Position numbers and translations under genes: made by a program | Notes under the pieces: model-generated | Database searches by the model: none | The model's input: the letters and a program-made list of their open reading frames with translations, nothing else | What the model was told of the DNA's origin: nothing | Source: Gilvimarinus algae | GTDB lineage: Bacteria; Pseudomonadota; Gammaproteobacteria; Pseudomonadales; Cellvibrionaceae | Direction: 5' to 3' | Assembly: GCF_030518215.1 (NCBI RefSeq) | Contig: NZ_JAULRT010000031.1 | Location: 1 to 64,000, forward strand | Length of the DNA: 64,000 nucleotides | In this document: one piece after another, positions 1-64,000 of the stretch | Layout of the letters: each line of letters starts with the position of its first letter | Position numbering within the stretch: the stretch's first letter is position 1

Positions 1-141
1 GAGATGGTTATGCCGGGCGATAACATTCAGATGAGTGTTACGCTGATTCACCCGGTAGCGATGGAAGACGGTCTGCGCTTTGCGATTCGTGAAGGTGGCC
101 GTACCGTTGGTGCTGGCGTGGTAGCCAAAATCATCGAGTAA
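1..141 (+). CDS. tuf: Elongation factor Tu, C-terminal end (partial)
   Basis: The first 46 codons of the window are the end of a longer gene that begins upstream. The translated tail ([18 protein letters not shown], then [18 protein letters not shown]) is the strongly conserved domain 3 end of EF-Tu, the GTPase that brings aminoacyl-tRNA to the ribosome. The stop is TAA at 139-141. An intrinsic terminator follows 24 bases later. No tRNA-Trp or secE follows, which argues against the tufB context and for the copy at the end of the str operon (fusA-tuf). That cannot be proven without the upstream sequence. Confidence 0.97.
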
Positions 142-164
142 TCCTGGCATTAAGCGATGTGAAG

Positions 165-188
165 AAGGCCGCAATAGCGGCCTTTTTT
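165..188 (+). terminator. Intrinsic terminator of tuf
   Basis: A perfect GGCCGC/GCGGCC stem (167-172 and 177-182) with an AATA loop is flanked by AA and followed by six T (183-188). It ends the tuf transcript, so tuf is not co-transcribed with what follows. Confidence 0.92.
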
Positions 189-315
189 GTATCTGCAGCA
201 ATCACGACCCCTGAGGCTTTGGGCGAAAAGGATGGTCGGTCTGTAGTGTGCAATGGCGTTTTTAGGGCATTTGTGTTATCTATGCAACTTCTGAGGTCGG
301 CGCCAAATCGGTCCC

Positions 316-333
316 TTGCATGCCAGCATGCAA
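316..333. promoter_or_regulatory. Palindrome upstream of the LacI-type gene
   Basis: TTGCATGC-CA-GCATGCAA is an 18-base perfect inverted repeat 30 bases before the ATG of the LacI-type gene. Its size and symmetry fit an operator for a dimeric regulator, plausibly autoregulation. A role as an RNA hairpin in the leader is equally possible. Confidence 0.5.
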
Positions 334-363
334 CCAAAACAAGCCGCTGAAAAAGGTAGATGA

Positions 364-1416
364 ATGAGCAGTCGAGATCGCGCGGGAAAGCCGAAAAAAG
401 TCACAATGAAGGACGTCGCCACTATGGCAGGGGTGTCCATTATGACTGTTTCCCGGGTGCTCAATAACGACAAAGTCTCAGAGTCCACCTACGAGCGGGT
501 GATGGAGGCGGTGACCAAGCTCAATTACCGTCTGAACGTCTCGGCCCGCAGCTTGTCCGGCTCGCAGTCTTACCTGCTCGGTTTTTTCTACGACAATTCC
601 ATTGGCAGCTATATCAGTCAGTATCTGATCGGGGTGTTACAGCGCTGCAATGAGCTAGGCTATCACCTGGTGCTTGAGTCGTGCGGCTTTGGTGCCGATA
701 ACGTGGAGGAGATCATCAGCGAGCTCACCAGCCGCTATATGCTCGATGGCATTATTCTGCCGCCACCTCTGAGTGAATATTTACCCCTGCTTGACGCACT
801 GGACGAAGCGGGTTTGCGTTACGTCAGAGTTGGGCCCGGGCTGGAGCTGGATCGCTCTGCCTATGTGTCGATTGATGACTACAAGGCGACCTACGAGATG
901 ACCGAGCACCTTATCAAAGAAGGGCACCGGAACATTGGGTTTATCAAGGGTGATTGCCATCAGGGGGTTGCCGCCAACCGGTTTCGTGGGTTTAGCGACG
1001 CCTTGGCCCATTATGGCATCTCTATGGAGGAGGCCGTGGTGGCGGAGGGCGACTTTAATTTCAACGGTGGCATGACCGCCAGTGAGGAAATTCTTAGCTC
1101 CGGTAAGCCTGTTACGGCCATTTTTGCCAGTAACGATGACATGGCCAGTGCGGTTATCGCCTCAGTGCACAAGCGCGGCTTGAGGGTGCCGGAAGACATT
1201 GCTGTTGCCGGTTTTGACGATACCTCTATTGCCCGGACCATCTGGCCTCAGTTGACGACGGTCAAGCAGCCCATCGATCAGATGTCGGCCGATTCGGTGG
1301 ATCTGCTGATAGAGGCCATTAAGGCCGACAGCATCCTAGGCATCAAGCTCAATAAGCGCGCTATCCTGCCGCACTCTATCGTCGTTCGCGGCTCCACCCG
1401 CCCACTGGATAAATAA
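364..1416 (+). CDS. LacI-family transcriptional regulator
   Basis: This 350-residue protein has the usual LacI/GalR length and layout. An N-terminal helix-turn-helix lies at about residues 15-60 (MKDVATMAGVSIMTVSRVLN, followed by a YRLN-SARSLSG hinge). A periplasmic-binding-protein-like effector domain with the typical SNDDMASAV and VPEDIAVAGFDDT segments fills the rest. The ATG at 364 has a good upstream AAAGGTAG. The effector cannot be read from the sequence; sugar acids or sugars are typical of the family. It stands alone between the tuf terminator and a sensor kinase. Two candidate target sites are visible: a palindrome in its own leader and overlapping GTTANCGNTAAC sites just downstream of it. 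Confidence 0.9.
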   Translation: MSSRDRAGKPKKVTMKDVATMAGVSIMTVSRVLNNDKVSESTYERVMEAVTKLNYRLNVSARSLSGSQSYLLGFFYDNSIGSYISQYLIGVLQRCNELGYHLVLESCGFGADNVEEIISELTSRYMLDGIILPPPLSEYLPLLDALDEAGLRYVRVGPGLELDRSAYVSIDDYKATYEMTEHLIKEGHRNIGFIKGDCHQGVAANRFRGFSDALAHYGISMEEAVVAEGDFNFNGGMTASEEILSSGKPVTAIFASNDDMASAVIASVHKRGLRVPEDIAVAGFDDTSIARTIWPQLTTVKQPIDQMSADSVDLLIEAIKADSILGIKLNKRAILPHSIVVRGSTRPLDK

Positions 1417-1463
1417 ATCCGCTCTCTGGGCCTAAGGTTGACGGCATTACTTTTTGTTGTTAT

Positions 1464-1481
1464 GTTATCGTTAACGGTAAC
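1464..1481. promoter_or_regulatory. Two overlapping LacI-type operator-like sites
   Basis: GTTATCGTTAACGGTAAC contains two copies of GTTANCGNTAAC, at 1464-1475 and 1470-1481, offset by six bases. A central CG within symmetric arms is typical of LacI/GalR operators. The sites lie 48 bases after the LacI-type gene, and no protein-coding gene starts between them and the terminator at 1599. Confidence 0.5.
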
Positions 1482-1598
1482 GTAATCGGTTTGTGGTTAT
1501 ACGCCGTTCGGCGGCCTAGAGAAGATATGGGCTCTTCGGCGCCGCCGGGTACGAAGTTCGTTTATACATGAGCAACTTTGTTAGATAGCGTGCACTTT

Positions 1599-1625
1599 AG
1601 CGGGCCGGTTCGGCCCGCTTTTTTT
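1599..1625 (+). terminator. Intrinsic terminator
   Basis: AGCGGGCCG-GTT-CGGCCCGCT forms a nine-base perfect stem, followed by seven T. It ends the LacI-type gene transcript, or a short transcript starting near the operator-like sites at 1464. Confidence 0.9.
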
Positions 1626-1696
1626 ATCTGCCAGTCGCAGATCGGCGTCGAGTGGGTTAAGCTCAGAGCTTAGGTCGGTTTTGGCGACAGGGAACC

Positions 1697-4540
1697 ATGC
1701 GCGAGCTAATCAACAGACTTTTTTCCCCAATGGTGCTGGCGATCCTGGCGCTTATAGCCCTTATTGTTTACACCGTTTGGCAGCAGCATGCCGCGCAAGT
1801 AACCTCGGCGCCGGAGGTCAGCGATGGCAAAGTACAGGTGCCGGCCGGCCATGCTGACAAGCTGGCACTGAAAGGCTACTGGCGTTTTTACTGGCAGGAG
1901 CTGCTGGCCCCAGAGCAATTGCATGGCGATTACCAGCTCGCCTGGCTTCCCGCCCGCTGGAACCAGCCGCTTAAAGGCGGCGAGCCCCTGCCGGGTAATG
2001 GCTATGCCACTTATGTGGCCGATATCTACTTCGAAGAGCCACCCAAGGGGCTGGGCCTGCGTCTGCCCACCCTCTACCGCTCGGCAAAGCTTTGGGCAAA
2101 CGGCGAGCCTCTGGTCTCTGTTGGTCGCCCCGGTACGAGTTTGGAAGAAGAAGTTCCCCGCGACGAGATCAAGCTGGTTCGACTCGGTGATGACATAGGC
2201 CATCACTTGCAGCTGGTGGTGCAGGTGTCGAGCTTTCATCATGTCGATGGTGGCATTCACCACCCAATTGTCATCGACCGCTGGGAGCAGTTGGTGAGCG
2301 CCGAGAAATGGCGCGTGCTGCGTGGCATTTTTTTGATGTCCTCGACCTTAACACTGGCGATTTACCTGCTGGTTATGTGGGGGAATGCGCACGCCGGTCG
2401 TGAGTATCTGTACCTCGGCTTGGGGCTTTTTTGGTACAGCGTGCGTATCTTTGGTACGGAAAAGCTGATTTATTATCTGTTTCCCGACTTTTCGGTGCTC
2501 TGGTTAATGCGCGCCGAATACTACGGGATGTTTCTCTGTATCCCGGCTTACATGCTGTTCATTCAGGCCTTGTATCCGCGGGATATTCACTACTGGGTGA
2601 TTCGCGGCTTCTGGTACGCGGGTGTGGCCGCATCGGTGATAACAACCTTGGTTGGCACTCGCTGGTTTTCCATGTTGCGAGACCCGTTTGAAGCGCTCTG
2701 TGTGGTCTACTTTGTCTATTTTATTGGCTGTCTGATTTTGATTGTCTGGCGTCGCCGACCATGGAGTGCGTTGGTGAGTTTTCTGGGCGGAGTCATAGCG
2801 CTGCTGTTTGTGAATGAGGTGCTCTATTACCGGGAAGTGGTGAGTGTGCACCTGACCCCATGGGTCTACGTGTTTGTGGCCCTGACCAGTATTATCTTTC
2901 TGGGTCAGCGGCTCAATGCGCTATTGTCCATAGAGTCTGAGCAGAAAAGCTACCTGCAAAAGGCAGTCGACCAGAGAACCCAGGAGTTACAAAAGCGCCT
3001 GGAGGAGCTCGATGAGGCCAGACGTCACGCTCTTGAGCTGGCACAAAAGCGCAGCGAGTTCATGGCTGTGCTAAGCCATGAAATACGCACACCGCTATCG
3101 GGCATGTTAGGGGCAATGCGGTTAATTGGGCGCAGCAACACGGGCGATAAGCAGCTTATTGGCCACGCCATTGAGGCGGGCGAGTCACTGCTTACCGTGG
3201 TGAATGACTCGCTTGATGTCAGCCGTCGCAGCTCCCTGGGCAAATCACCAGGCGGCCGGATTCATGTCGAGCGGTTGTTCCGCTCTGTGACAGAGCTGAT
3301 GGCGATCACCGCCGCCGAAAAGGGCTTGGCACTGGAGCTCGATCTGGACTCCGGGGCCAAAGGGGATGTATGGATTCAAAGCGACCCGCAGAAGATTCGC
3401 CAGATAGTGACCAACTTGCTGCACAACGCCATTAAGTTCACCGATCTCGGTGAGGTGGATCTCAAGGTGTCGCTCTCGCAGTGGCGCTCTTCAATTTCAG
3501 CAGAAAAAGGGCGTCACGCCTCCCTCACCCTTGAGGTGACTGATACCGGTATAGGCATTGATGAGCAAGACCAGACGAGTGTTTTTGAAGAGTACGTGCA
3601 AGTGGGCGGCGGTGGGGGCGCGGCCGGCGCGGGCCTTGGTCTCGCTATTACCCGAACCTTGGTGGAGGAGATGGGCGGCAGTATTGAGCTGCAGTCCACA
3701 CCCGGTATTGGCTCTAGTTTTACCGTGGTTTTGCCGGTGGTAGTCGTCGAGCCCGAAGCGATGGGGCCGGATGCTGTGCGCGCCGCAACGCCGGTGGAGC
3801 CGGTGAAAGGGCTGCGTGTCCTGGTGGTCGAAGACGACCAGGTCAACCGGACTATCGTCGTACAGCTGCTGGAAACCGACGAGCACGCCGTCTCAGCCAC
3901 AGAGCACCCGCTCAAGGCGCTTCAGTATTTACAGGGTTATCCCTACCAGCTGTGTCTGTTCGATATCCGCTTGCCGGACATGGATGGCATAGAGTTGCTA
4001 GAGCGTGCCCGCGCACTCGTGGGCGGGAGGGGTCCATTGTTTGTGGCCTTAACGGCTAATACCAGTGAAGGCGATGTGGCCCGCTATCGCGCAGCAGGTT
4101 TTGATTATGTGATTGAAAAGCCCGTGGACAAGGCCCACTTGCGCTTTGTGCTGGCCCGCGCCCTGACCGGCAAGGTGAGCAGTGATATTTTCTTCCTGCA
4201 TAACGACATGGCCACAGGGCCGGGCCAGCTGCTGGTCGATCGCCGCCTGTGGCAGAATATCGTGGAAGACCTCGGCACGGAAAAGGCGCGCCAGCTGCTG
4301 AGCGATGCCCAGGATTCATTGCAGCAGTCGCTCACCGAGCTGGAGGTGGCGCTGGGCAAAGGCAATCTACGCGACATTAGCGAGTGCGCCCACAAAATCA
4401 AGAGCGCTTCCAAGTCGGTGGGTATGGTCAGTGTGGCGACCATTGCCCATCACATAGAGTCAGACCCCAGCAGAGCATTCAGCGCCTTGGCCAACCTGGG
4501 CAATATGGTTGAAACCTCCTTTGAACAGCTGCGGGCTTAG
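1697..4540 (+). CDS. Hybrid sensor histidine kinase with 7TMR-DISM-like sensor, REC and Hpt
   Basis: This 947-residue membrane kinase starts at an ATG preceded by CAGGGA. In order it has a membrane anchor (about 10-28), a periplasmic jelly-roll-like region (40-195), seven hydrophobic segments (205-405), a coiled coil (412-455), HisKA with H461 in LSHEIRTPLSG, and HATPase with N577, the DTGIGID G1 box and the GAGLGLA G2 box. A receiver with D756 in FDIRLPDMDG and an Hpt domain with H899 in CAHKIKSASKS follow. This is the layout of TorS/Arc-type phosphorelay kinases. Phosphate would pass H461 to D756 to H899 to the response regulator 15 bases downstream. The ligand is unknown. Position directly before the Flp/Tad locus suggests control of pilus expression. 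Confidence 0.92.
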   Translation: MRELINRLFSPMVLAILALIALIVYTVWQQHAAQVTSAPEVSDGKVQVPAGHADKLALKGYWRFYWQELLAPEQLHGDYQLAWLPARWNQPLKGGEPLPGNGYATYVADIYFEEPPKGLGLRLPTLYRSAKLWANGEPLVSVGRPGTSLEEEVPRDEIKLVRLGDDIGHHLQLVVQVSSFHHVDGGIHHPIVIDRWEQLVSAEKWRVLRGIFLMSSTLTLAIYLLVMWGNAHAGREYLYLGLGLFWYSVRIFGTEKLIYYLFPDFSVLWLMRAEYYGMFLCIPAYMLFIQALYPRDIHYWVIRGFWYAGVAASVITTLVGTRWFSMLRDPFEALCVVYFVYFIGCLILIVWRRRPWSALVSFLGGVIALLFVNEVLYYREVVSVHLTPWVYVFVALTSIIFLGQRLNALLSIESEQKSYLQKAVDQRTQELQKRLEELDEARRHALELAQKRSEFMAVLSHEIRTPLSGMLGAMRLIGRSNTGDKQLIGHAIEAGESLLTVVNDSLDVSRRSSLGKSPGGRIHVERLFRSVTELMAITAAEKGLALELDLDSGAKGDVWIQSDPQKIRQIVTNLLHNAIKFTDLGEVDLKVSLSQWRSSISAEKGRHASLTLEVTDTGIGIDEQDQTSVFEEYVQVGGGGGAAGAGLGLAITRTLVEEMGGSIELQSTPGIGSSFTVVLPVVVVEPEAMGPDAVRAATPVEPVKGLRVLVVEDDQVNRTIVVQLLETDEHAVSATEHPLKALQYLQGYPYQLCLFDIRLPDMDGIELLERARALVGGRGPLFVALTANTSEGDVARYRAAGFDYVIEKPVDKAHLRFVLARALTGKVSSDIFFLHNDMATGPGQLLVDRRLWQNIVEDLGTEKARQLLSDAQDSLQQSLTELEVALGKGNLRDISECAHKIKSASKSVGMVSVATIAHHIESDPSRAFSALANLGNMVETSFEQLRA

Positions 4541-4555
4541 GGGATAATAGCGCCA

Positions 4556-5290
4556 ATGGACCCGCAAACTCCCAAAATTCTAGTGGTGGAAGACGAGCTG
4601 ACCGCCCGGCACCTTCTGGTGGGCTACCTGGAGGAGCAGGGCTGGACCGTGGACACCTTGCGTGACGGCCGCCATGTGGTGGCGGCTGTGCTCGAACACG
4701 ACTATGACCTTATTTTTCTCGATATCCGGCTGCCTGGCGGCGACGGTTTGAGCATTTGCCGCGAGGTGCGCGCTCAGCACCCGGCCGGTATCATTTTTAC
4801 CACTGCCTTGGACGATCCAGTAGAGCGCATCGTCGGTTTGGAGTCCGGGGCGGATGCCTACTACTCCAAACCCCTGCCCATGCGTGAGATGATCGCCGGT
4901 AGCAAGGCGCTGTTGCGCCGGGTGCAGCAGATCAAGCAATTAAGCCGCAGCACCATGGCCGTGCAGGCAAGGCGCTATCTGTTCAGTGGTTGGCACGTAG
5001 ATGGCGCCCGGCAGCTGGTGGTCGGTGATGGCGAGGTCTCCCTAAGCCACAATGAGTCAGTGGTGTTGCTGGCGCTGTGCGAATCGGCGGGCAAGCCGGT
5101 ACGGCGCGATACGCTGATGAAATCGTTAGGAAAGTCTGACTGGCTGCCCTTTGACCGCACCTTGGATGTGCTGATTGGCCGGCTGCGAAGCAAGTTGCGT
5201 CAGGTCGTGCCCGACGGCGCCAACCTCATCTGCGCCCAGTACGGTAAAGGCTATATGTTGAATGCCGTGCTCTTGGAAAGCACCCCCTAG
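4556..5290 (+). CDS. OmpR/PhoB-family response regulator
   Basis: The 244-residue protein has a receiver domain (about 7-120) with the acidic pair VEDE, phospho-acceptor D56 in FLDIRLPGGDG, a TTA switch region and K in YYSKPL. A winged-helix DNA-binding domain follows (about 140-238), ending in the typical RTLDVLIGRLRSKL and GKGYML segments. It begins 15 bases after the hybrid kinase stop and is almost certainly co-transcribed and its partner. The next gene is the Flp-like pilin. A symmetric AAATGTAA-N7-TTACATTT element sits between them and is a candidate site for this regulator. Confidence 0.93.
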   Translation: MDPQTPKILVVEDELTARHLLVGYLEEQGWTVDTLRDGRHVVAAVLEHDYDLIFLDIRLPGGDGLSICREVRAQHPAGIIFTTALDDPVERIVGLESGADAYYSKPLPMREMIAGSKALLRRVQQIKQLSRSTMAVQARRYLFSGWHVDGARQLVVGDGEVSLSHNESVVLLALCESAGKPVRRDTLMKSLGKSDWLPFDRTLDVLIGRLRSKLRQVVPDGANLICAQYGKGYMLNAVLLESTP

Positions 5291-5310
5291 GACTTTTAGC
5301 CTTCTCTCCG

Positions 5311-5343
5311 AAATGTAACATTTTCTTACATTTGTTGCATTTG
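5311..5343. promoter_or_regulatory. Candidate response-regulator site before the pilin gene
   Basis: AAATGTAA (5311-5318) and TTACATTT (5326-5333) are perfect inverted arms seven bases apart. TTACATTTG is then repeated directly as TTGCATTTG (5335-5343). OmpR-family regulators bind tandem repeats, and the element lies between the regulator gene and the pilin start at 5449. No confident -35/-10 pair was seen. Confidence 0.5.
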
Positions 5344-5448
5344 CCTGTATATCTTTGCGAAATCTGTCACAGAAAATCTGTTAGTCTTTGTAAAGCGCCT
5401 GCATTCAATGGGGGGTGGGCGCGAGGGTGATTATTTCGGAGAATTATT

Positions 5449-5703
5449 ATGAAAATCCAACAAAAAATGAAGCAGCTCGGCCAGGGCATGACCGAGTACA
5501 TTATTATCGTAGCGCTGATTGCCATCGCGGCCATCACCGTTTACAACCTCTTTGGTGACACCGTACGTAACCAAGTGGGTGATATGGCGGCAGAACTGGG
5601 TGGTGGCGACTCAACCAACGAGGCGCAAGGCACTGGTACTGCTGCGCAAGGCGAAGGTGCTGCCGACTACGGTCTGGACGACTTTACCCAAGACGACACC
5701 TGA
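5449..5703 (+). CDS. flp: Flp-type (type IVb) pilin
   Basis: An 84-residue prepilin. After a short charged leader (MKIQQKMKQLG) comes the type IVb processing motif G-QGMTEY and a single hydrophobic helix (IIIVALIAIAAITVYNLF). The C-terminal half is short, acidic and Gly/Thr-rich. The Glu-Tyr pair after the cleavage glycine is the Flp hallmark. A strong GGAG lies ahead of the ATG. It would be the major subunit of the Tad pilus encoded downstream. No prepilin peptidase is encoded here, so a housekeeping or distant TadV/PilD enzyme must cut it. It is the first gene of the locus, as is usual for flp. Confidence 0.88.
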   Translation: MKIQQKMKQLGQGMTEYIIIVALIAIAAITVYNLFGDTVRNQVGDMAAELGGGDSTNEAQGTGTAAQGEGAADYGLDDFTQDDT

Positions 5704-5736
5704 TACCTGGGCTCTCGCCGAGCTCTACGTTCATAG

Positions 5737-7872
5737 ATGAATTCCATCAGGTCCGAAAAAGGGCAGGCCTTTATATTTGGCCTGCTCTTTCTTGCCGTCG
5801 TGGTGATGGCGCTGCTGATCCTGTACAACCAGGGTCAGTTGGTGTCAAACCGTGTTCAGCTTGAGAACGCGGCGGACGCGACTGTCTACTCCCAGGCTAA
5901 GCTTGCAGCCCGCAACCAGAATTTTATTGCCTACACCAACCGCGCCATGGTGGCCAATGAGGTCTCCATAGGGCAAATGGTGTCTCTGTTGTCCTGGGCG
6001 AAACATTACAAGCAAGTCCAGGCTTTCACTTCCTACCCGCTGTATCGCTTTCCAGTGGCGCCGCCATCGCCAACGACCTTTGCTGACATCCTCAATGCAA
6101 CGACTATACCCTATCGCGTGATGGGCGAGGCTGTATCCGCAGCGGCAAAGCCCATGGTCGAGGTGTGGCCTACCGTGGTGTCTTACTTCAATAGTACACT
6201 TGGCGTTTTTCAGAAAATGTTCGCCTTGGCTACTCTGGCTGCGCAGGTAGAGGTAGGTATGGGGGTGGTGGAGGATCATGAGGATGATCCTGATGATCCC
6301 AATATGTATATACCTGTAGTGGGTTGGTACTTTTTTACGCAAAATGCTCTTTTAACTTACTTTGGTGAAAACTTTAGCCCCACTAACCTCGCCGACTTGG
6401 TGGGGGATGCGACGGCAGACAAGGACTGGTCGGCAGACGCGGAAGATTTGTCGCGGGATTTTCTCGGCGGCCAGGTGGGCGAGCTGGAAAATATGATTAA
6501 CGATAACTCGCCCGGGTTATCGCGTAAAAAGTCAAAGAATACCAGTGGCGGCGCCAATTCCAATGTGAATACTGGCGAGCAAGCCGAGGCCAATGCTATT
6601 GAGGCCTACCAGCGCTACATGGCAATCGTCAATCGCAATCGCGCCAGTTTTACTGAAGATCGCCACTGGCAGTTGTGGGCGGAAATACCGGACATCATCC
6701 CCGAAATTACTTTATCCCTCGGGATTATTACGCTGACCATTGATTTGGACTTCTCCATCGGCGGCGGGATCAAAAACGATGGCGGTACCGTATATATGTC
6801 AAACGATCCGCTAGAGGCGGATTCGGATATTGCCAAGCTCAACTGGTCGGCAATCGATGTTCTGTCTTTTGGCCTGGAATTCGATATTGGTCTATTTGTC
6901 GAGATAGAGCTGTGCCTGCCGATTGTTGGCTGCGACTCCTGGACATTGCTGGATTTTAATTTTGTCTTGCCCATTGGCTTTCCGCTTGCGGGCGCCACTC
7001 ATCAGGTGGTGAGTGCCAACTCTCACGCAAAAAGGGTGCTTTCAGACTGGGGCTTACCCTTCAATAACGACACAGGTAAGTACGGCGGAGACTCAGAGGA
7101 CCCGGACAATAACGGTGCCTTTGATGGTTTTCATCTGCAAACCCTGGCCTGGGGGCAAGCGTCTCCCAGCTTGTTGCCCGGTATGTATGGGTTGAGAACA
7201 TCCCAGGATGTCACCGACAGTTACGCTGGGCCCCCTTCATTTTTCAGCCTTGGAGGAAGTTTTCAGGAATCCGGCAAAAGCTACGAGTTCACAACAGCTC
7301 TGGCAAAGAGTTTGGATGATGTGCAGACCTCAGATAATGACAGCCTCGGCATCGATTCGAATGACGAAAGTTGGGATGATGGCAGCATCCAGTACACCAA
7401 TTTTGATGTCAAAACACGCTCGCGCGCAGAGGGAGACGATTTCGCGGCGGACTACCAGCAATTTATATGGAACGATGATCGGCCGATGATGACGGTCAGC
7501 TCCGCCGAAACCTATTTTGCCAACCCCATGCAGGCGCTGAGTGACGGAAGTGCGGAGCCTGCGAGTCTGTTCAGCCCGTTCTGGGATGCCCGTCTAAGGG
7601 AGCCAAGTGCCATCGCTATTCTCATTGCGACTGGCGAGATTGACTTTGAAGATATGTTTGAAGGTCTGAGTAACACAGCGGTCGGCATGGTGGATTGGCT
7701 GCTTAATGCCATCGGTGACCGTCTCGTGGATACTGGTGTGGAGTATCTGGTCGATCAGCTGGACCCGCCGTGGGGAACCTTGGTGGAGGGCCCGATACAC
7801 GACGGCGCCAGTCAAGTGAAAGATATTGCCGTGGATGCTGTAGTTGATGAGCTGGAGGAGTTTTTGCCATGA
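5737..7872 (+). CDS. TadG-like pilus assembly protein (large pseudopilin-like)
   Basis: The 711-residue protein begins EKGQAFIFGLLFLAVVVMAL, a prepilin-like or TadG-like N-terminal membrane helix, then RVQLENAADATVYSQAKLAARN, the classic segment of the Flp pilus-assembly TadE/G-like family. The long remainder is predicted exported and has no motif I recognise. TadG-related proteins are anchored by the N-terminal helix and support pilus biogenesis or decorate the pilus. The start has no clear ribosome site and lies 33 bases after flp, suggesting translational coupling. It overlaps the next gene by four bases (ATGA). Confidence 0.75.
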   Translation: MNSIRSEKGQAFIFGLLFLAVVVMALLILYNQGQLVSNRVQLENAADATVYSQAKLAARNQNFIAYTNRAMVANEVSIGQMVSLLSWAKHYKQVQAFTSYPLYRFPVAPPSPTTFADILNATTIPYRVMGEAVSAAAKPMVEVWPTVVSYFNSTLGVFQKMFALATLAAQVEVGMGVVEDHEDDPDDPNMYIPVVGWYFFTQNALLTYFGENFSPTNLADLVGDATADKDWSADAEDLSRDFLGGQVGELENMINDNSPGLSRKKSKNTSGGANSNVNTGEQAEANAIEAYQRYMAIVNRNRASFTEDRHWQLWAEIPDIIPEITLSLGIITLTIDLDFSIGGGIKNDGGTVYMSNDPLEADSDIAKLNWSAIDVLSFGLEFDIGLFVEIELCLPIVGCDSWTLLDFNFVLPIGFPLAGATHQVVSANSHAKRVLSDWGLPFNNDTGKYGGDSEDPDNNGAFDGFHLQTLAWGQASPSLLPGMYGLRTSQDVTDSYAGPPSFFSLGGSFQESGKSYEFTTALAKSLDDVQTSDNDSLGIDSNDESWDDGSIQYTNFDVKTRSRAEGDDFAADYQQFIWNDDRPMMTVSSAETYFANPMQALSDGSAEPASLFSPFWDARLREPSAIAILIATGEIDFEDMFEGLSNTAVGMVDWLLNAIGDRLVDTGVEYLVDQLDPPWGTLVEGPIHDGASQVKDIAVDAVVDELEEFLP

Positions 7873-8873
7873 GCAGTCCTCAGTCGATCCGAAGAATGAA
7901 GCGCAGCCGTGGCCAGGCAATGACAGAATTTGTGGTCAGTGTCGGTTTTATTTTTCTTGTGCTGTTCGTGGTGGTTCCAACCTTTGGCAAAATCATTGAT
8001 ATTAAATTGCAAAATCAGCAGGCCGCTCGCTACGTTGCATGGGAGCGAACCGTGTGGTTGCGGGATATGAATGCCTGGAATTCAACGGGTAACAACAATA
8101 CCGAAGACTTTGTTATTAGCGCCGATGAGTTTGAGAGCATTGCTTTAAGGGGCGATGATGCGTTGGTCAACACGGTCAATAATCGCTTCTTCAGCGGTAA
8201 TGGCGCCGCCGCCATCAAGCCGATTCTCTCTTCCGACGTGGATGCCGGGGGCGGCGATACGAGCCCACTTTGGACCTATCATCAATCTGGACAGACGATG
8301 TTTGAAGGGGTTGAGGTACTTAACACCAATGAGCAGGATACCCCGAGCGTGGCTTATGATGTCTTGGATATTCTGGAGACAGGTTTAGATGCTATTACAA
8401 CGCCGATTGAATTTATGCTCAATGCGATTGGCGGCGACAACCCCGACCTGCTGCAGCTCGACTATAATCTGAATGGTTACTTTAGCCCTACGGTGCGAAC
8501 GTCGTTGAATGCGGGCAACGCCAAAGGTGGCGGCGGTGGTGTATGGGACCGCGACAGTAGCGGCTGGGGCGGAGGTATTGAGGATGCGATCTTCCAGAAC
8601 TGGGACGGCCGCTTTACAGCAAATTCCGCAATTCTTGCAGACGGTTGGAATGCTCAGAGTGTGGGTTACTACGCCGACAGGGTGGATAACTTCGTCCCGA
8701 GTACGGTGTTTGATAACGCTCTTTTTGACGTTTTAAAAACCGCAGCCAGCATTCTTGAGGCGGGCCCTGATAACAGTGCTATTTATCGCCTGGATTTTGG
8801 TGATATCGGGGTTGAGCCCATGCCGCAGGGTGACCCAACATGTGACGATGGACATTGTTATTTCGATGAGTAA
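7869..8873 (+). CDS. TadE-like pseudopilin, long form
   Basis: A 334-residue protein with a basic leader (IRRMKRSRG), the processing motif G-QAMTEF and a hydrophobic helix. AARYVAWERTVWLRDMNAW follows, typical of TadE-like minor pseudopilins. Normal TadE is shorter (about 150-250 residues); the extension here is Gly/Asp-rich and predicted periplasmic or extracellular. It overlaps the TadG-like gene upstream by four bases and the next gene by eight, so it sits inside a tightly packed operon. Its exact role is inferred from N-terminal features only. Confidence 0.72.
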   Translation: MSSPQSIRRMKRSRGQAMTEFVVSVGFIFLVLFVVVPTFGKIIDIKLQNQQAARYVAWERTVWLRDMNAWNSTGNNNTEDFVISADEFESIALRGDDALVNTVNNRFFSGNGAAAIKPILSSDVDAGGGDTSPLWTYHQSGQTMFEGVEVLNTNEQDTPSVAYDVLDILETGLDAITTPIEFMLNAIGGDNPDLLQLDYNLNGYFSPTVRTSLNAGNAKGGGGGVWDRDSSGWGGGIEDAIFQNWDGRFTANSAILADGWNAQSVGYYADRVDNFVPSTVFDNALFDVLKTAASILEAGPDNSAIYRLDFGDIGVEPMPQGDPTCDDGHCYFDE

Positions 8874-9531
8874 AGTACTAAAACTGTGCGTCTTGATAAC
8901 CTTACTGGTTGGAGTCCAGGCTACAGCGGACTGTGACTTTTCCGACTTTCCGACTATGGCGGAAATGAAAGTCAGCGCTTTAATGAACGACGCACAGTAC
9001 AACAATAGGCCGATGATGGTGCGCTCGTTCAGCGCAGGTACGTCTATAGATTCGGTCGTCGGCTTTTACCGGCGTCAGTGGGATGATCGTTATGCGGAGA
9101 GCAAGTTTGGCCCTTGGCAGCAAATCAGCACTCTGGAGAGCGATTGTTTTTTTACGGTTCAGTACGCAGGTGCTGGTGAGGGCGCTTTTGGCCGCTTGCT
9201 CATTAGTATGGTACCTGAAAGCGAGAGTAATGCTGTGCTCGGCGTTGGCGTTATAAAGCCAGGGGATGCTTTGGTTGTGTCTGATTTGTTGACCGATGAT
9301 GGCCCTAAGGCAGGACGCGTGACGGTTATTACCAGTGAGCAGTCAGTTTCTGAACTGGTCAATTTTTACCGTACTGAGATGGCTATGGATAGCTGGTCTC
9401 TGGAGCAGAGTTTTAGTGAAGGCGGCGGTTCCGTATTGGTGTTTCGCAAAGGTGTGGATGAAAGCAACATTGTCATTATGCCCGCCGGTGATGCCAGTCA
9501 AATCCTGATCAATGAGACGGAGATCAACTGA
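8866..9531 (+). CDS. Exported protein of the Tad locus, unknown function
   Basis: The 221-residue protein starts at ATG 8866, inside the end of the previous gene. That start gives a clean Sec signal peptide (SKVLKLCVLITLLVGVQATA, then DCDFSDF). An alternative in-frame ATG at 8848 is less convincing. No domain is recognised. The mature part carries two similar halves, each with an F-Y-R segment and a hydrophobic strand pattern (SVVGFYRRQWDD and SELVNFYRTEMAM), suggesting an internal duplication. Its place in a run of overlapping pilus genes implies a periplasmic accessory role in the Tad machine. That is inference from context. Confidence 0.7.
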   Translation: MSKVLKLCVLITLLVGVQATADCDFSDFPTMAEMKVSALMNDAQYNNRPMMVRSFSAGTSIDSVVGFYRRQWDDRYAESKFGPWQQISTLESDCFFTVQYAGAGEGAFGRLLISMVPESESNAVLGVGVIKPGDALVVSDLLTDDGPKAGRVTVITSEQSVSELVNFYRTEMAMDSWSLEQSFSEGGGSVLVFRKGVDESNIVIMPAGDASQILINETEIN

Positions 9532-10589
9532 TGCTAAGCCGAACCCGGGCGCAAAGCCGTTGGTGGCAGCTTGGTCAATCGATGGCCGAGTATCTGGTTG
9601 TTATGGCTGCTCTTGTTGGTGGGCTGCTGGTGGCGAATCGCGGAGCCTGCCCTGATCACTACGAGGACTGTATTGAATACCTCCTTACCGTTATGCACGA
9701 TAACTACGATGGCTACTCTGCATCCATTTCAGCCGTTCATGAGTACGCGGACGATTACGAGGTCGCCGAAGCTCCTGCAAGCTCTGATGGGGATGGCTCT
9801 GATGATGGAGGCGACGGCGGTGGCAGTGCTGGGGGCGGTGGTTCAACAGAGCCTGAAGCGGCGATCAGCCAATCCACCATTCTTACTTCGAATGGTGGGT
9901 TCACCAATTTGGGCGAATACGATCCCTCCACAGGCCTTGTGACTCAAAATGGCGAAGTGGTGGGGAGCTACGATAGCGATACAGGAGTGTTCGAAGCGGT
10001 TGATGGAGGAACGACGACTAACGTTGAGCAGGTCGACGTTATAACCGATGAAGACGGAAACATCCTGCAACGAGAGGCGGTCAGCGATTGTGGTGACCCC
10101 CCAGGCATTTATGGTTTTGGGTACGAAAGCCAGGCAAACGGGAATTTCTATGATTCACTTCAGTTTAATGAGATGGACATTGACGGTTTTTGCACCGAAA
10201 CAGCCTACAAGGTGCGAGATCGCCAAGGTAACGAAGATGGAGGTCGCATCGTCGATGGCTACTACTATGCTGTTTCTACTACGCCAGATAGCTTCCTCTC
10301 TACCGGAGTGAAAGAGCCGGACGGCGAGGTAGTGTTTTTTGACCTTGGCGGAGGAGTGACTCACTGTGCGGTGATGGCCGCCGGCTGGGACAGCGGTATC
10401 GATACTGATGATCTATCAGACGAAGAGATCTATGCTGAGCAGCTAGCGCTACTGCTTGAGCCAGATGAAGAAGAGACAACGGTTATCGGCAGTATGGATG
10501 CTGAGCACTATACCGAACAGGTATATATAAATGGTGAGCCTGCAGCGTCAAACGACTGCGTGTCAAACCGGGTGATCACAGCGCCATAA
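9531..10589 (+). CDS. Pilin-like protein with Gly/Asp-rich linker
   Basis: The 352-residue protein starts one base into the previous stop codon. It opens with SRWWQLGQSMAEYLVVMAAL, again a G-Q-x-M-x-E-Y prepilin cleavage site and membrane helix like that of the Flp pilin. A serine, aspartate and glycine-rich linker lies at about residues 83-105. A C-terminal domain follows, with paired cysteines (for example SDCGDPPG and THCAVMAAG) that could form disulphides outside the cytoplasm. It looks like a large minor pilin or tip-type subunit delivered by the Tad system. No named family was recognised for the C-terminal part. Confidence 0.68.
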   Translation: MLSRTRAQSRWWQLGQSMAEYLVVMAALVGGLLVANRGACPDHYEDCIEYLLTVMHDNYDGYSASISAVHEYADDYEVAEAPASSDGDGSDDGGDGGGSAGGGGSTEPEAAISQSTILTSNGGFTNLGEYDPSTGLVTQNGEVVGSYDSDTGVFEAVDGGTTTNVEQVDVITDEDGNILQREAVSDCGDPPGIYGFGYESQANGNFYDSLQFNEMDIDGFCTETAYKVRDRQGNEDGGRIVDGYYYAVSTTPDSFLSTGVKEPDGEVVFFDLGGGVTHCAVMAAGWDSGIDTDDLSDEEIYAEQLALLLEPDEEETTVIGSMDAEHYTEQVYINGEPAASNDCVSNRVITAP

Positions 10590-10657
10590 AAGAGTGTTTG
10601 AGCTTGAAGGGGCTGAGGGTGTCGGCCACTTCTTAGAACTGTAACTTGGGGAATACA

Positions 10658-13018
10658 ATGAAACAAATGTCTGGCTCGCGCCTCTTTATGATCGCGGTGG
10701 TCTGCGGGATTGTGGCTGCTTTTTTGACAGTCTATTACCTGAAATCTGTTGAAGAGAAATACCGCCGCGCTAATCAGCCAGAGCGGGTTGAAACCGTGGC
10801 CGTAGTTGTCCCTAAAAGAGATTTGAACAAAGGCGACTCCATAACCTTGGATTCAATTGGTAAGTTAGACGTCCCCAGAAAATTCCTGCCATCAAATTTT
10901 GTTCCTGCGTCCGACTATAAAAAGATACTGAATCGAACTATCGCCTCGCCCATGAGGGCTGGTCGAGTGATGACCGTTGAGTCAATTACCGGCACAAAGG
11001 CAGAGACCTTTTCCGAGACGGTTGATTTAGGTCGGCGAGCATTTAGTGTCAAAGTAAATCAAGTAGACTCTTTCGATGGTTTGCTTCGCCCCGGTGACTC
11101 GATAGATCTGATGGGGCAATTTGACCTTGAAGACCTGGGCTTTGCCGAGGCAGGTCAGCAGCAGGTTAACGAAGTGGTGATGCCGGTTTTGGAAAACGTT
11201 GTTGTCCTCTCTGCGGGTCGAGAGGATCATACCGGTCGTCGCTATGAGCGTACGCGTCAGCAAAACTCCGTTGACGGCTTCAATATGGAATTCACTATCA
11301 TAACGCTGAATTTGACACCTAGGCAGGTTGCTCGTGTCCAGTTGGCAGAGGCCACAGGCGATATGTTTGCTGTGCTTCGCCACCCCGAAGATACCACAGT
11401 CTCTGAGTACGATTTTATCCGCGCTGATGTGTTGCTGTCGCCTGAGCCTGAAGCTGTAGTCGATGTGGTGTTGGATGAGAACGGCAAACCGATTGGGCGC
11501 GTTATCGGTGACAATATCGTCGATGCTAACGGCAACATCATCGGTAAGGTGGTTGACGGTAAAGCAGTGGGTTTTGATGGTAAGCCACTCGGTACGATTG
11601 TTGAGAACGTCAGTGAAGATGATCCCTTGCTGCGTGTGCGAGAACGTGCGGACATTGTGCGCGACGCCAACGGCAATGTGCTTGGTAAGGTCGTTGATGG
11701 TCAGATTATTGATCGCGACGGTAACGTGATTGGTCGTGTTGATGAAAGTGGCCGCGCCATTGGCCTCGACGGAAAAGTCATTGGGACCGTGCAGAAGAAT
11801 GCTGCTCTGGACGCTCAGGGCAACGTCATCGATCTACGTGAGTCATCCATGCCCCAAGGGCGATCTGAGGTGGCTCAGGTGGTGCGCGACAAAGACGGCA
11901 ACGTGATCGGTCGGGTGGTTGATGGAAAGATTGTCGATACCAATGGCAAGGTAATAGGCCGGGTGGACGAGAGCGGCAGGGCAGTGGGCTTGAGCGGGGA
12001 GACGCTTGGCACCGTAGAAGAGGCCGTGTTAGACCGTGACGGCAATGTGGTCGGGCAAGTCAAAGAGGTGGTGCGCGACTCCAGTGGCCGGGTGGTCGGT
12101 GAGGTTCAGGAGGTCGTCCGCGATGCCAATGGCAATGTGATCGGTCGGGTGGTTAACGGTCAGCTTGTCGATAAAGATGGCAAAGTCATTGGCAAGGTGA
12201 ATAAAGACGGCACGGTGACCGGCCTGGACGGTAAAACGCTTGGCAAGGTTGAAAAGGTGGTCGTCGATAAAACTGGCAAGGTTGTCGGTACTGTCGATAA
12301 ATCCGGCAAGGCCGTGGGCCTTAATGGCGAGGTTCTGGGCCGTGCTGAAAAGGTAATGCTCGATCGCAATGGCAATGTGATGGGCAGCGTTGAGGAAGTG
12401 GTTCGGGACTCCAGCGGTAACATTATTGGTAAGGTTGAAGAGGTGGTTCGCGACGCCGACGGTAACGTCATCGGCCGAGTAGTAAACGGACAGGTGGTCG
12501 ATGACGACGGCAATATCATCGGCTCAGTGAATGATGATGGTTCTGTGACCGGCCTGAATGGAGAGATTCTCGGTCAGGTAGAGAAGGCGGTGGTCGATAG
12601 TCAGGGAAATATTGTTGGCCGCGTCAATGAGGATGGCACAGTCGTTGACAATGACGGGCGCGTCATCGGCACCGTTGAGCAGGCGGTTATTGGTGCCGAC
12701 GGGCAAGAGGTGGGCGAACAAGCACAGGTGGTCAGAGACAAAGATGGAAATATTATAGGTCGGCTCGTGGATGGCAAAGTAATAGACGCTGAAGGCAATG
12801 TGGTTGGTGAGCTGCGCGATGGGCAGATCGTTGATAGCAGTGGAAGAGTCATTGCGTCTGAGGTGGCGGTTACGACAGAAGACCGTGGTGCGGTCGCCAC
12901 GGAGCTCAGAGAGACGAATGCCGCCAAAATTACCCGGCAGGTGGATTACATTGAGTTTATTCCTGGCGGTAGCGGTGAAGAGGGCATAGTGCCAGTCAAC
13001 CGCGTGCGCTTGCAATAA
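10658..13018 (+). CDS. cpaB: CpaB/RcpC-type pilus protein with a large internal repeat array
   Basis: ATG 10658 is chosen over an upstream TTG at 10646 because GGGGA precedes it at good spacing. The 786-residue product has an N-terminal membrane helix (8-28), an SAF domain (about 45-110) and the CpaB/RcpC core (to about 265). Usual CpaB proteins are 250-350 residues. Here about 465 residues (roughly 271-735) are imperfect repeats of the form D-x-x-GNVIGRVVDGKIVD-x-x-GKVIGRV. A short tail (VDYIEFIPGG) then resembles the normal CpaB C-terminus. The repeats thus look inserted within CpaB. CpaB acts at the periplasmic/outer-membrane part of the Tad machine, near the secretin. The repeat spacing suggests a beta-rich, elongated structure. 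Confidence 0.85.
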   Translation: MKQMSGSRLFMIAVVCGIVAAFLTVYYLKSVEEKYRRANQPERVETVAVVVPKRDLNKGDSITLDSIGKLDVPRKFLPSNFVPASDYKKILNRTIASPMRAGRVMTVESITGTKAETFSETVDLGRRAFSVKVNQVDSFDGLLRPGDSIDLMGQFDLEDLGFAEAGQQQVNEVVMPVLENVVVLSAGREDHTGRRYERTRQQNSVDGFNMEFTIITLNLTPRQVARVQLAEATGDMFAVLRHPEDTTVSEYDFIRADVLLSPEPEAVVDVVLDENGKPIGRVIGDNIVDANGNIIGKVVDGKAVGFDGKPLGTIVENVSEDDPLLRVRERADIVRDANGNVLGKVVDGQIIDRDGNVIGRVDESGRAIGLDGKVIGTVQKNAALDAQGNVIDLRESSMPQGRSEVAQVVRDKDGNVIGRVVDGKIVDTNGKVIGRVDESGRAVGLSGETLGTVEEAVLDRDGNVVGQVKEVVRDSSGRVVGEVQEVVRDANGNVIGRVVNGQLVDKDGKVIGKVNKDGTVTGLDGKTLGKVEKVVVDKTGKVVGTVDKSGKAVGLNGEVLGRAEKVMLDRNGNVMGSVEEVVRDSSGNIIGKVEEVVRDADGNVIGRVVNGQVVDDDGNIIGSVNDDGSVTGLNGEILGQVEKAVVDSQGNIVGRVNEDGTVVDNDGRVIGTVEQAVIGADGQEVGEQAQVVRDKDGNIIGRLVDGKVIDAEGNVVGELRDGQIVDSSGRVIASEVAVTTEDRGAVATELRETNAAKITRQVDYIEFIPGGSGEEGIVPVNRVRLQ
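11461..12860 (+). repeat. Intragenic repeat array in cpaB
   Basis: About 1.4 kb of degenerate in-frame repeats. The protein unit is close to (R/D)D-x-x-GNVIG-(R/K)-V, alternating with VDG-x-(V/I)VD and GLDGK-x-LG-x-V. The DNA copies differ by many synonymous changes, so this is an old, protein-selected array and not a recent slippage product. Confidence 0.85.
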
Positions 13019-13043
13019 AGGCCCGATCACAAAGATTACGACG

Positions 13044-14342
13044 ATGGATAATATCGCTATGAAAATTCGATTTTTATTGGGGGGAGTGATCGCGCTGCTT
13101 GCGGTCCAAGTTCATGGAAGGGTGCTGCCAGAGGAGATCCAGCTTTATGCCGGTGAATCCAGGGTGATAGAGGCACCTAATGTGACTCGGATTTCCGTGG
13201 GCAAAACCGGCTTTGTCGGCTACACCATGCTAAAAACGGGAGAGGTCATTCTTTCGGCGGACTCGGTGGGTGAGACCAATATGCAAGTGTGGTTTGCCGA
13301 TGGTTCTCGCGAAGAGGTGGGTATCTCCGTGATTGAGGCGTTCAGCAGCAGTAGGGAGCTGGGTGAAATTCGCCACCTCATTGGGGATATTCCCGGCATT
13401 GAGATTAAAACAGCCGGTCGGCACGTTGTGGTGGACGGCGTGCTGGAAGCCAGGGATATGGAGAAAGTCGAAACTGTCGCGGAGCTGTATGAAGATTTGA
13501 CCATTCTTGCCCGCACCGTGGACGAGTTCGAGCAGAAGATGATTTACTTTGATGTTCAGATTGCCGAATTCGACCGCAGTAGAACAGAAGAGCTTGGCAT
13601 CAATTGGCAAAAGAGCTTCTCTGGTCCATCGCTACGTTATGGCAATACTTGGGCGGCGGCTGGGTCGGGTTTGTACGCTTGGGAGGAAGAAGATCTTCCT
13701 GATGGCTATGGGTATGCCACTGGTACTCGCGCTGTTTTGTTCGGTATTGCTACAGAAATCACGTCGATGATTGACCTACTTGAACAAACGGGCTCGGCAA
13801 TTGTGTTGTCAAAACCGCGTCTGAGTGCAAGAAGTGGAGGTGAGGCTGGACTTACAGTCGGTGGAGAGGTACCAGTCATTACCAGCTCTCTGAGCGGTTC
13901 GAGTGTCGAATACAAAGACTACGGGGTGATTTTGAGCATCCTTCCTAAATTGGACTTGTACGGAAACATCTCAGCAAGAGTCGATGTTTCGATCAGTCAG
14001 CTCGATTTGGCACAGGCAGTGGACGGCCAGCCAGCGTTTAAGAAGCGCGCCACCTCGAACGATATCAAGTTGCGCCCGGGTGACACCTTGGTGCTCTCAG
14101 GCTTGATTACGCGCGAAGAGCAGGCCACCTTGAATAAAGTGAAGTGGTTGGCTGATATACCGATTCTCGGCGCTCTGTTTAAGTCCAAAAGTTTCACCGG
14201 TGGCGAGACTGAAATGGTTATTTTTATCACCCCTCATATTCTGAGTGACCTGAAGTCGGGGCCTAATCAGGAAATTCTTAACCGCGTTGATGAGTACGTG
14301 GAAGAGCATGAAGAATACATGAAAACTGGTCTGATTGATTAA
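13044..14342 (+). CDS. cpaC: CpaC/RcpA-type secretin of the Tad pilus
   Basis: A 432-residue outer-membrane secretin with a signal peptide (LLGGVIALLAVQVHG). An N-terminal pilus-secretin domain follows (LYAGESRVIEAPNVTRISVG), then a BON-like segment, and a C-terminal secretin homology domain. The signature stretches GGEVPVITSS, YKDYGVILSILPKLD and RPGDTLVLSGLI are present. Twelve or more copies form the channel through which the Flp pilus leaves the cell. It lies 25 bases after cpaB and eight before cpaF, the usual RcpC-RcpA order. A second in-frame ATG at 13059 could be the start. Confidence 0.92.
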   Translation: MDNIAMKIRFLLGGVIALLAVQVHGRVLPEEIQLYAGESRVIEAPNVTRISVGKTGFVGYTMLKTGEVILSADSVGETNMQVWFADGSREEVGISVIEAFSSSRELGEIRHLIGDIPGIEIKTAGRHVVVDGVLEARDMEKVETVAELYEDLTILARTVDEFEQKMIYFDVQIAEFDRSRTEELGINWQKSFSGPSLRYGNTWAAAGSGLYAWEEEDLPDGYGYATGTRAVLFGIATEITSMIDLLEQTGSAIVLSKPRLSARSGGEAGLTVGGEVPVITSSLSGSSVEYKDYGVILSILPKLDLYGNISARVDVSISQLDLAQAVDGQPAFKKRATSNDIKLRPGDTLVLSGLITREEQATLNKVKWLADIPILGALFKSKSFTGGETEMVIFITPHILSDLKSGPNQEILNRVDEYVEEHEEYMKTGLID

Positions 14343-14350
14343 GGTGCCCT

Positions 14351-16021
14351 GTGTTCGAGATTAAAGTCAGTAGTAAAGACGGCAAATGGCAGGATTCGGT
14401 ACGCTGCGGCGCCGACAGTTGCGAGTTGGGCCGTTCACGCGATGTTATTCTTCGGGTTCGCGGCTGGAAAGTTGCCCCCAAGCATTTGCGATTTGAAAAA
14501 GAGTTGGCTGGGGTTTTTGTCGTGGATATCAGTCGCGGTGCGGGCGTTACAGTCAACGGCGAGACTATTGAACGATATGGACCTCTGTCCAGCAATGATG
14601 AAATCGGATTTGGCGGTTTTATCGCTACCGTAGAAGATCACAGTCCTGACCAGGAGGCTGAGGGTAAGGTCGCTGATCTGCAATTAGAAGATGTGAGCGC
14701 AAGTGATCTAACGGCAGCAACCCCTTCGGTGATGGAGCAGCAAGACCAGCTTCGTAATGATTACATGACCTGGGCTAAATATGTGCACAAGCAGCTGGTG
14801 CGCCAAATGGACTTAAAGCGTATGCAGATTGATACGCTGAGTCACGAGGAAATTCGTGGACAGCTGGGTGACCTGATTAACGGGGTGCTACAAAGCATAG
14901 CGCACAAACTGCCGCCGGGTATTGATCGTGAGCGACTAAAGAAAATCGTCCTGGATGAGACGGTTGGTCTGGGTGCGCTGGAGCAGTTGTTGGATGATCC
15001 GAGTATCACCGAGGTGATGGTCAACGCTTATAATGATATTTACATTGAGCGCTCGGGAAGGCTGATTCAGTCTCCGGTGACCTTTACCAGTGACGAGGCC
15101 GTTATGGCGACCATTGAGCGCATCGTATCGCCCTTAGGAAGGCGTATCGATGAAAGTTCCCCCATGGTGGACGCACGCTTGCGTGACGGCTCGAGGGTAA
15201 ACGCCATTATTCCACCCCTGGCACTCAGGGGGCCCTGCATTACCATTCGTAAGTTCTCGGACCAGAAATTGACTGACCGGGATCTAATCCGCTATGGCTC
15301 GACAAATGAGGCCATGGTGACCTTTATGAAAACCTGTGTCGAGCAGCGCTGCAACATTGTGGTATCGGGGGGCACAGGCTCAGGTAAAACCACCCTGTTG
15401 AACATTCTTTCCAATTTTATTCCTATGGAAGAGCGCGTCATCACCGTTGAGGACGCCGCAGAACTGAGACTTGTTCAGCCTCATGTTGTATCTCTTGAGG
15501 CGCGCCCGGCCAACATGGAGGGCAAAGGTCAGGTCACCATTCGCGACTTGGTAAAAAACTGTTTGCGTATGCGACCGGACCGGATCGTGGTGGGTGAGTG
15601 CCGCGGGGGCGAGGCGCTCGATATGTTGCAGGCAATGAACACGGGCCACGATGGCTCGCTGACCACCGCTCACGCCAATTCGCCACGCGATATGTTGCGC
15701 CGTCTGGAGGTGATGGTACTGATGGCGGGTATGGATTTACCCGTTTCGGCCATTCGCGAGCAGGTTGCCTCAGCGGTGGATATTGTGGTGCAACAAACCC
15801 GCTATGGCGACGGCTCGAGGCGCATCAGTTGCATTTCGGAGATTACCGGCATTGAAAGCAATACCATTCAGTTGACAGATATTTTTCGCTATCAGCAGAG
15901 TGGCTTTGATGAAGATGGGCGTGTGCAGGGTAAGTACGTTGCTACGGGCATTGTGCCAACCTTCTATGAGGAGTTGCGCAGCCGCGGCGTGGATGTGGAC
16001 ATGAGTATCTTCCAATCATGA
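14351..16021 (+). CDS. cpaF: CpaF/TadA secretion ATPase with N-terminal FHA domain
   Basis: The 556-residue protein starts at GTG 14351, preceded by AAGGTG. Residues about 20-95 are a forkhead-associated domain: [13 protein letters not shown], a KH pair, [15 protein letters not shown], and [15 protein letters not shown] domains bind phosphothreonine. The remainder is a type II/IV secretion ATPase of the CpaF class: Walker [10 protein letters not shown] near residue 340, an Asp box region ([11 protein letters not shown]), Walker B-like RPDRIVVGE, and His-containing [11 protein letters not shown]. It powers pilus assembly from the cytoplasm. Fusion of FHA to CpaF is unusual to my knowledge and could replace the missing TadZ localisation function or link assembly to a Ser/Thr kinase. 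Neither is proven. Confidence 0.92.
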
Positions 16022-16890
16022 TGAGTAGTCTATCTGATATCGGTGTTCTCGCGCTGGTTGTGGTACTGGTGTTCGCAGCGGCTATGTGCCTTGCCATGGC
16101 GCTCGCTCGAGAGGGCGCCGATTTCATGAGCTTTTATCGGCGCAAGTTTACTTCTAACGCCAACCAGGAGCTGGCGGAGATGTTCATTTTTATGGACACC
16201 TCTCAGCTGTTTATTCTAAACATGCTTGCCCTGGTGTTGATTCCCATGGCGGTGCACTGGCTGTTTCAGCTGTGGGTGATTACCGCGGGAGTCTTTGTGG
16301 TATTGCTGATAGTCCCTGGGGCCTTCTGGGCCCGTATGCGGAACAAGCGCCTGGCAAAGTTTGAGGAGCAGCTGCCCGATGCTTTTATGATGTTATCCAG
16401 TAGCTTGCAGGCCGGTGCCAGCATGAATATGGCCTTGGCGGATATGGTAAAGCAGTCTCCGCCGCCAACCAGTCAGGAGTTCGGGTTGTTGGTTAAAAGG
16501 ATGCAGTTGGGGGTGACTCTTGAGGACAGCCTCATTGAGCTGGAAAAGCGTCTTCCCCTGCAGAGTTTTATTATGGCCAGCTCTGCAATCCGCATCAGTC
16601 GCGAGGTTGGGGGTAATCTGGTTGAGACGATCCAGTCCATGGCCGAGACCCTGCGCCGGAAGAAAACCATGGAGGGTAAAATCGATTCACTGACGGCTCA
16701 GGGGCGAGCGCAGGGCACCTTTATGGCACTTTTGCCCGTGGCACTGGCGATATTGCTGAGCTTTCTCGAACCGGAGGCCATGCGCAAACTCTACACGACC
16801 CGTGAGGGGCTGATGGTTCTGACCGTGATGATCTTTATGCAGATCATGGGCTTTGTGTTTATTCGTAAGATAACGAGTATTGATAGTTGA
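16018..16890 (+). CDS. tadB: TadB inner-membrane pilus platform protein
   Basis: The 290-residue polytopic protein belongs to the T2SS GspF/TadB family. It has hydrophobic segments near residues 7-27, 65-105, 235-255 and 265-285. The conserved cytoplasmic region QLPDAFMMLSSSLQAGASM is followed by LRRKKTMEGKIDSLTAQGR-x-QG. With TadC it forms the platform on which the CpaF ATPase acts. It overlaps the cpaF stop by four bases (ATGA) and precedes tadC by nine. Confidence 0.93.
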   Translation: MMSSLSDIGVLALVVVLVFAAAMCLAMALAREGADFMSFYRRKFTSNANQELAEMFIFMDTSQLFILNMLALVLIPMAVHWLFQLWVITAGVFVVLLIVPGAFWARMRNKRLAKFEEQLPDAFMMLSSSLQAGASMNMALADMVKQSPPPTSQEFGLLVKRMQLGVTLEDSLIELEKRLPLQSFIMASSAIRISREVGGNLVETIQSMAETLRRKKTMEGKIDSLTAQGRAQGTFMALLPVALAILLSFLEPEAMRKLYTTREGLMVLTVMIFMQIMGFVFIRKITSIDS

Positions 16891-16899
16891 GGCAGCCCA

Positions 16900-17784
16900 A
16901 TGTCAGATAATCTAATCGCTTTCGCCGCTGGATTATGTGTTGCTGTTTCGGTGATGGCCGTCATTTACTTTATCGCGGCTTTGAGCTACATGCTCACCGA
17001 TGAAGAGCGCTCTTACATGGATGAGCCTCCCGCTTTTATGCGCCCTATATGGCCGTTGATCAGGCTATTGACGTACGTTCTTGGGAGTAACCTGCCAAGC
17101 TCCTATTTGACCAAAGTCGACAACAATCTGCAGAAAAACGGCGTGAGCTTTATGGTCACCGCCGAGGAGTACATTTGTGCCCGCATCGTGATAGCGCTTT
17201 TGTTGCCATTGCTCGGTTGGATGGCATTGGCGAGCTCTGGCGATGTCGATCCGCTGCTGCTGATCTTGCTGTTCGCTGGTGGCTATTATTTACCGGTTGC
17301 CTGGGTGAAGGACACCCGTCGAAAGCGCGATGCCGAGTTGATTCGTTCTTTGCCGGTTTACCTGGAATACCTCACCATGTGTGTGGACGCAGGGCTCAAT
17401 TTCGCCGGTGCCCTGAAGCAAGCTGTGGAAAAAGGCCCACGGGGGGCCATGCGCAATGAATTCCGCATCGTCCTAAGAGACATTAGCTCGGGGCAAACCC
17501 GCGGCGACGCCTTAAACCGGCTTGCCGAGCGGGTGGATTTAAAAGACATTTCTGTTTTTGTGCGAGCGGTTGTACAGGCCGAAAAGATGGGTTCCAGCAT
17601 GAAAAATACCCTGCTGGTCCAGGCCAAAACCCGCTTGAATGAGCGCTTCCAGCGTGCGGAGAAAATGGCGATGGAGGCCCCGGTAAAGCTGGTGATTCCT
17701 CTGGTGATTTTTATTTTTCCGCTGACTTTTATTATTCTGCTCTTCCCGATTGTGGTGAAGTACATAGAGCAGGGGACCTTTTGA
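16900..17784 (+). CDS. tadC: TadC inner-membrane pilus platform protein
   Basis: A 294-residue GspF-like protein, partner of TadB. It has the family pattern RKRDAELIRSLPVYLEYLTM-C-VDAGLNFAGAL, then FVRAVVQAEKMGSSMKNTL. Membrane segments lie near residues 5-30, 95-130 and 265-290. It starts nine bases after tadB and its stop overlaps the next gene (TTGA). Confidence 0.92.
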   Translation: MSDNLIAFAAGLCVAVSVMAVIYFIAALSYMLTDEERSYMDEPPAFMRPIWPLIRLLTYVLGSNLPSSYLTKVDNNLQKNGVSFMVTAEEYICARIVIALLLPLLGWMALASSGDVDPLLLILLFAGGYYLPVAWVKDTRRKRDAELIRSLPVYLEYLTMCVDAGLNFAGALKQAVEKGPRGAMRNEFRIVLRDISSGQTRGDALNRLAERVDLKDISVFVRAVVQAEKMGSSMKNTLLVQAKTRLNERFQRAEKMAMEAPVKLVIPLVIFIFPLTFIILLFPIVVKYIEQGTF

Positions 17785-18131
17785 ATTCGCGGGGTGTCTG
17801 CTGGCGGCGTGCCGGCACCGAAGTGGCTCGTGTGCAGGTAAACTGTGCCCACTCTTATTGGCACCGGTTGCGCGGGTTACTTGGGCGTCCGGCGCCAAAG
17901 GCGGGTAGCGCACTGGAGATAGCGCCCTGTCACTCTGTGCACACCTTTTTTATGGCTTACGCGATCGATGCGGTATTTGTTGATCGGGACGGGCAGGTGG
18001 TAAAAGTCGCAGAGCATTTGCGCCCCTGGCGTTTGTGCGGCGCGAGAGGTGCCAGGGTCGTCTATGAGTTCGCCGCCGGGCAAGTCGGCGAGCTGGGCAT
18101 ACAAGTGGGGGATCGATGCGATACGGTTTGA
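17781..18131 (+). CDS. DUF192 family protein
   Basis: A protein of about 116 residues. The start is uncertain: TTG 17781 overlaps the tadC stop, and GTG 17823 is the alternative. The DUF192 pattern is recognisable: RLRGLLGRPA, CHSVHTFFMAYAIDAVFVDRDGQVVKV, then a C-terminal YEFAAGQVGELGIQVGDR. DUF192 proteins are small, often exported beta-barrels of unknown function; this copy has no signal peptide. It is wedged between tadC and tadD with overlaps on both sides, so it is co-expressed with the pilus genes. DUF192 genes are seen in some Tad loci, but the role is unknown. Confidence 0.75.
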   Translation: MNSRGVCWRRAGTEVARVQVNCAHSYWHRLRGLLGRPAPKAGSALEIAPCHSVHTFFMAYAIDAVFVDRDGQVVKVAEHLRPWRLCGARGARVVYEFAAGQVGELGIQVGDRCDTV

Positions 18132-18631
18132 TATTACTGGCCGCACTGTGGTTAACGGCTTGCGCCAGCCAAAAGCATAGCGCTGAGGAGGTATTCGCTA
18201 CCCAAGAGCAGGCGGAACAGCTCTATCAACAGGGCGACTACAGTCGCGCCCTGGCGGCGTATCGTGAGGTGACTGAGGCACTGCCCAGTCATACACACAG
18301 TTGGCTGCGTCTTGGAAACTGCCATGCCCGGCTGGGCAATTATCCTGCTGCAGTAGCCGCCTATGAGCGGGCGCTGACCGAGGACCCGGATTTCGCCAGT
18401 GCCTGGATCAACCTTACCTATGTACAGGCGCAAATTCTTGCGCAGACGGTAGCGCAAATGTACGACCGTGTGCCTAAAACCGACCCACGGGCGCAGCGCG
18501 TTCAGAAACTTGTAGATTCGGTATTAACGCCTTTTCATAATGCTCAGGCCGATTCGGCACCGGGTGATGGTACGTCGCCTGGCGAGCTGGGCGGCGCGCA
18601 GGAGAGGGAAGATGCCAGCCCTGAAGATTAA
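18116..18631 (+). CDS. tadD: TadD-like TPR lipoprotein
   Basis: The 171-residue protein begins with a lipoprotein signal (MRYGLILLAALWLTAC, lipid cysteine C16). Two to three tetratricopeptide repeats follow at about 30-115 (AEQLYQQGDYSRALAAYREV, then LGNCHARLGNYPAAVAAYER). The tail is disordered, acidic and glycine-rich. TadD is the pilotin-like lipoprotein that supports the Tad secretin. It overlaps the DUF192 gene by 16 bases and tadE by 20, confirming operon membership. Confidence 0.85.
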   Translation: MRYGLILLAALWLTACASQKHSAEEVFATQEQAEQLYQQGDYSRALAAYREVTEALPSHTHSWLRLGNCHARLGNYPAAVAAYERALTEDPDFASAWINLTYVQAQILAQTVAQMYDRVPKTDPRAQRVQKLVDSVLTPFHNAQADSAPGDGTSPGELGGAQEREDASPED

Positions 18632-19451
18632 TAGCCGCGCCAGTCTCGGGCAGGCTATGATTGAGTTTGTGATCATTATCCCGGTCTTGCTATTGCTCAT
18701 CTTTGGCGCTATACAAATTGCCTTTATTTATTCGGCGAAAACCACACTCAATTACGCGACTTTTCAGGCGGCACGTGTCGCCGCCACTGACCATGCCACT
18801 TACAGTGCTCTGCGCCGCGGTTTAATCCGCGGTATGGCTCCCTTGTTCACCAACAGTTCTGAGCTTGGAAGCTTGCGAGATGACATTGATGCGGGCATCG
18901 ACAGCGGTGGGACGCGGCGCGATGCTGTATCCGAAGTGGACAATTACACTCGTATTGTTCGTATCAACCCGACTTCTGCCATGATTGACTTGGGTGGATT
19001 TGGTGTGGAGTCGGAAGATGGGATCGCAGCTTTACCCAATGATAACTTGATGTATCGGCCCTCCAATCTAACGGTAGACGATGTCAACATCCAGGACGCC
19101 AACCTTCTCAAAATCCGCGTACAGTACTGCTACAAGCTTATGGTGCCGCTGGTAAACAAGATTATTGGCTCTTTGAGTGAGCTCAATAATCGCCGGGACC
19201 CCGGCAGCTACCGCGAGCATCATACAGTGAATGACCCGCGCTTTGCCGATGCCAACCGCGGAGAGGTGAATGAGGCCGCTGGCACTACGGCAACCTACGA
19301 AGAGCTTTGCGGTGACCGGGCTGATGGCCGCGAGGGTTTTGTGATCTTTGCTGAGGCCATTGTGCGTATGCAGTCGCCGGCCTATGCCGAAGATACCGAT
19401 GAAGATTTTGAAGCCTTTATGTGCGATGGCGACAAAATGGCCTGCCCTTAG
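18612..19451 (+). CDS. tadE: TadE-like minor pseudopilin
   Basis: The start is ATG 18612, with GAGAGGGAAG just upstream and inside the end of tadD. The 279-residue product has a basic leader, the cleavage motif G-QAMIEF, and a strong hydrophobic helix (VIIIPVLLLLIFGAIQIAFI). The TadE signature follows (YSAKTTLNYATFQAARVAAT). It is processed by a prepilin peptidase in known systems and helps pilus biogenesis. It ends the Tad operon. Confidence 0.85.
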   Translation: MPALKINSRASLGQAMIEFVIIIPVLLLLIFGAIQIAFIYSAKTTLNYATFQAARVAATDHATYSALRRGLIRGMAPLFTNSSELGSLRDDIDAGIDSGGTRRDAVSEVDNYTRIVRINPTSAMIDLGGFGVESEDGIAALPNDNLMYRPSNLTVDDVNIQDANLLKIRVQYCYKLMVPLVNKIIGSLSELNNRRDPGSYREHHTVNDPRFADANRGEVNEAAGTTATYEELCGDRADGREGFVIFAEAIVRMQSPAYAEDTDEDFEAFMCDGDKMACP

Positions 19452-19559
19452 CCTTCCCTTCCCGAGTTTCGGCCCCCTGCGCATTGGTCAGGCAGGTTTT
19501 CTTATTTTGGCGGTTTCCATGCTTGAATTGTCAGGCCTTTTGTGTAAATATTCCTCTTG

Positions 19560-19654
19560 ATTGGTCAGATAGGTTGCTTCGTGTCCTGAATTCTATCGCT
19601 AACGCAATGATAGTGCTATTCGGGAGATGGCGGCCTGCTATCGGTCTTACCAAT
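19560..19654. promoter_or_regulatory. Two GntR-type operator-like sites upstream of dctP
   Basis: ATTGGTCAGAT at 19560-19570 and the fuller ATCGGTCTTACCAAT at 19640-19654 match the motif seen at kdgK, uxaC and uxaA. The rest of 19452-19852 holds no gene. A terminator-like hairpin (19725-19771) and a promoter candidate (19786-19815) lie between these sites and dctP. Confidence 0.55.
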
Positions 19655-19724
19655 CAAAGTGTGGCTCTCCTTGGGGCTTTAAGCCCGGCGCGGGTCAGGT
19701 GAGTGAAGGTGGCCCGGAGATTTT

Positions 19725-19771
19725 CGGGCCCGCCGGCAAAGACGCTTTGCCACTCCCGGCCCGCCTTTTTT
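19725..19771 (+). terminator. Probable terminator of the Tad operon
   Basis: CGGGCC (19725-19730) pairs with GGCCCG (19758-19763) around an inner perfect stem GGCAAAG-ACG-CTTTGCC (19735-19751). CC and six T follow. It separates the tad genes from dctP, or acts as an attenuator in a long dctP leader. Confidence 0.7.
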
Positions 19772-19785
19772 CGCAGGCGGCAACC

Positions 19786-19815
19786 TTGTATACCAGTTGC
19801 CGGACTCTGTATGAT
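19786..19815 (+). promoter_or_regulatory. Candidate dctP promoter
   Basis: TTGTAT (19786-19791) and TATGAT (19810-19815) are 18 bases apart, 37 bases before the dctP start. TTGTATACCAG across the -35 resembles half of the ExuR/UxuR-type sequence TTGGTATACCAA. Confidence 0.45.
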
Positions 19816-19852
19816 GCGCGAGCCCCATAACAATAAACTTGCGAGATGTAGC

Positions 19853-20827
19853 ATGGGTAAGCCCTGGACAACAATAACCGCTTTGCTGCTGGTGGGACTT
19901 ATGTCAGCCTGCGCCCGCGATGCCGATGTGCGTACCCTGAAGATGGCACACAGCCTCGATCACACCCACCCGGTTCATCAGGCCATAGTTTTCATGTCCG
20001 AGCGGCTGGACGAGATCTCCGGCGGCACCATGAAAATCGATATCTACCCGGGCGGCCAGCTGGGTAGCGAGCGTGAGCTCATGGAGCTGCTGCAAATTGG
20101 CTCCTTGGCCATGACCAAAGTGTCGTCGAGCCCGATGGAAGGCTTTGTGCCCGCCATGAAAGTCTTCAATATCCCCTATGTGTTTCGCGATAACGACCAT
20201 TTCTGGCGTGTACTGAACAGTGATCAGGGCAAACAATTGCTGCTCGCCGGTGATGCGGTAAATCTGCGCGGTCTCGGTTATTTTGATGCCGGTAGTCGCA
20301 GCTTTTACAACGTCGATACGCCGGTCAACACCCCGGATGATCTTGCTGGTCAGAAAATACGCGTTCAGCAAAGCCAGACGGCGCTAAAAATGGTGCAGGC
20401 GCTGGGCGGTTCTCCTACTCCGATATCCTGGGGTGAGCTCTACACAGCTTTATCTCAGGGCGTGGTGGATGGCGCCGAGAACAATCCTCCGAGCTTTTAC
20501 ACCTCCAAGCACTTTGAGGTCTGCAAGTACTACACCCTGAACGAGCACACCTCTGTGCCCGATATCGTGCTGATCAGCAGTTACATCTGGAACAGCTTAA
20601 ACGCCCAGCAGCAGCAATGGTTGCAGCAGGCCATGGACGAAGCCGTGGTCTACCAGAGAAAACTGTGGGCTGAAAAAACAGAAGAAGCCCTCGTGGCGGT
20701 AGAGGCGGCTGGGGTGACCATCATTCGTCCGGATAAGGCGCCCTTTATGGAGAAAGTGCAGCCGATGCACGACTCCTATAAAGGCACAGAGCTTTATGAG
20801 TTGATTCAGACGTTTAAATCCATGTAG
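19853..20827 (+). CDS. dctP: TRAP transporter substrate-binding protein (DctP family)
   Basis: The start at ATG 19853 gives a lipoprotein signal (MGKPWTTITALLLVGLMSAC, lipid cysteine C20); an upstream in-frame ATG would spoil it. The mature part has the DctP pattern: LKMAHSLDHTHPVHQ, IYPGGQLGSERELMELLQ, LRGLGYFDAGSRSFYN, DLAGQKIRVQQS, SWGELYTALSQGVVDGAENN. The conserved arginine that holds a carboxylate is in KIRVQQS. TRAP systems take up organic acids with a sodium gradient. The neighbours and shared operator motif suggest a uronate or oligouronide substrate. It is followed by dctQ after nine bases. Confidence 0.9.
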   Translation: MGKPWTTITALLLVGLMSACARDADVRTLKMAHSLDHTHPVHQAIVFMSERLDEISGGTMKIDIYPGGQLGSERELMELLQIGSLAMTKVSSSPMEGFVPAMKVFNIPYVFRDNDHFWRVLNSDQGKQLLLAGDAVNLRGLGYFDAGSRSFYNVDTPVNTPDDLAGQKIRVQQSQTALKMVQALGGSPTPISWGELYTALSQGVVDGAENNPPSFYTSKHFEVCKYYTLNEHTSVPDIVLISSYIWNSLNAQQQQWLQQAMDEAVVYQRKLWAEKTEEALVAVEAAGVTIIRPDKAPFMEKVQPMHDSYKGTELYELIQTFKSM

Positions 20828-20836
20828 GTAACCGCC

Positions 20837-21331
20837 ATGCAAAAATTAGCCAATATTCTGGAAAAAATTGTCGGCGGTTTTGTCGGGTTGTTGATGGCCG
20901 CCATGGTGCTGGACGTCACCTGGCAGGTGTTGACCCGCTTTATCTTAAATGAGCCAAGCTCCTACACTGAAGAGCTCGCCCGTTTTTTGCTGATCTGGAT
21001 TGGCCTGCTCGGGGCCGCCTATGCCTATCGCAAAAAGGCGCACCTGGGTTTGGATATTCTCTCGCAAAAGCTTGAGGGCGCGGCCAAGCGCAGGCTGGAT
21101 ATTTTTATCTCGGTCACCTGCGCGTTGTTTGCAGTAGTTATCATGATTTACGGTGGCACCAAGCTGATGCTGCTTACCCTTGAGTTAGAGCAAATGTCAG
21201 CCGCCCTGCAGGTGAAGGTCGGTTATTTATACAGCGTTATTCCCTTGAGTGGCGTGCTGATTGTGCTCTTCTCACTCGATCGCATTATCAACGGCGATCC
21301 CGAACCAGAGCACCTGGAGTTTTACGAGTAG
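20837..21331 (+). CDS. dctQ: TRAP transporter small permease (DctQ)
   Basis: A 164-residue four-helix membrane protein with the family pattern QVLTRFILNEPSSYTEELARFLLIW and AYAYRKKAHLGLDIL. It starts nine bases after dctP. It joins the large permease DctM to form the membrane part of the transporter. Confidence 0.92.
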   Translation: MQKLANILEKIVGGFVGLLMAAMVLDVTWQVLTRFILNEPSSYTEELARFLLIWIGLLGAAYAYRKKAHLGLDILSQKLEGAAKRRLDIFISVTCALFAVVIMIYGGTKLMLLTLELEQMSAALQVKVGYLYSVIPLSGVLIVLFSLDRIINGDPEPEHLEFYE

Positions 21332-21388
21332 TCTCTGTGCAGGGTGTTGCTCAAGAGACCCGAGAATAAACATAACTGAGGTAGTCTG

Positions 21389-22693
21389 ATGGATTGGTCC
21401 GTCGTCGTTTTGTTGGTGACCTTCGTTGTCTTGCTGATACTGAATGTTCCTATTTCAATTGGTATCGGTATTGCGACCTTTGCCGCCATGTTGTTTACCA
21501 TCGACTTTGGTCCGGCTGCGGTGACGGTAGCGCAGCGAATGGCCAGTGGTATCAACAGCTTTGCTTTGCTGGCCATTCCGTTTTTTGTCCTGTCGGGTTT
21601 GCTTATGGGGCGAGGAGGTATTGCCCACCGGCTGATTGAGTTTGCCAAAGTGCTGATCGGGATGCTGCCCGGTGGCCTGGCTTTTGTGAACATCATCAGC
21701 TGTACCTTGTTCGGCGCGATATCCGGCTCTGCCGTTGCGGCTACTTCAGCTATTGGTGGCTTTATGATTCCCACCATGGAAAAAGAGGGATACGATAAAA
21801 ATTTCAACACCGCCGTTACCGTGGCTTCCTCCACCACCGGCTTGTTGATTCCCCCCAGCAATATTTTGATTGTCTACTCGCTGGCCAGTGGCGGTGTATC
21901 CATTGCCGCCTTGTTTATTGCCGGTTATCTGCCGGGTATTCTTGTCGCGCTGAGTTTGATGGCTGTGTGCGCGGTGTATGCCAAAGTGCACGGGTATCCT
22001 GTGGGGGTAGTGCCCACCAGAAAAGAACTGTTTAGAAAGACCTTCGATGCCATCCCCAGTTTGTTTCTGATTGTGTTGGTGATCGGCGGCATTGTGGGCG
22101 GCTTTTTTACCGCGACTGAGGCCAGTGTTATTGCGGTGCTCTATTCGTTGCTTCTGTCGGTCTTTGTGTATCGCGAGGTGAAGCTGCCAGAGTTGCCGGA
22201 AATCTTTATTAAATCGGTGGAAACCACAGCCATCGTAATGCTCTTGATCGCCACCTCTACCGCCATGAGCTGGATGCTAAGCTACGAGAATATTCCACAG
22301 AGCATCAGCGCCGCCTTGATGGGTATCAGTGACAATCCCTTTATGATTTTGCTGACCATTAACCTGGTCTTGTTGCTGGTCGGTATCTTTATGGATATGA
22401 CCCCGGCGGTGCTGATTTTCACCCCGATATTTCTGCCTGTGGCCATGGAGCTGGGCATGTCGCCCCTGCACTTTGGCATTATGATGGTGCTCAATTTGTG
22501 TATCGGCCTCTGTACACCGCCTGTGGGCTCAGTGTTGTTTGTCGGCTGTGGGATTGCAAAAACCTCCATTGCCAAGCTGGTCAAGCCTTTGATGCCCATG
22601 TACGCGGCGATGATCGTCGTGCTGATGCTAGTGACCTATGTCCCGGCTATTAGTGAGTTCTTGCCGACCTTTTTCGGTCTTTACGAGAAGTGA
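21389..22693 (+). CDS. dctM: TRAP transporter large permease (DctM)
   Basis: The 434-residue protein has about 12 hydrophobic segments. DctM landmarks include LNVPISIGIGIA, FFVLSGLLMGRGGIA, ISGSAVAATSAIG, LLIPPSNILIVYSLASGGVSIAALFIAGYLPG (seen in pieces) and CTPPVGSVLFVG. It is the sodium-coupled channel subunit. GAGGT lies ahead of the ATG. It ends the dctPQM operon; no terminator with a T tract follows. Confidence 0.94.
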   Translation: MDWSVVVLLVTFVVLLILNVPISIGIGIATFAAMLFTIDFGPAAVTVAQRMASGINSFALLAIPFFVLSGLLMGRGGIAHRLIEFAKVLIGMLPGGLAFVNIISCTLFGAISGSAVAATSAIGGFMIPTMEKEGYDKNFNTAVTVASSTTGLLIPPSNILIVYSLASGGVSIAALFIAGYLPGILVALSLMAVCAVYAKVHGYPVGVVPTRKELFRKTFDAIPSLFLIVLVIGGIVGGFFTATEASVIAVLYSLLLSVFVYREVKLPELPEIFIKSVETTAIVMLLIATSTAMSWMLSYENIPQSISAALMGISDNPFMILLTINLVLLLVGIFMDMTPAVLIFTPIFLPVAMELGMSPLHFGIMMVLNLCIGLCTPPVGSVLFVGCGIAKTSIAKLVKPLMPMYAAMIVVLMLVTYVPAISEFLPTFFGLYEK

Positions 22694-23156
22694 TGATCTG
22701 GTAGCAATCGTCGCCTGGTATTGTGAGAACCCCGCCTTACGATGGAGCACACATTCGACAAGGCTCTGTAAAGGCATTTTTGGGCTGGATGCACCGGCAA
22801 GGCGGTGATTGAAATTTACCGCAGTTCGCCGGCTCATGTATCGGATTATCCGTCGATGAACCCTCTGAGTCTCCGCTTGGTATTTGTCAGTGGAGATTCT
22901 GACGCCGACGCAGGGCACCTGTGTGCGGTGGGCTGTAAGGTGTCTATGATGTTCGGTTAAAAGACGGTTCTGCGTTTCTGATTATGGTTGGGATGCATTG
23001 ATAAAATAAGTCGCATCAGTGCCTCGTGGGTGGTTCCCGCAACACTTAGCCTACTTACCGGGCACTGGTGGTGCCCGGTAAGTAGGAGCTGTTAGTGACA
23101 CGGCTTGAGAGCTTGAGCGAGGCACTTGCTGCCAATGCTGTCGGGGCGCTGCTCAC
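22694..23156. other. Gene-poor stretch between dctM and kdgK
   Basis: I see no convincing gene here on either strand. The one clear structure is the perfect hairpin at 23050-23086. Short open frames have no family resemblance and no ribosome site. Confidence 0.6.
23050..23086. repeat. Perfect 16-base inverted repeat between convergent genes
   Basis: CCTACTTACCGGGCAC and its exact complement GTGCCCGGTAAGTAGG are separated by TGGTG. It lies 71 bases past the kdgK stop and 357 past dctM. No T tract follows on either strand, so it may stop transcription with help, protect mRNA 3' ends, or be a REP-like element. No second copy was noticed in the window. Confidence 0.7.
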
Positions 23157-24098
23157 CTAACTGAGTTGCGAGAGAAACACCTGCTTGTCAATCACGCCAC
23201 CGCGGTGGCGAATGATGATACCGGCGCAGCGATTGGCCTGGCGAGCGCACTCCTGTGGGGAGGCTCCCGCCAGGTTTGCGGCCAGATAGCCCGCGTTAAA
23301 GGTGTCGCCGGCGGCGGTGGTGTCGACGATATTGGTGACTTTGGGTACCTCGACCGCAAGGCGCTCCTGGCCTTTAAGGATGACCACGTCCTCGGCGCCG
23401 CGCTTGAGGACGATTTCATTGATATCGCAGTTGCTGTAGCGAGCTTTAACCGCCTCAATGGCGTCACCCTCGTCGCCCCACAGCAGCTGCTCGTCGTCCA
23501 GAGTCAGCAGCGCCAGGTCGGTAACGGCGAGCAGCTCACGATTGGCCTGTTGCGCCTGTTTGGGGTTTTGCCAAAGGCGGGGGCGGTAGTTGCTGTCAAA
23601 CGCCACTTTGCCGCCGCGCTCCTTGAAGCGGCGCAAAAACACCAACAAGTTTTGGCGGCTGGTTTCGCTAATGATCGCGAGAGTGATGCCCGACAGGTAG
23701 AGCATTTGGGTGTCGGCCAGTTGCGACTCCAGCACAGAGATCTCCTCTTCGCTGGCAAACAGCTCGCGCGCCGGTGCGCGGTCGCGCCAGTAGAAAAACT
23801 CGCGCTCGCCATCGGGGCTATTGTGAATCATATACAGCCCCGGCACCTTGCCCGCCTGGCGGACAATACTGTCAGTGGCGATTTGCTCGGACTGCAGGCG
23901 TTGCACAATCGCGTCGCTGTAGTGGTCGTCGCCCAGGCGGGTGACGTAGCTGGCATGGGCTCCGAGCCGGGCGAGGGTGACCACGGTGTTATAGGTGTCG
24001 CCGGCGTAGGAGAGGGCCTTGCGTTCACTGCCGTCGCCGGCGGCCTCTGCGGTTGCCAGTTCGATCATTACTTCGCCAATGCAGGCAATCTGTGCCAT
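23157..24098 (-). CDS. kdgK: 2-keto-3-deoxygluconate kinase (PfkB family)
   Basis: The start at 24098 gives MAQIACIGEVMIEL, the usual KdgK/PfkB opening; an upstream ATG at 24146 adds an unlikely leader. The 313-residue protein has the sugar-kinase folds: GDTYNTVVTLARLG near the N-terminus (substrate lid), FFYWRDRAPARELF and the C-terminal PfkB signature DTTAAGDTFNAGYLAA with the catalytic Asp. KdgK phosphorylates KDG to KDPG, the step where the galacturonate and unsaturated-uronate branches meet. It is transcribed away from uxaC, with an operator-like AATTGGTCAAGCC 55 bases upstream. KDPG aldolase is not in the window. Confidence 0.9.
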   Translation of the reverse strand: MAQIACIGEVMIELATAEAAGDGSERKALSYAGDTYNTVVTLARLGAHASYVTRLGDDHYSDAIVQRLQSEQIATDSIVRQAGKVPGLYMIHNSPDGEREFFYWRDRAPARELFASEEEISVLESQLADTQMLYLSGITLAIISETSRQNLLVFLRRFKERGGKVAFDSNYRPRLWQNPKQAQQANRELLAVTDLALLTLDDEQLLWGDEGDAIEAVKARYSNCDINEIVLKRGAEDVVILKGQERLAVEVPKVTNIVDTTAAGDTFNAGYLAANLAGASPQECARQANRCAGIIIRHRGGVIDKQVFLSQLS

Positions 24099-24152
24099 GT
24101 TGATGTCTCTTTGTCTTGCTAGGATGAATAGGATGCGCGATGGCAAGTTTAC

Positions 24153-24165
24153 AATTGGTCAAGCC
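24153..24165. promoter_or_regulatory. GntR-type operator-like site upstream of kdgK
   Basis: AATTGGTCAAGCC matches AATTGGTCANRCC shared with uxaC and uxaA. It lies in the kdgK-uxaC divergent region (24099-24424), which holds no gene. Confidence 0.6.
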
Positions 24166-24310
24166 GATTTTCCAGGAATGGACTGAGGAAAGGTAAAATA
24201 TGATATAGTCATAGAAACCATAACCGGGTCGCATTCAGTCGCTATTTTTGTAGCGCCGGCCGAAGAGGACAGAAAAACTGCACCGTCTGGCTGATTGGCG
24301 GTGGTTTATA

Positions 24311-24353
24311 TTGACACAGGAGCGGTCATTTGCAAGTATAAATTGGTCATACC
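24311..24353 (+). promoter_or_regulatory. Candidate uxaC promoter and operator
   Basis: A TTGACA -35 (24311-24316) lies 17 bases before a weak AAGTAT -10 (24334-24339). The operator-like AATTGGTCATACC follows at 24341-24353, where RNA synthesis would begin. That geometry fits repression. Confidence 0.55.
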
Positions 24354-24424
24354 TTATGGCTTGCAGGGCGTGAACCTGGTCAGACTGATTTTTCCAACAT
24401 TACAGCAATGGTAGTTATTTCATC

Positions 24425-25840
24425 ATGAGTGCACTCACATTACACCCCGATCGTCTGTTCCCCGCTGATGAGACTACGCGTGCCATCGCGCGCCGACTCT
24501 ATCAGGAAATCAAGGATCTGCCCATCGTCAGCCCCCACGGCCACACCGATCCCTCTTGGTTTGCCAACAACGAACTCTTCCCCAATCCGGCTGAGTTGCT
24601 GATCAAGCCCGACCATTACGTATTCAGAATGCTATACAGCCTGGGCGTTTCCATGGCGGATTTGGGGGTGCCCAGCAAGGCGGGGCTGCCGGTAGAGCAG
24701 GATCCGAAAAAAATCTGGCGCCTGTTCGCCAAACATTACAACGCCTTTCGCGGCACGCCTTCGCGCATGTGGCTCGACTACGTCTTTAAAGAAGTCTTTG
24801 GTCTGGATCAGTTGCTCAGCGTCGACACAGCCGATGCTTACTACGAGCGCATCAATTCGTGCCTGCAGACTGAGGACTTCCGCCCGCGCGCCCTGATGGA
24901 GCGTTTCAACATTGAATGGCTGGCGACCACGGAATCGCCGCTGGATGATTTGCGCCATCACAAGAAAATCCGCGAAAGCGGCTGGAAGGGCGGCGTGATT
25001 ACCGCTTACCGCCCCGACCCTGTGGTCGACCCTGAGTTCGAAGGCTTTGCCGATAACGTCGCCCGCCTGGGAGAGATCACCGGCGAAAACACCAGCGACT
25101 GGGCAGGTTACCTGGCGGCACTGAAAAACCGGCGGGAGTACTTCAAGTCCTTCGGCGCCACCTCAACCGATCACGGCCACCCTACGGCGCGCACCTCGGA
25201 TTTGTCGGTTGCCGAGTGCGAAGCCCTGTTTGCCAGAGCGTTGGCCGGCAAGTGCTCGCGCGAAGAGGCCGAAGTTTTCCGTGGTCAGATGCTCACCGAA
25301 ATGGCGGGCATGAGCATTGAAGATGGTTTGGTCATGCAGATTCACCCGGGCTCATTTCGCAACCATAACCCCCATGTGTTTACCAACTTCGGTCGCGACA
25401 AGGGTGCCGACATTCCATCGCAAACTGAGTACGTTAATGCACTCAAGCCGCTGCTGGATAAATACGGCAACGACAATCGCCTGTCGATTATTTTGTTTAC
25501 CCTCGATGAAACCGTCTACTCCCGGGAGCTTGCGCCCTTGGCGGGCCACTATCCGGTGCTGAAGTTGGGTCCCTCCTGGTGGTTCCACGATAGCCCGGAA
25601 GGCATGCGCCGCTTCCGCGAGCAGATCACGGAAACCGCGGGCTTCTATAACACTGTGGGTTTTAACGACGATACCCGCGCCTTTCTGTCCATCCCCGCGC
25701 GTCACGATGTGGCTCGTCGCATGGATTGTAATTTCCTCGCGCGGCTGGTCGCCGAGCATCGCCTGCCGGAAGACGAGGCGCAGGAGGTGGCCATTGACCT
25801 GACTTACCGTCTGGTTAAAAAGGCCTACAAGCTCGACTGA
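24425..25840 (+). CDS. uxaC: Uronate isomerase (glucuronate/galacturonate isomerase)
   Basis: The 471-residue protein is full length for UxaC. It has the metal-binding SPHGHTDPSW (H38, H40) of the amidohydrolase-like fold. Family stretches MWLDYVFKEVFGL, RFNIEWLATTESPLDDL, VMQIHPGSFRNHNP and KLGPSWWFHDSPEGMRRFRE follow. It converts D-galacturonate to tagaturonate (and glucuronate to fructuronate) in the cytoplasm, the first step after uptake of pectin monomers. It heads an operon with the reductase and the pectinesterase. The ribosome site ahead of its ATG is weak. Confidence 0.95.
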   Translation: MSALTLHPDRLFPADETTRAIARRLYQEIKDLPIVSPHGHTDPSWFANNELFPNPAELLIKPDHYVFRMLYSLGVSMADLGVPSKAGLPVEQDPKKIWRLFAKHYNAFRGTPSRMWLDYVFKEVFGLDQLLSVDTADAYYERINSCLQTEDFRPRALMERFNIEWLATTESPLDDLRHHKKIRESGWKGGVITAYRPDPVVDPEFEGFADNVARLGEITGENTSDWAGYLAALKNRREYFKSFGATSTDHGHPTARTSDLSVAECEALFARALAGKCSREEAEVFRGQMLTEMAGMSIEDGLVMQIHPGSFRNHNPHVFTNFGRDKGADIPSQTEYVNALKPLLDKYGNDNRLSIILFTLDETVYSRELAPLAGHYPVLKLGPSWWFHDSPEGMRRFREQITETAGFYNTVGFNDDTRAFLSIPARHDVARRMDCNFLARLVAEHRLPEDEAQEVAIDLTYRLVKKAYKLD

Positions 25841-25864
25841 ATGCGAGGTATAAAGGATCAAGTT

Positions 25865-27340
25865 ATGCAACGTTTGAACAACAACACTGTGCAGATGCTG
25901 GCCGATGTGGCCAGCCTGCCGGCTTACGAGCGCGACGCGCAACAGGCAGGCATCCTGCATCTGGGTATCGGAGCCTTTCACCGTGCCCACCAGGCCTGGT
26001 ACACCGAAGCGCTGCTGAACAAGGGCGCACAGAACTGGCAAATAATCGGCGCCAGCCTGCGCTCTGCCACGGTCAAAGATCAGCTGGCTGGGCAGGATGG
26101 TCTCTATACCATCGTCGAGCGCGGACCCGATGGTGAAAAATTTCAGGTGGTCGGTGCCGTGAAAGACGTACTGGTGGGGCCGCAGGCGCCCGCTACGCTG
26201 CTTGAGGCGATGAGCCATCCCGCGATTAAAATTGTCTCGTTGACGGTGACGGAAAAAGGTTATTGCCACGATCCGGCCAGCGGCAACCTCAATGCTTCGC
26301 ACCCCGATATTGTCCACGACCTGGCCAACCCCGAGACACCACGCTCCGCCATTGGCTATATCGTCAGCGCGCTCAATGTTCGACGCTTGGCGGGTACCCA
26401 GAGCTTTACCGTGCTCAGTTGCGACAACCTGCCCAACAATGGCGAGGTATTGGAAAAGGTCGTGCTGCAATACGCCGATAAACTCGATGGCGACTTGGCC
26501 GCCTGGATTCGCGCTAACACGACTTTTCCCTGCACTATGATTGATCGCATTGTGCCGGCCACCACCGATACCGATCGCCAGGAGCTTGAGGGCAAGCTCG
26601 GTTTGCGCGATGAGGGTATGGTGCTGGCCGAGCCTTTCAGTCAGTGGGTGATTGAAGACAAGTTCTGCTCCGATAGACCCGCCTGGGAAGACGTGGGTGC
26701 CTTGTTGGTGGATGATGTCCACGCCTATGAAATCATGAAGCTGCGCCTTCTCAACGGCAGCCACTCACTGCTCGCCTACACCGGTTATCTGGCCGGGTTT
26801 GACTACGTCAGCGAAGTGATGCGCGAGCCGGTGCTGGCCAAGCTTTGCCAGGTGTTTATGGATCGCGAAGTCGGTCAGACGGTGCAGGTGCCGGCGGGTT
26901 TTGATATGGAAGAGTATAAAGTACAGCTGCGCGAGCGCTTTTCCAATCCAGGTCTCAAGCACCGCACCTGGCAAATTGCCATGGACGGTTCGCAAAAGAT
27001 TCCCCAGCGCTGGCTGCAGACTCTCCAGGCTCAGTTAGAGGGCGAGGGTAATATCGACCTCTTGTGTCTGGCCCTGGCCGCCTGGATTCGCTACGTCGGT
27101 GGCACGGATGAAAAAGGTCAGAGCATTGATGTCCAGGATCCTCTTGCGGCCGAGCTTCGCTCGCTGTGCGAGGAGCATCACAATGACCCGGTCGCCAGGG
27201 TCAATGCAGTCTTGTCAGTGGAAGCGGTTTTCCCGCCGGCTATTGCCAACAGTGAATCGGTGCGCGCGATCACCGCCGACTGGCTGACACGGATTCAAAA
27301 CCAGGGTGTGTTGGCGGCGGTGAAGGCGGTGCTGTCATGA
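25865..27340 (+). CDS. Tagaturonate/fructuronate reductase (mannitol dehydrogenase family)
   Basis: The start at ATG 25865 follows AAAGGA; an earlier ATG directly after the uxaC stop has no ribosome site. The 491-residue protein has the NAD-binding LHLGIGAFHRAHQAWY, the middle SCDNLPNNGEVL and the catalytic-domain KLRLLNGSHSLLAY of the polyol-specific long-chain dehydrogenases. UxaB and UxuB both belong here. The sequence feels closer to UxuB/mannitol dehydrogenase. The only downstream dehydratase in the window is altronate dehydratase (uxaA), which would need altronate from tagaturonate. Which substrate it uses therefore cannot be settled by eye. It overlaps the pectinesterase by four bases. 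Confidence 0.88.
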   Translation: MQRLNNNTVQMLADVASLPAYERDAQQAGILHLGIGAFHRAHQAWYTEALLNKGAQNWQIIGASLRSATVKDQLAGQDGLYTIVERGPDGEKFQVVGAVKDVLVGPQAPATLLEAMSHPAIKIVSLTVTEKGYCHDPASGNLNASHPDIVHDLANPETPRSAIGYIVSALNVRRLAGTQSFTVLSCDNLPNNGEVLEKVVLQYADKLDGDLAAWIRANTTFPCTMIDRIVPATTDTDRQELEGKLGLRDEGMVLAEPFSQWVIEDKFCSDRPAWEDVGALLVDDVHAYEIMKLRLLNGSHSLLAYTGYLAGFDYVSEVMREPVLAKLCQVFMDREVGQTVQVPAGFDMEEYKVQLRERFSNPGLKHRTWQIAMDGSQKIPQRWLQTLQAQLEGEGNIDLLCLALAAWIRYVGGTDEKGQSIDVQDPLAAELRSLCEEHHNDPVARVNAVLSVEAVFPPAIANSESVRAITADWLTRIQNQGVLAAVKAVLS

Positions 27341-28470
27341 TAAGCCGGGCGCGCATGGCTCATTTGTTCGGCGCAAAGGCGTTGGTGCTGGCGCTGTGTT
27401 GCGCTGTGGCCAGCGCCTATGGCGAGCAAGCGGTTTATCAGGCGCTGGTTGCGCCAGCGGGCAGCGAGCTAGTCGCACAGTATCCGGCGTTGCCGCGCTA
27501 TGGCTCTGTTAATGGTGCCTTGAAGGCTGGCCACCTGCGCATCGCGATTGCCCCAGGCGAGTACTATGAAAAGCTCACCATTGAGCGCGACGCGGTGGTG
27601 TTGACCGGCATTGGCGAGATGCGGCCACGCATCACCTTTGATGCCTACGCCAGTATGGCCGGTGTCTATCATCGTGATGATTGGGGCACCCCCGGTTCGG
27701 CGACGCTGACCGTTAACGCGGTGGGCGTCCAGTTGCACAATCTGCACATCGTCAACAGCTTCGACTTTCTGAGCAACGATGCCCGCGATAGCGAAGACCC
27801 GGCCCGGGTCCGTCACGCGCAGGCGGTGGCACTGTTGCTGGATAAAGACAGTGACCGTACGCTGATCACCGACAGCGTTATTGAGGGGTACCAGGACACG
27901 CTCTTTGCCGACGGTGGCCGCAGCTACATCAAAAACAGTCGTATCAGTGGCAATGTGGATTTCATCTTCGGCGATGGCCTGGTTGTTTTAGATCAATGCC
28001 GAATTGTCTCTCTCGCGCGCGCAAAAGACTTTGAGCCGGGTGAGGTGCAGGGGCACATTAGCGCGCCTTCAACTCATATTGGGCAGCCCTATGGCCTAGT
28101 GTTTATCAACGCCCGGCTTGAGCGCGAGGCGGGTGTGCCGCAAAACAGCGTTTCTCTGGGCAGGCCCTGGCATCCGACCACCACCTTCGCCGATGGCCGC
28201 TACGCTGACCCGGACGCTATTGGCTCGGCTATTTATATCGATAGCTGGATGGATGCGCACATCCGTCAAGAGGGCTGGGCAAGCATGAGAGGTACCGCCC
28301 GGGACGGCACCAAATCGCGGGTATTCACGCCGCAAGAATCCCGCTTTTACGAGGTGGGCTCGACGGGGCCGGGCGCTGCGACTGATGAGGCGCGCCCGAC
28401 TCTGCCGGAGACTGAGCTGAAAACGCTGCAAAAATTTATCGGTCAGCTTAGAGGCGAGTTTGGTCTTTAA
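27337..28470 (+). CDS. Pectin methylesterase (CE8)
   Basis: The 377-residue exported enzyme has a signal peptide (GAKALVLALCCAVASAYG). Right-handed beta-helix CE8 motifs are QAVAL (Q162), GYQD (D187), NVDFIFG (D208) and LGRPW (R276); these are the two catalytic aspartates and the substrate arginine. It removes methyl esters from homogalacturonan so that GH28 and lyases can act. It overlaps the reductase gene by four bases (ATGA), an unusual fusion of an extracellular pectinase into the intracellular uronate operon. Confidence 0.92.
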   Translation: MISRARMAHLFGAKALVLALCCAVASAYGEQAVYQALVAPAGSELVAQYPALPRYGSVNGALKAGHLRIAIAPGEYYEKLTIERDAVVLTGIGEMRPRITFDAYASMAGVYHRDDWGTPGSATLTVNAVGVQLHNLHIVNSFDFLSNDARDSEDPARVRHAQAVALLLDKDSDRTLITDSVIEGYQDTLFADGGRSYIKNSRISGNVDFIFGDGLVVLDQCRIVSLARAKDFEPGEVQGHISAPSTHIGQPYGLVFINARLEREAGVPQNSVSLGRPWHPTTTFADGRYADPDAIGSAIYIDSWMDAHIRQEGWASMRGTARDGTKSRVFTPQESRFYEVGSTGPGAATDEARPTLPETELKTLQKFIGQLRGEFGL

Positions 28471-28592
28471 TGTGAGTCGAGATCGGAAAATAGCCGGTAA
28501 CTCCGGCTATGCTTTGTGCCGCAAATCGCGTGATCCTATGCCCCGTTTCCTATACTCCAATGATCACTCGTCTTTGAATGCAGGAGTCAGTT

Positions 28593-28829
28593 ATGGAACC
28601 TCCCGTACATCCGCTGTCCGCACTTTTTGATCAATTGGGGCTTCCGAGCTCTGCGCCTCAGATTGAAGCGTTTATCGCCAGCCACAGGCCTTTGGCTGCG
28701 GACATCTCCCTCGCCGATGCAGCTTTTTGGGAGGACAGTCAGCGCCGCTTTTTGCAGCAGGCTATCAATGATGATGCCGACTGGGCCGAGGTGGTGGATG
28801 AGTTGGACGCGCTTTTGCGCTATGAGTGA
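28593..28829 (+). CDS. DUF2789 family small protein
   Basis: The start is ATG 28593, six bases after CAGGAG; an ATG at 28578 lacks a site. The 78-residue acidic protein (MEPPVHPLSALFDQLGLPSS ... WAEVVDELDALLR) resembles the DUF2789 family found in Pseudomonas and relatives. Function is unknown. It stands alone between the uxaC operon and the TonB-like gene. Confidence 0.72.
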   Translation: MEPPVHPLSALFDQLGLPSSAPQIEAFIASHRPLAADISLADAAFWEDSQRRFLQQAINDDADWAEVVDELDALLRYE

Positions 28830-28990
28830 GCGTCGCACGGCGAAATAACCACCCGCCTGATTGCGGATCGTTTTTATTGCCAAAAAGACTTTGCGCGCCA
28901 GGGCGGGCTTACCTATGGTTGGTGTGTAAGTGAAAATTATTTGCAACGCTGCCGCTGGGGTTTCCCGTGGCCGCCAAGAGGTAATGGATT

Positions 28991-29614
28991 ATGACTGCAC
29001 ATCAAGCGATTGCCGCTCGTCTTACCGCTGTCCCCCTTGGTCTTGCGACTACCTTTTTCCTGCTGATGCTCATGGCCTCCTTAATTCAAACCGACTTTGT
29101 GATTGAGGCGCCGCCGCCTCCCACGCCCATTGCCGATGTCGTAATGCCTAAGCTTGAGATCGCGCCTCCGATTCCGAAGCTCGAGCGTCCGGACAAACCT
29201 CTGGATGAGCCCGATACCCCCTTAGTAGATCCAAAGGTTCAGGTGGAGATAACGGACCCCGTAGGGCCGGGTTTCACGCCTCCAAAGATAGATATTGCCT
29301 CGAGGAAGCTCAGTGTTACCCAGGCGGGCGATTATCTGCCGATTGTTAAAGTCGCGCCCCAGTATCCGCGCCGGGCACTGACGCGCGGGCTTGAGGGTGA
29401 GGTGGTCGTCTCTTTTACCGTCACCACCGCCGGCAGTACCCGTGATATACAGGTGGTGAGCGCGGTCGCGGCCGATGGCTCTCCCACCAGCGTGTTCAAC
29501 CGCGCCGCGATCAAGGCCGCGGAGGGTTTTAAGTACAAGCCCCGGATCGAGGCCGGGGTTGTCCAAGAAGTTCATGGCGTACAAAACCGCTTTATCTTTG
29601 AGTTGAACCAGTAA
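28991..29614 (+). CDS. TonB-like energy transducer
   Basis: A 207-residue protein with an N-terminal membrane anchor (LTAVPLGLATTFFLLMLMAS), a proline and acid-rich periplasmic linker (about 38-100) and a TonB C-terminal domain (APQYPRRALTRGLEGEVVVSF, ending FKYKPRIEAGVV). It would carry proton-motive energy to outer-membrane receptors. No exbB/exbD lies beside it. It sits 270 bases ahead of the giant secreted protein, and two TonB-dependent receptors occur in the window. Confidence 0.88.
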   Translation: MTAHQAIAARLTAVPLGLATTFFLLMLMASLIQTDFVIEAPPPPTPIADVVMPKLEIAPPIPKLERPDKPLDEPDTPLVDPKVQVEITDPVGPGFTPPKIDIASRKLSVTQAGDYLPIVKVAPQYPRRALTRGLEGEVVVSFTVTTAGSTRDIQVVSAVAADGSPTSVFNRAAIKAAEGFKYKPRIEAGVVQEVHGVQNRFIFELNQ

Positions 29615-29635
29615 GCCCCAGGCTTGTGCGGCGAG

Positions 29636-29666
29636 GCGTCGGCAGATGGCTGCCGGCGCTTTTTTG
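29636..29666 (+). terminator. Terminator after the TonB-like gene
   Basis: GCGTCGGCAG-ATGG-CTGCCGGCGC pairs with one wobble and is followed by six T. Confidence 0.88.
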
Positions 29667-29882
29667 TTGCGCCCGCCAGTCTTCGCTCGCACCACCGTTT
29701 ATCACCTTGTGAGAATCCTGCACCATTGTGGAGGATTTTCCGTTCCTGCTCGTCCTAGATCCCATGGCCGAACCTCACATGGGTTCGCTCAGGGGGCCTC
29801 AAGAGAGACTCCTTAAATAATAAAACGCCAGCGCTTGGCCACGGGCGTCATAGACAGTGCGCTGATAGATCGGAGAAGCCAA

Positions 29883-32800
29883 ATGAGTCTTGTCGCATGT
29901 TTACCTTCTTTTAACCGGCGGTGGAGCCGCTATTTGGGCGCGGCTGCCCTGGCAGCCGCCTCGGTGTTCGGGGCGTCGTTATCGACGGCGCAGACCGTGC
30001 CGGATGAAGCAGACTTTCAGCGCGAAGTGGTCGCTGAAGGGCTGGATCTGCCGATGGAGTTTGAGATTTCAGACGACGGCCGGGTCTTTATCGCCAGCAA
30101 GTGTGGCGCCGTCTATGCCTGGGATCTGGATACCGGCACGCCATCGCAGGTGTCCACTGTCCCCAATGTGCGCTGCGTGTTTGAAGACGGCCTGCTGAGC
30201 GTGGCGCTGGACCCGAATTTCACGCAAAACAGCTACATCTATTTTCAGTACACCTCGCCCGGCAGCCTTACCCGGGTGTCGCGCTTTCGGGTAAACCCCG
30301 ATAACACCCTGGATACAGGTTCCGAATCCATCTTGCTGCAGTGGACCACGGGCGATGAAGCCCACGGCCATATGGGCGGTTCTCTGCAGTTTGATACCCA
30401 GGGCAATCTGCTGATCACCACCGGCGATAACAAGGCCGCCGGTGGTTACTTTCAGCCGTCGGCTCAGGGGACGTCCGGCAACACCAACGATTTGCGTGGC
30501 AAGATCCTGCGCATCACGCCCACCGAAGACGGCGGCTATACCATTCCGCCGGGCAACTTGTTCGCGGGTGATGCCCTGCACCGGCCTGAAATTTACGGTA
30601 TGGGGTTTCGCAACCCCTTCCGCCTGAATATCGACCCGGCTACCAACTGCCTGTACGTCGGCGATATTGGTCCCGATGCCTCCACCGACAGCGCCGAGGG
30701 ACCGGGCGGGCTGGATGAGATCAACGAGATGTGCAGCGCCGGTAACTACGGCTGGCCCTGGATCATCGGCTATAACCAGCCCTACGCGGGCTTTGATCCG
30801 AACAACATCGTCAACAACGCCTCAGACAATACCGGCGCCACGAACCTGCCGGACTCGGTGGGTGCGATCTGGACCATTCGCCACCAGGCGACTATGGCCG
30901 GTCCGGTGTATCGCGTTGACGAGAGCATCGACAACCCCTTTAAGCTGCCCGCTTATTACAACGGCAAGCTGATTTTCTGGGACTTTAACAGCAGCCGTTT
31001 CAGCACCATTGATCTGGCCTCGCCAGACTCGCCCCCGGTAGCCGAGCCCTTTCCCATCAATACTCAGGGTTTCCAAGGCGCTATCGATGTCGAGTTGGAC
31101 CCGCGCACGCATCAGTTGTATGTCCTGCAGTGGGGTTCTGGCTGCTGTGATAAAGAGCCCTATGGCGGTGGCGCGCTCTACCGTTTTGACTATGTGGGCA
31201 ATCGGGATCAGGGCACCAATGTTGCTCTGAGCGGTTTCGCTACGGCAAGCTCTGATGTGGCCGGTAACCTGGCAGCCTACGCCATCGATGGGGATCCGAC
31301 CACTCGCTGGGAGAGTGAAGCTTCCGATCCGCAGACTCTGACCGTTGAGCTGGCTGAGTCCACGCCCATTGGTTCGATTTCCATTCTTTGGGAAGGTGCC
31401 TATAGCTCACGCTATTTGATTGAAGGCTCAAACGACGGCCAGAGTTGGACGCCGCTCGCCGAAGAGTTAGCGGGTTCGGGTGGTACCCGTTTGCACATCA
31501 TCGACTCCGCCGAGAGCTACCGCTTTGTGCGGCTCACCGGCACCGAGCGGGGCACGGGCTATGGCCACTCGATTTTTGAGTTTGAAGTCTACGCCGGTGA
31601 GAATGACGAGCCGGAGGAGCTGACCGAGTACGCCTATCTGAATATGCCGCGCACCCTGGATGCCAACTTTACCGGCGTGCCTCAATTGCTGTCGCAAACC
31701 GGTGCCTTTACCGATACCGCCAACCTGGTGCCCAGTGAGAACCTGATTCCGTTTGAGCCCAACAGCAAGCTCTGGTCGGACCGGGCGTTAAAAGCCCGCT
31801 GGCTGTCAGTGCCCGCCGAGCGGCAGATCAACTGGCATGAAACGGACAACTGGACCTACCCACAAGGCACGGTGGCCGTGAAGCACTTCGAGCTGCCCCT
31901 GGTCGGCGACGGCCCGGGCCTGACCAAGCGTCTGGAGACCCGCTTTATTGTGATGCAGGCCAACGGCCGCGCCTATGGCGTGACCTACAAGTGGCGCGAG
32001 GACAACAGCGATGCCGAACTGCTGACCGCTGGCCTGTTGGAAGACATAGTCGTGACTCGCGAGGACGGCAGCAGCTGGACGCAGACCTGGGCTTATCCGA
32101 GCCCCACCGAGTGTATCGACTGCCACAACGCCAACTCGTCGCAGATTCTGGGCTTGTCCACCCGCCAGTTGAATGGCGAGTTTAACTATCCGGGGTCAGG
32201 CAGTGAAAACCAATTGGTGCACTGGAATAACCTCGGGCTGTTTAACCCCGGCTTTGACAACGCGCAAGTGGGCAGCTTTGACAAAATGGTGGCCATTACC
32301 GACACCAGTGCCTCGCTGCAAGAACGGGTGAAATCTTACCTGGATACCAACTGCGCCCACTGCCACGGTACAGGCAATGGCGGCTCACAGTGGGATGCTC
32401 GCTACAACACGCCTCTGGCAGAGATGCGTGTGGTGGGCGAGGCCACCACGGGTATTCGCAACTACCTGAATTACTACGGCATCGAAAACGCCGAGGTGGT
32501 CACCCCAGGCGCACCCCACGAGTCGATTCTCTACATCCGCGACAAGAGTGAAAACCCGGACGATCGCATGCCACCCATCGGCCGCGCGCTGGAGCACCCG
32601 GAGTATATCGCGGTGCTGGAGCAGTGGATCGACAGCCTCGACGGTCCCGTCGACCCGGATCCGGTGCTGGTCAGTGCCAATGCCAGTGCCTCAGCCAGCA
32701 CGGTAGAGGGTGAGTATGTGGCCGACTTTGCCACCGATGGCGACCCCAACACCCGCTGGTCCAGTGCCTTTGAAGACCCGCAGACACTGACGGTGGATTT

Positions 32801-35800
32801 GCAGGAGGTCTATGGCGTAGAGCGCATCGTTCTCAACTGGGAGGCCGCCTACGGCAGCGCCTATGTGATTGAGGGCTCGCTCGATGGCCAGAGCTGGGAA
32901 GTGGTCTACAGCCAAACCGCAGGCAGCGGTGGTGTGGAAACCCTGGACAACCTCTCGGGCAACTACCGCTACCTGCGCCTGACCGGTACCGAACGTGGCA
33001 CCGAATGGGGTTACTCGCTGTGGGAGTTTGAAGTCTATGGTGGTGATCCGGCGCCCGCGGCAACCTTGGCGATCGACTCGCCCGCGGTTGGCCAGGTGTA
33101 CGCCGGTAACACGGCCGTGAGCTTGGCAGTGTCCGTCTCCGATAGTGGTTGGTTTAGCGGCGGCGCAGGCTATCGCTATCAACTCGATGGCGGCACCAGC
33201 GTCTCTGTTACGAACGCCAGCGCAGTCAACCTCGGTGTGCTGCCGGCGGGTACGCATCAGTTGCAGGTGCAGTTGGTGGGCGCCACAGGCAATGCGGTGG
33301 GCGATGCCCAAACGGTCAGCTTTAGCGTGCAGGCACCGGCGCAGGCTGAACTGGTATCCGAAGGTAAATCGGTCACTGTGTCCAGCGTGGAGGGCGATTA
33401 CGTCGGCGCGCTGGCCGTGGATGGCGACCCGACCACCCGCTGGTCAAGCGAGTTTGAAGATCCGCAATCGATCGAGGTGGATCTGGGCGAAGCCTACAAC
33501 CTCGATCGTATCGAACTTCTGTGGGAAACCGCTCACGCCAGCGCTTACGTGATTGAGGGCTCCGCTACTGGCAGCAGCTGGACCGAACTGGTAAATGTGA
33601 CTGCCAGCACCGGCGGGGAAGAAGTGCACGCAGGGCTGGCTGGCAGCTACCGTTACATTCGCTTAACCGGTACCGCCCGCGCTACCGAGTGGGGTTACTC
33701 ACTGTTTGAACTGCAGGTGTGGGGCAGCTCGGGTGAGGTCGTGCCTGGTCTGACCATCACATCGCCGCTTGCCGGCCAGCAGTTCACCGAGGGCGATAGC
33801 ATCGGTGTGACCGCCAGCGCTTCCGATGGCAGCTGGTTCAGTGCCGGCAGAGGTATGCTGGTCAGTGTTGACGGCGGGGCGGCCAATTTTGTTGCCGGCG
33901 CCACCACCAGCCTTGGCGCCCTGCCCGTGGGCAACCACAGCATTAACGTGCAGCTGGCCGATGCCTCCGGTAATGCGGTGGGCGCGATGAGCAGTGTCAA
34001 TGTTGAGGTCAATGAGCGCACGACCAACGAGGCCGAGCTATTATCACTGAATAAAGTCGTCACCACCTCGGAAATTGAGGGTGACTTTATTGGCGCCAAT
34101 GCGGTAGATGGTGATCTTGGCACCCGCTGGAGCAGTGCTCACGGCGAAGACAACCACTATCTACAGATTGATCTCGGTGCCAGCTACAGCATCGGCCGCG
34201 TGGAGCTGGAGTGGGAAGCCGCTTATGCCACGGGTTATCGCATCGAGGTATCTGACGATCAAGACGCCTGGAGCGAGGTGTACAGCACCAGCAGCGGCGA
34301 CGGCGGCATGGATGCGGTTGATGTCTCTGCCAGTGGTCGCTATGTCCGCCTCACCGGTACCGCTCGTGCCACTCCTTATGGTTATTCTCTGTGGGAGATG
34401 CGGGTCTACGGTGAAGGGGAGGTGACCCCCGGTGCCGACATCAGCATCGTCTCACCGGCCGATGGCGCCAGCTTTGATGAAGGCCAGGCCGTGAGCTTCT
34501 CCGTCGCCATCAGCGATGCCGATTGGTTTACCGACGGCGGCAGCTATCGCTACACCCTCGATGGCAATGCGCCGGTCGAGCGCACCAATGGTGCGGCCGT
34601 ATCGCTCGGCGCATTGAGTGTTGGCAGTCACACCCTTGAGGTGTCCCTGTCGAGCGGTGGCAGCGAAGTCGGCGAGAGCGCGAGCATCACTTTCTATGTC
34701 AGCGGTGGCGACACACCCGTGACGCCCAGCCCTGCACAGCTGAGCCCGGTGCTCGCCACAGCTTCGTCGGAGCAGGGCGGCAACCTCGCCAGCTACACCA
34801 TCGACGGTATTTATAACTCGCGCTGGGAAAGTGAGTCCGCAGACCCGCAGACCCTTGAGCTGGATATGGGCGAGAGTGTCTACCTGACCCGTGTGCGCCT
34901 GGATTGGGAGGCGGCCTACGCTCGTGCCTACCGGCTGGAAGTGTCGGCCGATGGCGACGACTGGACGCCCATCTACAGCGAAAGCAGTGGCGATGGTGGT
35001 ATTGACGATATCGCCCTGAACGGTGAGCAGGGGCGCTACCTGCGCGTCTACGGCACCGAACGGGCCACCGGCTACGGCTACTCGCTGTTTGAGGTGGAAG
35101 TGTTCGGTTTGCCGGCCGATCCTTCGCTGGCGCTCATCAATGTGCAGAGCCCCGCCAACGGAGCGAGCATTGCCGAGAGTGACGAGGTGATTCTATCGGT
35201 GAGCATTAGCGACAGCAGTTGGCTCGCCAGCGGTGGCGCCTATCGCTATCGCCTGGATGGTGGTGCACCGGTCACGGTGAACAGCCTGGCCGATATCAAC
35301 CTTGGCACCCTGCCCACTGGGCGGCACACCCTCGCGGTCACTCTGGTGGACAGCAATGGCGCTGAGGTCAGTGTGCCGCGCACCCACAGCTTCACCGTGA
35401 ACTGTGGCGCCGATTGCCCGAACGTATTGGTGTTCTCCAAAACCTCCGGGTTCCGCCACGGCTCCATTCCGGCCGGGATCGCGATGGTCGAGGCGATCGC
35501 CAATGACTACGGCTACGGCTTTACCGCCAGCGAGGATGCCGCGTTGTTTACCGAGGCCGGCCTCGCCCAGTACGACACCATCGTGTTTATGAACACCACT
35601 GGCGATATCTTTACCGATAGCCAAAAAGCGGCGTTCCGCAGCTACATAGAAAACGGTGGTGGCTATGTGGGCAGCCATTCGGCGGCCGATACCGAGCACA
35701 GCTGGGAGTGGTACACCGATGTGCTCTTGGCCGGCGCTGAGTTTATTCACCACGGCGATGGCATACCCATGGCGCGTGTTGAAATCGAGCAGCAAAGCGA

Positions 35801-36080
35801 TCCGCTGGTGAGCCATATCGGCAGCGAGTGGAATCTGGCCGACGAATGGTACTTCTGGGAGTCGAGCCCCCGCGGTGTGGGGAATGTTCAGGTGCTGGGC
35901 AATCTCGATCGCAGCAGCTACAGCTCCAACTACCCGGTTGAAGATCACCCGGTGATCTTCAAGAACACCGTGGGTAGTGGCCGCGTGTTCTACACCGCTA
36001 TTGGTCATGTGGATGCGAACTTCTCCGACCCGAATATGGTGGAGATGATGCGCAAGGCCATTGAGTGGACGTCTCAGTAA
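29883..36080 (+). CDS. Giant secreted sugar dehydrogenase / c-haem / discoidin / ThuA protein
   Basis: ATG 29883 has CGGAGAAG upstream and gives a signal peptide ending STAQ. The 2,065-residue product is modular. Residues about 40-440 are a PQQ-type glucose/sorbosone dehydrogenase propeller (GDEAHGHMGGSLQFD, YGMGFRNPFRL, GNYGWPWIIG). Five F5/8-type C (discoidin) modules lie near 445-573, 930-1056, 1155-1281, 1385-1511 and 1619-1743. Between the first two is a haem region with CIDCH (744-748), CAHCH (824-828) and a DRMPPIGR that could give the Met ligand. Ig-like linkers (SPANGASI, ALPVGNHS) separate the later modules. The end (1841-2065) is a ThuA domain (VLVFSKTSGFRHGSI, GHVDANFSDPNMVEMM). 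This suggests surface or extracellular oxidation of polysaccharide-bound sugar with electron transfer. The substrate is unknown. Confidence 0.9.
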   Translation: MSLVACLPSFNRRWSRYLGAAALAAASVFGASLSTAQTVPDEADFQREVVAEGLDLPMEFEISDDGRVFIASKCGAVYAWDLDTGTPSQVSTVPNVRCVFEDGLLSVALDPNFTQNSYIYFQYTSPGSLTRVSRFRVNPDNTLDTGSESILLQWTTGDEAHGHMGGSLQFDTQGNLLITTGDNKAAGGYFQPSAQGTSGNTNDLRGKILRITPTEDGGYTIPPGNLFAGDALHRPEIYGMGFRNPFRLNIDPATNCLYVGDIGPDASTDSAEGPGGLDEINEMCSAGNYGWPWIIGYNQPYAGFDPNNIVNNASDNTGATNLPDSVGAIWTIRHQATMAGPVYRVDESIDNPFKLPAYYNGKLIFWDFNSSRFSTIDLASPDSPPVAEPFPINTQGFQGAIDVELDPRTHQLYVLQWGSGCCDKEPYGGGALYRFDYVGNRDQGTNVALSGFATASSDVAGNLAAYAIDGDPTTRWESEASDPQTLTVELAESTPIGSISILWEGAYSSRYLIEGSNDGQSWTPLAEELAGSGGTRLHIIDSAESYRFVRLTGTERGTGYGHSIFEFEVYAGENDEPEELTEYAYLNMPRTLDANFTGVPQLLSQTGAFTDTANLVPSENLIPFEPNSKLWSDRALKARWLSVPAERQINWHETDNWTYPQGTVAVKHFELPLVGDGPGLTKRLETRFIVMQANGRAYGVTYKWREDNSDAELLTAGLLEDIVVTREDGSSWTQTWAYPSPTECIDCHNANSSQILGLSTRQLNGEFNYPGSGSENQLVHWNNLGLFNPGFDNAQVGSFDKMVAITDTSASLQERVKSYLDTNCAHCHGTGNGGSQWDARYNTPLAEMRVVGEATTGIRNYLNYYGIENAEVVTPGAPHESILYIRDKSENPDDRMPPIGRALEHPEYIAVLEQWIDSLDGPVDPDPVLVSANASASASTVEGEYVADFATDGDPNTRWSSAFEDPQTLTVDLQEVYGVERIVLNWEAAYGSAYVIEGSLDGQSWEVVYSQTAGSGGVETLDNLSGNYRYLRLTGTERGTEWGYSLWEFEVYGGDPAPAATLAIDSPAVGQVYAGNTAVSLAVSVSDSGWFSGGAGYRYQLDGGTSVSVTNASAVNLGVLPAGTHQLQVQLVGATGNAVGDAQTVSFSVQAPAQAELVSEGKSVTVSSVEGDYVGALAVDGDPTTRWSSEFEDPQSIEVDLGEAYNLDRIELLWETAHASAYVIEGSATGSSWTELVNVTASTGGEEVHAGLAGSYRYIRLTGTARATEWGYSLFELQVWGSSGEVVPGLTITSPLAGQQFTEGDSIGVTASASDGSWFSAGRGMLVSVDGGAANFVAGATTSLGALPVGNHSINVQLADASGNAVGAMSSVNVEVNERTTNEAELLSLNKVVTTSEIEGDFIGANAVDGDLGTRWSSAHGEDNHYLQIDLGASYSIGRVELEWEAAYATGYRIEVSDDQDAWSEVYSTSSGDGGMDAVDVSASGRYVRLTGTARATPYGYSLWEMRVYGEGEVTPGADISIVSPADGASFDEGQAVSFSVAISDADWFTDGGSYRYTLDGNAPVERTNGAAVSLGALSVGSHTLEVSLSSGGSEVGESASITFYVSGGDTPVTPSPAQLSPVLATASSEQGGNLASYTIDGIYNSRWESESADPQTLELDMGESVYLTRVRLDWEAAYARAYRLEVSADGDDWTPIYSESSGDGGIDDIALNGEQGRYLRVYGTERATGYGYSLFEVEVFGLPADPSLALINVQSPANGASIAESDEVILSVSISDSSWLASGGAYRYRLDGGAPVTVNSLADINLGTLPTGRHTLAVTLVDSNGAEVSVPRTHSFTVNCGADCPNVLVFSKTSGFRHGSIPAGIAMVEAIANDYGYGFTASEDAALFTEAGLAQYDTIVFMNTTGDIFTDSQKAAFRSYIENGGGYVGSHSAADTEHSWEWYTDVLLAGAEFIHHGDGIPMARVEIEQQSDPLVSHIGSEWNLADEWYFWESSPRGVGNVQVLGNLDRSSYSSNYPVEDHPVIFKNTVGSGRVFYTAIGHVDANFSDPNMVEMMRKAIEWTSQ

Positions 36081-36090
36081 AACCTATCGC

Positions 36091-36124
36091 AAGCGCGCCC
36101 TAGTCTCTAGGGCGCGCTTTGTGT
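36091..36124. terminator. Terminator between convergent genes
   Basis: AAGCGCGCCCTAG-TCT-CTAGGGCGCGCTT is a perfect 13-base stem followed by TTGTGTTTT. It serves the giant gene; the stop codon of the converging gene lies in its right arm. Confidence 0.85.
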
Positions 36125-36712
36125 TTTCCCTTCCCGCATAACCATCGATTCCCACAGCGCTTTGATTTCTTCGCGGTAGCGCTCAAGGCGTGTCCGTGCC
36201 ACAGGTACCGCAATAAGCCAGACGTAAGCCTCAGGGGCCTGCACCAGACAATAGCTGACCGCTTGGCGGTTATAGCCCTCGTTGAGCGCCAGAGTGCGGC
36301 ACTCTGTAGGCATGCCACTTTGCGTGGCAAAAGTGAACCTGTCTGTGATTGAGGCGTTGTCTGGCGTGCGCCGCCGCTTGATGGTCTGCATTAGGTCGAA
36401 CCAGAGCACCTGGGTGCTCTTGTGGACGGCTTTAACCCTTGCGCTCTGGATCAGGTACACCGGTTCGCCGTCCAGCAGCCGGCCCAGTGCCGGGCTTTGG
36501 GGATTGGTGGTGGCTAGGGATTTGAAGACGGCACCGGCCGGGGGCGTGACGCAGATCTCGTCTGTCAGACAAACAAGCGCCAAAGCTTTGCCACTTTGCG
36601 CAATTGCCAAAGGTGGCATACACAGCGCCAAAAAACTTGATATACCGATACTGACAACTGCAATCAGACGTTGATGGCAACGGGTGTGAGCCGACGGTGT
36701 ACGAACGAACAT
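36107..36712 (-). CDS. Exported protein of unknown function
   Basis: The start at 36712 gives a signal peptide (LIAVVSIGISSFLALCMPPLAIAQ); a start at 36847 would add an unlikely leader. The mature protein (201 residues in all) contains four cysteines (LVCLTDEIC, TECRTL, SYCLVQAPE), which could form two disulphides in the periplasm. No family is recognised. It converges on the giant secreted protein and is divergent from the sigma-factor gene, so it may share the intergenic region with it. Confidence 0.7.
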   Translation of the reverse strand: MFVRTPSAHTRCHQRLIAVVSIGISSFLALCMPPLAIAQSGKALALVCLTDEICVTPPAGAVFKSLATTNPQSPALGRLLDGEPVYLIQSARVKAVHKSTQVLWFDLMQTIKRRRTPDNASITDRFTFATQSGMPTECRTLALNEGYNRQAVSYCLVQAPEAYVWLIAVPVARTRLERYREEIKALWESMVMREGKTQSAP

Positions 36713-36858
36713 GGGGTTTCTTCTTAGCGTTATGGAGGAATTCCCGGCCTCTTTCGTCTTCCTGTTACCGCGAAAGAATAATGCCACGTCGTCTGCGTGA
36801 TTGAAATGCCCGTGGCCTTGGGCACAACGAATAATAACGACAGGCATCAGGTGGCGAC

Positions 36859-37416
36859 ATGCACTACTCTCGTGGTATTGAACAATTTTACTTTAAGGCC
36901 CTGGGGCTGATTACCCGCACGGTGGGAAAGGTCGTGCCGCCGGACGATGTGGAAGATATTGTGCAGGAGACCTATGTCAAGGCGTGCCAGATCCGCGGCG
37001 ATCACAGCATCCAGAATCCGCAGGCCTTTCTGGTGAGAATGGCTCGCAACCTGGCGCTCGATCACGTCAAGCGCGCCGAGTTCCGGCTTGCCTCCAGTTT
37101 GACCGGCTGCGCCGTAGAGGTGGAGGCGCAACTGACAACACCCGAGGATGCGACTGTGCAGGTGGTTGCCAGTGATGAGGAGTTTGCCAATTTTTGCGAA
37201 GCGGTGCGCCAGTTGCCCCTGCAAAGCCGACGGGCGTTTGTGTTGAAAAAAGTCTACGGTTATTCGCAAAAAGAAATTGCCAAAAAGCTTGGTATCAGCG
37301 AAAGCACGGTGGAAAAGCACATTGCCACGGGGCTGCAGCGCTCGCGGCAGTACATGAAGGAGAAAACCATGGCCGATTCGGCAAGGGTGGTGACAACGCG
37401 GGGGCGACATGACTAA
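36859..37416 (+). CDS. FecI-like ECF sigma factor
   Basis: A 185-residue ECF sigma factor. Region 2 is DDVEDIVQETYVKACQI and FLVRMARNLALDHVKR; region 4 is LPLQSRRAFVLKKVYGYSQK followed by GISESTVEKHI. CAGGTGG precedes the ATG. It overlaps the FecR-like gene by eight bases and, by family rule, is held by FecR until the cognate receptor meets its ligand. The adjacent receptor carries the STN signalling domain needed for this. Its targets probably include that receptor. Confidence 0.92.
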   Translation: MHYSRGIEQFYFKALGLITRTVGKVVPPDDVEDIVQETYVKACQIRGDHSIQNPQAFLVRMARNLALDHVKRAEFRLASSLTGCAVEVEAQLTTPEDATVQVVASDEEFANFCEAVRQLPLQSRRAFVLKKVYGYSQKEIAKKLGISESTVEKHIATGLQRSRQYMKEKTMADSARVVTTRGRHD

Positions 37417-38467
37417 TGTCTATCGCTTTCGCAGCAGGGATGATATCGATGCCCAGGCGGCCCGCTGGATTACCGCCATGGATCGAGAACTGAACGAGCG
37501 TGAACACAAACAACTGCAGCGCTGGCTCTCACAAAACCCGGCACACAGGGCTGCCCTGATCGACATGGCCGAGTGCTGGGATAAGCTTAACAGCTTGTCG
37601 CGCCTGGCAAGCTTGTTCCCTGAGGAAGACATCGGCCGACGCCGCCAAAGTGCACTGCGACGCTATGGCGCGGTGGCGGCATCCACATTGGCGCTGGCGC
37701 TCGCCACCCTCTTGGGGGTGTTTGTCAGCGGCGGTGACTGGCACCGATTGCTGCCCGGTATCAATGGCTATGGCGACAGTTATCTGGTCACTCAGGTGGG
37801 TGAGCGTACCACCTACGCGCTGGACGATGGCAGCCAGCTGACCCTGAACACCAACAGCCAGGTTCGGCTGGATTTTACGCCCCACTACCGCGACTTGTAC
37901 CTGGGCCGGGGTGAGTTGCATGTGCAAGTGGCAAAAGACAAAAGTCGGCCCTTGAGAGTGTTCTCGGCCGATAAGATGGTTGAGGCCGTGGGTACGGCGT
38001 TCAACCTTGAGCTTATGGAGGGCGATAAGCTCGAGCTGATTGTGACCGAGGGCAAGGTGAAGGCGTCGCGGGTGAAAGAATCGGTTAGTGGTGCCCGCGC
38101 AAGCGCTAAGGCACCCGCCAGTTTTGAACCCTTGGCCAACTCGGTGTCTGTGGGTGAGCGCGTGGTGCTTAGCGATCAAAGGCCTGAAGTTGAGTCAGTC
38201 AGTGAATCGGAGCTGCGTTCTCTGCTCAGCTGGAAAAGCGGCGAGCTGATCTTTCGCGGCGAAACGCTGGATGTGGCAATTGCCGAAGTCAGCCGCTACA
38301 CCAGCACTCAGATTCTGTTGTCCGATGCGGCGCTCAGTGATGTCAAAATTGCCGGGCTCTATCGTGCCGGTGATGTTGATGGTCTTTTGGAAAGCCTAAA
38401 GAAAAATTTTTCAATTACACACAAGTATTTGAACGCGAACACCATTGCGCTGTATCGAACAGAATAA
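37409..38467 (+). CDS. FecR-like anti-sigma factor
   Basis: The 352-residue protein has the cytoplasmic DUF4880-type head (AARWITAMDRELNEREHKQL and HRAALIDMAECWDKL) that binds the sigma factor. A membrane helix follows near 92-108, then the periplasmic FecR domain (YLVTQVGERTTYALDDGSQL, AVGTAFNLE), and a C-terminal STN-like region (LDVAIAEVSRYTSTQILLSD). It links the receptor in the outer membrane with the sigma factor inside. Confidence 0.92.
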   Translation: MTNVYRFRSRDDIDAQAARWITAMDRELNEREHKQLQRWLSQNPAHRAALIDMAECWDKLNSLSRLASLFPEEDIGRRRQSALRRYGAVAASTLALALATLLGVFVSGGDWHRLLPGINGYGDSYLVTQVGERTTYALDDGSQLTLNTNSQVRLDFTPHYRDLYLGRGELHVQVAKDKSRPLRVFSADKMVEAVGTAFNLELMEGDKLELIVTEGKVKASRVKESVSGARASAKAPASFEPLANSVSVGERVVLSDQRPEVESVSESELRSLLSWKSGELIFRGETLDVAIAEVSRYTSTQILLSDAALSDVKIAGLYRAGDVDGLLESLKKNFSITHKYLNANTIALYRTE

Positions 38468-38507
38468 TCGCTCTGCGTTTTCAAACCACTTTACCCCGAG
38501 AATAATA

Positions 38508-41393
38508 ATGCGCGACCAGCAGTGGGGGAAATGCCCGGACGTTTCGTCTTTCTCTCTGGTGGGGCGGCAGCCCGCCCGGGACGCTGTAAAAAAATTGCTT
38601 TGCAATTTCTTGATTCTCTTTTTCGTTTTTTGCGTTGGTATGAATTGTTTTGCTCAAGCCAGCATTCAACAAAAAAGAGTTGTTTTCAGTATTCCCGAAC
38701 AACGAGCTGACGTGTCATTGACCGAGTTTGCCTCCCAGGCAAAGATGACCCTGGTGTTTCCGTACGACAGTGTCAGTCGAGAAACGGCCAATGCGTTGCA
38801 GGGAAGATACACCATTGCCAAGGCTTTGGAGATCCTGCTCAAGGGAACCGCTCTTGAATACTCCGTCAGTGAAGACGGTCAGCTCACCATACTGAAGGAT
38901 CATTCAAAGAGAGAGAGCGATGATATGAATAAAAAATACCTGTCTCTGGCGGTAGCCGGAGCCTTGAGTACTTTGAGCAGTGCGACCTCAATGGCGCAAG
39001 AGGCCAGCCAGGTTTCGGCCAGCGGTCTTGAAGAAATCATGGTGACCGCAAGGCGCAAAGAAGAAAACTCCCAGCAGGTGCCCGACACCGTGGTGGCGTT
39101 CTCCAGCGAAACCATTGAGCGGGCAAATATTGAGGCGGCGCGTGATATCACGGTAAGAATTCCCAACGTGGCCATCACCGAATCCCTGAGCCCGACCTCC
39201 ACGTTCCTAATTGTTCGCGGTATTTCTTCCGTACGTAACTCAGAACCGGCTGTTGCCGTTGTTGTCGATGGTGTGCAAATTGGCAGTGCCTCGGAAGTCT
39301 CTCAATCGTTTTACGACATTCAGCAGATTGAACTGCTCAAGGGGCCGCAGGGCGCTCTCTATGGGCGCAACGCCCTCGGTGGCGCTCTGATTGTGACCTC
39401 GAAAAAACCCACCAGTGATTTTGAAGGCAAGTTCACTGTTGGCGGCGGCAGTGGGGATTTGTTTGAAGTTACCGGCTCTTTGTCCGGTGCCCTGACAGAT
39501 GAGCTGCTGTTTCGCTTTGCCGGTAATCACCGCTCCTTTGGCGGCACCATTGAGAATGAATACTTAAATCGCGTCTATGAGAGAAACGGCCGGGCGGTCA
39601 CAGGCTCGGCGCCGAGCAACAGCTACATGGACTTTGAAGAGAACCGCGATTTTCGCGCACAGCTGCTGTGGGAGCCGACCGACGCCACTCGTTTTGACTT
39701 GCGCTACTCACACAATGGCTTGGAAGCTGGCGCCATGTGGTACCGCAACCTCTATCGCCTGGAAACCGACCCGAATGAAGTCTACGAGTTTCCCATTAAT
39801 TCCAATGGTAACCCTACCGCTCACCGCACGATTGATACGGGCACCTTGAAAATTGAGCATGATTTTGATTTTGCCACCTTCACATCGGTTACCAACAGTA
39901 CCGATACCAACGAGCGCTATGGTGTGGCTGGCGAAACCAAGGGGCATGATCGCACGGGTAATGTTCTGTTTTTTACCGAGCCTTTCGTCGATGAGTTCAT
40001 CGCGGGGCTGGACTCGGAGGTAGACCGCGACTTTTTCAGTGCACAGCTGGGAGATTGGGCCGCCGGCAACTTTGTCGGTTCGGATCAGTACTATGATGTG
40101 CAAACGCTCTCACAGGAGTTTCGCCTGACCGGCTCGGCGGAAAAACTCGACTATGTGCTGGGCGCCTATGCGCTTTTGACCGACAGAGCGGATACCTTGC
40201 GCTCCACCTGGGAAACGCCCAACGGTGAACCTTTCGATTGCCAGCCCGCCTACCCGGGTGGTCCGGTGGTTACGGACTTCACGTGCAACGGTTTAATCGA
40301 TGCCACCCAAAATGAGCAGGACAATGAAGCCTGGGCCGTATTTTTCAGCACCGATTATGACCTGTCCGATACTCTCACCCTCACGCTCGCCGGCCGCTAC
40401 GATGTGGACCGGCGCGAAGTCACCCGTATCGATGGCCCAACTGTGGACACCAACGGCTTGGGGGTGGGCAACAAGTGTGACGCCGAAACGGACCCGGAAA
40501 ACTGTGCGGCGGCCGGCTCTACCATCAGCAAAACCTTTGATGCCTTCCAGCCAAAAGTATCGCTGGCCTATACACCGAGCGACACACTGACGCTTTACGG
40601 TACAGCGGCGCGCGGTTTTCGCAGCGGCGGCTTTAACGCCTCAGGTGCCCTGCTGGCGGACAGTTACGACCAGGAGACACTGGACAGCTTTGAGGTCGGT
40701 TTCAAGTCCACACTGCTCGGCAATCAGCTGCGTCTGAACGGTGCGCTTTTTCACCAGCGCTATGAAAACGCCCAGCAGTTTGAGTTTGACGGCAATATTT
40801 TTGTCCAGAGTCTGTACAACATCCCCAAAAGCGAGATCAACGGGGTGGAGCTCAGCCTAGACTACGCGGTGACGGACAATCTGCTGGTCACGGCCGGGGT
40901 CGGTATTATGGAGTCCGAAATCAAACAGTTTGATACCGAAATCCGCGACCGCATGTACTCCGAGCTGATGGCTCGCACCGCCAATACGGTGAAATTGCCA
41001 GAGGGGACGGCACAGGCCTTTGAGAACAACTTTGATGGCGAAAAAATGCCCAATTTCCCGCACCAGTCGGCCAATGTGTCAGTACGTTACGATCTGCCCA
41101 TCGGCGGTGATGACAACCTGATCACCCAGATCGACTACAGCTATACCGCCGATCGCTACTGGTGGATTGACGGGCAGGATGTACAGGACAATGTCGGTCT
41201 TCTCGCGGGCAGCCTCACCTATGTGCTTAACGACAGCCTTGAGTTCCAGCTGTGGTGCAAGAACTGTCTCGATGAGATTTACGACTCCGAGTACGCACCC
41301 ACCGAAAAAGAACTCTTTGGTGGCGCGGCCAAGGACGTGGCCTACCGAGCGCGCGGCCGCACCTTTGGTCTGCAGGCCAACTATCGGTTTTAA
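38508..41393 (+). CDS. TonB-dependent receptor with STN signalling domain and an internal signal peptide
   Basis: The likely start is ATG 38508 (961 residues). A long basic leader and hydrophobic stretch (FLILFFVFCVGMNCFAQ) precede an STN domain at about 55-130 (FSIPEQRADVSLTEFASQAK, ALQGRYTIAKALEILL). An in-frame ATG at 38925 follows GAGAGAG and begins a second perfect signal peptide (MNKKYLSLAVAGALST then SMAQE). Plug (about 180-300) and 22-strand barrel domains follow, ending in aromatic F (NYRF). The full form would fit FecIR surface signalling; the internal start would give a plain receptor. The ligand is not evident from the sequence. Confidence 0.9.
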   Translation: MRDQQWGKCPDVSSFSLVGRQPARDAVKKLLCNFLILFFVFCVGMNCFAQASIQQKRVVFSIPEQRADVSLTEFASQAKMTLVFPYDSVSRETANALQGRYTIAKALEILLKGTALEYSVSEDGQLTILKDHSKRESDDMNKKYLSLAVAGALSTLSSATSMAQEASQVSASGLEEIMVTARRKEENSQQVPDTVVAFSSETIERANIEAARDITVRIPNVAITESLSPTSTFLIVRGISSVRNSEPAVAVVVDGVQIGSASEVSQSFYDIQQIELLKGPQGALYGRNALGGALIVTSKKPTSDFEGKFTVGGGSGDLFEVTGSLSGALTDELLFRFAGNHRSFGGTIENEYLNRVYERNGRAVTGSAPSNSYMDFEENRDFRAQLLWEPTDATRFDLRYSHNGLEAGAMWYRNLYRLETDPNEVYEFPINSNGNPTAHRTIDTGTLKIEHDFDFATFTSVTNSTDTNERYGVAGETKGHDRTGNVLFFTEPFVDEFIAGLDSEVDRDFFSAQLGDWAAGNFVGSDQYYDVQTLSQEFRLTGSAEKLDYVLGAYALLTDRADTLRSTWETPNGEPFDCQPAYPGGPVVTDFTCNGLIDATQNEQDNEAWAVFFSTDYDLSDTLTLTLAGRYDVDRREVTRIDGPTVDTNGLGVGNKCDAETDPENCAAAGSTISKTFDAFQPKVSLAYTPSDTLTLYGTAARGFRSGGFNASGALLADSYDQETLDSFEVGFKSTLLGNQLRLNGALFHQRYENAQQFEFDGNIFVQSLYNIPKSEINGVELSLDYAVTDNLLVTAGVGIMESEIKQFDTEIRDRMYSELMARTANTVKLPEGTAQAFENNFDGEKMPNFPHQSANVSVRYDLPIGGDDNLITQIDYSYTADRYWWIDGQDVQDNVGLLAGSLTYVLNDSLEFQLWCKNCLDEIYDSEYAPTEKELFGGAAKDVAYRARGRTFGLQANYRF

Positions 41394-41432
41394 CCCGACC
41401 GGGGCAGTCCTGTCCCGAGGGCTCCTCGACTT

Positions 41433-41455
41433 GGCGGGCTAGCCCCGCCTTTTTT
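41433..41455 (+). terminator. Terminator after the FecIR receptor
   Basis: GGCGGG-CTAGC-CCCGCC followed by six T (41450-41455). Confidence 0.88.
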
Positions 41456-41518
41456 ACACCCACGGCCTCAGGCGTCACGGCGCTTGAGGCCGACTCCCCA
41501 CCCGAGTTGTGCTATGTT

Positions 41519-41545
41519 GTAAGTGGTGCCAAACACCACCTTACT
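41519..41545 (+). promoter_or_regulatory. Inverted repeat just before the diguanylate cyclase start
   Basis: GTAAGTGGTG and CACCACCTTAC are complementary around CCAAA with one bulged base, ending two bases before ATG 41548. There is no normal ribosome site. The element could be an operator or an RNA hairpin limiting translation. Confidence 0.4.
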
Positions 41546-41547
41546 CA

Positions 41548-42513
41548 ATGCACAGGAAAACGCCATTGCAACCCTCTTCTCCCGGTGAGACTAAGGCTCA
41601 GACCGATTTCGACCGCTCCTTGCTGAAGGCCATACAGGAAGCATCGCCCGATGGTATCCTGGTGGTAGACGCGCGGGGTCATATTGTTTCTTACAACCGC
41701 CGCTTCCTTGAGACCTGGCGGATTGATCCCGAGTACTTGCACTTGCAAAAAGACGCCGACGGTACCCTGACCGAGCGAGCGCTCATGGGCCAGGCGCTCA
41801 GTCAGTTGCGCGATCCAGAGGTTTTTCTCGCCCGGGTTCAGGAGCTTTATGCCTCGCCCGATGAAGAGGATTACACCGAAGTGGCGCTGGTGGACGGGCG
41901 AGTGGTCGAGCGCCATTCGGTGGGCCTGCGCGGGGAAGACGGCCTCTATCTGGGGCGGGTATGGTTCTTCCGCGACATCACGCCACGCAAACAGCTGGAG
42001 GCAGCGCTGCGCCAGAGCGCCTCATTTGATCCGCTGACCGGCCAGATGAACCGCCGCCATTTTATGGACAGCGCCGAGGAAGAATTCGTGCGCGCCCGGC
42101 GGTTTGCTCAGCCGCTGGCACTCGTTATGCTGGATATCGATCACTTTAAACCCGTCAATGACCAGTTCGGCCACGCCGCTGGTGATTTTGTGCTGGAAGT
42201 GGTTTGCCAGCGCTGGAGCGGTATTTTGCGCAGTGTTGATTTGCTTGGGCGCATCGGTGGCGAGGAGTTTGCCGCGCTCTTGCCGCAATCCCGCGCTCGG
42301 GAAGCTGAGGCCGTGGCCAGGCGTCTGTGCGAGGCGGTCAGTGAACAGCCCTTTGAGTTTGAAGCCTTGAGTATCCGCTGTACGGTGAGTGCCGGGGTCG
42401 CCGTGCTCGCGGCAGATGACCGGCGGGTACAGGATATGATGCGCCGCGCGGATGATGCCTTGTACCGTGCGAAGGCGGCGGGGCGCAATGCGGTGATGGG
42501 CGAAAAGATTTAA
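41548..42513 (+). CDS. PAS-GGDEF diguanylate cyclase
   Basis: The 321-residue protein has an N-terminal PAS domain (about 20-145: ASPDGILVVDARGHIVSYNR ending VWFFRDITPRKQLE). A GGDEF domain follows (155-318) with an intact GGEEF active site (237-241), DIDHFKPVNDQFGH and GVAVL. It makes cyclic di-GMP from two GTP. No clear RxxD inhibitory site is seen at the usual place. The PAS ligand is unknown and there is no membrane segment. ATG 41548 is preferred; GTG 41509 is in frame upstream. It could tie the pilus and matrix/polysaccharide functions in the window, but that is inference. Confidence 0.9.
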   Translation: MHRKTPLQPSSPGETKAQTDFDRSLLKAIQEASPDGILVVDARGHIVSYNRRFLETWRIDPEYLHLQKDADGTLTERALMGQALSQLRDPEVFLARVQELYASPDEEDYTEVALVDGRVVERHSVGLRGEDGLYLGRVWFFRDITPRKQLEAALRQSASFDPLTGQMNRRHFMDSAEEEFVRARRFAQPLALVMLDIDHFKPVNDQFGHAAGDFVLEVVCQRWSGILRSVDLLGRIGGEEFAALLPQSRAREAEAVARRLCEAVSEQPFEFEALSIRCTVSAGVAVLAADDRRVQDMMRRADDALYRAKAAGRNAVMGEKI

Positions 42514-42540
42514 CCGGGCCCGCCAGGGGCGGACCCGGTT
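42512..42540. terminator. Hairpin between convergent genes
   Basis: AACCGGGCCCGCC and GGCGGACCCGGTT form a 13-base stem with one mismatch around AGG, overlapping the cyclase stop and ending seven bases before the GH16 stop. The T tract is poor on both strands. Confidence 0.6.
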
Positions 42541-42546
42541 ATCGGC

Positions 42547-44229
42547 TTACTGGTAGACTCGCACGTAATCGACGTACATACGCTGGGTGGTGAAGTTGGC
42601 GTGGTCTGGATCGCCGGGCCAGTTACCGCCCACGGCGACGTTCAGCAAGAACCAGAAGGGTTGATCGTAAACCCACTGCCCGTACTGCTCCACCTGAGCA
42701 CGGCTGACGCTGTAAAAATTGATGTCGTTGACGTACCAGCGGATACCATTGGCGTCCCACTCCACCGCGTAGACGTTGTAGGTCTGCTCAATGGGTTGGG
42801 CGTGGTCGAGGTGGCCGGTGATGGGCGTGTTGCCGGAGTACCCCGGACCGTGCAGAGCACCTGAGGTGACGTTGTTGGTGCCCACATGCTCCATGATGTC
42901 CAGCTCGCCACCCTGCGGCCAGCCCTGGGTATTGAAGTTGTCCCCCAGCATCCAGAATGCGGGCCAGATACCCTGGGCCTTAGGCAGTTTGATGCGGGCT
43001 TCCATCCGGCCGTACTGAAAGGATTGGTTATAGCGGGTGTTCATGCGCGTAGAGGTATAGCCGCAGTTGCCGCCCCACCAGCACTGGCCGCCGGTTTCCT
43101 GTCTCGCTTCAATCACCAGCACGTTACTGCCGGCTTGAGGGTCGAACTGGATGTAGGCGTTGTTACCATTGGTGTAATACTGCAGCTCGTTGTTGCCCCA
43201 GCCGCCCCCGCCAGTCTCAAAGTTCCAGACATTGGTATTGATGGTGTCGAACTCATCGCCCCAGGTGACTGTTGGGTCCGGGTCCGGATCGGGGTTGGTA
43301 CCGCCGGCGGGTACCACCTTCAACCAGTTGAGGTTCCAACCGCCGGTGGTCGCGTAAACCCCCAGGCTGTGGCTGCCCTGAGGCAGATAGGCATTGAGCG
43401 TGACGGTTTGCCAGTTTTGCCAGCCGCCAGTGTTGGGGATGTTAATTTCACCGAGGGTGGTGCTACCGCCGTTCAAATCGAGCGACAGAACACCGCCGTT
43501 GCCGCTGGCGACCCGCGCCTGTATCTCGTAGTTACCGGCGCTGGCCACTTCCAGGCCGGGATAACTGAGCCATTCCCCCGAATCTACCCAGCCGACGTTG
43601 TAGCCGCCGCCGGTGTCCTGGGCCGCTTCAATGTCCACATCGCCACCGCGGTAGGCGCCGCCGGTGTTGCCCGGGGTGGTATCGCTGGCGTTTCCATAGT
43701 CTTCAGCCTCAAAGGTCTGACCTGCAGCGGGTGGGTTGACGCCGGTGGGCTGAACTTCAATCCAGTTGAAATTCCAGCCTCCTGTGGAGGCATAGACGCC
43801 GAGCGAATAGGTGCCTGCGTCCAGCTGAACCTGAGTTTCCACGGTTTGCCAGCTCTGCCAACCGCCAGTGGCGGGTATGGCCAGCTCGCCCACCAAAATG
43901 GAGCCGCCGTTGAGGTCCACCGACAGTGTGCCGCCCGAGGGGCTGGCCACTCGCGCGCGAACGACATAGGTGCCGCTGGCGGGAATGCTCAAGCCGGGGT
44001 AGGTGAGCCACTCGCCGGTTTCTACCCAGCCGATGTTGTAGCCGCCGCCGGTGTCGCTGGTCGCTTCAATGTCCACATCGTCAGAGCGGTAGGCGCCGCC
44101 GGTATTGCCGGCCGAGGTGTCGGAAAAGGCGCTGTAATCTTCCGCCTGAAAGACTTGAGCGCTGGCTGCCGTGCTCAGCAATAGTGCGCCGCCCAGTGCC
44201 AGGCGCAATGAAGAGAGGGGATGGGTCAT
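42547..44229 (-). CDS. Secreted CBM6-CBM6-GH16 beta-glucanase
   Basis: The 560-residue enzyme has a signal peptide (LALGGALLLSTAASAQ). Two CBM6 modules lie at about 26-163 and 168-310 (each with QAEDY or EAEDY, GGGYN-GWV, GEWL-YPGL, GGWNFNWIEV). A PDPDPDP linker and a GH16 catalytic domain (about 322-560) follow. The active-site GELDIMEH gives E442, D444 and E447, the nucleophile, assisting acid and acid/base of laminarinase-type GH16. The likely substrate is beta-1,3- or mixed-linkage glucan, not pectin. The two CBM6 copies are close in sequence, a recent duplication. It converges on the diguanylate cyclase. Confidence 0.92.
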   Translation of the reverse strand: MTHPLSSLRLALGGALLLSTAASAQVFQAEDYSAFSDTSAGNTGGAYRSDDVDIEATSDTGGGYNIGWVETGEWLTYPGLSIPASGTYVVRARVASPSGGTLSVDLNGGSILVGELAIPATGGWQSWQTVETQVQLDAGTYSLGVYASTGGWNFNWIEVQPTGVNPPAAGQTFEAEDYGNASDTTPGNTGGAYRGGDVDIEAAQDTGGGYNVGWVDSGEWLSYPGLEVASAGNYEIQARVASGNGGVLSLDLNGGSTTLGEINIPNTGGWQNWQTVTLNAYLPQGSHSLGVYATTGGWNLNWLKVVPAGGTNPDPDPDPTVTWGDEFDTINTNVWNFETGGGGWGNNELQYYTNGNNAYIQFDPQAGSNVLVIEARQETGGQCWWGGNCGYTSTRMNTRYNQSFQYGRMEARIKLPKAQGIWPAFWMLGDNFNTQGWPQGGELDIMEHVGTNNVTSGALHGPGYSGNTPITGHLDHAQPIEQTYNVYAVEWDANGIRWYVNDINFYSVSRAQVEQYGQWVYDQPFWFLLNVAVGGNWPGDPDHANFTTQRMYVDYVRVYQ

Positions 44230-44693
44230 AGTGTGCCTCCGTTAGAGTGCGTTTTTTATGGTGGCGCTGAGGCTAATCCGCCGGCGGGCAGGCTTCGCCC
44301 CACTTTCTCGCTGTGTCGAAGTGGGGCGTTCCAAAACCAGTAAGACTTCGCGCCGGGCCAAGTTTGACGGGAGCTGGCGCGAATGTACTATTTTGGAATA
44401 TGTGTATTAAATTGTTATTCCGATGAGGATTTTGGTCTCCCGTGGACGGCGCTAGGCCCAGGGGCTGGCCCCTATGCTATGATTGGCGCCACCTCGATAT
44501 TCTTTGAGAGTTTCTGCCGGGCGCTACGCAAGCCCCGGCCTTTTGGAAGGCCAAGTGCCGAGCTGCAAATGCCGTTTGTTTAAGGCAGGCGCTTGCGCGG
44601 CAGCGGGCTGCAAGCTCGTTTGGACTTTGGCTTTCCAGTACGACAATGCCGACCGGCGCGACGGAGGTGGGAGAATAAGGTGGACCGGACTCT
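44230..44693. other. Non-coding stretch between GH16 and a divergent gene
   Basis: I see no gene. GCCCCACTT (44297-44305) and AAGTGGGGC (44319-44327) form a nine-base inverted repeat 68 bases before the GH16 start. GGCCTT-TTGG-AAGGCC (44537-44552) forms a hairpin in the likely leader of the next gene. No riboswitch class was recognised. Confidence 0.5.
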
Positions 44694-45545
44694 ATGTTGA
44701 ACAGTCGTAATTCCCTTGCGCGCCTTTGCCTCGGCGTTTTGCTGCTATTGGTTTTGCCCTTGAGCGCCGCTGCTACCAATGACACTCAGGGGCCCGAGTA
44801 TGTGCTTTGGGTCGGGGGCAATGCCCCGGGCAGGGCGCAGCGCGAAGTAGAGGTGATTACCGCCGCGCTCGAGCGCACCCGCGCCGAGTTTGGCCCCTAC
44901 CAGCTGGCAGTTTCCAGCGAACCATTGGCCGCCGGCACCTGGCGCCAGCAGCTCACTGAGGGTGAGCGTATCCACATTGTCCCCACCCCCTATCTGGATT
45001 TTCCCGAGGAAGACCTGACGTTGATTCCGGTGCCCATTTCCGGAGGGCTACTGGGTTACCGTAACCTGGTAGTGCGTCGTGACAGGTTGGAGGAGTTCTC
45101 GGGTATCGACGATGCTGCAGGATTGCGGCACAAGGAGGCCGGTCAGGGGCGTGACTGGCCGGATATGTGGGTCTATGAAGCCAATGGTTTGCCGGTGACC
45201 GGTGCGGAGGATCTACCGCAATTGGTGGCCATGCTGGAGGCTGGCGACATCGATTATCTACCGCTGGGGGTCGAGGAAAGCGAGTCCATTATCCAGAAGT
45301 TTGCAAGCGATCCCCAATCCTTGAGCATCGTGCCCAATTTATTGATCTATTATCCGCTGTCGAGCTTTCCTGTGGTGACCAACAAGAAGCCCCAACTGAT
45401 TGAGCGGCTGAGCGCGGGTCTTGAGGCCATGCACACCGACGGCACTTTGCGACTGGAAGATCTGTCTGATCGGCGGCACCCGCAAAGGCCTCTCTGTCAG
45501 GTTATCAAACTGGAAAACCCGAGCCGGTTGTTTCCGGTGCTCTAG
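44694..45545 (+). CDS. Periplasmic substrate-binding-like protein
   Basis: The 283-residue protein has a Sec signal (LCLGVLLLLVLPLSAAAT). Its body resembles orphan solute-binding (SBP type 3-like) proteins: a first lobe (VLWVGGNAPGRAQREVEVI), a hinge region (LLGYRNLVVRRD), and an LPQLVAMLEAGDIDYLPLGVEES segment like those that pick out a ligand pocket. No transporter genes lie nearby. Such orphan proteins often sit with diguanylate cyclases or kinases as sensors, and a cyclase is two genes away. No ligand can be named. Confidence 0.7.
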   Translation: MLNSRNSLARLCLGVLLLLVLPLSAAATNDTQGPEYVLWVGGNAPGRAQREVEVITAALERTRAEFGPYQLAVSSEPLAAGTWRQQLTEGERIHIVPTPYLDFPEEDLTLIPVPISGGLLGYRNLVVRRDRLEEFSGIDDAAGLRHKEAGQGRDWPDMWVYEANGLPVTGAEDLPQLVAMLEAGDIDYLPLGVEESESIIQKFASDPQSLSIVPNLLIYYPLSSFPVVTNKKPQLIERLSAGLEAMHTDGTLRLEDLSDRRHPQRPLCQVIKLENPSRLFPVL

Positions 45546-45678
45546 AAAAACTCTGCACTTGATCGCAGCAAGCTGACGCGACGCCCGTAAAGTGGGTAAG
45601 CCTGCCTCGTGCTTAGGTGTGGTCGGCGACCTTCACCCAAGCATGGGATACTCAGGTTTAGGGCCGCCGATGCGATGC

Positions 45679-46473
45679 TCAGGCTTCATTGGCCGGCCGG
45701 CCAATGGTGGCGAGTATACCCCCGTCGACATAGACAATCTGGCCGGTGACAAAGTCGGAGGCTTTGGAGGCGAGAAATACCGTTGCGCCCTGCAGATCCT
45801 CTGGGTCGCCCCAGCGCCCGGCGGGCGTGCGGCTGATAATAAACTCGTTCATCGGGTGACCGTCCACGCGAATCGGCTCGGTCTGGCTGGTGGCGAAATA
45901 GCCGGGTCCGATACCATTGACCTGCACATTGTATTTTGCCCATTCGGTGGCCATATTGCGGGTCAGCATTTTCAGGCCGCCTTTAGCGGCGGCGTAAGCA
46001 CCCACGGAGTTGCGTCCCAGCTCGCTCATCATCGAGCAGATGTTAATGATCTTGCCAGCGCCGCGCTCTACCATCCGGGCGGCGACGGGCTTGGTCATGG
46101 TGAACACACCGGTCAGGTCGGTTTTGATCACCTCTTCCCACTCGGTCAGAGGCATTTCCAGCAGAGGAGTGCGGCGAATAATGCCGGCGTTGTTGACCAG
46201 AATATCGATGGGGCCAACATCACTCTCGATGGTGGCGATGGCTTCATTGACTTGAGTTTCATCGGTGACATTAAACAGGTAACCGTGAGCGGTAATTCCC
46301 GCGCTACGGTATTCTTTAAGGGCTGCGTCGACTTTTTCCTGGGACGAGTGGCCGTTGATGACCAATGTGGCGCCTGCTTTACCCAGCCCCATGGCCATGG
46401 CCATGCCCAGCCCGTGAGTGGCGCCCGTCACCAGCGCCACCTTGCCTTGCAGTGAAAATAGTTCGGTAGACAT
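45679..46473 (-). CDS. kduD: 2-deoxy-D-gluconate 3-dehydrogenase (KduD-type SDR)
   Basis: A 264-residue short-chain dehydrogenase with the nucleotide-binding TGATHGLGMAMAMGLGKAGA, NNAGI motif, catalytic Ser in NICSMMSE and YAAAK (Tyr and Lys). The C-terminal VTGQIVYVDGG is standard for the family. Its place 21 bases after kduI supports KduD, which reduces 2,5-diketo-3-deoxygluconate to KDG. On sequence alone it could also be a gluconate 5-dehydrogenase. Last gene of the GH105-kduI-kduD operon. Confidence 0.87.
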   Translation of the reverse strand: MSTELFSLQGKVALVTGATHGLGMAMAMGLGKAGATLVINGHSSQEKVDAALKEYRSAGITAHGYLFNVTDETQVNEAIATIESDVGPIDILVNNAGIIRRTPLLEMPLTEWEEVIKTDLTGVFTMTKPVAARMVERGAGKIINICSMMSELGRNSVGAYAAAKGGLKMLTRNMATEWAKYNVQVNGIGPGYFATSQTEPIRVDGHPMNEFIISRTPAGRWGDPEDLQGATVFLASKASDFVTGQIVYVDGGILATIGRPANEA

Positions 46474-46494
46474 AGTCGTTCCTGTGTTGAGCGG

Positions 46495-47334
46495 TTACTT
46501 CAGCGTGTGGGGTTTGTGAAAATCCATATCCGTGTAGTCGAGGTTTTCACCGGCCATACCCCAGATAAAGGTGTAGTTGGCCGTGCCCACCCCCGAGTGC
46601 ATGGACCAGGGCGGTGAGACCACCGCTTGCTCATTGCCCACCCAGATGTGGCGGGTTTCATCGGCCGGGCCCATAAAGTGGCACACCGCCTGCTCTTCGG
46701 GGATGTTGAAATAAAAGTAGGCTTCCATACGCCGACTGTGAGTGTGAACCGGCATGGTGTTCCAGATGCTGCCGGGCTGCAGTTCGGTCATGCCCATTTG
46801 CAGTTGACAAGTTTCTACCACGTCGGCAATGAGCAGCTGGTTAATGCGGCGTTCGTTGCAAGTATCGCTCGAGCCCATTTCCAGTACTTTCGCATCGGAC
46901 ATGCCCACCTTTTTGTGGGGGTAGGCGTGATGCGCCGGGGCCGAATTCAGATAGAACTTGGCAGGCTGCGCCGCGTTCTCACTTGAAAAAAGCACTTCTT
47001 TCGCACCGCGCCCGATGTACAGAGCTTCTTTGGTGCCCAACTCAAAGCGCTCGCCATCTACGGTAATGGCGCCCTTACCGCCGACGTTGATGGCACCGAG
47101 TTCGCGACGCTGTAAAAAGAAGTCGGCTTTTTGCTGGTACACCGGCTCGAGGGCCACTGTGGTGTTCACGGGCATAGCACCGCCGACCATGATACGCTCA
47201 TAGTGGGTGTAGACGAACAGCACTTCGTCGGCCGCGAAGATGTTTTCAATCAGAAAGTGCTTGCGCAGCTGTTCTGTGTCGTAGTGTTTGTAGTCGTCTT
47301 TGTGAACGGCAAAACGTTCTTCGATAATCTTCAT
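46495..47334 (-). CDS. kduI: 5-keto-4-deoxyuronate isomerase
   Basis: The 279-residue cupin enzyme matches KduI in length. Zinc ligands are visible at H197, H199 and E204 (PVHTHSRRMEAYFYF) and H246 (SMHSGVG), one off the E. coli numbering. It isomerises 4-deoxy-L-threo-5-hexosulose uronate, formed from unsaturated galacturonate, to the KduD substrate. It starts 11 bases after the GH105 gene, whose product is a source of unsaturated uronate. Confidence 0.96.
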   Translation of the reverse strand: MKIIEERFAVHKDDYKHYDTEQLRKHFLIENIFAADEVLFVYTHYERIMVGGAMPVNTTVALEPVYQQKADFFLQRRELGAINVGGKGAITVDGERFELGTKEALYIGRGAKEVLFSSENAAQPAKFYLNSAPAHHAYPHKKVGMSDAKVLEMGSSDTCNERRINQLLIADVVETCQLQMGMTELQPGSIWNTMPVHTHSRRMEAYFYFNIPEEQAVCHFMGPADETRHIWVGNEQAVVSPPWSMHSGVGTANYTFIWGMAGENLDYTDMDFHKPHTLK

Positions 47335-47345
47335 TGCATCTCCAC

Positions 47346-49850
47346 TTACGGTTGCAGAAGTTTGTGCATTTCTACGCCGGCGAGAATGAAGGGGCCTGTG
47401 CCCTTGGGGTCATTCTCATAGACCGGCTCGCTCATGTAGTAATGGTAGCTACCGTCGCGGCCAAAGCCGAGGCCGGCCACGTAGCAAATATTGGTTAAGC
47501 TGATTTTGCCGTCGGCGTGTACGGTAATAAACTCGCGTACCAGTCCGTCGTAGGCCTTTTGCGCCACGGGGCGATATTCCTCGCCGAGATAACCCTGATG
47601 AACGGCTTTGGCGTAGAAGTAGGTGAACATGGCCGTGGCACTGGACTCGCGATAGTTGCCGGTGGCGTTGGGCATGTTCATGATCTGCCACCAGGTACCG
47701 GTCTTGTCATCCTGGTAGTTTTTCAAATCCGCTGCCATCTCCTTCACCATATCGAGCAGCGGTTCGCGAATTTCGGTTTCGGAGGCGGGGATGATCTCCA
47801 GTGTGTCCACCAGCGCCATTGCCAGCCAGCCCATGCCCCGGCCCCAGAAGTAGCCGGATAAACCAGTCTCGCTATCGGCCCAGGCCTGTTGCTTTTTTTC
47901 GTCCCAGGCGTGGTAGTAAAGGCCGGTGTTCGGGTCGCGCAGATACTTGCGCGTCAGTTCAAATTCTTTGGCGACTTCTTCCAGACTGGCACCGTCTTCA
48001 AACATCACGGAATAGCGAGCGAGAAACGGCATGCCCATGTAGACGCCGTCCAGCCAGAGCTGGCTGTCGTACTTTTGCTTGTGCCAGAAGGCGCCCTCTG
48101 TGGTCTTCGGGTGATGTTCCAATTGTTCACGCAGGGTGTCAGCGGCGATTTTGAATTTTTCTTTGCCGGTTTGCTCATACAGGCGCAGCAGGTTGCGCCC
48201 AGGTGCGACAGAATCAATGTTGTAGTTGCTGAGTTTGTAGCGTCCGATTTCGCCTTTGTCATTGATATAACTGCCGGTCACCTTGGTGATCACCTGGGCG
48301 TAGTCATCGGCGGGAGCCACCTTGTTCAGCTCGTCGTAGGCCATAGGCAGCAGGCCGACAATGTCGTACTCAAACTTGGGGTCGCGTTCACGGTTAACGT
48401 CCCAACCGTCGTGGTGGTAACTGAGCGTCTTGCGCTCCAGCTCGGAGTCGGCCAGGCGCTTGCTCCAGTTGAGCGCTTGTGCGGCGTCTATGGGGTAGAT
48501 TTTTTGCGCTTCACTGTGAGCGGTGGTCACACTCTCGCGCAGCGGTAAGGTGAGCTTTTCCGCCTCGCGTTCCAGGTAGCGGACAAAGTCCTCGCGCGAT
48601 TGCAGGCCGTCGATTTCACCCTCCCAAGCCGCCAGGAAATAGTAATCCACGTCTTCACCGGCAGCGTCCATGACCGAGACATAGTTGTGCTCGTCCGTGG
48701 TTTGTTCATCCCGGTCGGCGTTTCGAAACAGCAGGGCCATACCCAGGTGATCGTCGTTCAAGGTCTGCTTGCCCCAGCTGGCGACATAGGTGTAGGCCTT
48801 ACCGGTAATATCGACATTGCCTTCGATAAGCTCGGTTCCCGGGTGTTTGACCAGGCCGATGGCCAGGTTGTCCAGAGGCTGACTCAGCTCCAGACGCGTA
48901 TGCACCAAGCGGCTGCCGCCGTGCATGGAGAGACTGGCCTTGAGGTTCAGTGTACTGTTGGCAATCTTCCAGTTTTTGTAGTCGATGCTGAACGATGAGT
49001 AGAGCTCGCCGTTGTCCAGAATTTTGGTATCCCAGCCCTCGACATCGCTGACGCGCACGACTTTCTCGCCGTCCCAGTAGCCGTAGCCGCCGGCCCCCAC
49101 TGAGCTGCCGACTTTGAGAATGTCCATGCCCCAGTCAGACAGTTCATGATAGGAATCAAACCCATCCTGCCCGATGTTTTGCAGCACCATGTCGTGGGTT
49201 TTCTTACCGAAAATATCAAACCCGTTGCGGCGATCGAGATAAATCCGGTAGCCCACTTGGTCCGATTCTATTCCCGGGCCTTCGTAGCGAATGAAGTAGG
49301 AGTGATCATCGTGCTGAGGCGGCGGCGTCAGCTCGTTCACATTGATAAATTCGCCGCCCACATACACCTGCTTGCCCGGCTTTTCCGGGTCCTCCTCCCA
49401 GGCGCCGCCGCTTTTGTGGGAAATTTCAGCTTGTGTTCGCTTTTTCCCTTGCGGGGGCTCTATGTCGTCGTGTACTTCCAGAGTAATTTGAGCGGCGGCG
49501 GGGATATTCAGCAGGGTAAACAGGCTGTCGTACTCGCCGTCACCATCGCGGTCGATGCGCTGGCTGGCGATTGGCTCGCCGTTATGCACAAAACCAAGTG
49601 CTGCCGAGTCTGCAGCCGCCATACCCAGCTCGTCAAAGCTGATCATATAGGGTTCGTCGTCGCGCGAGAACTCGGAGGGATTACTCAGAGTAATACGGGC
49701 GATACTTGACGTTTTTTTGTCGGTACTCTCGGCACTGCTTGCAGTGGAAACGGTAGGGTTTTGCGCAGTGGGCGTTTCCGATTTTTGACAGGCGGTTAAC
49801 GTCAGCGAACTCAGCGCGATCAGCGCTGCGACAGATGCATGTTTGGGCAT
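47346..49850 (-). CDS. DUF4861-GH105 fusion lipoprotein (unsaturated uronyl hydrolase)
   Basis: The 834-residue protein begins with a lipoprotein signal (MPKHASVAALIALSSLTLTAC, C21). Residues about 45-430 match DUF4861 (ITLSNPSEFSRDDEPYMISF; YFIRYEGPGIESDQVGYRIY). About 435-834 is a GH88/GH105 (alpha/alpha)6 domain. LWLDGVYMGMPFLARYS carries the catalytic Asp, D601. GH105 enzymes hydrate the unsaturated uronic acid end of pectic or rhamnogalacturonan oligomers left by lyases. DUF4861 is often found near such enzymes, in fused form less often. It would act at a membrane face and feed kduI and kduD. Confidence 0.88.
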   Translation of the reverse strand: MPKHASVAALIALSSLTLTACQKSETPTAQNPTVSTASSAESTDKKTSSIARITLSNPSEFSRDDEPYMISFDELGMAAADSAALGFVHNGEPIASQRIDRDGDGEYDSLFTLLNIPAAAQITLEVHDDIEPPQGKKRTQAEISHKSGGAWEEDPEKPGKQVYVGGEFINVNELTPPPQHDDHSYFIRYEGPGIESDQVGYRIYLDRRNGFDIFGKKTHDMVLQNIGQDGFDSYHELSDWGMDILKVGSSVGAGGYGYWDGEKVVRVSDVEGWDTKILDNGELYSSFSIDYKNWKIANSTLNLKASLSMHGGSRLVHTRLELSQPLDNLAIGLVKHPGTELIEGNVDITGKAYTYVASWGKQTLNDDHLGMALLFRNADRDEQTTDEHNYVSVMDAAGEDVDYYFLAAWEGEIDGLQSREDFVRYLEREAEKLTLPLRESVTTAHSEAQKIYPIDAAQALNWSKRLADSELERKTLSYHHDGWDVNRERDPKFEYDIVGLLPMAYDELNKVAPADDYAQVITKVTGSYINDKGEIGRYKLSNYNIDSVAPGRNLLRLYEQTGKEKFKIAADTLREQLEHHPKTTEGAFWHKQKYDSQLWLDGVYMGMPFLARYSVMFEDGASLEEVAKEFELTRKYLRDPNTGLYYHAWDEKKQQAWADSETGLSGYFWGRGMGWLAMALVDTLEIIPASETEIREPLLDMVKEMAADLKNYQDDKTGTWWQIMNMPNATGNYRESSATAMFTYFYAKAVHQGYLGEEYRPVAQKAYDGLVREFITVHADGKISLTNICYVAGLGFGRDGSYHYYMSEPVYENDPKGTGPFILAGVEMHKLLQP

Positions 49851-50461
49851 AGTAGTTACCTGTTTTTATTGATGCACGGTTAGCGATACAAACAGAGGAT
49901 GGGAGGTCAGGTCGGGCGCCAGCCTTCACCCCAGTGCTCTGTCTTGCCGGGTGAAAAGGACTCTCCCGGCTGCCATGGTTTTCTATTGCGGCGCTCTAAA
50001 TAAAGGTTGATGACGAAGCAGACTCCGCTGGCAACCGGGCGCCGATAACAAATGGGCACCCTTTGCGATGCCCATTGTCACTTAAAAACATTTGGAGATT
50101 GACGAGACTCTTAGTGCCCTAAAGGAGTAAGCGCTGACAGCAAAAGTCGGCCCCTAGGGCGGACACTTTGGTTGTTAGGCTAACTCCTGATGATCTCCCA
50201 TCTCCTCGGTGTGAGTGCAACCGGAATCCGTGTCGGTCGGTTTGATCAATGGCGTCGACCCACATGGTTAATGCCAGTGGTTTGATAATGGCATAAATTG
50301 GTAAACCAGACAACTGCTTCTGTATTACCAATTTTTGGTTGGCGTTCAAATCCACATCTCGATGGCGTGTATAAGCGCGACGGTTTGGCCCATCATCAAA
50401 GAAGAGCCCATGTTATGCCTAGCTGCAACCATCCCCTAACCACCGGGCGATGCTCTGACCG
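49851..50461. other. Long leader/upstream region of the GH105 operon
   Basis: No gene is supported. A minus-strand promoter with operators lies at 50285-50333, giving a leader of about 430 bases to the GH105 start. The stretch around 50270-50340 closely resembles the promoter region of the TonB receptor at 56250-56330. A short open frame at 50119-50355 (minus) overlaps the promoter and shows no family resemblance. Confidence 0.5.
50285..50333 (-). promoter_or_regulatory. Promoter with operators upstream of the GH105 operon
   Basis: On the minus strand TTGTCT (-35, 50308-50313) and CATTAT (-10, 50285-50290) are 17 bases apart. The operator-like ATTGGTAAACCAGA (plus strand 50297-50310) falls within and beside the spacer. 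A second half-site TTACCAATTT lies at 50324-50333. Confidence 0.6.
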
Positions 50462-51445
50462 TTAATTCCGCTTAATGCGATTGGCAAAGTCGGCGACGCC
50501 TTCCGCCGTTCGCTGGACGGGCTTGATTGTGCCATCGGCATTGAATTCGATGAATTCAGCGGCGCTGTGGCGCTGACGTTTGCGCGCTTTGCAGTCGGAC
50601 TCGGGCGTCTCAAGCCAGCGGTGGTAGAAAAGTAACCACTCGCCCTTGTACTCAACCACTGAGTGGTGGTTGTTGCTCTGGTGCTCCTGCTCCATAAACA
50701 CGCCTTTGTAGTCCCAGGGGCCGGTGGGCGAATCGCTCATATAGTAAGTCAGCACCCGATTGTTCTCTGGCATGGTGAAGTAGTAGCGACCCTCGCGCTT
50801 GAACACCCAGGGGCCTTCCATTTTTGGTTCGTAGCCACCCATGTCCATCTTGATAAAATCGCCTTTGACGCTGAGCAGATCATCCTCAAGCTCGGCGACG
50901 TAGTAGTCAAAGTCTTTACCGTGAAAATACAGGTAGGGCTTGCCGTCGTCGTCGATAAACAGGGCTGGATCATTCGCGTAGGGCTCGCGCCAGAGCGGCC
51001 CGCCAATGGCATCCTTGAACGGTCCGGTAGGGGAGTCGCTGACCGCAACGCCAATGCCCATCCACTTGGTGCTGTTCTCCGGGTTCTTACGGTCTTTGAA
51101 GCCGGTACCTGCCGGGAAGACGAAGTAATACTTACCGTTCTTGTAGGCCGCATCGGGCGCCCAGGCAAAGTTGTCCGCCCAGCTCAATTCCTCTACGCTC
51201 AGTACAGCACCGTGGTCAGTCCAATTGACTAAATCCTCCGACGAAAATACATGCCAATCTCTCATCCAAAAGTCCAGTTGACACTCTTCGTCGTGCGAGG
51301 TGTAGAGGTACAGGCGTCCGTCCGGCCAGACATGAGCCGAGGGGTCGGCGGTGCGAATGTCACTGCCAAAATCGAGAGGATTTTGGGCAAGTGACTGATT
51401 TGAAATAATAAATAGTGACAAGAGTAGTGAGAAAGCGTATTTCAT
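50462..51445 (-). CDS. Secreted GH43 glycoside hydrolase
   Basis: The 327-residue enzyme has a signal peptide (FSLLLSLFIISNQSLAQ) and a five-bladed propeller of GH43. Catalytic residues visible are D34 (RTADPSAHVW, general base), D159 (NDPALFIDDDG, pKa setter) and E210 (PKMEGPWVFK, acid). Likely activity is exo- or endo-arabinofuranosidase, xylosidase or galactosidase on pectin side chains; the subfamily cannot be read by eye. An operator-like site lies 84 bases upstream. Confidence 0.9.
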   Translation of the reverse strand: MKYAFSLLLSLFIISNQSLAQNPLDFGSDIRTADPSAHVWPDGRLYLYTSHDEECQLDFWMRDWHVFSSEDLVNWTDHGAVLSVEELSWADNFAWAPDAAYKNGKYYFVFPAGTGFKDRKNPENSTKWMGIGVAVSDSPTGPFKDAIGGPLWREPYANDPALFIDDDGKPYLYFHGKDFDYYVAELEDDLLSVKGDFIKMDMGGYEPKMEGPWVFKREGRYYFTMPENNRVLTYYMSDSPTGPWDYKGVFMEQEHQSNNHHSVVEYKGEWLLFYHRWLETPESDCKARKRQRHSAAEFIEFNADGTIKPVQRTAEGVADFANRIKRN

Positions 51446-51804
51446 TGACGTATCCAGAGGTTGGGCATTTGCAGAGCAACACGCGCTCGGTCAGTTAATG
51501 TCTATGATCTGTTTTACCTTGGCAGTTTATTGGCCTTACCGGTTTGAGTATAGCTCGGTCGGTCTGGTGTTGAAAGGGGTAAAAATGAGCTCAGAGCGGT
51601 TCCGTTATCGCAGTGTATTTGAGTTTTAGGCGGGCTCCAGTGGCCTGCACTGGAAGATCAGCTGGGACACCTCACAGCCAGCTCTCCAGGAGGGCTGGCT
51701 GTAATCCCAAAAATGGGGTTGAGGGTAACTTCGGCTTTTAGCGCCGAGAGTCTGGGGCGTTTCGCGGCCTCTCACTTCTTGCGGGAGTGCCTGGTCTTCG
51801 AGCG
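51446..51804. other. Intergenic region upstream of GH43
   Basis: No gene. ATTGGCCTTACCGGT at 51529-51543 resembles the regulon motif. ACAGCCAGC (51674-51682) and GCTGGCTGT (51694-51702) form a hairpin in the 3' region of the GH28 gene, without a T tract. Confidence 0.5.
51529..51543. promoter_or_regulatory. GntR-type operator-like site upstream of GH43
   Basis: ATTGGCCTTACCGGT has the same centre as ATCGGTCTTACCAAT at dctP. A matching CGGTAAGGCCAAA lies upstream of the GH28 gene at 53394-53406. Confidence 0.45.
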
Positions 51805-53196
51805 CTATTCCTGTTTGGCATGCCAGCTTAAGTTGCCATTCACTACTTGGTCGCCAATCTGTACATTTTCAAAATGCAGGTCTTTGGCGTTTTCCAGAAT
51901 CAAGGGTGTCTCGACGGATTTGACCACAATATTTTTGAAGGTGACGTCCTCCAAGGGGGCGGCAGCGGGGGCGTGGACTTCCAAGAAGGTGCCGGCACTC
52001 TCTACCTCAATATTTTCAAAGACGATGTTGCGGTAAGTGGAGGGGAAGTTCAAACCCAGCTTGCTGGGGTAATACATCTGAAACCAGAACAAGGTGTCAA
52101 AGGATTCCACTGTAAAATTGCGTACCCGTATATTTTCCACCAAGCCGCCGCGATCCAAATTGGATTTAAAGCGGAAGGCCGACAAGCCTTGGCGCAAGAC
52201 ATTGTCGGTAAAAAACACATTTTTGATACCGCCGGACATTTCGCTGCCCAGGCCAATGCCGTCCTCGCCACCCATATCATTATTGCGTACCACGACATTG
52301 GTGCTGGGGATACCAATCGTGCGGCCATCCAAATCACGACCAGATTTCACCACCACCGAGTCATCGCCGGTGCGGAAGTAATTGTTTTCCACCAAGACGT
52401 TGGAGCTCGATTCCACGTCGATTCCGTCATTGTTGGGGAAGTGGCTGTCCACCTTCAGGTTACGCACGGTGGCCGACTGAGTGTACACCAAGTGGTTAAT
52501 CCAGAAGGGCGCGTTGATGATACTGTAGCCGTCCAGTAGCACACGCTCGGCGTCCATAAATTGCACGAACACCGGGCGCAAATATGTGCCCTCGCCAAAA
52601 ATGCGCTGCTCAAGTGGTACGCCGGTGGCACCCATAGTGCGCAATGTGTGAATATCATCATCCTGCTTTTTATGCCATTTCTTGAACTGGCTCTTGGCGT
52701 TGCCATCCAGCATTCCTGGGCCGGTGATTGCGACATCATGCACCTTAGCAGCGTAGACCAAAGGCGAATAACCCATCACCTCCGTACCTTCCCATTTGGT
52801 TTTTACAATGGGAAGGTAATGTTCGGTTTTGGCGGAAAACAAAATTTTGCTGTCTTTGGCCAGGTGCAAGTCAATTTTGCTTTTTAGGTGAATCGGTCCT
52901 TGGGATAAAAAAGTACCCGTAGGTACGATCACCCGCCCCCCGCCGGCAGCTACTGCCTCATCGATGGCGGCTTTAATGGCTGGCAGGGCATCTTTTTTTC
53001 CTCCTGCCTCTGCGCCAAAATCCGTAATGACAAATTCCCGGTCAGGGATGTTTGGTAGCTCAATACCGGCCAGGATTTCATCCATCATGGCCCAGTCGTC
53101 GGTGGTATCGGTGTCGTTGTCGGCGTTTACGTGTGCTGCAGCCAACAAGCCCAACCCTAAAGCCGCAACTGTCAGCGCTCGGAACAGTGTTTTCAT
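51805..53196 (-). CDS. GH28-family protein with altered GHG motif
   Basis: A 463-residue secreted parallel beta-helix protein with a signal peptide (TVAALGLGLLAAAHVNA). Three of the four GH28 motifs are present: NNDGID (255-260), GDDS (277-280) and RFK (342-344). The GHG motif, whose His is near-universal in polygalacturonases, is replaced by G310-E311-D312 (MGGEDGIGLGSE). The paralogue at 56504 has an intact GHG. The fold and substrate site are probably kept, but the activity may differ (for example an exo-acting or non-galacturonate enzyme) or be lost. It belongs to the pectin block and has a possible regulon site upstream. Confidence 0.88.
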   Translation of the reverse strand: MKTLFRALTVAALGLGLLAAAHVNADNDTDTTDDWAMMDEILAGIELPNIPDREFVITDFGAEAGGKKDALPAIKAAIDEAVAAGGGRVIVPTGTFLSQGPIHLKSKIDLHLAKDSKILFSAKTEHYLPIVKTKWEGTEVMGYSPLVYAAKVHDVAITGPGMLDGNAKSQFKKWHKKQDDDIHTLRTMGATGVPLEQRIFGEGTYLRPVFVQFMDAERVLLDGYSIINAPFWINHLVYTQSATVRNLKVDSHFPNNDGIDVESSSNVLVENNYFRTGDDSVVVKSGRDLDGRTIGIPSTNVVVRNNDMGGEDGIGLGSEMSGGIKNVFFTDNVLRQGLSAFRFKSNLDRGGLVENIRVRNFTVESFDTLFWFQMYYPSKLGLNFPSTYRNIVFENIEVESAGTFLEVHAPAAAPLEDVTFKNIVVKSVETPLILENAKDLHFENVQIGDQVVNGNLSWHAKQE

Positions 53197-53419
53197 TGGT
53201 TTCTCCCAAGGTGTTATGGTTTTACAGTTTGAACCTGCTGCCAGCCTTTACCGGACAGCGGATAAGGTATCCTCCGCTTTCCTTGGCGAAACTCCCTGTT
53301 CCGCTTATTTTGCCGTGGAAAGTCTAACCACTGCTGCCATGGCGCACTTCATCCCGGTGGATGTCTTGTCTATCATTGTCCTGAGTGCGAACACGGTAAG
53401 GCCAAAAAGTTTACGGGCA

Positions 53420-53448
53420 AAAAAACGCCGGCATCATGCCGGCGTTTT
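53420..53448. terminator. Terminator of the TonB receptor gene
   Basis: AACGCCGGCATCATGCCGGCGTT is nearly self-complementary with A and T tracts on both sides, so it can act on either strand. It lies 22 bases past the receptor stop. Confidence 0.85.
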
Positions 53449-53469
53449 ACTTAAGACAGCAATTTGACA

Positions 53470-56202
53470 CTAGAGGCTGGCACGAATACCAAACAGCACT
53501 TCTGTACCGGTTGTGTTGTATTCACGAACCAGGTTTTGATCGCCCACAGGTCCAGTGGTGTACAAACGCTCCTTTTCGTTGGTCAGGTTGATGATTTCCA
53601 GAGTCAGCGCAAAGTGCTCATTAATAGCATAAGAGCTAGAGAAGTCCACGCGGGTCGGCCCAGTGGTCCCTTCTTCAGCATTCGCATTGGAGCCGGAGTA
53701 ACTTGTAATATAGTCATCACGGCTATTGACCAGAACTCTTGCCGCCCATGTATCATTCTCGTAGAAGGCCCCCAAGTTGTAGGAGTTCTCTGACAGTCCG
53801 GTAATCAGGGCATCACTGTCGATGTGGGTGTAATTCGCAAGGAAGCCAATACCCATCGGCAAGACATAGTTGAAGCCAATCTCTACACCTCTGATCTCAT
53901 CAACTTCGGAGGCATTGGTGGACTCAGAAATGTTCCAAACACTATCTGGTGGAATTGCACTGGCATCATACGCCGGATCGGTTGGGTCATACACCGGATC
54001 CTGAGCGATGACCGCTTGGTAGACCGGCGAAAGGGTCCCTTCTCTGGAAACCGTGGTGATTGCATCAGAGATTTCTTTCTGGAACAACGCCAAGCCGACA
54101 TACGATTCCGGAGCAAAATACCATTCAACTGCAAGATCAATCGCGTCCGCTTTTTCCGGCTTCAGGCCGGGGTTGTCTACGCTGAAGTTGCCATTAATGG
54201 GGGTATAGCTGAATGCCCCAGCGAGGTTCTGGGGGTTTGGACGAGCAATATTCTGTGAGTATGCAGCCCGGAACAAGAGGTCTTCAATCGGCTCATAAGT
54301 CACGTTAATAGCGGGCAGTGTATTGGTGTAACTTTGCTCGCCTTCAAGGCTCTTGTTACCGTTTACCGTAGTTTCAACGAAACGAACGCCACCATTCAGT
54401 CTCCAGTTGCCGACAAAGTAGTTACCTTCGACATAGGCACCCATAGTGTCTTCTGACACTTTATAGGTGTTGCTGTCGTTTGGTTCAGCATTCCATTGTC
54501 CGGCATTGTATTCGTTACGAACTACGTCGAAATCAGCAACAAGGAAGTTGGTGGGGAAGCCGCTCGGACCATCGATGCCGTCACCATAGTTATCCACAAC
54601 ATCAGACAGGCTGTTGGTGTTTGCTGCACTTGGCGCGTTTGGTGATGTTAAATTCGCTGCGTCATCGGTAAAACGCGAATCAATCGAGCGCTCGTTGGCA
54701 ATAACACCGACCATCAGGTTAGAGCCGTTATCATCGAACTCCCAAGTTAAGTCGACTTTAAAGGTTTGGTTTTCGCGTTTAACCGTTTCATCCCGGTGGG
54801 TTGGGCCGGTAAAGACGTAATTCGATGGGTCAAGAATATCGAACCCGAAATCCATTTCTGCTATGTCAGAGTCCTCCAAAAAGGAGTAGCTGAACGTGTG
54901 GCCTTCGGTCGCGGTCAAGTTGTAGCGATACTGCTGCTCGTTATGCTCAGATTCAGCCGTACCAAGCATGACATCCAGTGTAAGCGCGTCAGTAAACTCA
55001 TAGCTTACATTGGCAACGGTTTGCGTAAATTCACTCGTAGAAAATTGGCCTCGGCTTTCGGAGCGAGGCTCAACATTGTTAAAGGTGCCCGCCGCTATGT
55101 AGCGGCCGGATGGGTCTAAAGTCACCTCTGTTGGGACGATTGAATTGTGCAGGTTACGGAACTGGGCAAAGTAGTTGTATGAATAGACGTCGGACTCAAG
55201 CTCAGAGCGCATATGACTTAAGTTCATGTCCAGCTTGTCGGTAGGCTGAGCTTGAATGGCCGCCAAAACACCGGTTCGTTCTTGCTCGTGGTTGAAAGAA
55301 TCCATACGCGGCAAACGCGGCGCCCACATGTAGTCAAGCGGGCTCAGGTTGGGGTATTGCGCCTGAATGTCTTGATAGTCTGGGTAGTTGGCTCCTGGAT
55401 TAGGGGTGCCGTTAATGACGACATCAGGGTTATCGCCCCAGCCATAGCCTGCAGGGTCATTCCCACGAAAGTTATCTGCGGGGCCCGTCCAGCGTACGGT
55501 GCCGAAGCCTTCTTGGTGTACGTTACGCTTGGCGTAGTTCACGCCGAGCAAAACGCCTACCTTGTCATCCATAAAAGAAGTACTCACCACGCCAGACAAA
55601 AGCGGGTCCGTTTCACCGGTGTGAATGTTGTAATTGGTCTGGAGTGAGCCGGTGGCGGACAGCCCGGCGTTGTCCAGCGGGCGCATGGAATACAATTCCA
55701 CCGTCGAGGCCAGGCCGCCTTCCTCGATACTGGCCACTTGGTTCTTGTTGATGTCCATGCGGCGGAAGAGGTCTGCACTGAAAACATTAAAATCAAAGGA
55801 GCGACCACGGTTTACACCACCGGATGAATCCAGGCCGCCGCTGCTCGCGGGAACTTCCATACCATTGAGCGTGACGCGGGTATATTGGGGGCCAAGGCCG
55901 CGGACAGTAATGTTACGTCCTTCACCGCCTTCACGGGTAATTGCCACACCTGGTTGGCGTTGCAGGGATTCTGCAAGGTTCAGGTCGGGCATCTTACCCA
56001 CATCTTCAGCGATGATACTTTCAACGCTGTTCGCAGATTCCCGCTTGATGTCGAGAGCCGCTGCTTGAGCGGCCCGGAAGCCGGTAACGACGACTTCTTC
56101 AAGCATACCTGCATCGCCATTGTCTTCTTGGGCATAAGAAGACGTGGCAACGGCTGCTAAGGCAATCGCAACTGCCAGTGGTTTTACGCTAGGAGTTCTC
56201 AT
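53470..56202 (-). CDS. TonB-dependent receptor of the pectin locus
   Basis: The 910-residue outer-membrane receptor has a signal peptide (LAVAIALAAVATSSYAQ), a TonB box region (LEEVVVTGFRAAQAAALDIKR) and a plug (DLNLAESLQRQPGVAITREG, GRNITVRGLGPQYTRVTLNG). A barrel ending in a terminal aromatic-type strand (TEVLFGIRASL) follows. Its opening matches the TonB receptors of Xanthomonas/Caulobacter type used for plant polysaccharide uptake. Neighbours and three operator sites in its promoter suggest oligogalacturonide import. There is no STN domain, unlike the receptor at 38508. Confidence 0.92.
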   Translation of the reverse strand: MRTPSVKPLAVAIALAAVATSSYAQEDNGDAGMLEEVVVTGFRAAQAAALDIKRESANSVESIIAEDVGKMPDLNLAESLQRQPGVAITREGGEGRNITVRGLGPQYTRVTLNGMEVPASSGGLDSSGGVNRGRSFDFNVFSADLFRRMDINKNQVASIEEGGLASTVELYSMRPLDNAGLSATGSLQTNYNIHTGETDPLLSGVVSTSFMDDKVGVLLGVNYAKRNVHQEGFGTVRWTGPADNFRGNDPAGYGWGDNPDVVINGTPNPGANYPDYQDIQAQYPNLSPLDYMWAPRLPRMDSFNHEQERTGVLAAIQAQPTDKLDMNLSHMRSELESDVYSYNYFAQFRNLHNSIVPTEVTLDPSGRYIAAGTFNNVEPRSESRGQFSTSEFTQTVANVSYEFTDALTLDVMLGTAESEHNEQQYRYNLTATEGHTFSYSFLEDSDIAEMDFGFDILDPSNYVFTGPTHRDETVKRENQTFKVDLTWEFDDNGSNLMVGVIANERSIDSRFTDDAANLTSPNAPSAANTNSLSDVVDNYGDGIDGPSGFPTNFLVADFDVVRNEYNAGQWNAEPNDSNTYKVSEDTMGAYVEGNYFVGNWRLNGGVRFVETTVNGNKSLEGEQSYTNTLPAINVTYEPIEDLLFRAAYSQNIARPNPQNLAGAFSYTPINGNFSVDNPGLKPEKADAIDLAVEWYFAPESYVGLALFQKEISDAITTVSREGTLSPVYQAVIAQDPVYDPTDPAYDASAIPPDSVWNISESTNASEVDEIRGVEIGFNYVLPMGIGFLANYTHIDSDALITGLSENSYNLGAFYENDTWAARVLVNSRDDYITSYSGSNANAEEGTTGPTRVDFSSSYAINEHFALTLEIINLTNEKERLYTTGPVGDQNLVREYNTTGTEVLFGIRASL

Positions 56203-56248
56203 TATTCTATCCCCATTCCGATGGTTGTTTGTGAGCTAAAAAATTATT

Positions 56249-56328
56249 GCGTTGACCAATTTTTATGTTAGCGGGTTGATAATCGCACAAATTGGTAAAC
56301 CAATCAATACTTCCTGCATTACCAATTT
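56249..56328 (-). promoter_or_regulatory. Promoter and three operators of the TonB receptor
   Basis: On the minus strand TTGATT (-35, 56302-56307) and GATTAT (-10, 56279-56284) are 17 bases apart. The perfect ATTGGTAAACCAAT (56291-56304) fills much of the spacer. Half-sites lie at 56249-56261 (GCGTTGACCAATT) and 56318-56328. The predicted leader is about 70 bases. The region 56203-56503 holds no gene. Confidence 0.65.
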
Positions 56329-56464
56329 AGAGGCCAGGATGGGTAAGTGTTTAAGAGTTATAGTACAAAATATGGGCTTTTACCGCCCGAATTTCGCCGA
56401 TAAAAAAGGTTGAATTATGTGACGGCGCGGCTCAGTGAAAACGTGGTAACCGCTTGCGGAAGGG

Positions 56465-56492
56465 GCGGCCCGCAATTGGTCGGGCCGCTTTT
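56465..56492 (+). repeat. GC-rich hairpin with operator-like loop
   Basis: GCGGCCCG (56465-56472) and CGGGCCGC (56481-56488) enclose CAATTGGT, and TTTT follows on the plus strand. The sequence AATTGGTCGGGCC (56474-56486) matches the regulon motif. It lies 12 bases past the stop of the second GH28 gene. Confidence 0.6.
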
Positions 56493-56503
56493 GGTCTTTT
56501 TGA

Positions 56504-57916
56504 CTATGTGAGTCGAAAGGGCTTGCCGTTGATGCTGACCTTGTGCAGGGTCAGGTCGTCGACGTTTTCGATCACCCCCGGATCATCGGCTTGCTTGAAC
56601 TGGCAATTGATCAGTCGCAGGTCCTGAATGGGGGCGCGGTCAAAGCCTCTGACCTGGAAAACCCGGTTGGCCTGATCGCACACTAAGTTGCGAATCTCCA
56701 CGTGGCGGACGGTAGGGTCAAAGTTGCCGGCATCGCCTTCCTCGTAGTGAAAGTTGATGACAATGGCATCCTTGACCGTACCGATAGTGCAGTTGCGCAT
56801 GTACAGGTGTTCAAGTAGTCCGCCGCGGACCGAGTTGGTCTTGATGCGAAAGCCGCGCTCAAGATCCGGGCTGCTCATGGTGTTGTTCTCGGCAAACACG
56901 TAGCGCACGCCGCCGGAGATCTCGCTGCCAATGACCACGCCGCCGTGGCCGGCTCGCATCTGGCAGTTGCGGATCACCACGTTTTCAGTGGGGGTGTTGA
57001 CCCGCCGGCCATCGTTGTTGCGACCGGATTTAATGGCAATGCAGTCGTCGCCGGTATCGAAGTAGCAGTTTTCGATCACCACGTTTTTGCAGCTTTCGGG
57101 GTCGCAGCCATCGGAGTTGGGGCCGAGGCTTTCCAGGGTAACCCCCTGAACGGTGACGTTTTCGCTCAGCACAGGATTGAGTAGCCAGAAGGGCGCGTTA
57201 ATGATTTTAACTCCTTCAATCAGCACGTTGTGGCAGCGGTAGGGCTGTACAAACGGGGGGCGAAAATAGTAGCCCTCGCTGTAGTGGCGGTCTTGCGGCG
57301 GTACGCCAGCCTCGGCTTCGGCAAAGAGTTTGTCGCGCCCCTCTTTCTGGCTGGGGTAGCCGGCCACACCCCATTCTTCATTGCCTTTCCAGGGCCACCA
57401 AGTGGTGAGGTTGGCGCGTCCGTCCAGCACGCCCAGGCCGGTAATGGCGATGTTTTCTTGCTCAAAGGCGTATATCAGTGGGGAGTAGCCCATAAACTCC
57501 ACCCCTTCCCAGCGAGTGAAGACGGCCGGCAAAAAGCGCTTGGGATCGGTGTAAAAGGCGATGGTAGCGCCCTTTTCCAAATGCAGGTTCACATTGGACT
57601 TTAGGTGAATCGGCCCGGTGAGAAAGGTGCCCTTGGGTGCCACCACCCGGCCCCCGCCCGCTTCGTGGCAGGCGGCGATGGCCTTGGCAAAAGCCTCGGT
57701 GCAATCGGTGGAGTCATCGCCTTTTGCGCCGTAATCCACAATGGAGAAGGCCCGGTCGGGAAAGGCGGGAATGGTGGTGTTGGCGACGATTTCGTCAGCC
57801 AGGTGCCAAGGGGCGGTGGTCGACCTGGTGCTCTTGGTGCTGGGTGCGCTGGCGCAGCCGGCAAGCGGCAGGGCAGCTAGCCCTTTCAGGGCGCCGCGGC
57901 GGGTGATCTCGGGCAT
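56504..57916 (-). CDS. GH28 polygalacturonase-like Tat lipoprotein
   Basis: The 470-residue protein starts MPEITRRGALKGLAALPLAG-C: a twin-arginine signal followed by a lipobox (C21), so it is probably exported folded and lipid-anchored. All GH28 motifs are present: NSDGCD (267-272), GDDC (289-292), GHG (323-325) and RIK (357-359). It would hydrolyse galacturonan or rhamnogalacturonan oligomers at a membrane surface. AGAGG lies upstream of the ATG. An operator-like palindrome lies 62 bases upstream, within the terminator of the gntR gene. Confidence 0.92.
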   Translation of the reverse strand: MPEITRRGALKGLAALPLAGCASAPSTKSTRSTTAPWHLADEIVANTTIPAFPDRAFSIVDYGAKGDDSTDCTEAFAKAIAACHEAGGGRVVAPKGTFLTGPIHLKSNVNLHLEKGATIAFYTDPKRFLPAVFTRWEGVEFMGYSPLIYAFEQENIAITGLGVLDGRANLTTWWPWKGNEEWGVAGYPSQKEGRDKLFAEAEAGVPPQDRHYSEGYYFRPPFVQPYRCHNVLIEGVKIINAPFWLLNPVLSENVTVQGVTLESLGPNSDGCDPESCKNVVIENCYFDTGDDCIAIKSGRNNDGRRVNTPTENVVIRNCQMRAGHGGVVIGSEISGGVRYVFAENNTMSSPDLERGFRIKTNSVRGGLLEHLYMRNCTIGTVKDAIVINFHYEEGDAGNFDPTVRHVEIRNLVCDQANRVFQVRGFDRAPIQDLRLINCQFKQADDPGVIENVDDLTLHKVSINGKPFRLT

Positions 57917-57965
57917 AGTAGACCTCTTTGGGTGCTGTTATTGTCGGTTGGCCTAAGACTAACGT

Positions 57966-58003
57966 AAAAAAGCCGAATTTGGTATTACCAAACCCGGCTT
58001 TTT
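57966..58003 (-). terminator. gntR terminator whose loop is an operator-like palindrome
   Basis: AAAAAAGCCG and CGGCTTTTT form the outer stem. Inside, TTTGGTA-T-TACCAAA (57978-57992) is a perfect inverted repeat that matches the TTGGT-N3-ACCAA regulon motif. The element ends the gntR transcript and lies directly upstream of the GH28 gene. Confidence 0.75.
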
Positions 58004-58038
58004 GTCAGACATTTGTCCGAGAGGTGATGCCAGCACTT

Positions 58039-58806
58039 TTAGCCAATCAGGTTGAATCGCTCGCGGTTGTGCATCACGGCGCGGCGCGCCTCTTCCACGG
58101 CCTCGGCCTCGGTAGCGTCAAGCAATTGCTGGATCACGCGGGTCAAGTGCTCTCGCATAGCCGCTCGGGCGCCGGCTCCGTCGCGGGCTTCCAGGGCCTC
58201 CAGAATAGCGTGGTGCTCTTCGATTCGGGGCTTGGAGCCGGCTTGGCGCACTTTTTCCAAGATGCGGGCGGACACCGGCGAACTGTTGCGCAGCGCCCAC
58301 AGGTGGCTGCAGACAGACACAATGGCGTCGTTTTTGGTGGCGCGGGCGATCAGCATGTGAAAGCGCTCATCGGCCTTTTCGCAGATGGGTTCGCCTTCGT
58401 TCTCCGTGACCATGTCCTCCAGGGCTTCGCGCACCTCGGCCAGCTCTTGTTCGGTGATTTTCTTGGCCGCGAGCTCGGCAGCCTCGCCTTCAAAAAGGAT
58501 GCGGGCTTCCAGAATGTCAAAAGGGCCGACGTCCAGATTGGTGCTGGCGAGTTTGTCACTCTCGCCATCGCATATATACACGCCCGAGCCGCCGCGCACT
58601 TCGACAAAGCCCGCCAGTTCAAGGGCAATAATGGCCTCGCGAATGGTGGGGCGGCTGACCTCGAAGCGCTCCGCCAACTTGCGCTCGGCGGGCAGGCGAG
58701 AGCCGGGCGAGTATTCGCCCTCGGAGATAATGGCGGCCAGTTGCTCTGCGACCCGCTGGTACAGCCGTCCGCCGGCGAGCCTGCCGGCATCCAGAGATAC
58801 GTTCAT
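58039..58806 (-). CDS. FadR-subfamily GntR regulator (predicted uronate regulator)
   Basis: The start at 58806 gives MNVSLDAGRLAGGRLYQRVA. The 255-residue protein has a winged helix (about 12-78: GSRLPAERKLAERFEVSRPT, REAIIALELAGFVEVRGGSG) and an FCD effector domain (95-235). The metal/ligand pattern is FDILEARILFEGEAAELAA, DERFHMLIARAT and EEHHAILEALEARD. ExuR/UxuR of E. coli belong to this group. It is divergent from uxaA, and the shared motif at many pectin genes makes it the likely uronate or KDG-responsive repressor. The effector is not known. Confidence 0.92.
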   Translation of the reverse strand: MNVSLDAGRLAGGRLYQRVAEQLAAIISEGEYSPGSRLPAERKLAERFEVSRPTIREAIIALELAGFVEVRGGSGVYICDGESDKLASTNLDVGPFDILEARILFEGEAAELAAKKITEQELAEVREALEDMVTENEGEPICEKADERFHMLIARATKNDAIVSVCSHLWALRNSSPVSARILEKVRQAGSKPRIEEHHAILEALEARDGAGARAAMREHLTRVIQQLLDATEAEAVEEARRAVMHNRERFNLIG

Positions 58807-58853
58807 GTCGTTTGTTGTGCCCTGCTTTGCAATATAAGAAGTGTGACCGATCG

Positions 58854-58882
58854 ATTCTAGCAAGCCTGCATTTTTTGCTCAA
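58854..58882 (-). promoter_or_regulatory. gntR promoter
   Basis: On the minus strand TTGAGC (58877-58882) and TAGAAT (58854-58859) are 17 bases apart, about 48 bases before the start codon. Confidence 0.65.
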
Positions 58883-58901
58883 GCCAATATAAGGGTTTTT
58901 C

Positions 58902-58948
58902 AGTCATACCAAAAGTTTATTGCGGTCTGACCAATTAGCTGGTAAATT
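58902..58948 (+). promoter_or_regulatory. uxaA promoter with two operators
   Basis: TTGCGG (58920-58925) and TAAATT (58943-58948) are 17 bases apart. The operator-like GGTCTGACCAATT (58924-58936) fills the spacer. A second site, AGTCATACCAAAA, lies at 58902-58914, so one region can control both uxaA and gntR. Confidence 0.65.
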
Positions 58949-59013
58949 GCAATTCATGGTTAAAAGCGATAGTTCTTGCTATCGAGGGTATGAGAAGACG
59001 AATAGAGGTGGTC

Positions 59014-60540
59014 GTGAGTAAACTGATTCATTTGCATCAGCAGGATAATGTCGCCATCGCTGTTGCGGACATTGCGTCCGGCGAGCAATTGACGGTTGAC
59101 GGCCGCGTCTTTGAGGTGGTTGAGCCCATCGGTGAGATGCATAAGGTAGCCGTGGATGTTATCCGCCAAGGCGAGGCAGTCATCAAATACGGTCAGTTTA
59201 TCGGTTATGCGGCCGCCGATATCGCCCCCGGTGCCCATGTGCACACACACAATTGTATCGTGGGCGACTTTGCCAAAGATTACGGGTTTTGCCGCCATGC
59301 GGTGGCCACCGATATGGTGCCTGAGGCGCAGCGCGCCAGCTTTATGGGTTTTCGGCGCCCCAGCGGCAAGGTGGGTACGCGCAACTACATTGGCATTCTC
59401 ACCACGGTCAACTGCTCGGCCACAGTGGCCAAGCAGATTGCCTCGGTTTTCAGTTACCCCGGTGCGCTCGATGATTACCCCAATGTGGATGGCGTGATTG
59501 CCCTGACTCACGAGTCCGGCTGTGGCATGCGTGCTGAAGGTGAAGGCTATGAGCTACTGCAGCGTACCTTTGAGGGTTACGTCGCTCACCCCAATTTTGG
59601 TGGGGTGATGCTGGTGGGACTCGGCTGTGAAACCATGCAGGTGGACCGGGTGCTCTCCCAGGCGGGGTTGACTGAATCCGAGTGTTTCAAGGCCTACAAT
59701 ATTCAAACCGTCGGCGGTACCCGCAATGCGGTAGAGCAGGGTGTGGCCGAGGTCAGGGCGATGCTGCCGCTGGTGAACCGGTTTGAGCGCGAAAAATGCC
59801 CGGCTTCCGAGTTGACGCTCGCTGTTCAGTGCGGTGGCTCCGATGCCTTTTCAGGTATCACCGCCAATCCGGCGCTGGGCGTGGCGGGCGATATCCTGGT
59901 GCGCAACGGCGGCACGGTCATCTACTCCGAAACACCGGAAATCTACGGCGCCGAACACCTCCTCACCCAGCGTTCGGCCACCCCCGAGGTGGCTGAACAG
60001 TTGCTTGAGCGCATTCGCTGGTGGGAAGAGTACACCAGCATTCACGGCTTTGAACTGAACAACAATCCCTCGCCGGGTAACAAGGCCGGCGGCCTGACCA
60101 CCATTTTGGAAAAGTCTCTGGGGGCGCAAGCCAAGAGCGGCTCCACCACTATGACGGCCGTTTATCGTTACGCCGAGCCTGTGACGCAAAAGGGGCTGGT
60201 GTTTATGGATAGCCCCGGCTTTGACCCGGTGTCGGTGACCGGGCAGGTGGCTTCGGGTGCCAATGTGGTTGCGTTCACCACCGGGCGCGGCTCGGCGTTT
60301 GGCTACAAGCCTGTGCCGAGTATCAAGCTGTCCAGCAATACGGCTATTTATCATCACATGCGCGACGATATCGATATTAATTGTGGCTCGGTGGTCGATG
60401 GCGACGAAACCCTGGAAAGCCTGGGTGAGAAGATATTTGAGACGCTGCTGCGCATCGCCTCGGGCGAGCAGACCAAGAGCGAAGAGCTTGGCTATGGTGA
60501 GGCCGAATTCAACCCCTGGAAAATAGGCGCTGTTGTCTAG
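59014..60540 (+). CDS. uxaA: Altronate dehydratase
   Basis: GTG 59014 (SKLIHLHQQDNVAIAV) is preferred, with AGAGG five bases upstream; ATG 58990 is possible. The 508-residue protein has the N-terminal SAF domain (about 5-90, ending HTHNC) and the UxaA catalytic domain: GFRRPSGKVGTRNYIGILTT, CGMRAEGEGYELLQRTF, VQCGGSDAFSGITANPA, ETPEIYGAEHLL, NNPSPGNKAGGLTTILEKSL. It dehydrates altronate to KDG, third step of galacturonate use. It is transcribed away from gntR and is 430-880 times farther from uxaC than in a classical uxaCA operon (the genes are about 33 kb apart). Confidence 0.93.
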   Translation: MSKLIHLHQQDNVAIAVADIASGEQLTVDGRVFEVVEPIGEMHKVAVDVIRQGEAVIKYGQFIGYAAADIAPGAHVHTHNCIVGDFAKDYGFCRHAVATDMVPEAQRASFMGFRRPSGKVGTRNYIGILTTVNCSATVAKQIASVFSYPGALDDYPNVDGVIALTHESGCGMRAEGEGYELLQRTFEGYVAHPNFGGVMLVGLGCETMQVDRVLSQAGLTESECFKAYNIQTVGGTRNAVEQGVAEVRAMLPLVNRFEREKCPASELTLAVQCGGSDAFSGITANPALGVAGDILVRNGGTVIYSETPEIYGAEHLLTQRSATPEVAEQLLERIRWWEEYTSIHGFELNNNPSPGNKAGGLTTILEKSLGAQAKSGSTTMTAVYRYAEPVTQKGLVFMDSPGFDPVSVTGQVASGANVVAFTTGRGSAFGYKPVPSIKLSSNTAIYHHMRDDIDINCGSVVDGDETLESLGEKIFETLLRIASGEQTKSEELGYGEAEFNPWKIGAVV

Positions 60541-60630
60541 GCCTCCTTTTTAATGCGGGCGCTTGCGCATCCCTGAGCCGGTGCCTACATTCATATAACT
60601 CAACTGATTATAAAAATAGAGGGTAAGACT

Positions 60631-61788
60631 ATGAAAGTAGCCGTACCAAGGGAGCGTCGTGCCCACGAAACGCGGGTGGCGGCCACGCCGGATACTGTCA
60701 AAAAGTATGTGGGTATGGGGCTGGAAGTGGTGGTTGAGGCTGGCGCCGGTATGGCTGCCCGCCTGCCGGATGAGCTCTACCGGGCGGCTGGCGCCAGTAT
60801 CGAAGCTGATCCTGCCTCTGTCTACCGTGGTGCAGACATCGTGCTCAAGGTGCAGCGCCCGCTTGTGGCGGGTGAGGGTGAGCTGGATGAACTGGCGCTG
60901 ATCCCCAAAGGTGCGCTGCTTCTGGCCGTGCTCTCTCCTTATAACGCCCCCGATTCTGTGCCTGCCTACGCGGGCGTCGGGATCACCGCCATGGCGCTTG
61001 AGTTCGTGCCACGTATTACCCGCGCTCAGGGCATGGACGTTCTCAGCTCCCAAAGTAATCTTGCCGGCTACCGGGCGGTGCTGGATGCCGCCTTTGAGTA
61101 CGACCGCGCCATGCCCATGATGATGACGGCAGCCGGTACCGTGGCGCCGGCTAAGGTGATGGTGTTGGGCGCCGGTGTGGCCGGGCTGCAGGCGATAGCC
61201 ACGGCTAAGCGTCTGGGGGCGATTGTCTCGGCAACCGATGTGCGCCCGGCGGCCAAAGAGCAGGTGGAGAGCCTCGGTGGCCGCTTCGTGATGGTTGAAT
61301 CTGAGGAGACTAAAGAGGCGGAAACCGCCGGCGGCTACGCCAAGGAAATGAGCGAAGATTTTAAGCGCCGCCAGGCGGAGCTGGTGGCCGAAACCATCAA
61401 ATCCCAAGACATTGTTATTTGTACCGCTCTGATTCCCGGCCGCAAGGCGCCGACACTCGTCAATGACGACATGGTGGCCAGCATGCGCCCAGGCTCCATC
61501 ATTGTGGATCTGGCGGTAGAGCAGGGCGGCAACTGCACGGCCTCGCGCCCCGGTGAGGTAGTGGAGGTGGGGGGCGTCAAAGTCGTGGGTCACTTCAATG
61601 TCCCCGGCCGGATCGCCACCGACGCCAGCGCGCTCTACGCGAAAAACCTGCTTAACTTTCTCACGCCCTTGCTGCAAACCGAGGATGGGGTGAGTCTGGC
61701 GCTTGATTTTGACGATGAGATCCTGGCGGCGACCACCTTGACCCATGGGGGTCGGGTGACCCACCCGGCATTTGCTGACAATAAATAG
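60631..61788 (+). CDS. pntAA: NAD(P) transhydrogenase subunit alpha 1
   Basis: The 385-residue soluble subunit (domain I) has the alanine dehydrogenase/PNT signatures KVAVPRERRAHETRVAATP, GAGVAGLQAIATAKRLGAIV (NAD-binding Rossmann loop), DVRPAAKEQVESLGGRF and HFNVPGRIATDAS. It is one of three separate subunits; E. coli has two. It starts 90 bases after uxaA and is followed by pntAB after nine bases. The enzyme couples hydride transfer from NADH to NADP with proton entry, supplying NADPH. Confidence 0.95.
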   Translation: MKVAVPRERRAHETRVAATPDTVKKYVGMGLEVVVEAGAGMAARLPDELYRAAGASIEADPASVYRGADIVLKVQRPLVAGEGELDELALIPKGALLLAVLSPYNAPDSVPAYAGVGITAMALEFVPRITRAQGMDVLSSQSNLAGYRAVLDAAFEYDRAMPMMMTAAGTVAPAKVMVLGAGVAGLQAIATAKRLGAIVSATDVRPAAKEQVESLGGRFVMVESEETKEAETAGGYAKEMSEDFKRRQAELVAETIKSQDIVICTALIPGRKAPTLVNDDMVASMRPGSIIVDLAVEQGGNCTASRPGEVVEVGGVKVVGHFNVPGRIATDASALYAKNLLNFLTPLLQTEDGVSLALDFDDEILAATTLTHGGRVTHPAFADNK

Positions 61789-61797
61789 GAGGCCGCT

Positions 61798-62082
61798 ATG
61801 CACGGCGATTTTATCTCTCAGTTGTCCATTTTTGTGTTGGCGGTGTTTGTTGGCTACTACGTGGTCTGGAGTGTAACCCCGGCTCTGCACACGCCTTTGA
61901 TGGCGGTGACCAACGCCATCTCCAGTGTGATCGTAGTCGGCGCACTGATCGCGGCCGGGCCTGCCGACATGAGTCAGGCGAAGATTCTCGGTTGCGTCGC
62001 TGTGGCCCTGGCTTCGGTGAATATCTTCGGCGGTTTTGCGGTGACGCAGCGCATGCTGTCTATGTATAAAAAGAAGAAGTAA
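61798..62082 (+). CDS. pntAB: NAD(P) transhydrogenase subunit alpha 2
   Basis: A 94-residue membrane subunit with three to four helices (FVLAVFVGYYVVWSVTPALH, AISSVIVVGALIAAG, GCVAVALASVNIFGGFAVTQ). The split alpha subunit is the Rhodospirillum-type arrangement. GGAGG lies ahead of the ATG. It is 12 bases from pntB. Confidence 0.95.
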   Translation: MHGDFISQLSIFVLAVFVGYYVVWSVTPALHTPLMAVTNAISSVIVVGALIAAGPADMSQAKILGCVAVALASVNIFGGFAVTQRMLSMYKKKK

Positions 62083-62094
62083 CGGGGGCAAAGC

Positions 62095-63498
62095 ATGGAA
62101 CTACAAGCCAATATGACGTCGTTTGCCTATTTGGTGGCGGCGGTACTGTTTATCCTCGCTCTGCGGGGCCTTTCATCGCCGGAAACCTCGCGTGCCGGCA
62201 ATATCATGGGCATGCTGGGCATGGCCATCGCGGTTGGCACCACGATTCTCAGTCCGGAGATCACCTCTTACGGCTGGATTATCGGCCCGGTGATTGTCGG
62301 TGGTGCAGTGGGGCTGTTGATTGCCTCGCGCATCGCCATGACCGCTATGCCCCAGCTGGTGGCGGCGTTTCACTCATTGGTGGGCATGGCTGCCGTTCTC
62401 GTGGCGGGCGCCGCTTATGCCAACCCCGCCTCCTTTGGGTTGCTGGACACGGCCGGCCAGATCTTTATCGCCAGCCGGGTTGAGATGAGCCTGGGGGCGA
62501 TGATTGGGGCGATCACCTTCTCTGGCTCTGTCATTGCCTTTGCCAAGCTGCAGGGGTTGGTGTCGGGCAGGCCCGTGGTCTTTCCCGGCCAGCATGCGTT
62601 GAATGCCCTGCTGGGGCTCGGCGCCCTGGCGCTGGTGATTTACTTTTGCCTGGATCAAAGCCCTTGGGTGTTCTGGTCGCTGGTAGCGCTGGCCTTTGTG
62701 CTCGGCTTTCTTATTATTATCCCTATTGGTGGCGCGGATATGCCGGTGGTGGTCAGTATGCTCAACTCCTATTCGGGCTGGGCCGCGGCCGGTATTGGTT
62801 TTACCTTGCACAACAGCGCCTTGATCATTACTGGCGCCCTGGTGGGCTCCTCAGGCGCCATTCTCTCCTACATTATGTGTAAGGGGATGAACCGCTCATT
62901 TTTTAACGTCATACTCGGCGGCTTTGGGGGTGACTCCAGTGCGGCTGCCTCCGGCGGCGGGGTGGAGGACCGGCCGGTGAAGCAGGGCAGTGCCGAAGAT
63001 GCTGCCTTTATTATGAAGAACGCTGGCAGTGTCATTATTGTGCCCGGATACGGTATGGCGGTGGCCCAGGCGCAGCATGCCCTGCGGGAAATGGGGGACG
63101 AGCTGAAAAAGGCGGGCGTCAAGGTCAGTTACGCCATTCATCCGGTGGCCGGGCGTATGCCTGGGCACATGAATGTTCTGTTGGCGGAGGCCAATGTGCC
63201 CTATGACGAGGTGTTTGAGCTTGAGGATATCAACAGCGAATTTCAGCAGGCCGATGTGGCCTTTGTTATCGGCGCCAATGATGTCACGAACCCCGCTGCC
63301 AAGACTGACCCTGCCAGCCCCATCTATGGCATGCCCATTCTGGACGTGGAAAAGGCCAAGACGGTGCTGTTCGTGAAGCGTGGGATGGCGGCTGGCTACG
63401 CCGGCGTCCAGAACGAGCTGTTCTTTAAGGACAACACCATGATGCTGTTTGGCGATGCCAAGAAAATGGTGGAGACTGTACTGCGATCGCTTGATTGA
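62095..63498 (+). CDS. pntB: NAD(P) transhydrogenase subunit beta
   Basis: The 467-residue subunit has about nine membrane helices, then the NADP-binding domain III: VIIVPGYGMAVAQAQHALRE, HPVAGRMPGHMNVLLAEANV and VIGANDVTNPAAKTD. It completes the proton-translocating transhydrogenase with pntAA and pntAB. A hairpin follows 14 bases after its stop. Confidence 0.96.
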   Translation: MELQANMTSFAYLVAAVLFILALRGLSSPETSRAGNIMGMLGMAIAVGTTILSPEITSYGWIIGPVIVGGAVGLLIASRIAMTAMPQLVAAFHSLVGMAAVLVAGAAYANPASFGLLDTAGQIFIASRVEMSLGAMIGAITFSGSVIAFAKLQGLVSGRPVVFPGQHALNALLGLGALALVIYFCLDQSPWVFWSLVALAFVLGFLIIIPIGGADMPVVVSMLNSYSGWAAAGIGFTLHNSALIITGALVGSSGAILSYIMCKGMNRSFFNVILGGFGGDSSAAASGGGVEDRPVKQGSAEDAAFIMKNAGSVIIVPGYGMAVAQAQHALREMGDELKKAGVKVSYAIHPVAGRMPGHMNVLLAEANVPYDEVFELEDINSEFQQADVAFVIGANDVTNPAAKTDPASPIYGMPILDVEKAKTVLFVKRGMAAGYAGVQNELFFKDNTMMLFGDAKKMVETVLRSLD

Positions 63499-63511
63499 CT
63501 TCCTCCCCTTC

Positions 63512-63537
63512 CCTTGGGCGCCTGCCGGCGCCCAAGG
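63512..63537 (+). terminator. Hairpin after pntB
   Basis: CCTTGGGCGCC-TGCC-GGCGCCCAAGG is a perfect 11-base stem. There is no immediate T tract, so termination may be weak or Rho-aided. Confidence 0.6.
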
Positions 63538-63763
63538 CCTTGCCGGTGAATCTTGCTTCTTTTATATAGGCTGTTTTCTCGCTCTGGCCCCCGATGAGCG
63601 GCTAAGGGCTGCGGGGCTTCTCGCTTTGCTTCCGGGCTCTTGCTATTGGCTCGAAAGCCGGTAGAATTGCGCGCCTTCGACCGGTCGATGCCGCCGGCTC
63701 GACCGGGTTCTGTGGGGTTTTTCTTCCCTGGTTAAAAAATTAACAGTTTTTTCTCAAATCCAG

Positions 63764-63792
63764 TTGACAGGCGGTTGGCCGATCATTAAGAT
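63764..63792 (+). promoter_or_regulatory. Strong promoter of the S10 operon
   Basis: A consensus TTGACA (63764-63769) lies exactly 17 bases before TAAGAT (63787-63792). An A/T-rich stretch just upstream could be an UP element. The predicted leader to rpsJ is about 74 bases. The ribosomal operon therefore does not depend on read-through from tuf or pnt. Confidence 0.85.
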
Positions 63793-63848
63793 TGCGCCTC
63801 CATTTTGCACGGGCCCCGGTGGCTTTGCCGAGATGGAATGTTCTTTAA

Positions 63849-64000
<152 letters not shown>

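Follow-up and report, generated by a model that had tools for sequence, protein, structure and literature searches.

What does a single chain do that joins a sugar-dehydrogenase-type propeller, a c-type haem domain, discoidin modules and a ThuA domain? The question is raised by a gene of Gilvimarinus algae that lies in the 64,000-nucleotide stretch of DNA analysed here (the window). An earlier note on this DNA had proposed a complete electron path from sugar to haem, targeted to polysaccharide, in an unusual order of parts.

Domain order and its distribution

Translation, Pfam and NCBIfam agreed on one intact ORF of 2,065 residues with the claimed order of GSDH, discoidin, di-haem, discoidins and ThuA (Table 1). 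An ORF of Gilvimarinus gilvus (2,083 codons) matched it at 75% identity across residues 13-2065, and thus the architecture is far beyond chance. The exact order was present in 17 ORFs from 14 of the 144 Cellvibrionaceae genomes searched and in none of the 320 other genomes sampled from Gammaproteobacteria. Within these genomes the exact order was thus confined to the one family, while ThuA-GSDH sets in a different order occur elsewhere, including Gammaproteobacteria and Actinobacteria. ThuA and GSDH share one chain in L002 (the paralogue of the organism itself), L063, L064 and the actinobacterial L014, the first three also with a cytochrome and L014 with no cytochrome match; unlike here, ThuA comes first rather than last, the binding modules are fewer or of other kinds, and the propellers lack Arg-x-Arg wherever the alignment covers it. 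Fusion of a GSDH propeller with an SO2930-type di-haem domain is also seen in other proteins. No characterised member of this architecture was found in the literature searched; comparable parts are already known in other arrangements, and this protein appears to be a further variant.

The cytochrome domain aligned with positions 2-314 of the 314 of TIGR03806 at 224.9 bits, which is below the NCBI cut-off of 313.3. Both CxxCH sites expected at 744 and 824 were located, and each motif is kept in 17/17 copies, as is DRMPP with Met896, the candidate for the Met ligand postulated earlier. The structure model of this domain, built with four sequences, had a pLDDT of 29.5 and was unusable. The five discoidin modules corresponded to five F5/8C domains (Pfam, 3.8e-108). 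The C-terminal ThuA match covered positions 1-209 of 209 of PF06283 (3.9e-60; 204.1 bits against a cut-off of 33.4), and the ThuA motifs are present in all 17 copies. Ig-like stretches, with two Big_7 matches (Pfam) that were absent from the earlier note, separate the later discoidins.

An Ala-Gln cleavage-type pattern precedes the propeller in 17/17 copies, in L058 inside a longer frame, and the protein is probably secreted. The frame of L058 extends upstream with a second signal-like start and a discoidin; either its propeller is internal or this frame may represent two genes.

Table 1. Features of the gene and its surroundings (positions in the window)
Feature	Position	Strand	Basis or remark
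Terminator-like hairpin, upstream	29633..29662	+	after TonB gene
Shine-Dalgarno-like GGAGA	29872..29876	+	6 bases 5' of ATG 29883; direct reading
Whole gene, 2,065 aa + stop	29883..36080	+	translated without internal stop
Signal-peptide-like N-terminus	29883..29990	+	Ala-Gln cleavage-type pattern
GSDH-type six-bladed propeller, residues about 38-437	29994..31193	+	Pfam, AlphaFold, Foldseek
His163, aligned with catalytic His144 of sGDH	30369..30371	+	alignment, 17/17
Arg243-Asn244, aligned with sGDH R228-N229	30609..30614	+	alignment, 17/17
Gly399-Ala400-Ile401, replacing classical Arg-x-Arg (sGDH R406/R408)	31077..31085	+	alignment, motif
Vicinal Cys421-Cys422, loop after LYVL strand, last blade	31143..31148	+	invariant, 17/17
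Discoidin module 1	31212..31595	+	
Di-haem cytochrome domain (c-type haems) of SO2930 type, residues 600-919	31680..32639	+	NCBIfam
Haem site 1, CIDCH 744-748	32112..32126	+	motif
Haem site 2, CAHCH 824-828	32352..32366	+	motif
Met896 (DRMPP), candidate distal haem ligand	32568..32570	+	motif, 17/17
Discoidin module 2	32658..33041	+	
Discoidin module 3	33345..33728	+	
Discoidin module 4	34035..34415	+	best PDB match 4zy9 (glucanase/chitosanase module)
Discoidin module 5	34731..35108	+	
ThuA domain, residues 1847-2063	35421..36071	+	Pfam + motifs
Terminator-like hairpin	36091..36119	+	directly past stop codon
ECF sigma factor, FecR, STN-type TonB-dependent receptor	36859..41393	+	3' of gene

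Predicted fold and cofactor-site residues of the propeller

The best stretch of the Pfam GSDH match (PF07995) spanned residues 54-303 (3.9e-41; 141.9 bits against a gathering cut-off of 25). The AlphaFold model of the propeller (pLDDT 68.4, pTM 0.79) retrieved GDH/Asd and HHIP chains as its best Foldseek matches (7cgz, 2.0e-19), whereas AA12 chains matched more weakly (6h7t, 2.0e-10; 6jt5 of C. cinerea, 2.1e-8). HHIP, which is not known to be an enzyme, fitted the model about as well as the GDHs did. Single-sequence alignments to PDB dehydrogenases stopped at residue 297-331 of about 437.

The central-site His and the Arg-Asn pair are kept in all 17 copies and, by one-by-one alignments, in all 16 other fused propellers examined; the corresponding counts among 22 classical relatives are 20 for His, 22 for Arg and 20 for Asn, this set being BLAST matches above 160 bits to the organism's own Asd and hence biased towards Asd-like sequences. 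Fused propellers, the split-gene halves L089/L099 and the unfused L093 were left out of the 22, and the propellers compared are a subset of the PF07995 matches. Arg-x-Arg, the clamp on the PQQ carboxylates in sGDH (R406/R408), is carried by none of the 17 fused copies as against 22/22 classical relatives and all 5 aligned PDB chains; its absence was read for all 17 from the motif stretch, and the one-by-one alignments, which reach both Arg columns in 5 of the 17 and in 10 of the 16 other fused propellers, have no Arg there. Asd (2g8s, 7cdy, 2ism, 3a9g, 3das) has the same propeller fold with His and Arg-Asn motifs, but belongs to short unfused ORFs with Arg-x-Arg. The C-terminal half of the split gene L089/L099 has Arg-Ile-Arg. 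L093, an unfused 414-codon ORF (74.7 bits), has Arg at the first position of the pair alone, so an unfused propeller lacking the Arg pair does exist. Lys377 was dropped as a diagnostic residue because Lys is found in just 8/22 classical sequences; the position is Asn here (DFNSS, 17/17). The Gly-Pro and Asp-Glu motifs of the Ca region are kept.

Whether the propeller has lost its PQQ and Ca ligands, as the earlier note had asked, thus receives a divided answer: Arg-x-Arg is gone, while His, Arg-Asn, Gly-Pro and Asp-Glu are retained. The proposal of a complete electron path from sugar is weakened to that extent.

Gene neighbourhood and possible supply of PQQ

The two hairpins that flank the gene call for caution, the region having 11 terminator-like sites against 7.9 ± 2.4 in shuffles. 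The ECF sigma/FecR/TonB-dependent receptor set lies downstream in 4/4 Gilvimarinus loci compared, and its products are possible sensing and uptake partners. A same-strand TonB-dependent receptor follows the gene in 11/17 loci. A DHOR-family di-haem protein is encoded within about 4 kb upstream in five of the 17, adjoining the gene in L061, L062 and L059 (with a small ORF between) and standing behind three opposite-strand genes in L051 and L052. The neighbouring receptors were considered as PqqU and rejected: the downstream ones of L051, L057 and L059 scored 36-52 bits against a cut-off of 1200 and were nearest the B12-receptor model, likewise under its cut-off, and for the upstream receptor of L050 PqqU was not among the best 25 matches listed.

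Neither PqqE over its cut-off nor a PqqC match was found in any of the 14 genomes with the gene; as a control, PqqC was found in 11/12 PqqE-positive genomes. A full-length PqqU-like receptor is present in 12 of the 14, at 394-486 bits against the cut-off of 1200. Because of this receptor, imported PQQ is a possible source of the cofactor, and we dropped absent PQQ synthesis as proof against PQQ. LPMOs occur in 13/14 genomes with the gene and 77/130 without it (p = 0.01). The association was not specific, being 8/8 versus 9/13 inside genus g9 (p = 0.12) and 3/4 with the gene versus 4/4 without in Gilvimarinus, so LPMO co-occurrence was not used as support.

Possible functions and their meaning

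We tentatively favour, with somewhat less than even confidence, a secreted oxidoreductase tethered to polysaccharide, with electron transfer from propeller to di-haem domain and with imported PQQ in a non-classical clamp. The five discoidin modules would hold the secreted protein on polysaccharide; the fourth has its best match in a chitosan-binding module. For a related discoidin, the available text of PMC2789033 describes binding to chitin, lichenan, Avicel and laminarin. In the propeller, a sugar would be oxidised at the customary central site, with the catalytic His and Arg-Asn and a cofactor that is most likely imported PQQ. Electrons would pass to the fused di-haem domain and from there leave the protein; their acceptor may be a copper LPMO, a DHOR-type di-haem partner or some other cytochrome. 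ThuA would probably act on the oxidised product. We counted in favour of this explanation the domain matches, the predicted propeller with its PQQ GDH matches, the conserved His and Arg-Asn, the haem motifs, the occurrence of the fused parts elsewhere, discoidin 4 and its chitin-binding relative, the receptors, the DHOR neighbours and the PqqU-like proteins, and against it the loss of Arg-x-Arg, the lack of PqqE (over cut-off) and PqqC matches, the low PqqU scores, the HHIP match, the unspecific LPMO association, the poor cytochrome model and, in C. japonicus, a locus with neither neighbour and a possible cbp32 gene outside the cellulose-induced set.

A rival reading, in line with the earlier note, makes the protein a pyranose dehydrogenase of the classical PQQ type that also carries haem and a binding module, as a bacterial c-haem counterpart of the fungal AA8-AA12-CBM1 enzyme. 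We consider this rather unlikely. The parts do match those of CcPDH from Coprinopsis cinerea, described in available text as a six-bladed propeller, haem domain and carbohydrate-binding module in one chain and as driving LPMO action (PMC5960967). His and Arg-Asn are kept, 12/14 genomes have the PqqU-like importer, and AA12 offers alternative PQQ ligands, the cofactor being held partly by residues other than those of sGDH (PMC6881789, available text). CcPDH differs, however, in its single haem, which is b and not c, in having no ThuA and in retaining Arg621, which we infer to correspond to R406 of sGDH; on that equivalence, loss of Arg-x-Arg in 17/17 would remove the Arg621-type arginine as well, and 14/14 genomes lack PQQ synthesis genes over cut-off. 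A propeller acting as a non-catalytic, HHIP-like binding domain, in a polysaccharide-bound electron carrier or sensor whose cytochrome is reduced by another enzyme, would agree with HHIP among the best structural matches, with the lost arginines and with the early end of the PDB-dehydrogenase alignments. We regard it as unlikely, since the His and Arg-Asn, kept in 17/17 copies and in 16/16 other fused propellers, would be superfluous in a domain that only binds.

Classical GDHs oxidise C1 of the free reducing end. Oxidation there gives no chain cleavage, which weighs against a scheme in which propeller and haems would make an in-chain keto-sugar whose glycosidic bond ThuA would then open. This scheme draws on the fusion of ThuA to GSDH in two orders, on the ThuA motifs in 17/17 copies, on a title cited in PMC10433430 that links thuEFGKAB to 3-keto derivatives, and, as a model, on Caulobacter, where the cleavage that follows lactose 3-dehydrogenase (LacABC) has been proposed as the task of a stand-alone DUF1080 protein (PMC9007349, available text). 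The available text of the literature searched contains no activity measurement for a ThuA domain, and we hold the scheme to be improbable. More improbable still would be a single-chain machine for the oxidative attack of polysaccharide, in which a propeller with a novel kind of cofactor site, lacking the arginine clamp and with the invariant vicinal Cys pair on the same face, oxidises a sugar unit of the bound polymer, the two haems take the electrons away, for example to LPMOs, and ThuA cleaves the keto-sugar linkage.

One genome with the exact order is almost certainly that of Cellvibrio japonicus; its LPMO domain is identical in 180/180 residues to PDB 5fjq, the C. japonicus enzyme. The locus has neither a TonB-dependent receptor nor a DHOR neighbour. 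The orthologue may be cbp32A or cbp32B, the second of which PMC2789033 aligns with other discoidins. Nine cbp genes are induced on cellulose in exponential phase, with no cbp32 gene among them in the available text of PMC12542752; if the orthologue is a cbp32 gene, it falls outside those nine. Cbp2D, a suspected LPMO donor of this organism (PMC8981238, PMC10154616, PMC12542752), is likewise a large Cellvibrionaceae redox protein in which c-type haem domains are combined with a carbohydrate-binding module (CBM2, X158, X183, X132), but each of its two cytochrome domains has a single CXXCH, and the available text names no propeller, discoidin or ThuA. The 2,323-codon CBM26 protein L109, probably Cbp26A, carries a GSDH propeller followed by an SO2930-type di-haem domain, with four CBM26 in place of discoidins, extra PSD/PSCyt domains and no ThuA match. 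Induction of the Cbp26A gene has been reported on cellulose and, in earlier work, on mannans, xyloglucan or starch. L109 would be a second C. japonicus protein of the propeller-plus-di-haem kind.

According to the available text of PMC8981238 and PMC10154616, no bacterial equivalent of the enzyme cellobiose dehydrogenase is known, and one of the two adds that bacterial LPMOs lack an evident protein as electron donor; that of PMC12542752 (2025) states that C. japonicus lacks cellobiose dehydrogenase and that the electron source of its LPMO is unidentified. The present protein is a candidate for such an equivalent, with LPMO reduction as a prediction. The clamp-free machine with ThuA, if true, would fill the place that cellobiose dehydrogenase leaves empty in bacteria and would add a third route to break such glycans besides hydrolysis and LPMO action. 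Gene deletions have already been made in C. japonicus (PMC12542752, available text), and the orthologue in this genetically tractable organism makes the question testable by gene removal.

Domain organization and distribution of the fusion protein

The fusion gene is a single open frame in which 2,065 codons precede the stop, with a Shine-Dalgarno-like GGAGA 6 bases 5' of its ATG. Pfam analysis revealed GSDH, five F5/8C (discoidin) domains and ThuA, thereby bearing out the earlier note, which had joined a sugar-dehydrogenase-type propeller, five discoidins and ThuA in one 2,065-residue chain. The c-type haem sites that it had placed at residues 744 and 824 were also confirmed as CxxCH motifs, and they lie within a SO2930-type di-haem cytochrome match (residues 600-919, NCBIfam), the score of which was under the model's cut-off. 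Ig-like stretches separate the later discoidins, with two Big_7 matches in Pfam. Terminator-like hairpins on both sides suggest a separate transcript for the fusion gene, though weakly, since the region had 11 such sites as against 7.9 ± 2.4 in shuffles.

When one genome per species was scanned by short exact patterns, which missed other relatives, end-to-end relatives were found in Gilvimarinus gilvus (75%) and G. agarilyticus (71%; best segments). Among 321 genomes sampled from the class, own included, the architecture was not found beyond the own genome at E <= 1e-60, and four other genomes gave partial matches. Search of 144 family genomes, followed by reading of the ORFs, revealed the order GSDH, discoidin, di-haem, discoidin(s), ThuA in at least 17 ORFs from at least 14 genomes of four genera, these being lower bounds as two candidates were scored per genome and the weakest matches were cut from the list. 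The discoidins number five in four ORFs (the Gilvimarinus copies), four in 10, three in one and two in two. Both CxxCH motifs, the DRMPP methionine and each of four ThuA motifs were present in all 17. In one ORF, L058, one of the four discoidins precedes the propeller; here the upstream extension of the frame holds another signal-like start together with a discoidin, and L058 is one longer fusion or else a pair of genes that share a frame.

Related arrangements were also observed. ThuA, GSDH and cytochrome occur in a different order in L063 and L064, and the own genome encodes an 867-codon ThuA-GSDH-cytochrome ORF and an 891-codon GSDH-cytochrome ORF. In L069 and L070, GSDH-discoidin ORFs are followed by five CxxCH motifs, which reads as a multihaem variant of this design. 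The LPMO domain of genome G015 was identical over 180/180 residues to PDB 5fjq (entry named Cpb33A), which we take to be the Cellvibrio japonicus LPMO. G015 is thus probably C. japonicus, and its fusion ORF, L054, carries GSDH, four discoidins, the di-haem domain and ThuA. Another ORF of this genome, L109 (2,323 codons), has four CBM26, GSDH, SO2930-type di-haem and PSD/PSCyt domains. It is probably Cbp26A, because PMC12542752 lists a single CBM26-family Cbp, and would then be a redox protein and not just one that binds carbohydrate; according to the same paper, the Cbp26A gene is induced on cellulose, and earlier work had found its induction on mannans, xyloglucan or starch.

Discoidin 4 was nearest to the glucanase/chitosanase module 4zy9 (1.4e-33); PMC2789033 describes binding to chitin, lichenan, Avicel and laminarin by a discoidin from Paenibacillus. 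LPMO family PF03067 was present in 13/14 fusion-bearing genomes as against 77/130 others of the family (p = 0.01), but within genus g9 in 8/8 with and 9/13 without the fusion (p = 0.12), and this co-occurrence was therefore rejected as evidence of a functional link. In the literature searched, no paper combined ThuA with discoidin and PQQ, or with sorbosone dehydrogenase, and among the papers listed in a further search none contained the phrase "ThuA domain".

The propeller and its possible cofactor

A propeller model from seven sequences (pLDDT 68.4, pTM 0.79) gave as its best 35 Foldseek matches PQQ glucose/aldose dehydrogenases and HHIP (E 2.0e-19 to 1e-15), the fungal AA12 chains following from 2.0e-10. 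Single-sequence alignments with PDB dehydrogenases ended at residues 297-331; hence, a profile-profile alignment to 22 classical dehydrogenases served to place the second half. The columns that we take as R406 and R408 of sGDH (numbering partly after PMC6881789) hold Arg in 22/22 of these, and Arg-x-Arg was also present in 5/5 PDB chains compared, whereas it was absent from 17/17 fusion ORFs, where the site reads QGAID or near. Aligned singly, 5/17 fusion ORFs and 10/16 other fused propellers reached these columns, with no Arg. His, Arg and Asn (sGDH 144, 228 and 229) were conserved in 17/17 fusion ORFs and in 16/16 other fused propellers. Of the PQQ-type propeller proposed earlier, the predicted fold and the His/Arg/Asn set are kept and the Arg-x-Arg is not; since this tested feature of classical PQQ enzymes failed, the fusion protein is not to be classed as one. 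The pair is likewise missing from L093, an ORF that is not fused; this counts against a simple rule that fused means changed.

A Cys-Cys pair (421-422) was invariant in 17/17 fusion ORFs, and in ThuA-first relatives such a pair immediately precedes the catalytic His. From the way such propellers are laid out, both places presumably lie on the active side. Methanol dehydrogenase has vicinal cysteines adjacent to PQQ, and it is our speculation that Cys421-422 could be the same idea; the loop was poorly modelled (model residues 386-392 below pLDDT 50).

PqqE was above cut-off in 12/144 family genomes and in 0/14 fusion-bearing ones. PqqC was likewise detected in 0/14, and in 11/12 PqqE-positive genomes as control. 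Full-length PqqU-like receptors occur in 12/14 (394-486 bits, with the cut-off at 1200; 450 bits for that of G000, a genome with neither PqqE nor PqqC above cut-off), and the own genome encodes a classical Arg-x-Arg dehydrogenase, L075. By gene content, the fusion-bearing hosts seem not to make PQQ and may import it.

Neighbouring genes and overall reading

Features of the fusion loci and related ORFs
Feature	Location	Strand	Remark
Uronate isomerase, fructuronate-reductase type, pectinesterase	window 24425-28470		upstream of fusion gene
Terminator-like hairpin	window 29633-29662		upstream of fusion gene; hairpin scan
Fusion gene	window 29883-36080	+	
Terminator-like hairpin	window 36091-36119		immediately 3' of fusion gene; hairpin scan
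246-aa ORF	window 36107-36847	-	relative adjoins fusion gene in G. gilvus
ECF sigma, FecR, STN-type TonB-dependent receptor	window 36859-41393		downstream of fusion gene
DHOR-family di-haem protein	L051:17-2524		upstream of fusion gene
DHOR-family di-haem protein	L052:109-2934		upstream of fusion gene
DHOR-family di-haem protein	L059:3603-6287		upstream of fusion gene
DHOR-family di-haem protein	L061:5238-7562		upstream of fusion gene
DHOR-family di-haem protein	L062:11573-14014		upstream of fusion gene
Extended fusion frame	L058:5871-11585		genome G003
CBM26-GSDH-di-haem ORF	L109:3270-10238	-	genome G015
PqqU-like TonB-dependent receptor	G000:C26:726556-728382		full length

The uronate isomerase, fructuronate-reductase-type and pectinesterase genes form a pectin/uronate catabolic cluster, and a TonB gene also lies upstream. 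The sigma factor, FecR and receptor, a surface-signalling trio, lie 3' of the fusion gene in 4/4 Gilvimarinus loci compared; a GGDEF gene and a GH16-CBM6 gene are also downstream. The 246-aa ORF had no Pfam match. Many of the 17 loci are from one genus, so that neighbour counts are not independent: a TonB-dependent receptor is downstream on the same strand in 11/17, adjoining the fusion gene in seven (one identified by Pfam, the rest by BLAST cluster) and following sigma and FecR in four (Gilvimarinus), and a DHOR-family protein is upstream on the same strand within about 4 kb in 5/17 (two by Pfam, the rest by BLAST cluster), adjoining it in three. Both are lacking at the C. japonicus locus. 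The DHOR proteins are possible electron partners of the fusion protein. Some begin lipoprotein-like, and those of L051 and L052 have, by eye, discoidin-like N-terminal sequence, with no F5/8C match in Pfam for that of L051.

No characterised member of the fusion was found. The protein is a real, conserved redox fusion, and its likeliest mode of action is that of a bacterial equivalent to the haem dehydrogenases of fungi.
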